45,523 nt of DNA. Origin: Sulfurimonas sp. Its GTDB lineage: Bacteria; Campylobacterota; Campylobacteria; Campylobacterales; Sulfurimonadaceae. The notes below the pieces were generated by a model. It did no database searches. It worked only from the letters and a program-made list of their open reading frames with translations, and was not told the DNA's origin. The position numbers were made by a program, and so were the translations under genes. Shown piece after piece: positions 1-45,523 of the stretch; the first letter of the stretch is position 1; each line of letters begins with the position of its first letter. Where the stretch lies: contig NZ_JALSKT010000058.1 of the NCBI RefSeq assembly GCF_026988655.1, positions 1 to 45,523 of the forward strand, read 5' to 3'.

Positions 1-39
1 TGGGAGTCAACTCCAGTAGTTGTAGAAGTAGCTGAGTAA
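1..39 (+). CDS. C-terminal fragment of an unidentified protein
   Basis: An open frame enters from the left edge and ends at the TAA at 37-39, giving the tail WESTPVVVEVAE. A hairpin terminator follows nine bases later, which supports this being a real gene end. The W-E-S/T near the C-terminus is reminiscent of 6-carboxytetrahydropterin synthase (QueD), but twelve residues are too few to assign it. Confidence 0.5.
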   Translation, partial: WESTPVVVEVAE

Positions 40-47
40 TTTCTCTT

Positions 48-69
48 AAAGCCCTTTCTTTTGGGCTTT
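48..69 (+). terminator. Intrinsic terminator of the left-edge gene
   Basis: A 7-bp perfect stem (AAAGCCC 48-54, GGGCTTT 63-69) encloses an 8-base T-rich loop and is followed by a T-rich stretch. It lies between the left-edge gene and the end of the convergent EAL gene, so it may serve both. Confidence 0.75.
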
Positions 70-95
70 ATCTCTTCCCATACAATCCAAACTTT

Positions 96-1655
96 TTATT
101 CTATATGCAAAGACGGTTCGTCTATATAAAAGCCTTGTGAATAATCTATACCTAAATCTACCACTTTATCCATTACAACACTTGAGTGAACATACTCTGC
201 AATAGTTTTTATACCAAGTTTTTTTGCAAAATCAACAATGGTCTCAACAACAATTAAAGCTGATGGATTAACATCGATATTTTTGATAAGAGAGCCATCT
301 ATCTTAATATAGTCTGCTTCCACCTTCGTAAGATATAAAAAATTAGAATACCCGCTACCAAAGTCATCGATAGCAATTTGTGCACCATATCTTCTTACTT
401 CTGAGATAAATCTATCAACTCTTTTAAAGTCTTGAATTGCTTCACTCTCAAGTATTTCAAAAGTTACGCGAGATGATGCCTCGGAGTTTTTTAATTTTTC
501 AATAATGAAATGAAACATTTCACTACTCATAATATCTTCAATAGAGAGGTTTATACTAAATTCATAGTTACTATTTTCAAAAAAATCAAATGATTTATTG
601 ATAATGCACTGTGTAACTTTATTGTACACCTTGATTTTTTTCGCTACAGGGATGAAAATCGCTGGAGCAATAATCTTTTCATTTGAATCAACAAGTCTTG
701 CTAAACATTCATATTTGACCACTTTTCCTGTCTTGTTATCTAAAATTGCTTGATAATAAGGCAGCACTTTGGAATTATCTACAGCTTCTTTTACCGTATG
801 AGACATTGTAAGATTACGACTATAATCATCTTCAAAGTGCATTCTATCTTCATATATCCAATACGGAACACCTCTTTGTTTTGCATACATTAGTGCCATA
901 GAAACTTTTGAAAATATATTTGAACTATCTTTTTTTGATGAAGAGCCAAATGTAAAATCTATATAAATTTTTGTTTTTTGATAATAAACTCTAATTTTGC
1001 TTATTTTATGATATATCTCTTCGATATACTTTTTCAGCTCATAAAATCCTAGATTTATTTCTGTTGTAATAGCAAACTCTGCACCTGAGAGCCTATAAAC
1101 TTTGTTATCAGGCAGAGTTTTTTTAAGAAATTTTCCAACACTCTCAAGAACATAATCACCAACGATAAAGCCATAAAAGTTATTTATTGTTTGAAAATTG
1201 TCTACTTTAAGTAAAATTAGACCAGGATTTTCAAGATGTTCCAAATCTTTTCGAAGTTGATATAAGTTTGGGAGATTTGTTAAATGATCGGTAAAATATC
1301 TTTTAAAAAGTTGTGTTCTATAATCTTCTATACAATGATTTTTATCAGAATTATCAAGATAAAGTTCTTTTAAGACCTCATCACTAATGTTTTCAATGTC
1401 ATCTAGATCTAAAGAAAAAATATTTACTGAAGTTGTGACTTTATCCTCATGCTTTAAAAGGACTATTTTCGAGTTAGGATATAAATGAAGAAGCTCTTTG
1501 TACAAAGTTTGTACTAAAACAGTATTATGAAAATAAGATAATATGTGAATTAATAATTGATCATGTTCTAATTCTTTTATTTTTCTCACAACGCTGGGAA
1601 CATCTGTTGAAGACTTTAACGTAAAGTTTCTTATTTTTAGTGGGCTACTTTCCAT
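96..1655 (-). CDS. GGDEF-EAL protein, probable c-di-GMP phosphodiesterase
   Basis: 519 aa and apparently cytosolic, with no membrane segment. A GGDEF-fold domain spans about 115-270, but its signature reads S190-G-A-E-F194 and there is no RxxD inhibitory site before it, so cyclase activity is unlikely. The EAL domain (about 285-515) looks competent: E316-C-L, N369, E403, D430-D431, K451, E487 and Q507 sit at the usual metal and catalytic positions. It should hydrolyse c-di-GMP, with the degenerate GGDEF perhaps acting as a GTP sensor (inference). The first 110 residues (LLIHILSYF..., then PNSKIVLL) faintly recall the start of a FIST sensor domain. The ATG at 1655 has a GAGAGA ribosome site, and a possible -10 (TATGAT on the minus strand) lies at 1682-1687. 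It is transcribed divergently from the glycosylase gene. Confidence 0.9.
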   Translation of the reverse strand: MESSPLKIRNFTLKSSTDVPSVVRKIKELEHDQLLIHILSYFHNTVLVQTLYKELLHLYPNSKIVLLKHEDKVTTSVNIFSLDLDDIENISDEVLKELYLDNSDKNHCIEDYRTQLFKRYFTDHLTNLPNLYQLRKDLEHLENPGLILLKVDNFQTINNFYGFIVGDYVLESVGKFLKKTLPDNKVYRLSGAEFAITTEINLGFYELKKYIEEIYHKISKIRVYYQKTKIYIDFTFGSSSKKDSSNIFSKVSMALMYAKQRGVPYWIYEDRMHFEDDYSRNLTMSHTVKEAVDNSKVLPYYQAILDNKTGKVVKYECLARLVDSNEKIIAPAIFIPVAKKIKVYNKVTQCIINKSFDFFENSNYEFSINLSIEDIMSSEMFHFIIEKLKNSEASSRVTFEILESEAIQDFKRVDRFISEVRRYGAQIAIDDFGSGYSNFLYLTKVEADYIKIDGSLIKNIDVNPSALIVVETIVDFAKKLGIKTIAEYVHSSVVMDKVVDLGIDYSQGFYIDEPSLHIE

Positions 1656-1749
1656 ATTTCTCTCAATCCTTTGATTTTCTTATCATAGCATATCTTTTTA
1701 TAAAGTGTAGTTTAACCACATTTTTATTATACTCATACAATATTTATAA

Positions 1750-2418
1750 ATGGTGGTCACTTTGAAATCGTATCAAAATCTTGTGTTGTTACAAAATCTT
1801 TACAAACTAAAAGCAATCGGTTTTGAGTACATCGACCACTTTGATTTGAATCAGATACAAAACTCCAAAAATGATGAAACTTTAGAACAATTAGCACAAA
1901 GTGTTACGACTTGTCACCTTTGTGATCTTAGCAAGTCCCGCACCCAAAGTATGAGCGGTTTTGGCAATCCAAACGCAGCTCTATTTATCTTAGACTACAG
2001 CATATCACAAGTACAAGACAAGACAAATAGTTACTATGCAGGTCGCTCAGGCGATACACTCAAAAAAATGATAGAAAATGTCATAAAAATTCGTGTCGAA
2101 GAAGCATACCTAACACATGCTATCAAATGTAAACCACTACAATCAAACAAACCCTCTCTCTCAGAATGGAACTCTTGTAAAAACTATCTTTATTCACAGA
2201 TAGATTTTGTCAAACCAAAAGTCATTGTGACACTTGGTGCTGAGGCCTATGCTCATCTTACAGGGGACACTGACAACTTCGAAAATGTCCGAGGGCATGT
2301 CATAGACTACAAGGAGTATAAACTCATCCCTATTTATCATCCCCAGTATCTTTTGCGAAACCCTGAGTCTAAAAAAGTAACATTAAATGATTTGAAAACT
2401 ATCAAAAGTTGCCTTTAA
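1750..2418 (+). CDS. Family-4-like uracil-DNA glycosylase, divergent
   Basis: 222 aa. Four cysteines, C55 and C58 (CHLC), C127 (IKCKP) and C143, match the [4Fe-4S] ligands of family 4 uracil-DNA glycosylases. YAGRSGDTL (96-104) matches the usual F/YVGRAG region and HPQYLLR (197-203) matches the C-terminal active-site motif. The first motif, normally GEAPG or GEGPG, reads F-I-L-D-Y-S-I here (79-85), so the usual uracil-activating loop is missing. An N-terminal extension of about 50 residues is present, as in phage-polymerase-related UDG-like proteins. Excision activity is therefore uncertain, while the fold and cluster look intact. The start is ATG 1750; TTG 1762, preceded by a GGTGGT stretch, is an alternative. 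Confidence 0.8.
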   Translation: MVVTLKSYQNLVLLQNLYKLKAIGFEYIDHFDLNQIQNSKNDETLEQLAQSVTTCHLCDLSKSRTQSMSGFGNPNAALFILDYSISQVQDKTNSYYAGRSGDTLKKMIENVIKIRVEEAYLTHAIKCKPLQSNKPSLSEWNSCKNYLYSQIDFVKPKVIVTLGAEAYAHLTGDTDNFENVRGHVIDYKEYKLIPIYHPQYLLRNPESKKVTLNDLKTIKSCL

Positions 2419-2449
2419 AAAGCAGTTTTATTTATAAGCTCTAATCTGA

Positions 2450-2455
2450 TAAAAT
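2450..2455 (+). promoter_or_regulatory. Probable -10 box of glnS
   Basis: TAAAAT lies 43 bases before the glnS ATG in an AT-rich spacer, with no clear -35, as is usual for sigma-70 promoters in Campylobacterota. Confidence 0.4.
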
Positions 2456-2497
2456 ACAATTCTAATAAAAGTTACAAAATTAAAAGGTTTAACAATA

Positions 2498-4759
2498 ATG
2501 AATGAAAGTAAAAATTTTTTACGTACAATAGTTGAAGAGGACCTAAAATCAGGTAAATGCAAAGAAGTTGTTACAAGATTTCCCCCAGAGCCTAATGGTT
2601 TTCCTCACATCGGACACGCTAAATCTATCTTTATAAACTTTGGTATTGCACGTGATTATAATGGACATTGTAATCTCAGAATGGACGATACCAACCCCAC
2701 TACAGAAGATACAAAATATGTTGAGGCTCTGAAAGATGCTGTAGAGTGGCTTGGGTATGAGTGGGATGGTAATGTACGTTTTACTTCTGATTATTTTTCT
2801 AAGATATATGATTATGCTATAGAACTTATAAAAATTGGTAAAGCCTATGTTGATAGTCTCACGGAAGAAGAGATACGAGAGTATCGTGGGACTGTGATCG
2901 AGGCAGGTAAACGCAGTAAATATGCCCAGCGTAGTGTCCAAGAGAACTTAGACCTTTTTGAGAGAATGAAAAATGGTGAGTTTCAAGATGGCGAACATGT
3001 TCTAAGAGCAAAGATAGATATGAGCGCATCAAATATGAAAATGAGAGATCCTCTTCTATATCGTATCCGACATACTCACCACTTTAGAGCAGGTGATGAG
3101 TGGGCTGTTTACCCAATGTATGACTTTGCTCACTGTTTATCTGACTATATAGAAGGTGTTTCACACTCGCTTTGTACACTAGAGTTTGAAAATAACCGTG
3201 ATATTTACAACTGGGTACTAGAAGAATTAAACCTTGAACCACCACGCCCTTACCAATATGAATTTGCACGACTAGGGATAAACTATACGGTTATGAGTAA
3301 AAGAAAGCTTCTCGAATTAGTTGAGGGTGACTTCGTTAAGGGTTGGGATGATCCTCGTTTACCAACCATCGCTGGATATAGACGCAAAGGGTATACACCT
3401 GAGTCTATTTTAAACTTTTGTGATCTGGTCGGTGTAGCAAAAGCAAACTCAATGGTTGATGTCTCGCAGCTTGAATTTTGTATCCGAGATGATCTAAATA
3501 CAAAAGTACCACGCGTAATGTGTGTACTTGACCCACTGAAAGTAACTATAGCAAATTATGATGGTAGCGAAGAGCTTACTGCTTCATACTACCCTGATGA
3601 TGTTCCAAAAGAGGGAAGCAGAGTTTTACCATTTTCTCGTGAGATATATATTGAACGTGATGACTTTAACGAAAATCCTCCAAAAGGTTACTTTCGTTTG
3701 ACGCCAACACAATCAGTAAGACTTAAACATGCGTATATCATCTCATGTAAAGAAATCATAAAAGATGCAAATGGCAATATCACAGAGATTATAGCAGAGT
3801 ACCATCCTACTTCTAAAAGTGGCTCTGACACCAGTGGCATCAAAGTAAAAAGTGCTATCCAATGGGTAAGTGCTAAAGAGGCGAAAAAAGTGGAAGTAAG
3901 GCTTTATGACAGACTCTTCTCTTGTGAAGCTCCCCAAGGTGTAGAAGATATTAATCCAGACTCTTTAAAAGTTGTCAAAAATGCTCTTGTTGAACCTGCT
4001 GTTATAACAGACAAACCCGATGAAAGATTTCAGTTTGAAAGACAAGGATATTTTTACGCTGATCCTATTGACTACACAGATGAAAAACCAGTATTTAATA
4101 AAATAGTAGGACTCAAAGACTCTTGGTCTAAAAAAAGCCAAAAAACCAAGACTACACCAAAACAACAAGTAAAAAAAGAGCAGATCGATGGTGAAGTAGT
4201 ACCTATGACTGAGACACAAAAAGCACTCTATGACAACTATATTAACGAACTTAAACTCAATAGTGAACTCTCAAATACTCTCGCTCGTGATGAACAACTC
4301 TCTGCGTTTTACAAAGAGGCACTCAATGCGTTAGAGAGTCCTGTAAATCTTGCGAATATCATAGCAAATGAAGTAGCAAGAGAACTAAAAGAGCATCAAT
4401 TAAGTGAGCTAAAGTTCACTCCAAAACAGATCGCTGAACTTGTAAAGATGATCGATGATGCAACTATCTCAAATAAAATTGCTAAACAAATATTTGAAGA
4501 GATGACAAAGTCTGGAGAAAATCCAAAAAAAATAGTTGAAGACAAAGGTCTTATACAGATTAGTGATCCGGCAAAAATTTCACCTATTATTGATGAAGTG
4601 ATTGCGAAAAATCCAGATAATCTTGTTAAGTTTAAAGCGGGTAACACAAAACTCTTAGGTTTCTTTGTAGGGCAAGTACTTAAAGCCACTGGTGGTAAAG
4701 CAAATCCTAAAGTGGTAAATGAGCTTGTTTCACTGCGTTTACAATCTGCTGAACTGTAA
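2498..4759 (+). CDS. glnS: Glutaminyl-tRNA synthetase with C-terminal YqeY/GatB-like domain
   Basis: 753 aa, about 200 longer than E. coli GlnRS. FPPEPNGFPHIGH (28-40) is the class I HIGH region and also the signature separating GlnRS from GluRS. VMSKR (265-269) is the KMSKS loop. The beta-barrel anticodon-binding part runs to about 545. A lysine-rich linker (545-570) leads to a helical tail (570-750) ending in LLGFFVGQVLKATGGKANPK, which is the YqeY/GatB-tail signature, as in Deinococcus GlnRS. The enzyme charges tRNA-Gln directly; the tail probably increases tRNA affinity (known for the Deinococcus protein, inferred here). Most studied Campylobacterota (Helicobacter, Campylobacter) lack GlnRS and use GatCAB, so the gene is notable. 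Overlapping minus-strand frames are shadows. Confidence 0.95.
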   Translation: MNESKNFLRTIVEEDLKSGKCKEVVTRFPPEPNGFPHIGHAKSIFINFGIARDYNGHCNLRMDDTNPTTEDTKYVEALKDAVEWLGYEWDGNVRFTSDYFSKIYDYAIELIKIGKAYVDSLTEEEIREYRGTVIEAGKRSKYAQRSVQENLDLFERMKNGEFQDGEHVLRAKIDMSASNMKMRDPLLYRIRHTHHFRAGDEWAVYPMYDFAHCLSDYIEGVSHSLCTLEFENNRDIYNWVLEELNLEPPRPYQYEFARLGINYTVMSKRKLLELVEGDFVKGWDDPRLPTIAGYRRKGYTPESILNFCDLVGVAKANSMVDVSQLEFCIRDDLNTKVPRVMCVLDPLKVTIANYDGSEELTASYYPDDVPKEGSRVLPFSREIYIERDDFNENPPKGYFRLTPTQSVRLKHAYIISCKEIIKDANGNITEIIAEYHPTSKSGSDTSGIKVKSAIQWVSAKEAKKVEVRLYDRLFSCEAPQGVEDINPDSLKVVKNALVEPAVITDKPDERFQFERQGYFYADPIDYTDEKPVFNKIVGLKDSWSKKSQKTKTTPKQQVKKEQIDGEVVPMTETQKALYDNYINELKLNSELSNTLARDEQLSAFYKEALNALESPVNLANIIANEVARELKEHQLSELKFTPKQIAELVKMIDDATISNKIAKQIFEEMTKSGENPKKIVEDKGLIQISDPAKISPIIDEVIAKNPDNLVKFKAGNTKLLGFFVGQVLKATGGKANPKVVNELVSLRLQSAEL

Positions 4760-4773
4760 CAAGTATGCAAATA

Positions 4774-4793
4774 CGCTCTCTTTTTTGAGAGCG
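4774..4793. terminator. Hairpin between convergent glnS and the antiporter gene
   Basis: A perfect 7-bp stem CGCTCTC / GAGAGCG has a six-T loop and lies between two gene ends. Neither side has an ideal U-tract: it is followed by A7 on the plus strand and by TATTTG on the minus strand. A shared termination hairpin is still the simplest reading. Confidence 0.55.
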
Positions 4794-4803
4794 AAAAAAA
4801 GAG

Positions 4804-5943
4804 TTAAAAATATGCAGCGATAATAGCATAAGAGACAAAAAACATAAGGTGAGAAATCCCCTCAAAGTAGTTTGTATGTCCTTCATCTGTTGTTTTCCAA
4901 ACGAGTATGATGGTTAAAATAAGCGCACCAATCTCAAGAGGATTAAAGTCAAGTGCCAAAGGAATATTTGTCATAAAGGCAAGGAGCATTAAGACTGGAA
5001 CAGTTAGTAATATAGAAACAGTGGATGCTCCCATTGCTATATTTACTACCCTTTGTATCTCATCATTTTTTGCAGCTTTTACTGCTGTAACTATCTCTGG
5101 AGCTACTGCGATAATTGCGATGATTAGACCTGAAATACCAGCAGAAATTCCATGCTCTTTTGCTAACTTCACTCCATCGCTTGCAAACACTTCTGCACCC
5201 AAAGCAATAATAGCAATAAAAACAAAAATAGAAAATATCAGACCAATGTTATTGAACTTATCAAAAACATAATCATCTTCCTCCTCCTCTATATTTTCCA
5301 TTGCTTTTCTTTTCATTCTAAAGATTCTACTTCTGGCCGTTTGCTTAAAAAAATGTGTATGTGTTTTGGTTTGAAAGATAATAATAACAACATAAAAAAC
5401 AAATAGCACGAAAGCAATAATTTGTGAGGCTTGAATCACTGTGCTTGCTTGATGCTCTGATGAACCAAGTAAACTAGGAACCAACAAAGCAACTGATGCA
5501 ACATATAAAATAGTCGTATAAGCATTTGAGGTCTCTTTGTTGTGTTCTTGCTCAGTAAACTTCAAACCACCTAAAAAGACAGCTAAACCAAGTAAAACAT
5601 TCATATCCACAATCACGGCAGAAATAATACCACCCTTAACCGTGTTGAGTACTTCTGGTGATTCATGCACTTGAAGCAAAATAATATACAGTAAAATAAT
5701 TTCAACAACAACTGCACTAAATGTAAGCACAAAACTTCCATAAGGCTCTTGCAATCGTTCTGAGAGTATCTCTGCAACCTCAGATACAGTAAGTGACAAT
5801 GCGCCAATACCTATAGCTGCAAACGCAGTAGATAGTATCTTCTGTCCATGTTCATGAAAATAAAAAGCTGCAATGACAGCAACAATTCCAACAACGATAT
5901 CCCAATAATCTTCTGCGTAATAAAAAAAACTTTTTTTTGTCAT
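4804..5943 (-). CDS. CaCA-superfamily Ca2+/H+ antiporter (ChaA/CAX-like)
   Basis: 379 aa and mostly hydrophobic, with about 11 membrane segments in two related halves. The alpha-repeat signatures are visible in the first half (LTVSEVAEILSERL followed by VVVEIILLY) and in the second (IAVAPEIVTAVKAA followed by MGASTVSILLTVPV). The acidic residues within these helices are the expected cation ligands. An acidic cytoplasmic loop (E-E-E-E-D-D near 220) separates the halves, as in CAX-type exchangers. It would export Ca2+, or possibly Na+/K+ as ChaA does, in exchange for protons across the inner membrane. The thioredoxin-like gene begins 25 bases upstream on the same strand, so the two are probably cotranscribed. 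The ion cannot be fixed from sequence. Confidence 0.85.
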   Translation of the reverse strand: MTKKSFFYYAEDYWDIVVGIVAVIAAFYFHEHGQKILSTAFAAIGIGALSLTVSEVAEILSERLQEPYGSFVLTFSAVVVEIILLYIILLQVHESPEVLNTVKGGIISAVIVDMNVLLGLAVFLGGLKFTEQEHNKETSNAYTTILYVASVALLVPSLLGSSEHQASTVIQASQIIAFVLFVFYVVIIIFQTKTHTHFFKQTARSRIFRMKRKAMENIEEEEDDYVFDKFNNIGLIFSIFVFIAIIALGAEVFASDGVKLAKEHGISAGISGLIIAIIAVAPEIVTAVKAAKNDEIQRVVNIAMGASTVSILLTVPVLMLLAFMTNIPLALDFNPLEIGALILTIILVWKTTDEGHTNYFEGISHLMFFVSYAIIAAYF

Positions 5944-5968
5944 TTTGTGATTATATCCAATTAATCAT

Positions 5969-6259
5969 TTAAGCAAATAGTTTACGAAAAAAGCCACCCT
6001 TACCTAGTGCCTTATCTATCATTTTAATATAGCCATCAATACCTAACAACCCTACCTCTGCACGATGAACCATTTTATCTTTTCCAATGACTACCGTAAG
6101 AGGTACGCTTCGCACCATAAACTTTTTTGAGAGTTTTGGATTATGCGCTGCGTTTACCTTTGCTATTACTACCTCTTCATCTTTAAAATGTTCAGCTAAA
6201 TTTGGTAGATAGCTTAAAAGTGTTTGGCACGGTGGACAAGTATCACTAAAGTATATCAA
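5969..6259 (-). CDS. Small thioredoxin-like protein
   Basis: 96 aa. C8-P-P-C11 is the redox motif and P53 (SVPLTVVI) is the thioredoxin cis-proline. The chain begins almost at the active-site strand, so the first beta-alpha element of classical thioredoxin is missing. No ATG exists in this frame before the CPPC: the frame is open only to a TGA at 6275-6277 and the first plausible initiator is TTG at 6257-6259. A TATACT at 6266-6271 (minus strand) would place transcription start almost on this TTG. No signal peptide is seen, so a cytoplasmic disulfide reductase role is inferred. Start position is uncertain. Confidence 0.75.
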   Translation of the reverse strand: MIYFSDTCPPCQTLLSYLPNLAEHFKDEEVVIAKVNAAHNPKLSKKFMVRSVPLTVVIGKDKMVHRAEVGLLGIDGYIKMIDKALGKGGFFRKLFA

Positions 6260-6289
6260 ATCAAAAGTATAATCTCATCTAAGTATTGA

Positions 6290-6295
6290 TATAAT
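6290..6295 (+). promoter_or_regulatory. -10 box of the exported-protein gene
   Basis: A perfect TATAAT lies 37 bases before the ATG at 6332, in the 72-base divergent spacer shared with the thioredoxin-like gene. No clear -35 is present. Confidence 0.6.
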
Positions 6296-6331
6296 AAGCT
6301 TTATGATTAAAAAAAACACTAAGAGTTTTCT

Positions 6332-7648
6332 ATGAGAAAAATATTTTTATTCCTTATCCCTGCTGTCATTTTTGCCCAAAGCTTTATGATTTCAAATATT
6401 CCACTTCCTAAGAGTTACATTCAAGACCTTGACCCTTATGACTGTAGCGAGGAGTGTTTGCAGACCTATCTTGACAACGGTATGATTTTTTCATTTCTAG
6501 CCCATGCACATAAAAAACTAGCCGATAAAGAGCTAGATGATGCAAGAGTGATGAATATGTCTGTTTTAAATATTGGCGCTTTCAATACCAACTCCCAGCT
6601 TAGTATCGCCCTACTTTTACCATATAAAAAGATAGGAAAGTATGCAGCATCCACAACAAATGCAACTTTTGCCTACCTTATGACACGAAGTAATGCTTTT
6701 GAACTTAAAAGCTACAAAGTTGAGAGCGAAAGCCTAGAAGACTTGCAAGCTGCGTTTAGCAAGATAGAAGCAGATGGTTTTGGCTACGTTATCGCTCCAC
6801 TCACAAAACAAGGTGTGGATAATGTCATCGCACTTGACCCTGAAGCAAATATCTACTTCCCAACAATCAATAAAAATGATGTTAATTCTAGCTCAAGTTA
6901 CATGACTTTTGGTGGTATCGACTACGAACAACAAAGTAAACTGCTTTTAAAAGAAGCCGTCTCACCACTTGTTATCTTTTCGGATAGGTCAAACACTGGT
7001 AAAAAACTCGCACGCTATCAAAAAGAGGAGTTTTTACATCCAACAATAGATGTTAATGAACCTATGACATATGCGGATGAAATAAGTGTTTATGCACCCC
7101 AAGAAGATGCCATAAATGAAGAGATGAATATAACTGAACCTAGAAAGGTCATCAACTATTTCATCTCAAAAAGAACAACAAATCTAGAACGTTATCTTAA
7201 GGATAATGAAAAGATAGTTGATGGTTCATTTTTTATAAATACCCCTATTATCAAAAGTGGAATGATTATGTCACAGCTTACACTTTATGACACAAATGTG
7301 ATAAATATTCTCTCAACACAGATAAACTATGATCCCTTATTACTTTCTATGACACAGTATATTGATAGAGAAAAAATGATAGTTGCAAATTCCATCACAC
7401 TAGAAAACAACAACATTATTGAAAACAATGCACTGCTTGGCAATGACATAAGATATGACTGGATAAACTACACAACAACCGTTGGGATAGATTACTTCTA
7501 TAACCAAATTACAGGTGGAGAAAGAGAGTATGACGTTGAACTCTCAGACAATCAAATGCTGTATGATGTTGAGCTACTTAGACCAGGGCTCTCAAAATTT
7601 TCAAAGTATATTCCAGAGCAACGGGTAAACAAAGAAGAAGAGTTTTAA
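6332..7648 (+). CDS. Exported protein of unknown function, possible periplasmic-binding fold
   Basis: 438 aa with an N-terminal signal peptide (residues 1-16, MRKIFLFLIPAVIFAQS). SIALLLPYKKIGKYA (about 85-100) followed by alternating helices and strands, including FGYVIAPLTKQGVD and SPLVIFSDRSNTGKKLA, resembles type-1 periplasmic-binding folds such as the LpoA C-terminal domain, where IALLLP opens the first strand. A Cys pair (DCSEEC, about 38-43) could form a disulfide. GNDIRYDWINYTT near the C-terminus may be a conserved family motif. No ligand or partner can be named. The gene is monocistronic by position, and its stop codon overlaps that of the convergent MFS gene. Confidence 0.75.
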   Translation: MRKIFLFLIPAVIFAQSFMISNIPLPKSYIQDLDPYDCSEECLQTYLDNGMIFSFLAHAHKKLADKELDDARVMNMSVLNIGAFNTNSQLSIALLLPYKKIGKYAASTTNATFAYLMTRSNAFELKSYKVESESLEDLQAAFSKIEADGFGYVIAPLTKQGVDNVIALDPEANIYFPTINKNDVNSSSSYMTFGGIDYEQQSKLLLKEAVSPLVIFSDRSNTGKKLARYQKEEFLHPTIDVNEPMTYADEISVYAPQEDAINEEMNITEPRKVINYFISKRTTNLERYLKDNEKIVDGSFFINTPIIKSGMIMSQLTLYDTNVINILSTQINYDPLLLSMTQYIDREKMIVANSITLENNNIIENNALLGNDIRYDWINYTTTVGIDYFYNQITGGEREYDVELSDNQMLYDVELLRPGLSKFSKYIPEQRVNKEEEF

Positions 7649-8772
7649 GCTCTTCTCAAAAGTAAAATAACAAGCATAAAACTCATACCAATTTCACTAA
7701 AAAGTACAGAGCTTTCAAAACCATAGTTCTTCCAAATATACCCAACAACAATTGCCCCCAAAGCACTAAAGACTGCTACGCCACCATAAAACACTCCAAA
7801 TACAAAACCCTTGGATTTGGAATACTGTGAGATATATGCACGAATAGCATTTAGACTTAAAACAGTAAAAAGACCTAAAAATGTAAATGCCAGCCAAATA
7901 TTTACATTTAACATTGAAATAGAAATAATACCAAAAATAAAAGCAAGTAGCATTACCCTAATAACGCCTATCTTATCACTTAAAACCCCACCATAATAAC
8001 TCATAAGAGTCTGTACAGCCGTAAGCATCATAACAAGAAGTGGAATTGTTGCTAAAGAAAATCCTTCACTCCTTGCTTTTAAAATAAAAAATTGATCACT
8101 CATAATAAAAAATAAAAATCCAAAATAGATGAATAAAATAGGAAATAATTGATAGTCTTCCTTGTTTATAACATTTTTCTCTTTTTTCAATTTTTTTGGT
8201 GCATCTTTTACAAGAAATATCACTATTGCAACAGCAATCAACCCAGGAATAATAGTCAACTCAAAGATCAACCTTATAGATTTTTCATCTTGTGCTATAA
8301 ATAAAAAAAGAACAAAAATCAAAAATGCCCCGCTCAACTCACCAGCAATATCTAACATTTTATGAAAACCAAAAGTTCTACCATGTTCGTTATTTAAAAC
8401 ATAACTACTGATAAGAGAATCTTTCGATGCACTTCGTATGGCTTTACCCATTCGTTCAACACCTTGGAGTAATGCAACACTTATGAAACTATGTGAAAAG
8501 CCTAACAATGGTTTAGAAATCGTAGATAATAGGTAACCGACAATCAGAAATGGCTTTACTATTTGATATTTATCACTTAAATATCCAAAAAGAATTCGAA
8601 AAGCATAAGATACGAAAGTCGCAATAGCGATAATAATACCAAGCTTATCAACGCCTTCGCTCAAAACATAGACAACAAAAACAGGTAAAAGTGTTTTTAC
8701 CATATTTGAAGACATATCTGTGAAAAAGCTAACCAAGCCAATGTAAAAGATATTTTTATCTATATTTTTCAT
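7645..8772 (-). CDS. MFS transporter
   Basis: 375 aa with 11-12 predicted membrane segments and few charged residues outside the loops. FGYLSDKYQIVKPFLIVGY (about 62-80) is the loop 2-3 MFS motif (G-x-L-S/A-D-x-x-x-x-K/R), with a partly repeated version, YYGGVLSDKIGVIRVMLL, in the second half. GKAIRSASKDSLISSY fits the MFS subgroup annotated as bicyclomycin/permease-like or heavy-metal associated, but the substrate cannot be predicted. The gene starts 9 bases after the YbgC gene on the same strand, indicating one operon. The final codons overlap the convergent gene by four bases (TTAA). Confidence 0.85.
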   Translation of the reverse strand: MKNIDKNIFYIGLVSFFTDMSSNMVKTLLPVFVVYVLSEGVDKLGIIIAIATFVSYAFRILFGYLSDKYQIVKPFLIVGYLLSTISKPLLGFSHSFISVALLQGVERMGKAIRSASKDSLISSYVLNNEHGRTFGFHKMLDIAGELSGAFLIFVLFLFIAQDEKSIRLIFELTIIPGLIAVAIVIFLVKDAPKKLKKEKNVINKEDYQLFPILFIYFGFLFFIMSDQFFILKARSEGFSLATIPLLVMMLTAVQTLMSYYGGVLSDKIGVIRVMLLAFIFGIISISMLNVNIWLAFTFLGLFTVLSLNAIRAYISQYSKSKGFVFGVFYGGVAVFSALGAIVVGYIWKNYGFESSVLFSEIGMSFMLVILLLRRA

Positions 8773-8781
8773 TCTTTACTC

Positions 8782-9156
8782 TTAAAACAATGAGAGAATT
8801 TGTTCTCTGTTTGAAGCACTCATCTTCTGAACCCTTCCCTCAAATGAGAGATGAACAAGTAAAATTTCAAGCTCAAAAATCTTTTCTTCTTCTTTATATA
8901 TCTCTTGACGTAGAGTAAAAGAAGCCGCTTTCATCTCAACAAGAAAGTTCTTAATCTCCAACAAATCCCCTAGCTTAGCACTCTTATAAAAGTCTGCATT
9001 TAGCTTACGAGCAACAAAATGACCCTCTTGCAAAACAGGGCTCAAACCTTTTGAAAAAAAGGCCTCACTACGTGACCTTTCACAAAAGTTTAAATAATTT
9101 GAATGGTACACAACCCCACCCATATCTGTATCTTCGTAATAGACTCGTATCTTCAC
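8782..9156 (-). CDS. ybgC: YbgC-like acyl-CoA thioesterase
   Basis: 124 aa, a normal length for a hotdog-fold 4-hydroxybenzoyl-CoA-thioesterase-family protein. YYEDTDMGGVVYHSNYLNF (6-24) is the family signature, with catalytic Asp in EDTD (D11) and His in VVYHSNY (H18). In other bacteria YbgC acts on acyl-CoA or acyl-ACP and is often linked to Tol-Pal; no tol genes are next to it here. The start is GTG at 9156 with GGGAGA just upstream, in place of any ATG. It leads a two-gene operon with the MFS transporter. Confidence 0.92.
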   Translation of the reverse strand: MKIRVYYEDTDMGGVVYHSNYLNFCERSRSEAFFSKGLSPVLQEGHFVARKLNADFYKSAKLGDLLEIKNFLVEMKAASFTLRQEIYKEEEKIFELEILLVHLSFEGRVQKMSASNREQILSLF

Positions 9157-9197
9157 GTTATCTCCCTCACCCTCTATTTATTCAATATATAGTTTAA

Positions 9198-9203
9198 ATT
9201 ATA
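9198..9203 (-). promoter_or_regulatory. -10 box of the ybgC-MFS operon
   Basis: TATAAT on the minus strand, 42 bases before the GTG start. No clear -35. Confidence 0.5.
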
Positions 9204-9251
9204 CATTGCTCTGTCTTTAAGTCCACTGCTTTTAAAAAATTTAAGGTGATT

Positions 9252-9286
9252 GAAAAAGAGGAAGCAAAGAAGATTGCCTCCCTTTG
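9252..9286 (-). terminator. Terminator after the lipoprotein gene
   Basis: On the minus strand GAGGCAA pairs with TTGC-CTC across a 3-base bulge and runs into TTTTT. It begins just past the TAG stop at 9292-9294. Confidence 0.5.
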
Positions 9287-9291
9287 TGAGT

Positions 9292-10764
9292 CTAGAATGT
9301 TTTTAAAATTCTAGTAAGGTTATGACTATCTAAACGGTACAGAGTATGTTGCTGATTTTGTTGTATGGTTTTATATTTTACAGCAAAACCAAAAGAAAGT
9401 TTTTTTCCATTTGTATCTTTTGTAGTGATACGCTTATAGTCTGCTAAAGGGATATCTCTCCATAAGCTCATTGTGTTAACCGCATCTGGCGAGAGTTCAT
9501 TCACAAAGTTTGTATTTTTATCATTATTTATCGTATAAATCTCACTACCATAATAAACACTTACCGACTGTATCTCTATGAAATTTTTCGTTTTATTTTC
9601 AAGTGTGATATTTTTTGTCTCCGGATTAAATGCTATCTTAATATTTTCATCTTCATTTTTATATGCAGGATAAATTTCTGTAAAACTTGCTGATGTTATT
9701 TTATAAGTTGTTGGAAATTTTTGAATACGACTTTTAATTGTATCTGGAGCTTTGAAAAGCGTATAATATAATATCTTATGTTTTTTCTCAACACTATGTT
9801 CACTAGAATCTTTACTTATACTATAAGTAGATATTGTTTTTTGTAAAAGATTTTTATAATCACTAAACACTTTTTTATTTTCTTTTTGAGCCTCTGTTAG
9901 TCGTTTTTGCACATCGGTTGCTATCTCTGAAGTAGCTCCTTGAAACTTATCTAGACACTCTTGGTCTGCTTCACAAGGAAAATTTCTATCTACATTTGTT
10001 TGATACTCTTTTTTATAATTAACAGACTTTTGTGAAAATTTGTTTGCTTGAACATCTACTAAACTTTTTAGATTTTCATGTTTATAAAAACCGCTTTCAT
10101 CTTTATAAACTGCCTGTTCTTGTGGTATTTTATAATTTGAGTAAATTGTTTTATATTTAGATAACATTTCATTAAGTTTATCATTTGTTTCATTACTAAA
10201 TTGTGCTAATGTGGCACTCCCATTTTTTGATTCTTGTAAAAGTGTTGCATATCCATCAATAAGAACTTTTGGGTGAATATTTTCATCTTCTAACCACTCG
10301 TTAACACTATCATCAAACTCCTCATAGTCAAATACATGATGATACTCACATAATCCACCACCAAGAATAATATTTAATCCAAGTACAAATGGAGCATAAA
10401 TTACATTTTTTAAGAATACATCTGTTCCTTTTCTCTTACATTCAACAACTTCAAAAGACGTTTTTGGGTCACTTGGTGTACCCCATAAAATACCATCCAT
10501 TTTTAAATTACGCACACTCGTATTAAAACCTGTAGGAGAAAGATCATTTAAACGTACGGATAGATTTTGTGGTGTGTTATATATACTTTTTTTGAACTCT
10601 TTATCGCTGACACTATATGGAGCAAAAAGTGCTGCTTCTGGCTTATACTCTAAATGTGAAACCTTTCTAGGAAGAGGTTTATTTCCACATCCAGTTATTA
10701 ACATAACTGAAGAGAGCCCTATAAGCCCAAAATTTAAAACTTTTGATCTAGCACTTTTATTCAT
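9292..10764 (-). CDS. Lipoprotein of unknown function
   Basis: 490 aa. The N-terminus is a lipoprotein signal, with a positive start (MNKSARSK), a hydrophobic stretch and lipobox L-I-T-G-C26. The residue after the Cys is Gly, so the Asp+2 inner-membrane retention rule does not apply and outer-membrane placement is plausible. A hydrophobic patch near 125-140 (APFVLGLNIILGGGLC) could be a membrane-contacting hairpin. Residues about 175-320 are helical and charged, with further cysteines (FPCEADQEC). The C-terminal third alternates beta-strand-like segments (KNITLENKTKNFIEIQSVSV). No known family recognised. It has its own upstream region with two inverted repeats. Confidence 0.75.
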   Translation of the reverse strand: MNKSARSKVLNFGLIGLSSVMLITGCGNKPLPRKVSHLEYKPEAALFAPYSVSDKEFKKSIYNTPQNLSVRLNDLSPTGFNTSVRNLKMDGILWGTPSDPKTSFEVVECKRKGTDVFLKNVIYAPFVLGLNIILGGGLCEYHHVFDYEEFDDSVNEWLEDENIHPKVLIDGYATLLQESKNGSATLAQFSNETNDKLNEMLSKYKTIYSNYKIPQEQAVYKDESGFYKHENLKSLVDVQANKFSQKSVNYKKEYQTNVDRNFPCEADQECLDKFQGATSEIATDVQKRLTEAQKENKKVFSDYKNLLQKTISTYSISKDSSEHSVEKKHKILYYTLFKAPDTIKSRIQKFPTTYKITSASFTEIYPAYKNEDENIKIAFNPETKNITLENKTKNFIEIQSVSVYYGSEIYTINNDKNTNFVNELSPDAVNTMSLWRDIPLADYKRITTKDTNGKKLSFGFAVKYKTIQQNQQHTLYRLDSHNLTRILKTF

Positions 10765-10783
10765 TTGTTGTAATCCTCTTGAT

Positions 10784-10815
10784 TATCATATTTTTTCACG
10801 TAAGTGAATATGATA
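10784..10815. promoter_or_regulatory. Inverted repeat before the lipoprotein gene
   Basis: TATCATA (10784-10790) pairs with TATGATA (10809-10815), and inside it TTCAC pairs with GTGAA around a GTAA loop, leaving a 4-T bulge. It lies 20 bases upstream of the ATG at 10764, so it may be an operator or a 5'-leader hairpin. Confidence 0.4.
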
Positions 10816-10818
10816 CTG

Positions 10819-10842
10819 CTTGAAACTAAGATAAATTTCAAG
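10819..10842. promoter_or_regulatory. Second inverted repeat before the lipoprotein gene
   Basis: CTTGAAA and TTTCAAG are perfectly complementary across a 10-base spacer, between the end of the 151-aa gene and the lipoprotein start. There is no U-tract, so an operator is more likely than a terminator. Confidence 0.35.
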
Positions 10843-10870
10843 AAAAACAAGAGAGAATTTTAAATTTTTA

Positions 10871-11326
10871 CTAAAACTCCATAACAACTTCTTTTGATTT
10901 TTGAATATAAAGTAGAGCATTTGTAAAGCTATATTGGTCAACCTCTTCTATACCTTCTTTATCATATGCCACTAAGTAGTCAAATCCATCTAATTCAATA
11001 TTTTTGACCTTTTTCAGATGAATAATATAAAGAAGCAAGTCTGCCAAATCACTTATTGGGATGATTTCTCTAAAGCCTTTGTTAAATTCATTTATATACT
11101 CATCGCATATACTCTCACTTGACATAAAAAGTATCCAAAGAATAATTTTGTCTACCTTTTGTGGTGCATTAACGTGTTGTAGAAAACTTTTGTACAAGGC
11201 TTCATTTGTAGCTATCTCATCGAGCTGCTCGTTGGCTTGGGCTATTAAAAAGTCAACTCTTTGCTCGCTAAGTTTATCGTTTTTATAATCATTGAGTACT
11301 GACTTTGCAATTTGATATGTGTGCAT
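10871..11326 (-). CDS. Hypothetical cytoplasmic protein
   Basis: 151 aa, acidic, mostly helical, with no signal peptide or membrane segment. It starts MHTYQIAKSVLNDYK, carries one Cys (MSSESICDEYINEF) and ends with an acidic stretch (YDKEGIEEVDQYSF). No family recognised. It has an ATG start, normal composition for the window, and no overlapping competitor of better quality. It lies between the lipoprotein gene and a small membrane-protein gene on the same strand, with gaps of about 100 bases on each side, so it is probably transcribed alone. Confidence 0.7.
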   Translation of the reverse strand: MHTYQIAKSVLNDYKNDKLSEQRVDFLIAQANEQLDEIATNEALYKSFLQHVNAPQKVDKIILWILFMSSESICDEYINEFNKGFREIIPISDLADLLLYIIHLKKVKNIELDGFDYLVAYDKEGIEEVDQYSFTNALLYIQKSKEVVMEF

Positions 11327-11431
11327 TATTTCTCTTTTTATTGGATTTTTAATTATTACAGAATATTCTAAAATTTCTATTTATAAAATAAAAAGTAGAA
11401 AAACATTTTGTTTTCTTTAAAGCTGAAAGAT

Positions 11432-11827
11432 TTAGTTTAAAGCTATAAAAACTAATGGTGGATAAGCTAAAGCTCCGATATATGGAAGGTATTTATCTAG
11501 TGGCATTGCAAGCATCATTTTCATCTGTGCATTTATCTCTCTATCTATAAACACCTGCTTCATCATATAAAGTTTTGTAAATATATCCGCAGCTTTTATC
11601 GTAAAATAGAGCACGGCATAAAGGTTGTAGTCTGTTATCATCATCAGATAAATTGAAAAATAGAGCGAAGGATGCATGATGAGAAAAAGAAAAATACTCT
11701 TTGCATAATACTTATACATTCGAGTAAGCATCCCCATCAAAGTCGAGGCTTTTTGCCACTGCACTTCATAAACCTCAAGTGCAATACAAAGCAAAAGATA
11801 CAATAACACGATGTTTATTATGTTCAT
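11432..11827 (-). CDS. Hypothetical membrane protein
   Basis: 131 aa with about four hydrophobic segments: residues 3-18, a stretch at 45-62 (SIFLFLIMHPSLYFSIYL), 66-86 and the C-terminal LPYIGALAYPPLVFIAL. Conserved-looking charged patches (YEVQWQKAS; FIDREINAQMKMM) lie between helices. It is an inner-membrane protein of unknown role. It is divergent from the hybrid histidine kinase, sharing a 127-base intergenic region with it, so co-regulation is possible but not shown. Confidence 0.7.
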   Translation of the reverse strand: MNIINIVLLYLLLCIALEVYEVQWQKASTLMGMLTRMYKYYAKSIFLFLIMHPSLYFSIYLMMITDYNLYAVLYFTIKAADIFTKLYMMKQVFIDREINAQMKMMLAMPLDKYLPYIGALAYPPLVFIALN

Positions 11828-11919
11828 GCTGTATAGTATCTTTTGTCCTCTTAATTATAAATGAATTTTAATGAATTTGAAAGTCATATTTATTAATAAT
11901 AAACTACATATTTCTAGGA

Positions 11920-11925
11920 TATAAT
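11920..11925 (+). promoter_or_regulatory. -10 box of the hybrid kinase gene
   Basis: TATAAT 30 bases before the ATG at 11955. The AT-rich stretch upstream (TTTATTAATAATAAA) replaces a consensus -35. Confidence 0.6.
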
Positions 11926-11954
11926 CTTATCACTAAAACGATGAAGAGAAATAT

Positions 11955-13967
11955 ATGCCAAACATTGCAGCTTTGCAAGAACAGATAATTTTAGCAAGAA
12001 AAGAGATACAACAGCTTAATGATAAGTATCTCATAAATAAAATTTTAGAAAATGTCATCTCTCATGCGACACAAGCGGATGCTACTTCTATCTGGCTTTA
12101 TAAACAAGAAAAAAATGCATTTGTAAAAGCGCTTGATTATGACACTTCTATCTCTATACATAAAAAAGAGGGACTTTTTTACAAAGCGTATGTTTCAAAC
12201 GCAGTAGCAATCTACAACAATATAACAAGCGAAAAGGGTTATACTCCTTCTATAGACAATTTTGAAAATTTTGAATTAAAATCAAAGATTTTTTTTCCTC
12301 TGAACTTAGATGAGAAATTTCTTGGCATTATTACCCTCTCTCTGAATGAAGATAACAACAAGAAGTTTACTTATAACGATGTAGAGATGCTTCGTGCCAT
12401 CAAACCTTTTTTACTTGAAAACCTTTTTATAGATAGAAGAGCAAAAAAAAGTAAAGACAGCGGACAAAGACGACGTCAAGATGATGTCATAGAGAACCTA
12501 AACACACTCCAAAGCTCACGAGAACTTCCCCAAACATCACAGGCAATGCTTGACTCCATCTCTAACATCGTCCATGACATCCGTACACCGGCAAATGGTC
12601 TGTATGGTTTTTTAGAGATACTCCAAGAGCAAGTACAAGATGAAAGATTAAAAATATATATCAAACATGCAAAAGAGAGTGCGCAACTGATAAATGAGCT
12701 TACAACTTCTATCCTTGATGGTGTTTCAACGAAAAAAGAGCCAAACACTTCTGAGACAAAAAGCATAAATAGCATCAAATTTTTCTCCGATGTTGCAGAA
12801 ATATTTTCGGCAAATATGTTCAAAAAAAATATACAATACAATATTTTTATAGATCCTTTTTTACCAAAAGAGATAGTTCTTGACTCGATGAAGATAAAAA
12901 GAGTCATAATGAACCTCATAGGAAATGCAAGTAAATTTACGCCACAAAATGGCTCTATAGAGTTTTCTGTACGATACAAACAAAAAGAGAAAAAACTACA
13001 TATTTTTGTAAAAGATAGCGGTATAGGCATAGCTAAAGAGAAACAGAGTGAAATATTTGAAGCTTTTAAACAAGCTGAAGATACGACAAAAGAGCTGTAT
13101 GGAGGGACAGGACTTGGTCTTTCTATCTGTGCCGCCTATGTCAAAGAGCTTGGTGGAAAGCTCCTGCTTGAGAGCCAACTCAACAAAGGGAGTACCTTTT
13201 ACTTTAGCCTGCCAATGGAGATAAAAGACTATGCGATTCAGTTTAAAACATTAAAGGATCAAAAAACTGTTCTAAGTATCCTTATGAACAAAGAAAACAG
13301 TTTTGTAGCCAACCACATAGCACGTTACTTTGTAAAAATGGGGATTGATGTTGATAAACTCCATTCAGTTGCAAGTGTCAAACTCATTCCACCTGAGACA
13401 ACACACCTCATCACTTTTGAGAAAAAATTAACACACGAAGTTTTTAGCTTTATTAAGATAAAAAAGCTCAAACATCTCGTTGTAGAAGAGAATTTTTTGT
13501 CTCTAAAGAGTTCACACATTCAAGGTGCTCAAATCATTTCACAGTATACAAGTTATTCAGAAGCACTCTACTCCTTTGTTAATGAAGAGAAAATTCCAAA
13601 AATTCTTATTGTTGAAGATGATCCTATAAGTATCTCACTTTTAAAAACAATGCTTGATGATGAGTACTGCGATATAGATACCGTAATTGATGGAGAAGAA
13701 GGATTGTCCTGTCTACACAGAGCTTTAGCAAAAGAGCATCCCTACTCTATCGTTTACAGTGATGAAAACATGCCTAAACTCTCAGGAAGCCAGATGATAC
13801 AAAAATACAAAAAGCTTGAAGAAGAGAAAAACATAAGAAAAACAAAATTTGCTTATATCTCAGGTGATGAGTGTCAAGATAAGCATAAACAACTCTTTGA
13901 TTATTGTCTGAACAAACCTTTTAAAAAGAGTGAAGTCGTCTCAATCTTTACAGAGCAAACGCAGTAG
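11955..13967 (+). CDS. Hybrid sensor histidine kinase, GAF-HisKA-HATPase-REC
   Basis: 670 aa, soluble. A short coiled coil (1-25) is followed by a GAF-like sensor (about 25-155). The HisKA dimerisation helix carries H207 in IVHDIRTP. The ATPase domain has N324 (LIGNASKF), DSGIGIA (354-360) and GGTGLGLS (383-390). Residues about 435-540 look like a degenerate receiver with no phosphoacceptor Asp (THLITFEKKL at that strand). The C-terminal receiver (548-665) is complete: E554/D555/D556, D603 (YSDENMP) and K654 (NKPF). It should autophosphorylate and relay to its own D603, with output through an unseen partner. It converges on the OmpR-type remnant with a 2-base gap, so that remnant's ancestral gene is a candidate but unproven partner. 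Confidence 0.92.
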   Translation: MPNIAALQEQIILARKEIQQLNDKYLINKILENVISHATQADATSIWLYKQEKNAFVKALDYDTSISIHKKEGLFYKAYVSNAVAIYNNITSEKGYTPSIDNFENFELKSKIFFPLNLDEKFLGIITLSLNEDNNKKFTYNDVEMLRAIKPFLLENLFIDRRAKKSKDSGQRRRQDDVIENLNTLQSSRELPQTSQAMLDSISNIVHDIRTPANGLYGFLEILQEQVQDERLKIYIKHAKESAQLINELTTSILDGVSTKKEPNTSETKSINSIKFFSDVAEIFSANMFKKNIQYNIFIDPFLPKEIVLDSMKIKRVIMNLIGNASKFTPQNGSIEFSVRYKQKEKKLHIFVKDSGIGIAKEKQSEIFEAFKQAEDTTKELYGGTGLGLSICAAYVKELGGKLLLESQLNKGSTFYFSLPMEIKDYAIQFKTLKDQKTVLSILMNKENSFVANHIARYFVKMGIDVDKLHSVASVKLIPPETTHLITFEKKLTHEVFSFIKIKKLKHLVVEENFLSLKSSHIQGAQIISQYTSYSEALYSFVNEEKIPKILIVEDDPISISLLKTMLDDEYCDIDTVIDGEEGLSCLHRALAKEHPYSIVYSDENMPKLSGSQMIQKYKKLEEEKNIRKTKFAYISGDECQDKHKQLFDYCLNKPFKKSEVVSIFTEQTQ

Positions 13968-13969
13968 TT

Positions 13970-14512
13970 TTACAATCTTTCTATAGCGTAGCCAACAGCA
14001 AAAATGTTTTTAATTGTCTTAAAAGGGAGTTTTTTTCTCAACTGTTTTATGATAGTTTTAAGACTATCATGTTTCATAAGATCACGCTCACCCCATAAAA
14101 CTTCAAATATTCTCTCATAAGTAAAAACCGTTTCAAAAGGTGCAGAAAAAAGTAAGCAAAGAAGATCTCGCTCTTTTTTCGTCAGACTAATATTTTTTCC
14201 CTCATAGACAAGTACAGTTAGTTGTTTATCCCAATAATAATCTTGTTGAATTTTGACAATATTTTGCCTCTCTTTTTCTTGTACAATCTCTTTTGCTTTA
14301 TCTTTTAAGAGTTCTAGGAGTTTATCAAAATCAAGTGGTTTGGAGACAAATCCATCTACTTTTAGGTTTATCGTATCGATGAGTGTCTCCTTATCATCAA
14401 ACGCAGTAGTAACTAAAATGATTTGATCTTTATCTCTTTTTTTTATCTCTTTTGCATTTGATTTACTGGTCTTGATTTTGGGGTGCATTATAATTTGTAA
14501 ATGCCAATACAA
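13970..14512 (-). pseudogene. OmpR/PhoB-type response regulator lacking its N-terminal half-receiver
   Basis: 180 aa. The chain starts in mid-receiver: AKEIKKRDKDQIILVTTAFDD matches the alpha3-beta4 part and K58 (GFVSKPLD) is the conserved receiver Lys. The acidic pocket and phosphoacceptor Asp, normally about 50 residues earlier, are absent. The C-terminal winged helix (about 95-180) is intact: LTKKERDLLCLLF, recognition region HDSLKTIIKQLRKKL, final wing NIFAVGYAIE. Its first codons overlap the end of the MASE1 fragment in another frame. The best reading is a deletion fusion. The DNA-binding half could still be made by coupled initiation at ATG 14512 or the in-frame ATG nine codons on. It would not be phosphorylatable. 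Confidence 0.75.
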
Positions 14513-14705
14513 ACTGCCCTATAAAAACCCCCGGCCATATCCTTTTAGCAAAATACAGCAGCATCGCTAAAGCAATACCCTCAGAAGCAAAAATGCCAAT
14601 ATTGACAATCCCTATACCGTGTAACAGCACTAAACTTAATTTTCCCGCAAGAAAATAAAGAGCTGCTAAAATAAATATCACAAATACATAATCAATTTTT
14701 TTCAT
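14463..14705 (-). pseudogene. N-terminal fragment of a MASE1-domain sensor protein
   Basis: 80 aa. Three hydrophobic segments, with LSLVLLHGIGIVNIGIFASEGIALAMLLYF followed by WPGVFIGQFVLAF read in two parts, match the first third of a MASE1 membrane sensor domain, which normally has about eight helices and an attached GGDEF or kinase output. It stops shortly after the third segment (NYNAPQNQDQ, then TAA), and the last 50 bases overlap the headless response regulator. It sits 3 bases after the outer-membrane protease gene. It is most likely the 5' remnant left when a deletion removed the rest of the sensor and the front of the regulator. Confidence 0.65.
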
Positions 14706-14708
14706 GAT

Positions 14709-17381
14709 TTAAAATGTTACTCCCAAATTTAATGAAAAAGAGTGTTCCTGCGCAATCACCTTATCTGAGCTGTATATATACTTTATTTCAAGAGGCAAAA
14801 GCAACTTGTTAAACCATAAGGTATCCAAAGTCATACTAGCAGTGTAGGTATCTACTTTTACTTTTGTAGTATTTATAAAACTACCAAAACTATAAGCATC
14901 ATATTGAAGATGGAGTGCTTCACGTCGAAGAGATAGAGGAAAAGTAAAATAATAGGCACTATAGTTAAGTACTTTATTTAGTTTCACGCCATACCTCAGT
15001 GCATCCTGAGCATACACTGCACTATATTTTAAACTCGGCATTGCTATACTTGAGGGGTCACTACTGAGGAGTTGTGGTACTTGATACTTCACTACTTTCA
15101 CTCCACGCTCATTTACTGCGTTTGGCGCATCACTTTTTGAGTACTGCGCACTAGCTCCTACGTACAACTCATCTGCCATTTCCCTACTAAACGCAGCTTT
15201 AGCACCATATATGCTATCGCTTCTTTCTTTTACACCATACAATGCGCCTTGAAGGAAAAGATTTGGATAAAAACTAACTCCAAACTGTTCTCTTTTACTC
15301 AGTGAGAGTTCTACGGAGAGTGGTTTTCTACTTTTTGATTGATAATCTTCATAATAACTCGTCTGCAAATCCCCACGCAGATACCCAGCTCTATAAAAGT
15401 TAAACGCAGCATTTGCTGTGATACCATAGTCTCTATTTTCATCTACTGCGTTTAGATTTTCTTGACCTTGCAAAACTGCATACGAAGAGAGAAAATAGTT
15501 AATAAAGTACTGCGTATTTGTGTAACTCACTCCTGCAAGAAGATACCTATCAATGTTACGACTCGCATACAGACTCAAAGCATTCTGTGCTAAAGGATCA
15601 GTAAAATTAAGACTAAGATCAAAAAGAAATCCAGCCTTTGCATCATTACCAAGTGAAACATTAGCCCCACTATAGTGCATATCTAAAACAGAACTATAGG
15701 GATGTTCTAAGTTTACTTCTACACTTACATTTTGCTCTGTTTGCATCTTCTTTTTCACACTAAGCTTCACTTCATAAGGTTGCTCTTTTACTGCGTTTAG
15801 CTTTAGAATTTTATAGGCATATTTGTCACTTTGCACTGTTGCGACAAGTGCAGTTGCTGCGTTTAGGACTCTTGCATCTATGATATTATCAGCCTCACTC
15901 ATTCGTGCAATCTCATCTGCTTTATATCGGTACAAACTTGAACCATACTGAGAATTTGCTATAAAGTAAACACCTCCCTTCTCATCCACACCAACTACAT
16001 GAGAGTAGTAAGATTTTAGACTAAAAAGTGCTGTTTTATTTTTAAAAAGTGTTCGTGTTTTGTTTTTTTGTTTAAAGTAGTAAATATCTTCACCCTTTAC
16101 ATAAACAGACGAGTTTACCTGCGCATACAATGCATTGCCAACATATAACTGTGGCTCAGATAATGATGATGAAACATCAAAGTAAACGGTTCGTCCATCA
16201 GACAAATACCCCTGCACAACTTTAGAAGCACTCTCTTGTACAATATGTGCATTTTCATCAAAAAGCCCGATAGAAATACGCCAAGGATTGACATAGTTTG
16301 AGCCTTGTGTTGTGTACTCATTGTCTGCACTCTTTATCACTTTCCCTGAGATAAAGCTTTTACTTACTGCGTTTAGCATAGTGGTTTTTTTATCTAAACG
16401 CAGTAGTTTTGGACGGGTACGTCCTGTTTCATTGATGATGAAAAATATCTCATTATCATCATCATTTAAAGGAGAAAAAAATTGTGAAGAGGCTATCTCT
16501 TTTCCTTTTGCTTGGTGCATTTTTTGTGCTTTATGAGCAAGCTCTGCACTCCACTCTTCTATCAGTGTTTCAAAATCTTTTGAGAAAACACTTCTAAATG
16601 TCGCATTTGTCAAAAATGGAAAAAACCAATCTTGTGAATGTTTTTTCCAGTAAGCATTTGTCTTTTTCAGACCATATTTTTGTGCTAAAAAATACTCAAA
16701 ATAGCCACCAAGTGTATAAAAATGTGAACCATATAAAAAGTTGAGATTATTATTATAAACAAGTTCAGGTTTGAGCTTATGTGCTTTTGCCTGCATCAGC
16801 GTTTGTGCGTAAAAACGCCCACTGTAGAGTCTTCCTCCATTGCCATGCAAAGATTCATTAAGCACTGCGTTTCCCTCAAGAAAAAAAGAACTCTCCACAA
16901 TGTTAGGCAAGGTAAACCAAGGAATCATAACAAAACCATTTTTAAAAAGTGTGTGCAGAGTAGATGAGATAGGATTATCTTTTGCATTGAGTTGATAATT
17001 GTGTGCAGTTTCATGATACAGTAGGGTATAAAGCCAAGATGTACTACTAAAATAGTCCGCATCCAAAGCCCCACCGATATAGTTTATCTGCTCATTATAA
17101 GGGTATTGAGTTGAGAAACCATTGGCTATTTGATTTTTATCTGAAATCAAACCAACATAGAGTTTTTCATCCATTGTGTAGGCAAAACTCTTTTCATATT
17201 GGGGCTGCAGTAGAGTTTCTATCTTTGCGGCATCTTGAGCAAAAGGAAGATTGCTTTTTGTAAAAATCAACTGCGTATTTCTTACCTCAGCTTTAAAGTA
17301 GGCATCATCATGCGATACAACTATATCTCCTGCTTTGAGTCCACTAAAAAGAAGCGCCCCAAACAAAAGAGCCTTTTTCAT
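14709..17381 (-). CDS. Outer-membrane metalloprotease-like protein with propeller and beta-barrel regions
   Basis: 890 aa with a signal peptide (1-17). H123-E-T-A-H127 is a zinc-protease HExxH, and E169 in FFLEGNAVLNES resembles the downstream EGxA motif of MA-clan (peptidase MA-like) enzymes as the third ligand. The middle (about 300-560) consists of repeated short strands such as GGVYFIANSQYGSSLYRY, like a TolB/DPP-type propeller. From about 570 to 890 there are alternating amphipathic strands ending in SFSLNLGVTF, with the C-terminal Phe typical of outer-membrane barrels. A surface or periplasmic protease anchored by its own barrel is inferred; the substrate is unknown. It begins one base after the tex stop and so is cotranscribed. 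Nine copies of the CTGCGTTT word lie in this gene. Confidence 0.75.
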   Translation of the reverse strand: MKKALLFGALLFSGLKAGDIVVSHDDAYFKAEVRNTQLIFTKSNLPFAQDAAKIETLLQPQYEKSFAYTMDEKLYVGLISDKNQIANGFSTQYPYNEQINYIGGALDADYFSSTSWLYTLLYHETAHNYQLNAKDNPISSTLHTLFKNGFVMIPWFTLPNIVESSFFLEGNAVLNESLHGNGGRLYSGRFYAQTLMQAKAHKLKPELVYNNNLNFLYGSHFYTLGGYFEYFLAQKYGLKKTNAYWKKHSQDWFFPFLTNATFRSVFSKDFETLIEEWSAELAHKAQKMHQAKGKEIASSQFFSPLNDDDNEIFFIINETGRTRPKLLRLDKKTTMLNAVSKSFISGKVIKSADNEYTTQGSNYVNPWRISIGLFDENAHIVQESASKVVQGYLSDGRTVYFDVSSSLSEPQLYVGNALYAQVNSSVYVKGEDIYYFKQKNKTRTLFKNKTALFSLKSYYSHVVGVDEKGGVYFIANSQYGSSLYRYKADEIARMSEADNIIDARVLNAATALVATVQSDKYAYKILKLNAVKEQPYEVKLSVKKKMQTEQNVSVEVNLEHPYSSVLDMHYSGANVSLGNDAKAGFLFDLSLNFTDPLAQNALSLYASRNIDRYLLAGVSYTNTQYFINYFLSSYAVLQGQENLNAVDENRDYGITANAAFNFYRAGYLRGDLQTSYYEDYQSKSRKPLSVELSLSKREQFGVSFYPNLFLQGALYGVKERSDSIYGAKAAFSREMADELYVGASAQYSKSDAPNAVNERGVKVVKYQVPQLLSSDPSSIAMPSLKYSAVYAQDALRYGVKLNKVLNYSAYYFTFPLSLRREALHLQYDAYSFGSFINTTKVKVDTYTASMTLDTLWFNKLLLPLEIKYIYSSDKVIAQEHSFSLNLGVTF

Positions 17382-19481
17382 CTAAAGCACCAAACTCAAA
17401 GAGATTTTCCCTTTTTGTGTGTCAATGCCGATGACCTCTATCTTAGGGAGATATTGATTGATACAGAGAACTTCAAGAGGATGCTGTATGCGTTTTTGAC
17501 TCATTTTTGATATATGAATCATACCGTCATTTTTCAGCCCAATATCTACAAAAGCACCAAAATCAGCAATGTTTCTTACAACGCCACTCACAAAACTACC
17601 TTCTCTTAACATAGCTATATCACGAAGCTCTTTAGAAAAAGGAATACTCGGTAACTCTTCTCGTGGATCAAAGCCCGGTTTTTGTAGCTCTTTTATAATG
17701 TCACGTAAAGTCAACTCACCTACACCTAACTCTTTTGCTTTTGTTTTTATATCTATCTCTTCAAGCGCAAACGCAGTAATCTTTTTTGCAACATCATAAC
17801 TCTCAGGATGAACTCCAGTGTTATCAAAAGGATTTTTGCCCTCTTTTATTCGGATAAATCCAGCAGCTTGTTCGTAAGCTTTTTTACCCAAACCTTTTAC
17901 TTTTAAAAGTTCACTCTTTGTTGTAAAGTTTCCATTTTCATCTCTATATGCGACAATATTTTTAGCGATTTTATCCCCGATACCTGCTATGTGAGCAAGT
18001 AGCGTAGCCGAAGCAGAGCTGACATCTACGCCAACTCTATTAACAAGGTCACTTGTGACATCATCAAGTCGTTTTGCTAAGAGTTTTTGGTCAACATCAT
18101 GCTGATACTGTCCTATACCTAAAGATTTCGGGTCAATTTTGACTAAAGTAGCCATCGGATCGCGTAATCTTTGTACGATAGAGATAGCGCCTCGAATGGT
18201 AACATCAAGCTCAGGGTACTCTTCTTGTGCAAGCTTAGAAGCTGAATAGACCGAAGCCCCTGCTTCTGAGACCACAGTGTACTCTAGGTTTATGCCCTCT
18301 TCTTCGTTTAAACGTGCAAAAAATTCCTGTGTCTCACGAGAACCTGTTCCATTTCCTATGGCAACACCTCGGATGTCGTATCTCTTTAGCAATTCCAAAA
18401 TCTTCTTTTTTGAGTTTTCATACTCTGCTTTTGGTTTGGTCGGATAAATTACGGCAGATTCAAGATAGTTGCTATTTTCATCTATCACAGCAAGCTTACA
18501 TCCACTGACAAAGGCAGGGTCAACACCAAGAAGCACACGCTTAGTCACTGGTGGTGTCATCAACAACTGAACAAGATTTTTACCAAAAACACCGATGGCA
18601 GCCACATCAGCTTTTTCTTTGAGTATGGAGTGCACTTCACGCTCTAAGGAGGGAAGTAAAAGGCGTTTAAGTCCATCTTTATACGCACTTAAAAGGAGTT
18701 CTTTTGAACTTGCTGCGTTTGGCTTTATCTTATAAGTTTTGATGTTCTCTTCTATACGCCCAAGATCAATAGCTATCTTAACACTAAGCTCCTTTTCTTT
18801 GACACCACGCATAAGTGCGAGGTATCTATGTGAAGGGATGTAAGCAACTTTTTCACTTTTATCTGCAAAGTTTTTATACACACCATTGGCATCAAACTTT
18901 TTGCCTTTTTTTATCTCTAGAGAGCCAAAACGAAGCATGTTATTTCGTAAGGCTTCACGCTCTTTTGGATTATCTGCGTAGCGTTCTGCTAAGATATCCT
19001 GTGCGCCTTGTAGAGCTTTATCTACTGAATCAACATCGCCTTTAACAAAGCTTTTTGCTTCTTCTTTCAATGCAGCAGTTGTGAGCCTACAACTCTGTAG
19101 GCTATTTGCTAGGGGAGTCAAACCGTTTTTGATAGCCACCATAGCACGAGAGCTTTTTTTCTCTTTGTACGGTCGATAGATGTCTTCTACTTCTCGAAGT
19201 GTTTGTGCTTTTTCAATACTCAAACGCAGCTCAGAAGTTAAGTTTGCACGCTCACCGATAAGACGTATAACCTCTTCTTTTCTCTCCAAAAGCTTTACTG
19301 CGTTTAGATAAACGAGCTCAAACTCACGAAGCAGTTCATCACTCGCTCCACCCGTCATCTCTTTTCTATATCGTGCTATAAAAGGGATTGTTGCACCCTC
19401 TTTTATAAGTTGTAAAATATTTTTAATATATTGAGGTTTTATGCCTGTTTTTGCTTGTATGAGTTGTACTAAATCTTGCAT
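17382..19481 (-). CDS. tex: Tex-family S1 RNA-binding transcription accessory protein
   Basis: 699 aa, a usual length for the shorter Tex proteins. The N-terminal Tex domain carries TIPFIARYRKEMTGG (31-45). A YqgF-like RNase H fold begins near VLLGVDPAFVSGCKLAVID (about 317), then come helix-hairpin-helix repeats (IAGIGDKIAKNIVAYRDENG; LLKVKGLGKKAYEQAAGF). A C-terminal S1 domain (about 628-699) contains GVVRNIADFGAFVDIGL. Tex binds nucleic acid and affects transcription and expression of secreted factors in other bacteria; its exact role here is inferred. It starts 15 bases after the diguanylate cyclase gene and abuts the protease gene. Confidence 0.95.
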   Translation of the reverse strand: MQDLVQLIQAKTGIKPQYIKNILQLIKEGATIPFIARYRKEMTGGASDELLREFELVYLNAVKLLERKEEVIRLIGERANLTSELRLSIEKAQTLREVEDIYRPYKEKKSSRAMVAIKNGLTPLANSLQSCRLTTAALKEEAKSFVKGDVDSVDKALQGAQDILAERYADNPKEREALRNNMLRFGSLEIKKGKKFDANGVYKNFADKSEKVAYIPSHRYLALMRGVKEKELSVKIAIDLGRIEENIKTYKIKPNAASSKELLLSAYKDGLKRLLLPSLEREVHSILKEKADVAAIGVFGKNLVQLLMTPPVTKRVLLGVDPAFVSGCKLAVIDENSNYLESAVIYPTKPKAEYENSKKKILELLKRYDIRGVAIGNGTGSRETQEFFARLNEEEGINLEYTVVSEAGASVYSASKLAQEEYPELDVTIRGAISIVQRLRDPMATLVKIDPKSLGIGQYQHDVDQKLLAKRLDDVTSDLVNRVGVDVSSASATLLAHIAGIGDKIAKNIVAYRDENGNFTTKSELLKVKGLGKKAYEQAAGFIRIKEGKNPFDNTGVHPESYDVAKKITAFALEEIDIKTKAKELGVGELTLRDIIKELQKPGFDPREELPSIPFSKELRDIAMLREGSFVSGVVRNIADFGAFVDIGLKNDGMIHISKMSQKRIQHPLEVLCINQYLPKIEVIGIDTQKGKISLSLVL

Positions 19482-19496
19482 TATTTTTGGTAGCTA

Positions 19497-21062
19497 CTAG
19501 GAGTAAGTTTCATAAGTTGTGACAATATTTTTTCCTTTTTCTTTTGATTTGTAGAGTGCTTTATCAGCAAGTGAAATCATATTTTCCAAAGAGTCAAGCA
19601 TGCCATACGCGATACCAAACGAGACGGTATAACTAAATCTATGATACCCTGCAACAATGACATTGACCTCAAACTCTTTTCTGATTTTTTCCATCAGTTT
19701 TTCTACATCTTTTTTAGAAATATCATCTAAAATAATACAAAATTCTTCGCCACCAAATCTGGCATACAAATCAGACTCACGTAAATTTTTCTCAAATATC
19801 TCTTTCATTTGTATGATAGCTTTATCACCTGCACTGTGTCCATAAGTGTCATTAACATGTTTAAAGTCATCAATATCTGTCATTACAATAGCCACTGATG
19901 CATCTTTTCTTTTTGATTTTAAAAAAATCTTTTCAGCCACATCAAAAAAGTATCTTCTGTTATAAGCGCCCGTCATATAGTCTCGAATAGACTGCTCTTT
20001 TAACACAAGAGAATGATACTTTACGCGACGATACAAAAGTAAAAGCAATGCGATGAGCAGTAGTGAAACAAAGAGTGGCAAAATCAAAACAAATGACTTA
20101 AACCAAATAGTATAAGCATCAATAAAATAAACAAAATGTATAGGCGTGTTTTTGATCGTTTTCATATATACATATTTGCCATCAAGATATTTTATGTTTG
20201 TAAAAGTATTCCTTGCTCCTAGTAGCTCTTTTGAAAGATAATCATCAATTTTATAAATTTTTGTACGTTCAAAATCAGTTATAAGCTTACTACTTCCTAA
20301 GACTTCATGCTCTTCATTATAAAGAACACTTTTATAGTGTAGATTGTCTAAGTTTGAAAGTAAAGTATCTACATGATTCAGCGTCACATCCAGATTAATA
20401 GTCCCTAAAAACTCCCTGCCATCATAGAGTGGCTTACCGATAGTGAGCATCAAACCTTTTCCAATAGCATCTTTATATAGAGGTGTAAAGAAAAGTTTTC
20501 TTTTTGGATTATTCTTTGGTGTTGCATATTGAAAAAAAGGCATCTCTCGTAAATTTATGTTGTATTGAAAATCTTTTGCAGAGATAAAAGGATATAAAAC
20601 AGTAAAATTCTTTTTAGAAAAGTAATAAATCCAAGCAAAGTTTTTATGTTCATTATAAATAAGTTTCATATAATCACAAAGTTGTAATGCTGCCTCCATC
20701 TCATGAAGGGTATCTTTTTCATTTAAAACTAAAGCACTTCCTAATAAATTGACTCCCTTATCTGATGGAGTATTATTACAAATCTTTTTATCTAAGGCAA
20801 AATATTTGCCATCACTGCTTTTTTGAATAAGTGGCGTGTAATATAGCTCAAGTTTGTTTCTTTGTTCAAGCTGTTTTTTTGCGACTAAGTGAAGGTATTC
20901 GACTGAGTTTACTGCATTGCTCAGTTTGGCATCTAAAGTAGTCTTTATACTTTTTGCAGTTTGATACATCTCTTGCATTTGCATCCTATTTACAAATAAA
21001 AATACAACTGCGTTTAAGACAATACCCACAAATACTAAGACCAATACATATCTTAATTTCAC
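19497..21062 (-). CDS. Diguanylate cyclase with periplasmic Cache-type sensor
   Basis: 521 aa. A membrane anchor (5-25), an extracytoplasmic region of about 280 residues with a double-Cache look (AWIYYFSKKNFTVLYPF; GKGLMLTIGKPLYDGREFLG; TINLDVTLNHVDTLL), a second membrane segment (about 322-344), then GGDEF (355-515). G437-G-E-E-F441 is the intact active site, preceded at the correct 5-residue distance by the RESD inhibitory site (428-431). It should make c-di-GMP from GTP, with product feedback, in response to a small periplasmic ligand (inference). The start is GTG at 21062 after an AGGGGA ribosome site. It leads the tex-protease operon. Confidence 0.92.
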   Translation of the reverse strand: MKLRYVLVLVFVGIVLNAVVFLFVNRMQMQEMYQTAKSIKTTLDAKLSNAVNSVEYLHLVAKKQLEQRNKLELYYTPLIQKSSDGKYFALDKKICNNTPSDKGVNLLGSALVLNEKDTLHEMEAALQLCDYMKLIYNEHKNFAWIYYFSKKNFTVLYPFISAKDFQYNINLREMPFFQYATPKNNPKRKLFFTPLYKDAIGKGLMLTIGKPLYDGREFLGTINLDVTLNHVDTLLSNLDNLHYKSVLYNEEHEVLGSSKLITDFERTKIYKIDDYLSKELLGARNTFTNIKYLDGKYVYMKTIKNTPIHFVYFIDAYTIWFKSFVLILPLFVSLLLIALLLLLYRRVKYHSLVLKEQSIRDYMTGAYNRRYFFDVAEKIFLKSKRKDASVAIVMTDIDDFKHVNDTYGHSAGDKAIIQMKEIFEKNLRESDLYARFGGEEFCIILDDISKKDVEKLMEKIRKEFEVNVIVAGYHRFSYTVSFGIAYGMLDSLENMISLADKALYKSKEKGKNIVTTYETYS

Positions 21063-21089
21063 AAAATCCCCTATTACTTACATAGTTCA

Positions 21090-21095
21090 AGTATA
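21090..21095 (-). promoter_or_regulatory. -10 box of the cyclase-tex-protease operon
   Basis: TATACT on the minus strand, 28 bases before the GTG start, in the 70-base gap behind the ABC operon. Confidence 0.5.
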
Positions 21096-21132
21096 TCATA
21101 GAGTTTTTAGCAAAAAATTAAATATTGCATTT

Positions 21133-21855
21133 TTACAGGATTTGTGCCTCTTTTGCAACCTCCACCGAGATTACTTTTTTATCCTCAATCTTTAAAATCC
21201 TGTCACAAAGAGGTAACATTGCTTCATCATGTGTAACCATGATAACGGCTACATCTTGTTCTAGTGCAACTTTTTTGAGCATTTTTACAACATCCACAGA
21301 ACGTTTTGAATCCAGTGCTGCTGTTGGTTCATCGGCTAAAATTATCTTTGGTTTATTGGCTAAAGCCCGCGCAATTGCAGCACGTTGATTTTGTCCGCCA
21401 GAAAGTGCTGAGGGCATTGCTTGTGCTTTATCTTGTATCTCAAAATACTCCAAAAGTTCCATCGCAAACTCTTCACTCTCTTTTTTACTAATGCCGTTTG
21501 TTTGTGGGACTAAAGTAACATTTTCTAAAATATTTAAAAAAGGAATAAGATAATGCGCTTGAAAAATAAAGCCTATCTTTTCTCTTCGTATTTTTCTTGT
21601 CTCTTTTGTAAGCCATTTGTTTTCATATACTTTTTCATCACCAAGCCAAATAGTACCACTTGTAGGCTCTTCTACACAGCCTATCATCATAAGTAGTGTT
21701 GTTTTTCCAGCTCCACTAGGGGCTACGAGGGCAACAAGTTCACCTTTGTTAACTTCAAAAGAGGCACCATCTATTACCTCAACTAAAGAACTTCCTTTGC
21801 CAAAGTTTTTGACAAGATTTTCTACTTTTATCGCTTGCGTACTCATATCATCCAC
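21133..21855 (-). CDS. ABC transporter ATP-binding protein (LolD/MacB/DevA type)
   Basis: 240 aa. The Walker A region reads A45-P-S-G-A-G-K51-T, with the first glycine replaced by Ala. LSGGQNQR (151-158) is the signature, ADEPTAAL follows with Walker B D175 and catalytic E176, and the H-loop is MVTHDEAML. The family pairs with FtsX-type permeases for lipoprotein release or MacAB/DevBCA-type export. It overlaps the permease gene by 8 bases and closes the four-gene exporter operon. The first residues (MDDMSTQ) offer a second in-frame ATG at residue 4. Confidence 0.93.
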   Translation of the reverse strand: MDDMSTQAIKVENLVKNFGKGSSLVEVIDGASFEVNKGELVALVAPSGAGKTTLLMMIGCVEEPTSGTIWLGDEKVYENKWLTKETRKIRREKIGFIFQAHYLIPFLNILENVTLVPQTNGISKKESEEFAMELLEYFEIQDKAQAMPSALSGGQNQRAAIARALANKPKIILADEPTAALDSKRSVDVVKMLKKVALEQDVAVIMVTHDEAMLPLCDRILKIEDKKVISVEVAKEAQIL

Positions 21856-22993
21856 CTATCGCTTGGGCTGGGTCTGCATTGATTACCTTTTTCACACCGA
21901 CTATCGAAGCTAAGATAGAAGCGACAACTACTACGCCAAAAAGTACAAAAGCATCTGGTGCTTCAAGGACAACTCTTTTTGGAAACTTGCCATATATCAA
22001 ATGAGCAAAGATATTTCCAAAGATAAAAGCAAGAACACCCATAAGCAATGTTTCTTGAACTATCATTTTGATAATGATAGAATTTGGAATACCTATAAGT
22101 TTCATAATGGCTATCTCTTTCATCTTTTCAAGTGTCATAGTGTAGATAATCAAAGCAATAATAATGGTAGAAACTATCACTAAGATGACTGTAAACATAC
22201 CTATCTGTTTTGATGCTTTTTTTATTAGGTTCTGTGTTAAGATCACTTTTTCTTGGGCACCGGTATAAACACTTTTATGCTTAAACCTTCTAATATCCTC
22301 AGCCACTTTATCGACATCATAGCCACTCTTTTTTGTTGCTATTACTGCGTTTAGCATGTGTGAATTTACACCAACTATGCCTCTGTCTCTATCATTTCGT
22401 ATGCGTGCATTTGAGTATAAAAACTGTAACTCTTGTGCATCTTTTAAAGAGATATAGACTAAAGAATCTCCGCCAGAAGATACAGTTCCATGCGTAATGC
22501 CCACAACACTAAACTCATTTCTTCCAAGCTTGATTTTCTCACCGAGCTTAAATCCTGTCTTATCCGTTACAACGATCTCATAATGACCGCGTTTAAGCCC
22601 TCTTCCTTTGACTATCCTACTTGGATTTATTGGGTTTATCTCGCCAAAAGGATTATATCCTACAGCATAGACACGTACAGCACCCTCTTTTGATGGGAGT
22701 TGTAAGTTTTGAAAGGTAATTCCTTCAGATTTGTCAATGCCTTGGATAACTTTGATACTATCTTTAAGATCCTCATGCAGACGTGAAGCTTCTGCAAATG
22801 GTCCAAGTGTATTTTCTTGAACAATCCAAAAATCCACATCTAAATCATCAAGTAAAACTTGCGCATCGATAATCATCCCACGATAGACACCCATCATGAT
22901 AAGAACTATGCCAAGAAGCATTCCCACACCCATGGAAGTCACCATAAACTTACCAAAAGTATGCGCTATCTCTTTTTGTGCTAAATTTATCAT
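21848..22993 (-). CDS. FtsX-type ABC permease (MacB/DevC-like)
   Basis: 381 aa. One membrane segment near the N-terminus (about 18-40), a periplasmic domain of about 220 residues (VDFWIVQENTLGPFAEASRL; VYAVGYNPFGEINP), then three C-terminal segments (about 263-290, 312-335 and 350-372), the MacB/DevC topology. In a MacAB-TolC-like machine the periplasmic domain moves to push substrate into the adaptor-channel assembly. Its start overlaps the adaptor stop by one base (TAATG). Lipoprotein-release LolC/E is less likely because HlyD and TolC genes are cotranscribed. Confidence 0.9.
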   Translation of the reverse strand: MINLAQKEIAHTFGKFMVTSMGVGMLLGIVLIMMGVYRGMIIDAQVLLDDLDVDFWIVQENTLGPFAEASRLHEDLKDSIKVIQGIDKSEGITFQNLQLPSKEGAVRVYAVGYNPFGEINPINPSRIVKGRGLKRGHYEIVVTDKTGFKLGEKIKLGRNEFSVVGITHGTVSSGGDSLVYISLKDAQELQFLYSNARIRNDRDRGIVGVNSHMLNAVIATKKSGYDVDKVAEDIRRFKHKSVYTGAQEKVILTQNLIKKASKQIGMFTVILVIVSTIIIALIIYTMTLEKMKEIAIMKLIGIPNSIIIKMIVQETLLMGVLAFIFGNIFAHLIYGKFPKRVVLEAPDAFVLFGVVVVASILASIVGVKKVINADPAQAIGG

Positions 22994-24132
22994 TAGTATA
23001 TTTTCGCTCCCTCATAAAGAGGTTTTTTACTTTTGGATGGAGTAAGAATAACTGACTTTGCATCTATGCCTGCAACAGCTGTCATATCATCTGCAATAGC
23101 AAGAATTTCTACAGCTACAAAGTGTGCCTGCATATTTTCATCCACCCAAACACCAGCTTTTGCGTCTTTGTAAACAATAAGTTTTGAAGGAATTTTAACA
23201 ACTTTGTGCAACTCTTGTACTGCAATACTCACCTCAGCTTGTTCATTAATATAAAAAGGAATAGGAAGGTTATCAAAAGCGATGTCAACTTCTCTTTCTT
23301 GTGTCACTGCATCACTCTGTGCAACGATACGTTTTACATAACCCTCAAACCTCTTATCTGCTTGTGAACGAAGCGTGATGTTTGCTTTTTGCCCTACTTT
23401 TACAGCACCACTGATACGCTCATCTATGTAAGCTTTCACCCAAACTTCTTTAGGACTCACGATCTTTAAAATTGACTGCGTTTGAGCAACACTTTGTGAT
23501 ATCGCTGCATCCTTTGCTATGACATACCCATCTACTGGTGCATAAATCTTATAACGAGAGAGTTTAACTTGTAAGGCTTTTACTGCCTTACTTGCACGCA
23601 GTACTTCTGTTTTTGCAGAATCAATATGTGCTTTTGTTGCTTCAATCTGAGCTGCAATAGAGTCTAAATCAGCTTTTGCTTTATCATATTCTGACTGAGA
23701 AGCAAAAGATTGTTTTTTCAGTTTTTCATAGCGCTTATAAGTGACCAAAGCGAGATTTTTTTGCGCGACCAAAGAGCGTAGTTCTTTTTGTGAAGCAACA
23801 ACTTCAGACTCTGCTTTTTGGACTGAAATTTTGGACTCTTCTAAGAGTTGTGGTAAATCTACTGGGTCCATGAGCACAAGTAAGTCACCTTTTTTTACCC
23901 ATTTGCCCTCGTCTGTTTTTATCTCTAAAATTCTTCCGCCTGTTTGCGCCATGATGGTATAAATATTTTTCGCTCCCACATTACCAATACCAAATACAGA
24001 ACTGTTGATATCACCCTCTACTGCGTTTACTTTAGTATAGGTACTTTTTGGAATGTACACTTTATTGTAAAATATCACTCCTCCAAGTAAAACTACACCT
24101 GCTAAAGCTAGATATTTTATACTATTTTTCAT
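22993..24132 (-). CDS. HlyD/MacA-family periplasmic adaptor
   Basis: 379 aa. An N-terminal anchor (about 7-25), then a biotinyl-lipoyl half (TGGRILEIKTDEGKWVKKGD), a long coiled-coil hairpin (about 90-195, rich in K/E/A/S), the second lipoyl half (VDGYVIAKDAAISQSV) and a beta-barrel domain (EVWVKAYIDERISGAVKVG). This order defines membrane-fusion proteins that bridge the inner-membrane ABC permease and the TolC-like channel. Its start overlaps the TolC stop by one base. Confidence 0.92.
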   Translation of the reverse strand: MKNSIKYLALAGVVLLGGVIFYNKVYIPKSTYTKVNAVEGDINSSVFGIGNVGAKNIYTIMAQTGGRILEIKTDEGKWVKKGDLLVLMDPVDLPQLLEESKISVQKAESEVVASQKELRSLVAQKNLALVTYKRYEKLKKQSFASQSEYDKAKADLDSIAAQIEATKAHIDSAKTEVLRASKAVKALQVKLSRYKIYAPVDGYVIAKDAAISQSVAQTQSILKIVSPKEVWVKAYIDERISGAVKVGQKANITLRSQADKRFEGYVKRIVAQSDAVTQEREVDIAFDNLPIPFYINEQAEVSIAVQELHKVVKIPSKLIVYKDAKAGVWVDENMQAHFVAVEILAIADDMTAVAGIDAKSVILTPSKSKKPLYEGAKIY

Positions 24133-25379
24133 TATATTTTTCCTTGTAAATAATCGATTCTATCAATACTTAATGCACGAGAATAATAAGCTTCTAAAAG
24201 ACCAAGCTTTGCACTTAAAACCAAGGCTGTAGCATCAAGCACTTCGATATATGTTGCCAAGCCTTCTTTATATCTACCCTCAAGCACTTTTTGTGTACTT
24301 CTTGCAGCTTCTAGTTGTGCTTTTTTTGCCTGTATCGTTTTCTCATACCTTTTTATATCAAGTAAAAGATTACTTATCTCTTCTTTGAGATTTAAAAGTT
24401 TTGAGGCTTTTTGCTCATTTGATATTTGCGTACCTATTTGTACATTTTGTGCCTCGGCACTTATCCTTCCACCACTATAGAGTGGAATATTTAAAACAAC
24501 ACCGACTATCTTTGAATCATATTCATTTAAAGAGCCTATGCGGTTATACGATGCAACAAGGTCGAGTGAACCATAATGTGAGGCTTTGGCGGATTTATGC
24601 AGTAAGATGTTTTTATCTATATTTTCTTCATAAATTTTAAGTTCTTTATTGGATGCAATAATCTTCTGTGTATTTTGAGCATCGATATTAAACTCTTTTT
24701 TGAGTACACTAGCATCAAGTGTCACATCATCTGCAATCTTTTCACCCATATAAAGAGAGAGTGAATTTTTTGCTTTTTCATACGAAGAGTTGGCAATGGC
24801 GAGATTGTCTTTTGCTAGATAAACAGAAGATAAAAAACGACTTGTATCTGCTTCAGTTTTTAAGCCTTGTTCAAACAAAGCTTTTGCCTGAGCATAATAG
24901 GCTTCTTTTGAGAGTAAATCTTGCTCTCTCACCTTTATAGCATCTGCTTGAACAACCATCAAAGAATAAAGGCTTTTTACCTTTGAAGCCATAAGCGCTT
25001 TTATGTCTTGCAAAGAGAGTTCTGCTATCTTTTGCTCTACTTTTGCAGCATCCATTTTTGTAGTCGTTTTTGAAAAATCCCAAATCTTTTGTTTGAGATT
25101 TACACCTGCATTCCAACCGTCGTCATCCACTGTTTTAAATTGACCGTTAAAAGGAAAAACATAGGTTTTTATCGGGTCATATTCTGCTGAAAGATTTACC
25201 TGTGGCAGATAATCCGCCCGAGCTGATGTGTAGCCTGTACGCGATTGCGTCACTTTTAAAGCAAAAGTTTTAATGTCAGGGTGATTGGAGAGTGTTTTGT
25301 TTATACTCTCTTGCAAGGATAAAACTTGTGCATTTAGTCCAAGAGCAAAAAGTAGATTTATATAAAATATTTTTTTCAT
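24132..25379 (-). CDS. TolC-family outer-membrane channel protein of the ABC exporter
   Basis: 415 aa from the chosen ATG at 25377-25379, which gives a clean signal peptide (MKKIFYINLLFALGLNAQV). The frame stays open to 25481, but the extra 34 residues would precede the signal and overlap the permease gene, so they are rejected. Two OEP repeats are visible: helices around LQESINKTLSNHPDIKTFAL with strand RADYLPQVNLSAEYDP, and GSLDLVASYNRIGS with VVLNIPLYSGGRISAEAQ. It forms the trimeric exit duct. A perfect 14-bp palindrome sits in its ribosome-binding region. Confidence 0.92.
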   Translation of the reverse strand: MKKIFYINLLFALGLNAQVLSLQESINKTLSNHPDIKTFALKVTQSRTGYTSARADYLPQVNLSAEYDPIKTYVFPFNGQFKTVDDDGWNAGVNLKQKIWDFSKTTTKMDAAKVEQKIAELSLQDIKALMASKVKSLYSLMVVQADAIKVREQDLLSKEAYYAQAKALFEQGLKTEADTSRFLSSVYLAKDNLAIANSSYEKAKNSLSLYMGEKIADDVTLDASVLKKEFNIDAQNTQKIIASNKELKIYEENIDKNILLHKSAKASHYGSLDLVASYNRIGSLNEYDSKIVGVVLNIPLYSGGRISAEAQNVQIGTQISNEQKASKLLNLKEEISNLLLDIKRYEKTIQAKKAQLEAARSTQKVLEGRYKEGLATYIEVLDATALVLSAKLGLLEAYYSRALSIDRIDYLQGKI

Positions 25380-25382
25380 ACT

Positions 25383-25396
25383 AAGAGTATACTCTT
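25383..25396. promoter_or_regulatory. Palindrome over the ribosome-binding region of the exporter tolC gene
   Basis: AAGAGTATACTCTT is a perfect 14-bp palindrome, three bases before the ATG and within the 34-base gap after the amino-acid permease gene. It could be a repressor site or an mRNA hairpin hiding the ribosome site. Confidence 0.45.
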
Positions 25397-25413
25397 GTGG
25401 TATTAACGCAATG

Positions 25414-26706
25414 TTAAGAAACATCCTTGTAATCTCTACTAAAAAATTGTCCTCGTATGTATCTTCCATATATAAGTTCAAATAAAAGAGAAATAATTAT
25501 AAAAGCCATAAAAATCATTATGGCTCTTGGATTTGAACTATAAGTATGAAATAACAATACAGCAAGTGCTATAAAACTAAATGTTGATGAAATAATCAAG
25601 ATAATAGGATTTGCCTTAATCTCTTTTCTTAATCTATAAGCACTTATATTTACAAGTAAAAATATAAGTAAAAAGCCTGCACTTCCGATGATGGCAATTT
25701 CTGTAAGGTCTATACTATTTGCCAAGATAAGACTAAAAAATGCTGTATATAAAACACCTGAAAATGGAACATCTTTCTTATATTTCATCAACATTTTTGG
25801 AAGTTTTCCATCTTTTGCAATGATATATCCAAGTCTTGCATTTCCATAGATAGTCGCATTTATCGCAGAAAAAGTTGACAAAAGAGCTGCTGCTGCAACA
25901 AGAAAAAAACCTTTATCTCCAAGTGATGGTTCTACCGCAATTGCAAGTGCATAATCTTTTGCTTTCATAAGTTGTTCTTCAGGCACATTACCAACTGTCA
26001 CCATAGCTATCAAAATATATAAAACAATAACAATAATAACCGAAGCATAAAAAGCACGAGGAAGATTTTTATCTGCATCCTTAATATCTTCTGCAGAGTT
26101 TGCAATCAACTCAAAACCTTCATAAGCTACAAAAATAATCATACCTGCCACAACAATAGACAGAGGTGAGCTCCAGTTGCTTGGAGACATTCGATGCGGC
26201 TCTATATAAAAAGCTCCAACAACTATAACCAAAACTAATATAGAAACTTTTGTCGCTACTATAATGCTTTCTGATTTACTCACAAAAGAAGCACTTACAA
26301 GATTTATAATCGCCGGCAATATAATGGCAAAACTAATAAGAGTATGTTCTAATAGTACAGAAGTGTGTGAAAAAAATGTTTTTCCATAAGAGGCGAAGGC
26401 AGTTGCATACAAAGAAATCGTTATAAGGTAACTAAGCCATAGCATAAGATTTAGAGAACCAGATAATACATTATCCCCAAAAGCTCTATCGACAAAGGTC
26501 ACTGTACCACCTTGGCTCTTGTACCTTACGGAGAGTTTGGCATAAGAGTATGCAGTCATAAGTGCTACAACTCCAGCAATAGCAAAAGCAACAGCAGTAG
26601 CACCATGAGCTAGAGAAACAGCTTCTCCTAAAACAGCAAAAATTCCACCACCAACCATACCACCAATACCTATGGAAATAGCTCCAAATAAACCTATAGT
26701 TTTCAT
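25414..26706 (-). CDS. APC-superfamily amino-acid permease
   Basis: 430 aa with about 12 membrane segments. GAISIGIGGMVGGGIFAVLG (9-28) is the TM1 glycine-rich substrate-binding loop of APC transporters. IIFVAYEGFELIANSAEDI (about 195-213) is the TM6 unwound region and acidic signature. The length is normal, if slightly short. It likely takes up or exchanges amino acids or amines, but the substrate is not predictable. It starts 7 bases after the DUF4395 gene, and its stop is 34 bases from the ABC-exporter tolC start, so readthrough into that operon is possible. Confidence 0.9.
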   Translation of the reverse strand: MKTIGLFGAISIGIGGMVGGGIFAVLGEAVSLAHGATAVAFAIAGVVALMTAYSYAKLSVRYKSQGGTVTFVDRAFGDNVLSGSLNLMLWLSYLITISLYATAFASYGKTFFSHTSVLLEHTLISFAIILPAIINLVSASFVSKSESIIVATKVSILVLVIVVGAFYIEPHRMSPSNWSSPLSIVVAGMIIFVAYEGFELIANSAEDIKDADKNLPRAFYASVIIVIVLYILIAMVTVGNVPEEQLMKAKDYALAIAVEPSLGDKGFFLVAAAALLSTFSAINATIYGNARLGYIIAKDGKLPKMLMKYKKDVPFSGVLYTAFFSLILANSIDLTEIAIIGSAGFLLIFLLVNISAYRLRKEIKANPIILIISSTFSFIALAVLLFHTYSSNPRAIMIFMAFIIISLLFELIYGRYIRGQFFSRDYKDVS

Positions 26707-26713
26707 TTGATTT

Positions 26714-27163
26714 CTAGAGGTTGTTCATAAAATTTGGATATATTTTTTTGATAATAAAGTAAATCTTACAACCGATGCAGTAGTTAAAAAAGACATCCAA
26801 AAGTGAACATGTTAAAAATACAATAGCGATGCCAAAGGTCAACATCCAGCTATGAATAAAATGTGTAATGAGTAAAGAAACAACAAAAAAGAGACCAAAA
26901 TATCCCGCTAGTTTTTTAGCTCCACCGTCTGTATATTTGTCTTTAATCTTAAAAGTTGATTTTATAGACTCTGCCAACCTCATGATAGGTGAAATTTCAA
27001 CATTGATAAAAAGCTTTAAAACAAAATCAAAGGACAAAAAAATAAGAATATAAACATTATTTGTATAAAGATAAGAAAGCACGAGCAAAGAGACAAAAAG
27101 TGAATTTAAGCGGGAGACACTAGAATCAACTTTAATAAAATTCAATGGACAAGCGTTAGACAT
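26714..27163 (-). CDS. DUF4395-type membrane protein
   Basis: 149 aa. It begins SNACPLNFIKVDSSVSRLN, the C-P-x-N-F-x-x-V-D-x-x-x-x-R signature of DUF4395 proteins, and has four hydrophobic segments. The N-terminal Cys, with a second Cys pair near the end (FNYCIGCKIYF), is typical of the family and suggests a thiol or metal role, which is unproven. It leads the permease operon. A TATAAT lies just upstream on the minus strand at 27181-27186. Confidence 0.85.
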   Translation of the reverse strand: MSNACPLNFIKVDSSVSRLNSLFVSLLVLSYLYTNNVYILIFLSFDFVLKLFINVEISPIMRLAESIKSTFKIKDKYTDGGAKKLAGYFGLFFVVSLLITHFIHSWMLTFGIAIVFLTCSLLDVFFNYCIGCKIYFIIKKIYPNFMNNL

Positions 27164-27180
27164 AGTTATTAACCTTTAAA

Positions 27181-27186
27181 ATTATA
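27181..27186 (-). promoter_or_regulatory. Possible -10 box of the DUF4395-permease operon
   Basis: TATAAT on the minus strand, 18 bases before the ATG at 27163. This leaves a leader of only about ten bases. Confidence 0.4.
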
Positions 27187-27347
27187 AATTAAAAATCAAA
27201 TAATAGTCATATAAACTTAAAGTACAACTATATTATTTTCTTATACTGAAAATCTACAAAGGCATTTGTCGCTCTTGTTCTTCTTTTTTTTGCAGATTAA
27301 AATTTCAAATGTGATTAATATGCAATATATGTCTAAAAATTATATGT

Positions 27348-27353
27348 TATAAT
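27348..27353 (+). promoter_or_regulatory. -10 box of the RND efflux operon
   Basis: TATAAT 39 bases before the ATG at 27392, in the 228-base divergent region shared with the DUF4395 gene. The rest of that region is AT-rich with no gene visible. Confidence 0.6.
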
Positions 27354-27391
27354 TAGGTATTACAACTTTCTCAAAAAAGGATAACAACAGT

Positions 27392-28756
27392 ATGAAAAAA
27401 ACAGTTAGTATATTTTCCTTTGCCCTCTTGGTTAGTGCTTCGCAGATACATGCAGAGGCACTCTCTTTAAGTGATGCGCTCCAGACGCTAAAGGCGCAAA
27501 ACTTGGAAATAAAAGCAGCACAGTATGATATAGATGCAGCAAAAGAAAGTGAAGGTTCTGCTTCAGGTATGAACTGGGGTAAATTAACATTCCAACAAGA
27601 TATAGCGCGTTCAAACGATGCAGGAAATGTTTTTGGTTTTAAACTCACTTCACGTGAAGCTACTTTTGGAGATTTTGGTTTTGGTGACCCATCAATGCCT
27701 GCACAAACAGATCCAGCATACTTAACTACACCACCTAATACACTTAACTATCCAGATGATAGAAACTTCTTTCAAAGTAAACTTAGATATGAGGTGCCTC
27801 TTTTTGCAGGTTTCGCAATATCTAGTTATACAGACATTATGAAAGAAGTACATAAACTCAAAACACTTGAAAAAGCTAAAGTTGAGAATGAAAAAGTATA
27901 CCAACTGAAAAAAAGTTATTATGATATGGCTTTACTTCAGTCATCTATTGCAAACTTAGACACGATTTTAGAAAACATAAATATTTTAGAAAATACTACC
28001 AAAACGATGATAGAGGTAGGGTATGCTAAAAGAGTTGACCTTTTAGAAGTGCAGGCTAAAAAAGGCAATGTTGAAAGACTTTTAGTTCAAATGAAATCAA
28101 ACGAAGAGCTCCTTTACCATTACATAAGTTTTTTACTCAATAAAAAAGTACAAGAGATACAAACTCCTACTGCAGATGTTCCGATGCCTACTTACACAGA
28201 TCAGGATATTTTAAATGCAAACTTAGATATTCAAAGAGCCCAAACTGGACTTGAGATAAAAAAATCTATGCAAGGTGCATCTGAGAGTGCATTTTATCCA
28301 ACTATAGGTGCATTTGGTGAGATCGCAACTGCGGATAATACTTTTTTAGGTGATGCAAGTGACCATAAAGCTTATACTGTTGGAGCTAGACTTACATGGA
28401 ACCTTTTTAACGGTGGTATAGATAACTCAAAACTAGAAAAAGCAAAAATTGAACGTCTGAAAATGAGTTCTCAAGTTGAACTTGCAAAAGAAGGTATAAG
28501 ACTGAAGCTTTTAAAAATAAGAACTGAGATTAGAAGTGCGGATGAGGAGATAGCTTCTCTTGAAAAAGAGTTAGCACTTGCGAATGCCATCTATGAAAAC
28601 TATGAGTATAGATATAAAGAGAAACTTGTTTCTATGAGTGATGTTATCATCAAACAATCTGCTCAAATAGAAAAAATATTACAACTACAAAAAGCAAAAA
28701 ACAAGCGTACTGAAAAAGTATTTGCTTTAGAAAAATTAGCAAACGGAGAAAACTAA
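27392..28756 (+). CDS. TolC-family outer-membrane protein of the RND system
   Basis: 454 aa with a signal peptide (about 1-21, ending QIHAEA). Two OEP repeats: the first opens with LSLSDALQTLKAQNLEIKAA, and the second contains STRAND-like SAFYPTIGAFGEIATADNTF and AYTVGARLTWNLFNGGIDN. An insertion rich in Pro, Phe and Gly (about 85-115) may be an extracellular or equatorial loop. It is the first gene of a four-gene tripartite efflux operon; the adaptor gene follows after 2 bases. It is separate in sequence from the minus-strand TolC homologue 2 kb away. Confidence 0.93.
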   Translation: MKKTVSIFSFALLVSASQIHAEALSLSDALQTLKAQNLEIKAAQYDIDAAKESEGSASGMNWGKLTFQQDIARSNDAGNVFGFKLTSREATFGDFGFGDPSMPAQTDPAYLTTPPNTLNYPDDRNFFQSKLRYEVPLFAGFAISSYTDIMKEVHKLKTLEKAKVENEKVYQLKKSYYDMALLQSSIANLDTILENINILENTTKTMIEVGYAKRVDLLEVQAKKGNVERLLVQMKSNEELLYHYISFLLNKKVQEIQTPTADVPMPTYTDQDILNANLDIQRAQTGLEIKKSMQGASESAFYPTIGAFGEIATADNTFLGDASDHKAYTVGARLTWNLFNGGIDNSKLEKAKIERLKMSSQVELAKEGIRLKLLKIRTEIRSADEEIASLEKELALANAIYENYEYRYKEKLVSMSDVIIKQSAQIEKILQLQKAKNKRTEKVFALEKLANGEN

Positions 28757-28758
28757 AC

Positions 28759-29547
28759 ATGAAAAAACTACTTATATTACTAGCACTTGGTGCTTCACTG
28801 ATGGCGGAGACACTTACTCTTTCGGGTACAGTTATTTCTGATAATAAGAAGATGATTACGAGTCGCTTTATGGGATTTGTTACAAACACATATGCCGCTG
28901 AAGGAGACTATGTCACAAAAGGTCAAATGCTTTACAAGATTGATTCTAAAGAGATTGATGCTACGAAATCTCAAGTTGAACTTGGAATTTCTCAAGCAAA
29001 ACTTTCACTACAAATGTATCAAAATCAATATACAAATATAAAACTTAACCTTGATAGAAATAGAAGACTTCTTGCTAAAGATATGGTTTCAAAGTATGAA
29101 GTAGAAAACCTTGAACTAGCTGCAAAAAACCTTCGTGACTTAGTTGAAATTTCTAAAAAACAAGTACAACAAGCACAACAAAGACTCAAAGAGGTTGAAA
29201 ATCAATATAAATATTTAAATATTAAAGCACCAAATAATGGTGTTATTATCAAGAAAAATGTACGTGTTGGTGAAATGGCAATGCCAGGTATGCCTGCGTA
29301 TATACTTTCTGATTTAAGTAATTTAAAAGTATTAGTAGAGATAGCTGAGAGCGATATGCACCTTCTTAAACGTGGTAAAAAAGTAAAAATCTACATTCCA
29401 TCATTGAAACTTGAAGAAATCGGAAAAGTAAAAGCTATCATCCCTAGTTCTAACCCTATGACTCATACTTTTCAAGTCAAAATAGCATTTAAACCACATA
29501 GTAGATTTGTATATCCAGGTATGTATGCAACTGTATCTATAGACTAA
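28759..29547 (+). CDS. Short RND periplasmic adaptor subunit
   Basis: 262 aa with a signal peptide (1-16, MKKLLILLALGASLMA). Lipoyl half (GFVTNTYAAEGDYVTKGQ), coiled coil (about 55-140), second lipoyl half (YLNIKAPNNGVIIKKNVRVG) and a beta-barrel (LKVLVEIAESDMHLLKRGKK) ending at GMYATVSID. RND adaptors usually have 350-400 residues; here the membrane-proximal domain and C-terminal tail are missing. There is no obvious lipobox Cys. The gene lies 2 bases after tolC and 9 bases before the permease half-gene. Confidence 0.9.
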   Translation: MKKLLILLALGASLMAETLTLSGTVISDNKKMITSRFMGFVTNTYAAEGDYVTKGQMLYKIDSKEIDATKSQVELGISQAKLSLQMYQNQYTNIKLNLDRNRRLLAKDMVSKYEVENLELAAKNLRDLVEISKKQVQQAQQRLKEVENQYKYLNIKAPNNGVIIKKNVRVGEMAMPGMPAYILSDLSNLKVLVEIAESDMHLLKRGKKVKIYIPSLKLEEIGKVKAIIPSSNPMTHTFQVKIAFKPHSRFVYPGMYATVSID

Positions 29548-29556
29548 GGAATAAAT

Positions 29557-31143
29557 ATGAATCATAACAAATCTTATATTCCAGAAGATATTGCAGGAAA
29601 GCTTGCAAAATCTTTTCTTAGAAATCCTTTGACAATTGTCTTAGGTATTTCTCTTTTACTTATAGGCTATCTTGCTTTAGAAGTTATGCCACGTGAGGAA
29701 AACCCTCAAATGGTCGTCAGTGGGTCAACTGTAATCGTTGCGCTGCCTGGAGCGAGTGCGAAAGAAGTTGAAAAAATCATTGTTAAACCTCTTGAGAGAA
29801 AACTTAAAGAAGTAAAAGGTGTTGAACATATTTACGGTATGGCTATGGACAATGTTGGTATTGTAAACGCAGCATTCTTCATCGGTCAAGAAAAAGAAAC
29901 TTCTAATCTAAAAGTGTATGATAAAATCATGCAAAATTCAGATATGTTTCCAAAAGGTGCTATGAACCCTATCATTAAACCTCTTGATATTGATGTTGAT
30001 ATACCTATTGTTAGTATTGCTTTTTATTCAGACGGTAAACTTTCTCAAACAGAGTTATATGACAAAGTACGAGAGATTCAACACGATATTAATGGGCTAC
30101 CAAATGTTGCAGTTACTGCTTTAAAAGGTGGGCATAGACATCAGTTCAATATAGAAGTAGATTTAAATAAACTTACTGGTTACCATCTTTCAATGGGACA
30201 AATTATGAAGTCTGTTGAATCACTTGCCTATAATGTTCCAGAAATTAAAAACCGTACTAAAGACAATCAAATTGTTATGGTCGGAGTTAAAAATGCACTT
30301 GAGACCGCCAAAGATGTTGGAAATATTATAGTTGCACAGTATATGGGTTCTCCAGTATACTTAAAACAAGTTGCAAAAGTTGAAGATTCATATGATATTC
30401 AAAACTTTAAATCAGCATTGATTAGCAAAAGAAAACAAGATGGAAGTATGATGCCATTTCAAAATCAAATTACTTTAACTGTTTCTAAATTACAAGGAAC
30501 AAATGCAGTAATTATTGCTGAAGAAGTCAAGAAAAATCTTGAAAAATATAAAGATATCCTCTTTGAAAATGGCGTAAGCTATGTGATTACAAGAAATGAT
30601 GGAGAAAGAGCAAATGAAGCAGTAAATGAACTTGTTATGCACTTGGTACTCTCTATTGTGATTATCGCTATTTTACTTATCTTTGTTCTTGGTTGGAGAG
30701 AATCTTTAATCGTTACATTTACAGTACCGGCAATTCTAGCTGTCACTCTTTTTGTCGCGTATTTAAGTGGACAAACGATCAATCGTATTACACTTTTTGC
30801 ATTTTTACTTTCGCTAGGACTCTTGGTTGATGCTGCAATTATTGTTATTGAAAATATTCACAGACACTACCATTCAGCAGAATCTGCGCACATTCCTGAT
30901 GATGAATTAATGGTAAAAGCAACGGATGAGATTGGAGCACCTACAAACATTGCTACACTTGCTATTATCATGACAATGGTACCGATGGCATTTGTTGGAG
31001 GTATGATGGGGCAATTTATGAAACCAATCCCTGAAAATGTTCCTGTCGCACTTATAGCTTCCCTATTTGTTGCTTATATATTTACGCCTTATTTAGCTGT
31101 AAGAATGCTCAAACGTCCCGACCATAGTAAAGGAGAACATTAA
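29557..31143 (+). CDS. RND efflux permease, N-terminal half
   Basis: 528 aa, equal to the first half of an AcrB/CusA-type permease: TM1 (about 24-44), the porter and docking domain with PGASAKEVEKIIVKPLE (64-80), then TM2-TM6 (about 355-520). In TM4 the proton-relay signature reads L-V-D425-A-A-I-I-V-I-E-N, so only one Asp is present where AcrB has two. It ends right after TM6 with RPDHSKGEH. The next gene, encoding the other half, begins inside its stop codon (TAATG), so the halves are translationally coupled and probably assemble as one functional unit. Confidence 0.92.
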   Translation: MNHNKSYIPEDIAGKLAKSFLRNPLTIVLGISLLLIGYLALEVMPREENPQMVVSGSTVIVALPGASAKEVEKIIVKPLERKLKEVKGVEHIYGMAMDNVGIVNAAFFIGQEKETSNLKVYDKIMQNSDMFPKGAMNPIIKPLDIDVDIPIVSIAFYSDGKLSQTELYDKVREIQHDINGLPNVAVTALKGGHRHQFNIEVDLNKLTGYHLSMGQIMKSVESLAYNVPEIKNRTKDNQIVMVGVKNALETAKDVGNIIVAQYMGSPVYLKQVAKVEDSYDIQNFKSALISKRKQDGSMMPFQNQITLTVSKLQGTNAVIIAEEVKKNLEKYKDILFENGVSYVITRNDGERANEAVNELVMHLVLSIVIIAILLIFVLGWRESLIVTFTVPAILAVTLFVAYLSGQTINRITLFAFLLSLGLLVDAAIIVIENIHRHYHSAESAHIPDDELMVKATDEIGAPTNIATLAIIMTMVPMAFVGGMMGQFMKPIPENVPVALIASLFVAYIFTPYLAVRMLKRPDHSKGEH

Positions 31144-32858
31144 TGTTTGATAAATTTGAGAATCTCGTACGTACAGGGGTTCAAAGTCGATTTAAGAGAA
31201 ACCTAATCCTCATTGCTACACTTGTAGCTTTTATAGGTTCAATTTTATTGATAGCACCCACTGAAATAGTAAAAGCTAAGATGCTTCCAGGGAAAAATAA
31301 TGATACTTTCAATATTTATGTTACTTTAGCGAGTGGAAGTTCAGTAGAACAGACAAAAAAGGTAACTGACTGTGTCAGTTCATATGTAACAAAAGAGAAG
31401 AATGTTGTAGATACTGAGGTCTTTTTAGGTATGGGATCTCCGCTTGACTTCGCTGGTCTTATCAAAGGAAGTCAATTTAAAAATGCTGAAAATGTTGCAG
31501 AAATTGTTCTTAACCTTACAGCTAAACACGAAAGAGAAGAACCTTCATATCTTATGGTTCAAAGAATTCGTCCGATTATTCAGGGTGCTTGTGAAAAAAT
31601 TTATCCTGATACTGAAATCTCTTTTGTAGAGCCACCAGCGGGTCCACCTACTCTATCCTCAATCGTTGCTGAGATTTATGGTCAAGATGCACAAGGCATT
31701 AAAAAACTAGCTTATAAAGTTGAAGATGTTTTTAAACACACAAAAGGTCTTGTAGATATCGACGTGATGGAAGATGAGATATATGACAATTTTGAAATAG
31801 TAGTAAATAGTACAAAAGTTGCAAAATCTGGTGTTACTATCAAACAACTTAATGATATTTTATATCTTGCATTTGAAGGTATGAATGTTGCCGTAAAAAA
31901 TTCAGATAAATTTGATGATCAAATTCCTCTATTTTTATCTCTTTCAGAAAATTCTAAACGTTTTACAAAAAAAGATTTAAACTCTGTAAGAGTAAAATTA
32001 TCAGCACTTAGACTCATGAATACATCAGGAATGATGGTTCCTGTTACTGAGATGGTCACGATAATTCCAGGAAAATCAAATCCTATGATTATGAGTAAAG
32101 ACCTACATCAAATGACAAATGTTCTAGCTGAAACAGATATGGTATCTCAAGTGTATCCTCTACTAGATGCAAGAACAGAAATTATAGAAACATTTAAAGA
32201 TGAATATGATGTTTTTAAAACGGGTCTTTTTGATTTACAACTTCGTGACAAGAAAACAGGACAAACTTATGATCTTGTTTGGGATGGAGAGATGAAAGTA
32301 ACTATGGATACATTCAGAGATCTTGGAGCTGCGTTTATAGCTGCTTTAATTCTAATTTTCTTACTTATGGTTATATACTACAAAAGTTATACATTAAGTG
32401 GAATCATACTACTCGGTTCATTCCTTTCTATCATAGGAGTCATTGTAGGTCATATGATTATGGATATATTCACAACAGACACATTCTTCTTAACAGCGAC
32501 TTCCCTTATTGGTTTTATTGCTCTTATTGGTATTAGTTCACGTAACTCTTTATTGCTTATAGACTTTACAAAATCATTAATGCATGAAAAAGGTATGCAT
32601 AAAGCTGAAGCAATTGCTTATGCAAGCGCAACTCGTGCAAAACCTATCTTTTTAACTGCTGTTGCAATTATGTTAGCATCTACACTGCTTGCAAGTGATG
32701 CGGTTTTTGGTGGACTTGGTGTTTCACTTATATTTGGTACAGTTGCAGCAGTTGTTGCATCTTTAATTATTGTACCTGTATTACTTTATATGTCAGACCT
32801 TGAAAAACATTTTCACTTTAAAGAAAGAAAAGCTGTTTCAATAGAAGAACCTATCTAA
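31143..32858 (+). CDS. RND efflux permease, C-terminal half
   Basis: 571 aa. TM7 near the N-terminus (about 20-38), the second porter region (VEPPAGPPTLSSIVAEIYG, about 162-180), then TM8-TM12 (about 393-552). The TM10 signature reads GISSRNSLLLIDF (463-475), with R467 where AcrB has the relay Lys940. Both reading frames are long, clean and flanked by proper start and stop signals, which argues against a sequencing frameshift. The two halves total 1099 residues, slightly above a normal RND permease. Substrate unknown. A 29-bp palindrome follows 22 bases after the stop. Confidence 0.92.
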   Translation: MFDKFENLVRTGVQSRFKRNLILIATLVAFIGSILLIAPTEIVKAKMLPGKNNDTFNIYVTLASGSSVEQTKKVTDCVSSYVTKEKNVVDTEVFLGMGSPLDFAGLIKGSQFKNAENVAEIVLNLTAKHEREEPSYLMVQRIRPIIQGACEKIYPDTEISFVEPPAGPPTLSSIVAEIYGQDAQGIKKLAYKVEDVFKHTKGLVDIDVMEDEIYDNFEIVVNSTKVAKSGVTIKQLNDILYLAFEGMNVAVKNSDKFDDQIPLFLSLSENSKRFTKKDLNSVRVKLSALRLMNTSGMMVPVTEMVTIIPGKSNPMIMSKDLHQMTNVLAETDMVSQVYPLLDARTEIIETFKDEYDVFKTGLFDLQLRDKKTGQTYDLVWDGEMKVTMDTFRDLGAAFIAALILIFLLMVIYYKSYTLSGIILLGSFLSIIGVIVGHMIMDIFTTDTFFLTATSLIGFIALIGISSRNSLLLIDFTKSLMHEKGMHKAEAIAYASATRAKPIFLTAVAIMLASTLLASDAVFGGLGVSLIFGTVAAVVASLIIVPVLLYMSDLEKHFHFKERKAVSIEEPI

Positions 32859-32880
32859 ACACTTCACTTTTTCTTCTATA

Positions 32881-32909
32881 TTAATTCTCATGCAATGCAT
32901 GAGAATTAA
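32881..32909. terminator. 29-bp perfect palindrome after the RND operon
   Basis: TTAATTCTCATGCA and its exact complement flank a single A. It lies 22 bases past the RND stop with no U-tract on either strand. It could be an mRNA 3'-stabilising hairpin, an operator or a weak terminator. Confidence 0.5.
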
Positions 32910-32978
32910 CCTACATTACTACATACAAATAAAACATTTAAATAATTAATAATATCAAAGAAAATTAAAACCAAAAGA

Positions 32979-33009
32979 CTTTACTTCCAAGCAAAACTTG
33001 AAAGTAAAA
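32979..33009 (-). terminator. Terminator of the rpsA-serA operon
   Basis: On the minus strand a 13-bp stem (one mismatch) with a TTTTG loop is followed by TCTTTTGGTTTTAATTTT, 30 bases after the serA stop. The rest of 32910-32978 shows nothing recognisable. Confidence 0.65.
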
Positions 33010-33038
33010 GAAAAATTAAAAGAAAGAGAGTTGAGGAA

Positions 33039-34625
33039 CTAAATACGAGCGTATTTAACGCTTAAGCAAGCGTCTAGAGCAGCTAATTCACTTAAAGTGG
33101 TATCGTTAACTGCATTGTCAACTAAAATCACTGCAAGTGCTTCTTTGTTCTCATTTCTAGCTAAAGAGAAATCAGAAATATTTACATTGTGTTTTGCAAG
33201 AATTGTACCAACACTCCCAATAACACCAGGAACATCACTATTCTTAAATAAAATCATGTCACCTTTAAGTGCAACTTCATTCTCGAAACCATCAATAGAA
33301 ACGATACGTTGTAAGCCATCTTCAAAAATAGTAGCTGAGACAGATGTAGTTCCCTCATTGGTAGTTATTTTTACAGTAATTAAGTTTTTATAAACTTTAG
33401 AATCACCTAAATCTTCAGTTAAAACTTCTATGCCTTTTTCTTTAGCAACAAAGTCTGCATTTACATAGTTAATAGATTCACTACTGTGACTTAGAGCACC
33501 AACAGTAACAAAAGTTGCAAGAGAATCAACATAGTTAGCAATTTCACCAGCACCTTTAACTTTAATTGAGATAATTTTAGACTTGTTTATTTGTGATTCT
33601 AAGAAACCTAATTTTTGTCCCATTTCTAAAAATGGTTTTACAAAAGAAGGAATTTTACTTTCATCAATAGGTAAGTTCATCGCATTTGGATATGCAATTC
33701 CTTTCGCAGCAGCTATAGCGTTTTGTGCAGCTTGTGTACCGATGTTATATTGAGATTCATAAGTATTTGCTCCAAGATGTGGAGAAACAACAATATTATC
33801 CAAATCAAGAAGTTTATTATTAATCGCTGGTTCTTTACCAAAAACATCTATACCAGCAAAACGAATTTTTCCAGATTTTAGACCATTATACAGAGCATCT
33901 TCATTATATAAATCACCTCTAGCACAGTTTACTAAAACAACACCATCTTTCATTTTAGCAATTTCTTCTTCATTGATAATGCCAATAGTTTCTTGATTTT
34001 TAGGTGTATGAATTGTAATCACATCACAAGATAAAATATCATCAAAATTTTTCGTATATGTCATATCTAAGTCAGTTACTTTAGATGGATTAATATATGG
34101 GTCATAAGCTACTATATCCATTTCAAATGCTTTAGCACGTTTAGCTACACGTGAACCAATATTACCAAAACCAATAACACCTAGTTTCTTCCCTTTGAGC
34201 TCATATCCATACCATTTTTCACGTTTCCAAATTCTTTGATTTTTTAAATGATCATGAGAATATGGAAACATTCTCATACAAGAGAGCATATGTGTCAGAG
34301 TAAGTTCAACAGCTGCGATAGTATTTGCAGTAGGCACATTCATAACAATGATACCTTTTTTAGAACATCCTGGAATATCTACATTATCCACACCCACACC
34401 TGCACGCACAATTGCTTTCATATTTGTAGCATTTTCAATAAAAAAAGAGTCTACATCAGTAGAACTACGTGTAATCGCTACATCAGCTTGTGGGATAATC
34501 TCTTTTATTAACTTGTCTTTAGGCTCATCAGCCGCCATGATAAAATTTATATTTGCATCTTCTTGAAGCATTTTCAATCCTGCTTCATGAATATGATCAC
34601 ATACTACAACAGTATATTTTTGCAT
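33039..34625 (-). CDS. serA: D-3-phosphoglycerate dehydrogenase
   Basis: 528 aa, the long SerA type with an intervening ASB domain and a C-terminal ACT domain. G152-F-G-N-I-G157 is the NAD-binding loop, and R236 (NCARGD), E265 (FGKEP) and H283 (SPHLGA) form the catalytic triad. The ACT domain (about 455-528) contains VPGVIGSVGTILAKHNVNIS, the usual serine feedback site. It makes 3-phosphohydroxypyruvate, the first step of serine synthesis. Its ATG directly follows the TAA of the 159-aa membrane-anchored gene, so it is cotranscribed with it and probably with rpsA. Confidence 0.97.
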   Translation of the reverse strand: MQKYTVVVCDHIHEAGLKMLQEDANINFIMAADEPKDKLIKEIIPQADVAITRSSTDVDSFFIENATNMKAIVRAGVGVDNVDIPGCSKKGIIVMNVPTANTIAAVELTLTHMLSCMRMFPYSHDHLKNQRIWKREKWYGYELKGKKLGVIGFGNIGSRVAKRAKAFEMDIVAYDPYINPSKVTDLDMTYTKNFDDILSCDVITIHTPKNQETIGIINEEEIAKMKDGVVLVNCARGDLYNEDALYNGLKSGKIRFAGIDVFGKEPAINNKLLDLDNIVVSPHLGANTYESQYNIGTQAAQNAIAAAKGIAYPNAMNLPIDESKIPSFVKPFLEMGQKLGFLESQINKSKIISIKVKGAGEIANYVDSLATFVTVGALSHSSESINYVNADFVAKEKGIEVLTEDLGDSKVYKNLITVKITTNEGTTSVSATIFEDGLQRIVSIDGFENEVALKGDMILFKNSDVPGVIGSVGTILAKHNVNISDFSLARNENKEALAVILVDNAVNDTTLSELAALDACLSVKYARI

Positions 34626-35105
34626 TTAATATTCCTCTTTATAAAGCTCTATTTGAGCCTTGATTTTATAATTTTTTAACGCTTTTTTTAAGTCTTGTAA
34701 TTTATCAACATTTTGTGAATAAATAAGTAAATCTATACCGTATTTGTCTTTTTTTAAGAAATATTTCAATTTATGCGTATTCAATTCTTCTTTTAAACAA
34801 AATAGTTGATACGGATCTTGAATATTAGCAGATAGCTTATAGGTAATAGTTTTAGTTATTTTTTCGTTTAAATCTACTTTGACATAAATTTCATTTACAG
34901 GATAAAAATAACCTAATTTTTCGGATTTTGAAAAATGATTTAGCCAAATTTTTTCTGGCTTTATTGTCTTGTTAGTATTTTCTAAACGCAGTGGTTCATC
35001 ATCCAATGTAACATCTGCAGAGTTAATTGAGATGAGGAATATAGTTAGAAAAACAGCAACCCCTATAGCTATTATAGGAGCAAACCATTTTATAAAACTT
35101 TGCAT
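34626..35105 (-). CDS. Small membrane-anchored protein of unknown function
   Basis: 159 aa. One N-terminal membrane segment (about 8-27, APIIAIGVAVFLTIFLIS), then about 130 residues, probably periplasmic. YKLSANIQDPYQLFCLKEEL and LLIYSQNVDKLQDLKKALKNYK suggest a small alpha/beta domain, perhaps similar to SPOR-like or ferredoxin-like folds, but I cannot assign a family. It sits between rpsA (11 bases upstream) and serA (0 bases downstream), an arrangement I believe recurs in Campylobacterota. One CTGCGTTT-word copy lies in it (34984). Confidence 0.75.
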   Translation of the reverse strand: MQSFIKWFAPIIAIGVAVFLTIFLISINSADVTLDDEPLRLENTNKTIKPEKIWLNHFSKSEKLGYFYPVNEIYVKVDLNEKITKTITYKLSANIQDPYQLFCLKEELNTHKLKYFLKKDKYGIDLLIYSQNVDKLQDLKKALKNYKIKAQIELYKEEY

Positions 35106-35116
35106 TTAAAGATAGC

Positions 35117-36775
35117 TTATCTAAGTTTATCTTTGATTAAATCACCTAAAGAGTGTGATTCATTATCATTAATTTCTTCAAGCATTTCTTGATTTTTAAT
35201 ATAATCTAATTTTTTAACAGATAAACGGATACGATCACGACGAGTATCAATGTTTGCAATAGCAGCTTCTATTGTCTGACCTACTTCTAACTCTTCTTTT
35301 ACTAAAGGAGTTAAATCTTCATCACGGATAAGTGCATCTACACCATCTTCTAAAGATACAAATACACCAAAATCTTTAATATCACGAATAGTACCAGTTA
35401 CAACAGAGTTCACTTTATGCGTTGTAGCAAATTTATCTATTGGAGACTCTAGTAATGTTTTACGATTAAGAGAGATTTTTTGATCTTCAGCATTAATTTT
35501 AGCAATTTTTACTTCAATCTCTTCACCAGATTTTAATACTTCTTTCGCTTTTGTATTTTTATCCCATGAAATATCTTGATTATGTAAAAGACCTTCAACA
35601 CCATCAATACGAACAAAAGCACCAAAATCAGTAAGTGAAGTGATTGTACCAGTTACAATGTCACCTTCATTATATTTCTTTAAAAACTCATCAAATGGTT
35701 TTGGAAGAAGTCTTTTTAATGAAACACGAAGCTTATGCGTTTTAGAGTTAATTTCTATAACTTCAACATCAATTTCTTGACCTACTTCTAAGTAATCATT
35801 TGGATTTTTTACATTTTTATTCCAAGTAATTTCTGAAATATGTAAGAAACCTTCAATGTCATTTCCAAGATCAACAAATGCACCATATGCTTCTACATTA
35901 GAAACAGTAACAGTAATTGTATCACCTTCATCTAATTCAGATTCAACTTCAGCCCATGGATCTGGTTGTACTGCTTTGATTGAAAGAGAAAGATGTCTTT
36001 TGTCTTTATCATAAGAGATAGCTTTAACAGTTACCACATCACCTTCATTGTAAAGTTTTGATGGGTTTACAGGACCTTTATAGCTAATCTCATTATAATG
36101 AACAAGACCATCTACACCACCCACATCTACAAACATACCATAACTAGTGATTTTTTTGATTGTACCTTCAACTATAACATCTTCAGCCATAAGTTGATCG
36201 ATGATTTCTTTTTTCTTTTTACGCTCTTCATTAAAAAGTTTACGACGAGAAAGAATGATTGAGTTCTCAACAGGGTCAATCTTTACAACTTGTGCTTTGA
36301 TTTTACGACCAACTACTTCATCAGTATCTTTAAACGCAGCTAATGAACGTGGCATAAAGAAAGAAACTGCATCAGCTTCTACTACATACCCACCACGATT
36401 TTTCTTAGTAATGATACCTTCAACTACTAAATCTTCATAATCGTCTTTATTCGCATCAATAAACTCAATAGTTTTTTCTTGTTCTAAAACTTTTTTGTAA
36501 GAAATCTTAGGACGCTCGTTATAGTATCCCATTTGCATTACTCTAATTTTATCACCAGTAGTAAACTTTAGTTCTCCATTTTCATCACGGATCTCATCAA
36601 GGCTTAGTATACCTTCTAGTTTATCACCAACACCTACTAACGCTCTGTTGTCTTCATCTTGTATCTCTACAATCTCACCCTCAACTATACGGCTTGTCTC
36701 TTGTTTTTTTTCGCTTTCTGCAAACATTTCTGCAAAATTTTCTTCTTCTTCAAATGATTCGTTATCGAACGCCAT
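35117..36775 (-). CDS. rpsA: 30S ribosomal protein S1
   Basis: 552 aa, close to E. coli S1 (557). Six S1 domains are recognisable by the repeated G-x-I/V-x-x-(I/L)-x-x-(Y/F)-G-x-F/M-V motif, for example GTIKKITSYGMFVDVGG, VSNVEAYGAFVDLGN, GTITSLTDFGAFVRIDG and GTIRDIKDFGVFVSLED. It binds mRNA and helps initiation at structured or weak ribosome sites. The N-terminus is very acidic (SFEEEENFAEMFAESEKK). It has its own promoter, with TATAAT 33 bases upstream. Confidence 0.97.
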   Translation of the reverse strand: MAFDNESFEEEENFAEMFAESEKKQETSRIVEGEIVEIQDEDNRALVGVGDKLEGILSLDEIRDENGELKFTTGDKIRVMQMGYYNERPKISYKKVLEQEKTIEFIDANKDDYEDLVVEGIITKKNRGGYVVEADAVSFFMPRSLAAFKDTDEVVGRKIKAQVVKIDPVENSIILSRRKLFNEERKKKKEIIDQLMAEDVIVEGTIKKITSYGMFVDVGGVDGLVHYNEISYKGPVNPSKLYNEGDVVTVKAISYDKDKRHLSLSIKAVQPDPWAEVESELDEGDTITVTVSNVEAYGAFVDLGNDIEGFLHISEITWNKNVKNPNDYLEVGQEIDVEVIEINSKTHKLRVSLKRLLPKPFDEFLKKYNEGDIVTGTITSLTDFGAFVRIDGVEGLLHNQDISWDKNTKAKEVLKSGEEIEVKIAKINAEDQKISLNRKTLLESPIDKFATTHKVNSVVTGTIRDIKDFGVFVSLEDGVDALIRDEDLTPLVKEELEVGQTIEAAIANIDTRRDRIRLSVKKLDYIKNQEMLEEINDNESHSLGDLIKDKLR

Positions 36776-36807
36776 TGCCTATCCTCTGTTACATAAAAAT
36801 TGTCGTG

Positions 36808-36813
36808 ATTATA
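36808..36813 (-). promoter_or_regulatory. -10 box of the rpsA operon
   Basis: TATAAT on the minus strand, 33 bases before the rpsA ATG. A second TATAAT lies at 36825-36830 and could be an alternative start. Both fall in the 113-base gap after ispH. Confidence 0.6.
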
Positions 36814-36888
36814 TCTAAATAATGATTATATGAGTATTAAATTCTAAGATAAAGGATAGGGAAAAAAGAAACTTATATGAAAGTGCCT

Positions 36889-37719
36889 CTAAACATCAGT
36901 TTCTTTGACTGTTTTTATTACATTTTGTATAATCCAGTCAGGAGTTGAAGCACCGGCTGTAACACCACAATATTGTTTGTTTTCAAACCACGAAAAATCT
37001 AGTTCATTTTCATCCTCAATATGATAACTATCAGAGCAATTCTCTTTAGCAATGCTAAAAAGCTGTTTTGTATTTGATGAATTTTTACCACCTATTACAA
37101 GCATGATATCAGCTTTTTTAGAAAGTTTTCTAACTGCCTCTTGGTTTTCAAATGTCGCATTACAAATAGTGTTAAATACACAAACTTCTTTATAACGAGG
37201 AATAAGATAATTTGCAATCTCCATATAATCCTCTACCTTACGAGTAGTTTGTGCTATAAGGGCAATACGTTCGTGCAGTTTTAAATCTTTCAAATCTTCT
37301 ACTGATGTGACTACCTCGGCCCCATGTGTTGCATATGATTTGACACCTTTAATTTCAGGATGTTTTTCATCTCCAAAAATGACGACACTATACCCTTTTT
37401 CACTCATCTCCTGAGCAATTTCTTGTGGCTTTGTTACAAAAGGACAGGTTGCATCAACTACTTTCACCCCACTTTTGTGAAGATTTTCAAGTTCATCTTT
37501 GACTATACCATGCGTACGGACTATTGCTTTATCACCGGTTTTAAATGCTTTAAAGTCCTCTTCTAAGGCAACATTAAAATCTTTATCAAGTCTTGCTATC
37601 TCTTTAGAATTATGAATGAGTGGTCCATATGTTGCTGAATCTTTATTTTCCTCTGCAATTTTAATTGCACGTTTAACACCAAAACAAAATCCGTAATTTT
37701 CTGCAAGTTCTATATGCAT
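36889..37719 (-). CDS. ispH: 4-hydroxy-3-methylbut-2-enyl diphosphate reductase
   Basis: 276 aa, usual for Campylobacterota. The three [4Fe-4S] cysteines are C12 (YGFCFGVKRAI), C92 (VDATCPFV) and C186 (FNTICNAT). H36 (LIHNSKE), H120 and E122 (KHPEIKG) fit the substrate pocket. It catalyses the last step of the non-mevalonate isoprenoid pathway, giving IPP and DMAPP. It starts 25 bases after aroA and ends the pheS-pheT-aroA-ispH operon. In Campylobacterota ispH commonly lies next to aroA and rpsA (recollection, not checked). Confidence 0.97.
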   Translation of the reverse strand: MHIELAENYGFCFGVKRAIKIAEENKDSATYGPLIHNSKEIARLDKDFNVALEEDFKAFKTGDKAIVRTHGIVKDELENLHKSGVKVVDATCPFVTKPQEIAQEMSEKGYSVVIFGDEKHPEIKGVKSYATHGAEVVTSVEDLKDLKLHERIALIAQTTRKVEDYMEIANYLIPRYKEVCVFNTICNATFENQEAVRKLSKKADIMLVIGGKNSSNTKQLFSIAKENCSDSYHIEDENELDFSWFENKQYCGVTAGASTPDWIIQNVIKTVKETDV

Positions 37720-37744
37720 TTATCTTTCCTTTTACACTTAATAC

Positions 37745-39025
37745 TTAAGCAAACTTTATAGTTGTAATTTTTTCTAGCAATTCAAAAAAGTTTGGAAAAG
37801 AGGTATTTATACATTCTAAATCATTCACTTCCATTCCACATCGTAAACCTGCAATGATAAAACTCATGGCAATTCTATGATCACCATCACTATCTACTTT
37901 AGCCTTTTGGAGTTCCCCACCTGTGATTTTATACCCATCAGGGTACTCCTGCACTAGAATTTCACAAGCCTGTAAACCTCTCACAACAGTTCCTATTCTA
38001 TCACTCTCTTTTACCCTTAATTCTTCAGCATTTTTCACAAGACTTTCACCCTCAGCACAAGCCATAGCTATAGAGAGTGCTGGAAGTTCATCAATAAGCC
38101 AAGAGATATTATCTTCAATAACAATGCCATGCAGTGGCGAATATTTAATATGTATATTTCCAACAGGTTCATATTTTTCATCTGTCAATTCATATTTTAT
38201 ATTTGCCCCCATTCTTTCTAAGGCTTTAAAAGCTTCAATTCTAGTCGGATTAAGGGTTACACCCTCAAGCACAATATCAGAACCTGGAGTTATAGCTGCT
38301 CCAACTGCAAAGAAAAAAGCAGAAGATGGATCAGCTGGTACTCTTATTTTTAGGGGAGTCAAAAGTTTTTTTAGTGGATGAATTGTCGTCTTTAAGCCAT
38401 CAACTTCAATATTTGCACCCATGCCTTTTAGCATTCTCTCTGTATGGTCGCGTGAGAGTTCTGGCTCTTTATAAGTACAAACCCCATCAGCTCGTAATGC
38501 GGCTAAAATCATTGCAGATTTCACTTGAGCAGAAGCAATTTTACTTTCATAATCATATGCTTTTAGAGAAGCTCCTCTAATACTTAACGGAGCCAAATCA
38601 CCCTGTTCTCTTCCATCTACCTTAGCCCCAATGCTTATTAAAGGTGCCGTTACTCTTTTCATTGGACGACGACGAAGATATTTATCACCAGTAAGCACGA
38701 AATGCCCATCTGCAGAACTTAACAGCCCACAAAACAGGCGCATTCCCGTTCCGGAGTTTCCGCAATCAAGTATCTCAAAACTCTCTTTTATTCCATTTGA
38801 TGAGATTTTGATACACTTTCCATCATCTTCAATTTTTGCACCTAAATTTTTTACAATTTCTAAAGAATTCAGTGTATCCTCTGCGCGTAGAAAATTTTCT
38901 ATCTCACTTACACCATCAGCAAGCATAGCAAACATTACACTTCGGTGAGAGATAGACTTGTCTGGCGCAATAGCATCAATTTTTAATGAAAAAGGAGTTG
39001 CTGGAAAAACTTTAACTAAACTCAT
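37745..39025 (-). CDS. aroA: 3-phosphoshikimate 1-carboxyvinyltransferase (EPSP synthase)
   Basis: 426 aa, normal length. PDKSISHR (about 21-28) holds the shikimate-3-phosphate lysine, [14 protein letters not shown] (about 92-105) is the LPNxGTAxRxL-equivalent loop in the form seen in class II enzymes, and [10 protein letters not shown] (about 386-395) is the C-terminal signature. It makes EPSP from shikimate-3-phosphate and PEP. The start overlaps the pheT stop by four bases (ATGA). Confidence 0.97.
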
Positions 39026-41358
39026 CTCAATCCAATACCAAGCTCTTTTTGTAAAGCTGCCAGTATACTATCCATTGCTGTTGTTATATCTTCCTCTTCT
39101 AGTGTTTTTTCATCTGATTGAAGCACAAAACGGATAGAAAGACTTGTATTGTCATCTAAAGATTCATCACTATACTGATCAACAGGATAAAAACGTATCA
39201 GTTCTTTTACTGCGTTTGATTGGATGACTTTCTTAATAGTTTCATAACTTATTGCATTTGGAGTGATTATACTCAAATCTCTAAATGAAGCTTGATATTT
39301 TGAACTTTTTTTCGCTGTTTTAAGAGCATAAGCAATCTTAGAAAAATCAAGTTCACACATATATGTAACATCTAAGCCATAAGCTTTTTCTACCTCAGGA
39401 TGCACTCTAAAGAGTTCACCTAAAACTTCACCATCATGTAAAACTTGTGCAGATTGATACAAGTGAGCAAGTTTATGTTTTGTTGTGTATTGAGTCAATT
39501 CTAAATCACCAACTACATCCGATATTTTTTGTGTAAAATATCCAAAATCAATTTTTGCAGGTTTTCCAGCATTTGAAAGGTTTTCATTCTCTTTTTCCCC
39601 ACTAAAAATAAATGCCATTTTTAATGACTCTTCTCGTAAAGGCGTAAATACAGAACCTATTTCAAAAAGTTTTACTGAAGAATATCCATTTTTAGTGTTT
39701 TGAGAAGCTGCTTTTAAAAGTCCAGTCAATAGCGTGGGTCTTAAAGTATCTAGTGTTTGCACGATAGGATTTAAAAGTTCTAATTCTTCTTTTGTCGTCT
39801 CAAATCCATAAGCATTTAAAACTTTTTTCTCATCAAAAACAAAATGAACTGACTCAAAGAAACCACTTTGTGCAGCACGATGTCTAAAAATAGAACGTTT
39901 TTTATACTCAAAATAATTATCTTCTAATTGATTCTTTTCCTGCAAAGTATATGCTTTAGATGGAATATTATCAATACCAACCATACGAACGATCTCTTCT
40001 ACAATATCCTGTTTATTTACAATATCATGACGAAACTGAGGTACATTAATTACAAATCCATCTGTAGAAGATTTTGAAGTATCAAATCCAAGATTTTTAA
40101 GAATTTTACTCACAACAGTTTTATCAATGCTCGCACCAATAATTTCATCAATCTCTTGTTTTTTTACAGTGACAATTTTTTCTCTAAATTGTGTCGAAAA
40201 TTCCACAATTCCACTAAAAGTTGTAGAAGATGAAGAAGATTCAATCAAATCTACACAATAAGATAACCCTCCCTCTAATTCTGGTTCACTTCCACGTGAT
40301 GTTCTATAAAACAAAGAGTCCGCATCTATTTTATGCTCTGCCATCTTTTTTGAGATAATCTCTGGAGGGATATAGCTTGCTTCTAAGAAAAGTTTTCCCT
40401 CTTGTTTTTTCATTTTTGATGTACTAACTTGACTAACACCAATAGTTGAAGCCATCTCTTTGTCTTGTGCTTCTACACAAGCAAATTGATTTTTATCTTC
40501 ATCAAGAATGACTTTTGCTATTTTATTTTCTTCTTTACAGAAAAATTCGCAATCATAAGCCCGTAAAATTACACCTGTTGCATGTGTGACGTATGATAAT
40601 AAGCTCTTAATATCAGTCTCACGTTTTTCCTCAATCTGAGCAAGTCTAAGTCTAATAACAAGAGGTAAAGTTAACTCTTTTAAATCTACTGCTTTATATC
40701 TAAGATTGACATCCAAATCTTTTTCATGTGATAAAGAAAGAATACGACCAATACCTCTTTTTTCATCATTATCAGTAATTGTGTACTCTTTTATAGGTCT
40801 ATCAAACGCAGCACTAAGATCTCTTGCTATCCCTCGAATACTTAAACAGTCACCTCTGTTGGCAGTCAATTCAATTTCAATTAAGTCATCATTAAAAATA
40901 GGGTTTGTACTAACTTCTTCTCCAATGCTGTATGCTCCCATACTTGCATCAAGTTCCATAATACCTTTACCTAAATCAGGAAGACCAATCTCTCCAGCAG
41001 AACAGATCATACCATCAGAATCAATACCACGAAGTTTTACAGGTTTTATTGCAAGGCCAGAAGGCATAACTGCACCTACTGTAGCAACAACAACATCAAG
41101 TCCTGCTCTCACATTTGCAGCACCACAAACTATCTGACGGATACTACTACCAATATCTACTTTACATACATTAAGCTTGTCTGCATCAGGGTGTTTTTCA
41201 CACTCTAGTACTTTTCCAAAGAGAATTTTTTGTGGAACTCTATATTCATGAATTCTATCCACTTCCAGACCAATAGCGTTAAAAGTTTTTGCCAATTCAT
41301 CTGTAGAAATACCACCAAGATCTATCCACTCATTTAACCAAGATTTAGTAACTATCAT
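39022..41358 (-). CDS. pheT: Phenylalanyl-tRNA synthetase beta subunit
   Basis: 778 aa. Domain order is standard: N-terminal EMAP/tRNA-binding domain (about 40-150, [20 protein letters not shown]), B3/B4 editing domain (about 210-380), B5 (about 395-465, [19 protein letters not shown]), catalytic-like core and C-terminal ferredoxin-like anticodon-binding domain (about 685-778, FRDLSIITP). It pairs with PheS as an alpha2-beta2 enzyme. Its ATG overlaps the pheS stop by four bases, giving tight coupling. Confidence 0.97.
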
Positions 41359-42359
41359 TGAAATTGCTCCAGTAACTTAATATCTCCCTCAAAAAGTGAA
41401 CGAAGATCTCCTATTTGATGAATGAGCATTGCAAATCGCTCTACTCCAAGACCAAATGCATAACCACTAACATTTTTATACTCTACAGCTTTAAAAACAT
41501 TTTGATCTACGATCCCACAACCTAGAACTTCTAGCCAACCTGTATGAGAGCAAACACGACAACCCTCACCTTTACAAAATACGCATGAGATATCTACTTC
41601 TGCAGAAGGCTCAGTAAAAGGAAAGAATGAAGGACGAAAACGTACCGCTACATCACCAAACATATATTTTAAAAAGTCTTCAAGAATAAACTTCAGGTTT
41701 GCAAATGAAACTTTTCCCTCTTCATCAACTAACAAACCTTCAATCTGATGAAACATCGGAGTATGTGTCAAGTCATAGTCGCGACGAAACACAGCACCCG
41801 GTGCAATCATTCGAATAGGTGGTTTACTCTCAAGCATTGTTCGAATTTGAACAGGTGAAGTATGTGTACGCAACAACATCTCATCTTTAAAATAAAAAGT
41901 ATCTTGCATATCACGAGCAGGATGGTATTTAGGAAGATTGAGTGCTTCAAAGTTATGAAAATCATCTTCAACTATTTGACCTGTTTTAACAGCAAAATTC
42001 ATGGAAGAAAAATATTCTACGATTCTATCCATCGTCTCCATCACAGGATGGAGTGCACCTGCAGATGACTTTGTACTAAACATAGAAACATCGATTGCTT
42101 CTGCTTTCATTGCTTCTTGCAACTCTTGTGTTTGTAATGCAATTTTTTTTGCAGTAAACTCGTTCATCAGTGCAGTTTTATGATTATTTAAATCTTTTGC
42201 AATTTGAGCTTTTTGTTCGTTTGGAGCTGTTTTCATTTTTGCAAATTCGGCAGCTAATATGCCTTTTTTACCAAAAACGGCGATGCGAATCTCTTCTAAT
42301 GCATCAACACTTTGTGCTTCATTTATTTTATTGTACCACTCTTTCAATAGAGTCTCCAT
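41355..42359 (-). CDS. pheS: Phenylalanyl-tRNA synthetase alpha subunit
   Basis: 334 aa. N-terminal coiled coil (about 1-90), then the class II catalytic core with [32 protein letters not shown] (motif 2 region) and [14 protein letters not shown] (motif 3). The cysteine cluster [12 protein letters not shown] followed by GWLEVLGCG is the normal bacterial PheS zinc-like insertion. It heads the pheS-pheT-aroA-ispH operon, with a TATAAT just upstream. Confidence 0.97.
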
Positions 42360-42379
42360 AGTTCTTAAATTTTAAAAAG

Positions 42380-42385
42380 ATTATA
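42380..42385 (-). promoter_or_regulatory. -10 box of the pheS operon
   Basis: TATAAT on the minus strand, 21 bases before the pheS ATG, with TTTTGAC directly upstream. It lies in the 98-base divergent spacer with the HIT gene. Confidence 0.55.
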
Positions 42386-42429
42386 GTCAAAATTAATTTA
42401 TAAATAGCTTCATTTGTCAAATTATATGT

Positions 42430-42435
42430 TACAAT
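42430..42435 (+). promoter_or_regulatory. -10 box of the HIT gene
   Basis: TACAAT 23 bases before the ATG. An AAGGA ribosome site precedes the start. Confidence 0.5.
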
Positions 42436-42457
42436 AACCCAAAAACAAGGAAATACA

Positions 42458-42814
42458 ATGTGTCTGTTTTGTAAAATCGTAAATAAAGAAATCCCTTCAA
42501 ATATAATATTAGAAAATGACAATTTTTTAGCATTTCATGATATTAATCCTAAAGCACCCATACATATTTTAGCTATTCCAAAAATACATGTAGATAGTTT
42601 TAATGAAGTAACACCCCAAACAATGGCAGGCATGACTGCATTTATTCAAGATATAGCTAAAGAAGTTAAAATCGAAAAAAGTGGTTATCGAGTTATTACA
42701 AATATTGGAAGTGATGGAGGGCAGGAAGTAAAACATCTTCACTTCCATGTCTTAGGTGGAGCAAAGCTAAAATGGGGTCATTTTACAGATGCAGACCCAA
42801 AAGACTTTTTATAA
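42458..42814 (+). CDS. HIT-family nucleotide hydrolase (HinT-like)
   Basis: 118 aa. H93-L-H95-F-H97 is the histidine triad, with H95 as the nucleophile by family analogy. C2 and C5 (MCLFCKI) with FHDINPKAPIHILAIPK form the N-terminal HinT signature, where the Cys pair can bind zinc. It hydrolyses purine nucleoside phosphoramidates or lysyl-/aminoacyl-adenylates in related enzymes, which would suit a neighbour of pheS, but the link is only positional. Confidence 0.95.
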   Translation: MCLFCKIVNKEIPSNIILENDNFLAFHDINPKAPIHILAIPKIHVDSFNEVTPQTMAGMTAFIQDIAKEVKIEKSGYRVITNIGSDGGQEVKHLHFHVLGGAKLKWGHFTDADPKDFL

Positions 42815-42815
42815 A

Positions 42816-42838
42816 AGCTAGAGAAAATTTCTCTAGCT
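42816..42838. terminator. Hairpin terminator shared by the HIT and OsmC genes
   Basis: An 11-bp perfect stem AGCTAGAGAAA / TTTCTCTAGCT lies around one central A. On the minus strand it runs into TTTTAT. It includes the OsmC stop codon (42833-42835), so the hairpin overlaps the gene end. Confidence 0.65.
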
Positions 42839-43297
42839 GCAACAAGCGTCTATCTCACCTAAATCTATCTTACTGCCAGTACCGCTGATAATTTTCTCAT
42901 TCTCACGAACCAATGTACCATTATGTGTAATAGAGTAAGATATCTCTGTTGTATCACGCACAGTATTAATAGTTGAACAGTATGTTTCGACAGAAGCCAT
43001 GACCCATCTTGCAGCGGTAGTATCATCAGCATCAGAGTTAAAATTATATGTCAAATGCAACTTCACAAATTTTCTAGGATGATCTTCAGCTCTTACAACA
43101 TCACCATCAACAACTAAATCAGTAACAGTTTTTCCTTGATTTTTAGGAATCATAATCAGATCTGTCGCACTACAAGTAATGATACCAGCCAAAAAATACT
43201 CCACTGGTGAAATTACCGGACAATCAATAATAAAACTACTTTTAGCAGTCTTTGCTTCAAACTTCATTCCCTCTTTATGTATTACTTTTACATTCAT
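42833..43297 (-). CDS. OsmC-family peroxiredoxin-like protein
   Basis: 154 aa. C42 (GIITCSATDLI) and C107 (VETYCSTI) match the paired peroxidatic and resolving cysteines of OsmC/Ohr proteins. PVISPVEYFLAGI is the family's S/P-P-x-E-x-L-L region. A C-terminal CC pair (152-153) is an extra feature. It probably reduces organic hydroperoxides, although some OsmC-like proteins have other roles. It starts one base after the argH stop and is cotranscribed. Confidence 0.9.
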   Translation of the reverse strand: MNVKVIHKEGMKFEAKTAKSSFIIDCPVISPVEYFLAGIITCSATDLIMIPKNQGKTVTDLVVDGDVVRAEDHPRKFVKLHLTYNFNSDADDTTAARWVMASVETYCSTINTVRDTTEISYSITHNGTLVRENEKIISGTGSKIDLGEIDACCS

Positions 43298-43298
43298 T

Positions 43299-44681
43299 TT
43301 ATTTTCCCTCTAAATATTTTTTAAAAAATTCTAATTGCTCTTTTGTACGGATAGAAGCTGTTCCACCTTGTGATTTTCTTGCATTCATAGAATTTTCAAG
43401 CACCAAAAAGTCTAAAACATCCTGAGAAATTCTAGCATCAATCTCTTGCAGGTGAGACAAATCTATATCACTTAAATCTATCCCTAGTTCTTCACTTTTT
43501 GCAACAGCTTTACCAGTAATGAAATGTGCTTCTCTAAAAGGAATATCACACTTTTCAACTAAATAATCAGCTAAATCCGTCGCACTTAAATGTCCTATCT
43601 TGCAAGCACTGTTCATATTTTTTGTTTTCACTTGCATTGTTTTGATTGCTTCTTTTAAAATCTCGAGTGAAAGCTCAGCTGTTTCTACAGCATCGAAGAC
43701 ACCTTCTTTATCTTCTTGTGTATCTTTATTATATGCTAAAGGAAGCCCTTTCATAACTGTTAAGAGTCCTATGAGAGAACCATAAACACGTCCTGTCTTA
43801 CCACGTAAAAGCTCTGGTACATCAGGATTTTTCTTTTGTGGCATAATTGAACTTCCTGTTGAGTATTCATCACTTAACTCTACAAAACCAAATTCATATG
43901 ATGACCACAGTACCAATTCTTCACTCAAACGGGAGATATGCATCATCATCGTTGAAATATTAAATAAAATCTCAAGTGCAAAATCTCTATCACTTACTGT
44001 ATCAAGACAGTTTACACTTACACTCTCAAAACCTAACAGTTTGGCAGAGTATTCTCTGTCAATATTATGAGGTGTTCCAGCAAGTGCAGCACAACCTAAA
44101 GGTGAAATATTATTACGTTCATATGAACTTTCAAACCTTTGGATATCACGTTTAAACATTGAAAGATACGCACCTAAATGAAACCCGAAATTTATCGGCT
44201 GAGCATGTTGTAGATGTGTCATCCCTGGTAATAATGTTTCAGTATGCTTATCGGCAACTACAACAATTTCTTTCATTAATTTTTTAATCAGTTCAACAAT
44301 TTCAAGGTTTTTACGTAAGGTATAACAACGAAAATCTACTGCTACCTGATCATTTCTACTTCTTGCAGTATGAAGTTTTTTCCCAGCATCACCTATGATA
44401 TCGGTTAATCTTTTCTCAATTGCCATATGCAAATCTTCATCTGATATTTTCCATTCAAATGCACCTGATTCAATTTCACTTTTGACTTGCATCAATCCTT
44501 CTTCGATGAGTTTAAATTCATCTTCTGTAAGAATTTGTTGTTTTGTTAACATTTTTGCATGCGCAAGAGAACCTTCAATATCTTCACGATAAAGTTTTCT
44601 ATCATACATAATTGAAGCGTTAAATTGGTCTAAGAGATTTGAAGCAGATGCCGAGAAACGGCCTGACCACATTTTTTCCAT
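43299..44681 (-). CDS. argH: Argininosuccinate lyase
   Basis: 460 aa, normal. [16 protein letters not shown] (about 276-291) is the fumarase/aspartase superfamily signature containing the catalytic Ser. [14 protein letters not shown] (about 102-115) and [13 protein letters not shown] (catalytic His region) are also present. It splits argininosuccinate into arginine and fumarate. Its promoter region is directly abutted by the MITE-like element, whose left end lies 25 bases before the ATG. Confidence 0.97.
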
Positions 44682-44705
44682 TATAGTTCCTTAAATTGTA
44701 TATAT

Positions 44706-44975
44706 TAGACTTCTTGCATAACCTAGATAGAGCTCAGCATTTTAGAGAGAGTTTTAATCAAGGCAGATGTTCTTCAGTGTAGCCGTAGCTACAGTGAAGG
44801 TTATCTAACGTAGAGTAAAGCTCTCTCTATAATGCCCAAAGGGAGAAGTAAAAAGCAGCAATCTAGCACAAAAAAATATTTTATCCTTAGCTATGGCTAG
44901 GCATAAAAATTTATTTTGCACTATCTCACTACTTTTTACTTTTCTGAGATATATCTAGGTTATGCAAGAAGTCTA
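44706..44975. mobile_element. MITE-like element with 24-bp perfect terminal inverted repeats
   Basis: The left end (44706-44729) and right end (44952-44975) are exact inverted copies beginning TAGACTTCTTGCATAACCTA. If the ends are taken as AGACTT (44707-44974, 268 bp), a 3-bp ATT duplication flanks it (44704-44706 and 44975-44977); a TA duplication with GACTT ends is also consistent. No ORF is inside. The interior folds into two long imperfect hairpins: arm 1 at 44737-44835 with a tip at 44772-44799, and arm 2 at 44844-44944 with a tip at 44879-44908. The whole makes a three-way junction. It fills the only gene-free stretch over 300 bases in the window (44682-45060). Its parent is probably an IS5- or IS630-like transposase elsewhere (inference). 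Confidence 0.8.
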
Positions 44976-45029
44976 TTATTAAAAAGTTTGATATTTTATC
45001 TAAAAAGGAGGATTTTACAAAATGAAGTA

Positions 45030-45055
45030 AACAATAGAGCCAAAGCTCTACTGTT
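45030..45055 (-). terminator. Terminator of the cytochrome gene
   Basis: An 11-bp stem with one mismatch (AACAATAGAGC / GCTCTACTGTT, CAAA loop), five bases past the stop. On the minus strand it is followed by a T-rich run (TTTACTTCATTTTG). Confidence 0.6.
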
Positions 45056-45060
45056 AAAGA

Positions 45061-45396
45061 TTAGTTACAAGCAGGAACATTCCCACTATCTTTAGCATAT
45101 TCAATTAAAAACTGTTTTAAATGTCTTGATTTTTTAGCATATCTTTTACTTTTAAAATATTTCCAAGATTTTTTTGCTTTTTCATTATCTAAATGTATCT
45201 CAGCTAATAATTTCCCTTTTTTCTTCATAAGCCTTTTCCATTTTTTCATCTTGTAGTTTGCTATAAAGTTCTGCCCCTCTTTATGACACTTTAAGCATTT
45301 TTTAATAAAAATTCGTTGACCTTTATAGATAGCTGCATTTGATGATGTGAGTGAAAACACCGTCAAAGCCAATAAAATAAACAAAAATCTAGTCAT
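45061..45396 (-). CDS. Small periplasmic c-type cytochrome-like protein
   Basis: 111 aa with a signal peptide (about 1-21, ending SSNAA). C34-L-K-C37-H38 is a single heme c site. The rest is very basic (KMKKWKRLMKKKGK; KSWKYFKSKRYAKKSRHLK), and the last residues include another Cys (PACN). The distal ligand could be a Met in YKMKKWKRLM, but this is not certain. It could be an electron shuttle or a heme-bearing partner of an unseen oxidase or reductase. A strong AGAGGGG ribosome site and a TATAAT upstream suggest good expression. It is transcribed alone. Confidence 0.85.
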   Translation of the reverse strand: MTRFLFILLALTVFSLTSSNAAIYKGQRIFIKKCLKCHKEGQNFIANYKMKKWKRLMKKKGKLLAEIHLDNEKAKKSWKYFKSKRYAKKSRHLKQFLIEYAKDSGNVPACN

Positions 45397-45442
45397 ATAG
45401 ATTACCCCTCTAAAATTGTAAATTCATATTACATTAGAAATA

Positions 45443-45448
45443 ATTATA
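45443..45448 (-). promoter_or_regulatory. -10 box of the cytochrome gene
   Basis: TATAAT on the minus strand, 47 bases before the ATG. Confidence 0.55.
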
Positions 45449-45455
45449 ACTTCCT

Positions 45456-45477
45456 TATATCACATGATTATGATATA
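45456..45477. promoter_or_regulatory. Inverted repeat at the -35 region of the cytochrome promoter
   Basis: TATATCA and TGATATA are perfectly complementary across an 8-base spacer and cover the place where a -35 would lie. The size and spacing suit a dimeric regulator of the Crp/Fnr type, though the half-site is not a consensus one. Nothing else is seen up to the right edge. Confidence 0.4.
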
Positions 45478-45523
45478 AAATAAGAATGATTTTTCTATAA
45501 CTGATACTTTTGATTCAATTTTT

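Follow-up and report, generated by a model that had tools for sequence, protein, structure and literature searches.

A MITE inserted at argH of Sulfurimonas and its structured, end-swapping core

The element upstream of argH in a contig of Sulfurimonas sp. (NZ_JALSKT010000058.1; the whole analysed stretch of 45,523 nucleotides is here called the window) is a MITE and as such ordinary in kind. The unusual part of it is the interior core, which is structured and swaps its ends. MITE interiors are usually taken as leftovers of the parent element. The reading that we favour here, and hold to be reasonably probable, is that of an IS5-mobilised MITE carrying a four-way-junction cassette that is independent of the transposase and was probably retained for its RNA fold.

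Results

The element and its insertion site

The MITE spans 268 bp (44707–44974) and is delimited by its terminal inverted repeats (TIRs), a target duplication, copies elsewhere and an empty site in relatives. Its core strand, on which hairpin A comes first, is the minus strand and is sense with argH. The TIR at 44707–44729 (plus strand), made up of AGACTTCTTGCATAACC and a further 6 bp, is matched perfectly over 23 bp by the opposite end at 44952–44974 (minus strand), and its 17-bp end is shared with IS5-type insertion sequences. A sequence-only reading had described perfect ends of 24 bp; they are exact but one base shorter, the extra base on each side belonging to the ATT target duplication that the same reading had thought possible and that is present at 44704–44706 on the argH side and at 44975–44977 on the promoter side. 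In agreement with the reported lack of coding capacity, no ORF of at least 60 aa was found inside the element. TIR-type termini with at most two mismatches occur at three sites in the window against 0.03 expected, the third, with two mismatches, being located at 35697.

The interior is not random, as had been proposed: the element folds at −122 kcal/mol, whereas 200 dinucleotide shuffles averaged −58 kcal/mol and none of them folded as well (z = −14 for one strand and −15 for the other). Of the cloverleaf-like shape suggested for it, the two long hairpins and the paired ends were recovered, while an additional small third hairpin makes the fold a four-way junction. The conserved structured core, CTCAG...CTGAG, comprises 216 bp at 44733–44948 (minus strand, as are its parts) and is recognized by a profile match at this locus, the consensus fold and covariation. 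Within it, hairpin A (44843–44944; covered by the model R1 match at 44833–44949) contains conserved U·G, tandem G·A and tandem G·U pairs, the mini-hairpin CCCTTTGGG is placed at the junction (44835–44843) by sequence, fold and consensus fold, and hairpin B follows at 44737–44834 by fold and consensus fold.

The downstream gene argH (43299–44681, minus strand, 460 aa) has matches in relatives at 78–89% identity, and its ribosome-binding site AAGGA can be read at 44688–44692 (minus strand), between the gene and the element. A search of 60 Sulfurimonas genomes found the gene in 55, and 30 of these, own genome included, contributed loci. Comparison of these upstream regions, which the sequence-only reading had called for, revealed the element in the own genome only and no core match at any of the 29 other loci. 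The further proposal that the insertion had displaced or supplied the argH promoter was rejected. The motif GATAAAATAnCAAACTTTTTA was found with at most five mismatches 13–38 nt 5' of the argH ATG in 25 of the 29 other loci, the four in which it was not found upstream of argH being L310, L317, L319 and L328. In the window it is exact and lies beyond the element, 298 nt from the ATG, and subtracting 271 nt for the element and one target duplication gives a spacing of 27 nt before insertion. A promoter scan puts TTGTAA-16-TAAAAT (44993–45020, minus strand), intact and by motif comparison conserved in relatives, at this motif, and a terminator-like site further upstream fits the placement. Since the conserved motif is intact on the far side, the point of entry lay between promoter and ribosome-binding site, the core strand of the element reading in sense. 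The 5'UTR of argH mRNA transcribed from this conserved promoter should thus, as judged from the sequence, include the folded cassette. The TATACA pointed out on the minus strand at 44697–44702 is indeed present, with the reservation that the ATG of argH follows it after about 15 nt.

Other features were seen around argH. The L311 locus has, by eye, a remnant of another, different insertion farther upstream, and a TIR-like match was found within 700 bp at the L322 locus. A small secreted cytochrome-like ORF with a CLKCH motif (45061–45396, minus strand) adjoins argH in the window and also accompanies the gene at most loci of the relatives.

Copies and partner insertion sequences

The own genome is a 1.97-Mb draft in 87 contigs, and searching it for further copies, as had been advised, gave 33 matches to the element, many of them to ends only, and seven dispersed full-model copies at E<1e-19. 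The copy on C41 is 96% identical to the argH element and has its own ATT duplication, and the 304-bp copy on C75 likewise has its own target duplication. An insertion sequence with the same ends had also been sought: at five contig ends of the own genome the 17-bp MITE end is joined to the start or the end of a transposase, a pattern that would be expected if an IS of roughly 0.9 kb, present in several copies, had been collapsed in a short-read assembly. Complete ISs with these 17-bp ends were found in relatives; they measure 896–907 bp and are flanked by ATT or AGT duplications. In one of them (L379) two ORFs match HTH_Tnp_4 and DDE_Tnp_4 (Pfam, 1e-14 and 4e-17). A domain search of the IS fragments of the own genome returned no transposase family; the C-terminal fragment resembles proteins of plasmid records annotated as IS5 family transposase. 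By their target duplication we take these ends, below called class I, to belong to the ISL2-like subgroup of the IS5 family. Further copies, target duplications, an IS sharing the ends and relatives in which the site is empty together bear out the identification as a non-autonomous mobile element. The idea that the core is part of the IS5-type IS was rejected, since in the end stretches compared the 896–907 bp ISs share little with the MITE beyond the 17-bp ends.

Within Sulfurimonas, 66 of 135 genomes had a match to covariance model R1, which was built on hairpin A alone. In Campylobacterales the matches numbered 106 of 398 genomes, spread over 30 of 87 genera, and in a phylum-wide sample 54 of 397, every one of the latter labelled as the own order or nearer. 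Named records with relatives of the element are from Sulfurimonas, some others being labelled Helicobacteraceae, Campylobacterales or Epsilonproteobacteria. A BLAST search of plasmids returned a single Sulfurovum record for the L242 copy and nothing for the copies of the window, L227 and L239; a BLAST search of phages gave none with element copies, and a pattern scan of viral contigs for the element found nothing.

Fold and covariation of the core

The fetched loci yielded 225 profile hits, of which 168 were full-length and 108 unique copies; with later fetches the set grew to 137 core rows, one of them spurious (L210_434, a second hit in locus L210, present in the tree). The fold was derived from 79 copies with pairwise similarity below 95%, drawn from 100 with both flanks. 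In their consensus a TIR stem leads into CTCAG/CTGAG and from there to hairpin A, the mini-hairpin and hairpin B, forming a four-way junction in which most pairs have changed on both sides. Among 75 diverse cores, with a median identity of 61% and a lowest of 46%, 22 column pairs covary (E < 0.05) beyond a tree-aware null in which alignments were simulated on the tree with the substitutions of each column placed randomly. Nineteen of these coincide exactly with one of the 81 predicted pairs, two are within one base and one is elsewhere. The sequence-only reading had held that a single conserved copy with compensatory changes would point to a structured RNA instead of a mobile element; the compensatory changes are there, but in a family that is also mobile.

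On the window, matches to Rfam release 15 all stayed far below threshold. The element shares with the structured RNAs of that collection a fold backed by covariation and differs from them in being without a match at threshold. The core thus constitutes a structured family without a match at threshold on the window. In the loci of six relatives only a tRNA and HPnc0260, a Helicobacter antisense RNA, exceeded threshold, both in L227. The latter match (L227:1403–1547, minus strand, 65.2 bits, threshold 59) lies half over the tRNA gene, while the rest overlaps, on the opposite strand, the edge of the element, and it was not seen at the five other loci. A kink-turn was considered and dropped, the loop being symmetric and without a 3-nt bulge.

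Ends and their exchange

Two copies in the same genome, on C61 and C42, have the same interior between other ends, GGGCACCTCTAAAAACCC (one base off at C42), and are flanked by 4-bp duplications. By their ends the 137 rows fall into 69 of class I, 66 of class II and two others (L213 and L241), which represent two further kinds; L202, counted in class I, has ends that differ by about five bases and may belong to another class. An exact 3-bp duplication of the form ANT was seen in 39 of 67 class I copies (AAT/ATT in 38 and ACT/AGT in one), and an exact 4-bp duplication, mostly TAAA and TTAA, in 31 of 58 class II copies, these counts omitting two class I and five class II copies with no recognised end on one side and three class II copies that were too short. 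The 389 fetched loci contained no complete IS bounded by class II ends.

On the core tree, a quick tree without bootstrap, end class changes six times against 47.5 in shuffles, so that ends are mostly, though not always, inherited with the core. The exceptions include L133, L156 and L196, which have class II ends within a class I core clade of 29 rows (SH-aLRT 100). The core of L133 shares 94.9% identity with two class I cores whose ends are unrelated to its own, and in the alignment of L156 with L117 identity begins at CTCAG and fades just past CTGAG. The same core is thus shown to ride on at least two well-sampled end classes and a few rarer ones, and to have moved between them. The exchange may have come about by entry of a core into a TIR-only palindrome or by a new arm taking the place of an old one and then being copied to the opposite end, and both routes would leave symmetric ends as seen. 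As the core keeps its fold while the ends and the target rule change, we infer that it is not the recognition site of one transposase.

Elements with other interiors or ends were also observed. L149 (C57:8850–9800 of the own genome, at about 230–560 of the locus) is a very diverged two-hairpin element with a weak R1 match of 41.6 bits, whose other, long ends TATAGCCATCCAAGAACAAACTAAGGC suggest a further end class. L295 and L296 (G137:C1 884263–884529 and 1258791–1259058), of about 267 bp, are bounded by class II ends and flanked by TTCA on either side; their GC-rich interiors look quite unlike the core and are perhaps another cassette within class II ends.

Shortened forms exist as well, both TIR-only palindromes of 46–67 bp and one-hairpin forms, most of them with target duplications. 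Perfect or near-perfect palindromes of 46–57 bp with target duplications, such as L284 (G000:C83:47673–47737), L280 (G000:C65:49566–49622), L285 and L286, are possibly deletion products of full elements or receivers of a core. L275, L289, L290 and L292 are reduced to a single hairpin or a fusion of half-hairpins; a single-hairpin form of 158 bp stands at two places of genome G111, and a fusion of half of each hairpin measures 167 bp. Given that core-less and one-hairpin forms have target duplications, insertion does not require the core, which can be lost, and its wide conservation therefore needs another reason.

Strand signals

Hairpin A retains non-Watson-Crick pairs in most of the 75 cores: U·G in 63, G·A in 53, A·G in 63, U·G in 70 and G·U in 67, the complete tandem G·A plus tandem G·U motif being present in just 40. 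On the opposite strand the conserved pairs would become C·A or C·T mismatches, and these one-strand G·A/G·U pairs, as read from the alignment, favour RNA and argue that the core strand is selected for its fold. Outside the conserved wobbles G·U and A·C mispairs are about equal in number (208 vs 196), with no excess of G·U. In ordinary pairs there is thus no preference for an RNA strand, which is unexpected for an RNA under strong selection and speaks against it.

Orientation was counted after removal of repeated and orthologous insertions, leaving 138 copies, six without a gene call; in a preceding count some gene calls rested on open frames, and distances to genes are unreliable. Between co-directional genes Sulfurimonas copies were 31 sense and 10 antisense (p = 0.0015). 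This bias was not repeated in other genera, with 14 sense and 13 antisense; for all genera the counts were 46 and 23. Divergent regions were preferred to convergent ones in Sulfurimonas (36 vs 5 copies) but not in the other genera (12 vs 10).

Discussion

The element shares with MITEs of the IS5 family its 17-bp ends, a 3-bp ANT duplication, the lack of an ORF, the many copies and a partner IS with DDE_Tnp_4. It differs from them in that its interior is not an IS remnant but a structured cassette common to other end classes. Stable transcript folds are described as a general trait among bacterial MITEs (PMC10969869, PMC2229807). The Correia/NEMIS elements of Neisseria are likewise short intergenic MITEs with hairpin-forming transcripts, which are reported as substrates of RNase III (PMC2229807, PMC2649163) and proposed to be under control via this enzyme (PMC2229807). 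They have TA at their termini and other TIRs (PMC2229807), in contrast to the ATT target and different TIR of the argH element. The CIR repeats of Caulobacter and Brucella resemble the core in a conserved RNA fold with two long arms, but these are joined by a linker and not by paired ends, contain a GANTC motif and occur in unrelated hosts (PMC2229807). QMITE1 and QMITE2 of Coxiella have a very stable predicted transcript fold and full as well as small versions (PMC5896051, PMC10969869); they differ in being described from one organism by single fold predictions, the main text of PMC5896051 being without the string 'covaria', and QMITE2 in its 7–9 bp duplications (PMC5896051, PMC10969869). In Thiomargarita a MITE is combined with a group I intron (PMC4853749). 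Neither this family nor a MITE core with tree-aware covariation or exchange of end classes turned up in searches of an open-licence library, outside which subscription journals mostly fall, and this does not establish absence from print.

In the favoured reading, an IS5-type transposase would move the MITE in trans by recognizing the 17-bp ends and duplicating a 3-bp ANT, as the anatomy indicates. Between the ends lies the four-way-junction cassette, which belongs to no single transposase and has been swapped among end classes. Insertion at argH between promoter and ribosome-binding site would then have placed the folded cassette in the argH 5'UTR. The cassette was probably kept because the folded RNA makes transcribed insertions tolerable or useful, possibly through compact folding, processing by a double-strand RNase or binding of a host protein. 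That a conserved core is passed among different ends suggests that the fold may have a job of its own. A further-reaching version, which we put forward as possible yet doubtful, would make the core a mobile functional RNA or folded-DNA cassette that acquires new ends by recombination at the junction stem, outlives any IS and is a Campylobacterales-wide satellite of several unrelated IS lineages, its junction with the tandem G·A/G·U pairs being read by a host factor and making 5' insertions tolerable.

The strongest rival is an ordinary MITE that spreads selfishly, its arms kept complementary by DNA-level template switching or arm-to-arm conversion without any RNA function. The equal G·U and A·C mispairs in variable pairs, the deletion derivatives with target duplications and the lack of an orientation bias outside Sulfurimonas agree with it, but arm conversion would erase the one-strand unpaired and non-Watson-Crick positions that are conserved across cores down to 46% identity, and the same core is kept with unrelated ends; we judge it rather unlikely, though still to be reckoned with. 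Conserved strand-specific mismatches would also be explained, as would the exchange of ends at the core boundary, if the core worked as single-stranded or cruciform DNA in which these mismatches are recognised, for example as an attC-like recombination substrate or a replication substrate. DNA hairpins likewise tolerate G·A and G·T pairs. Neither a recombinase nor a conserved crossover site was found, and this explanation appears improbable.

Two other explanations deserve far less credence. The core sits between TIRs in the copies read, as a subterminal binding site of the transposase would, but it is common to end classes with 3-bp and 4-bp target duplications and, as the comparison of end stretches revealed, is hardly shared with the class I ISs, which makes such a role very improbable. 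The position in the 5'UTR and the sense orientation could suggest a stationary cis-regulatory RNA of argH. As an ancestral leader this is already refuted by the 29 of 29 other argH loci without a core match, and the many copies elsewhere oppose it further, so that we give it next to no weight.

The insertion explains the leader of about 300 nt that, from the promoter position, would precede argH in the window strain. The interior of this MITE has an evolutionary history of its own, one conserved fold recurring between various ends across 30 of the 87 Campylobacterales genera sampled. The question of whether MITE interiors do anything thereby becomes testable, since natural elements with the same ends, with and without the core, can be compared.
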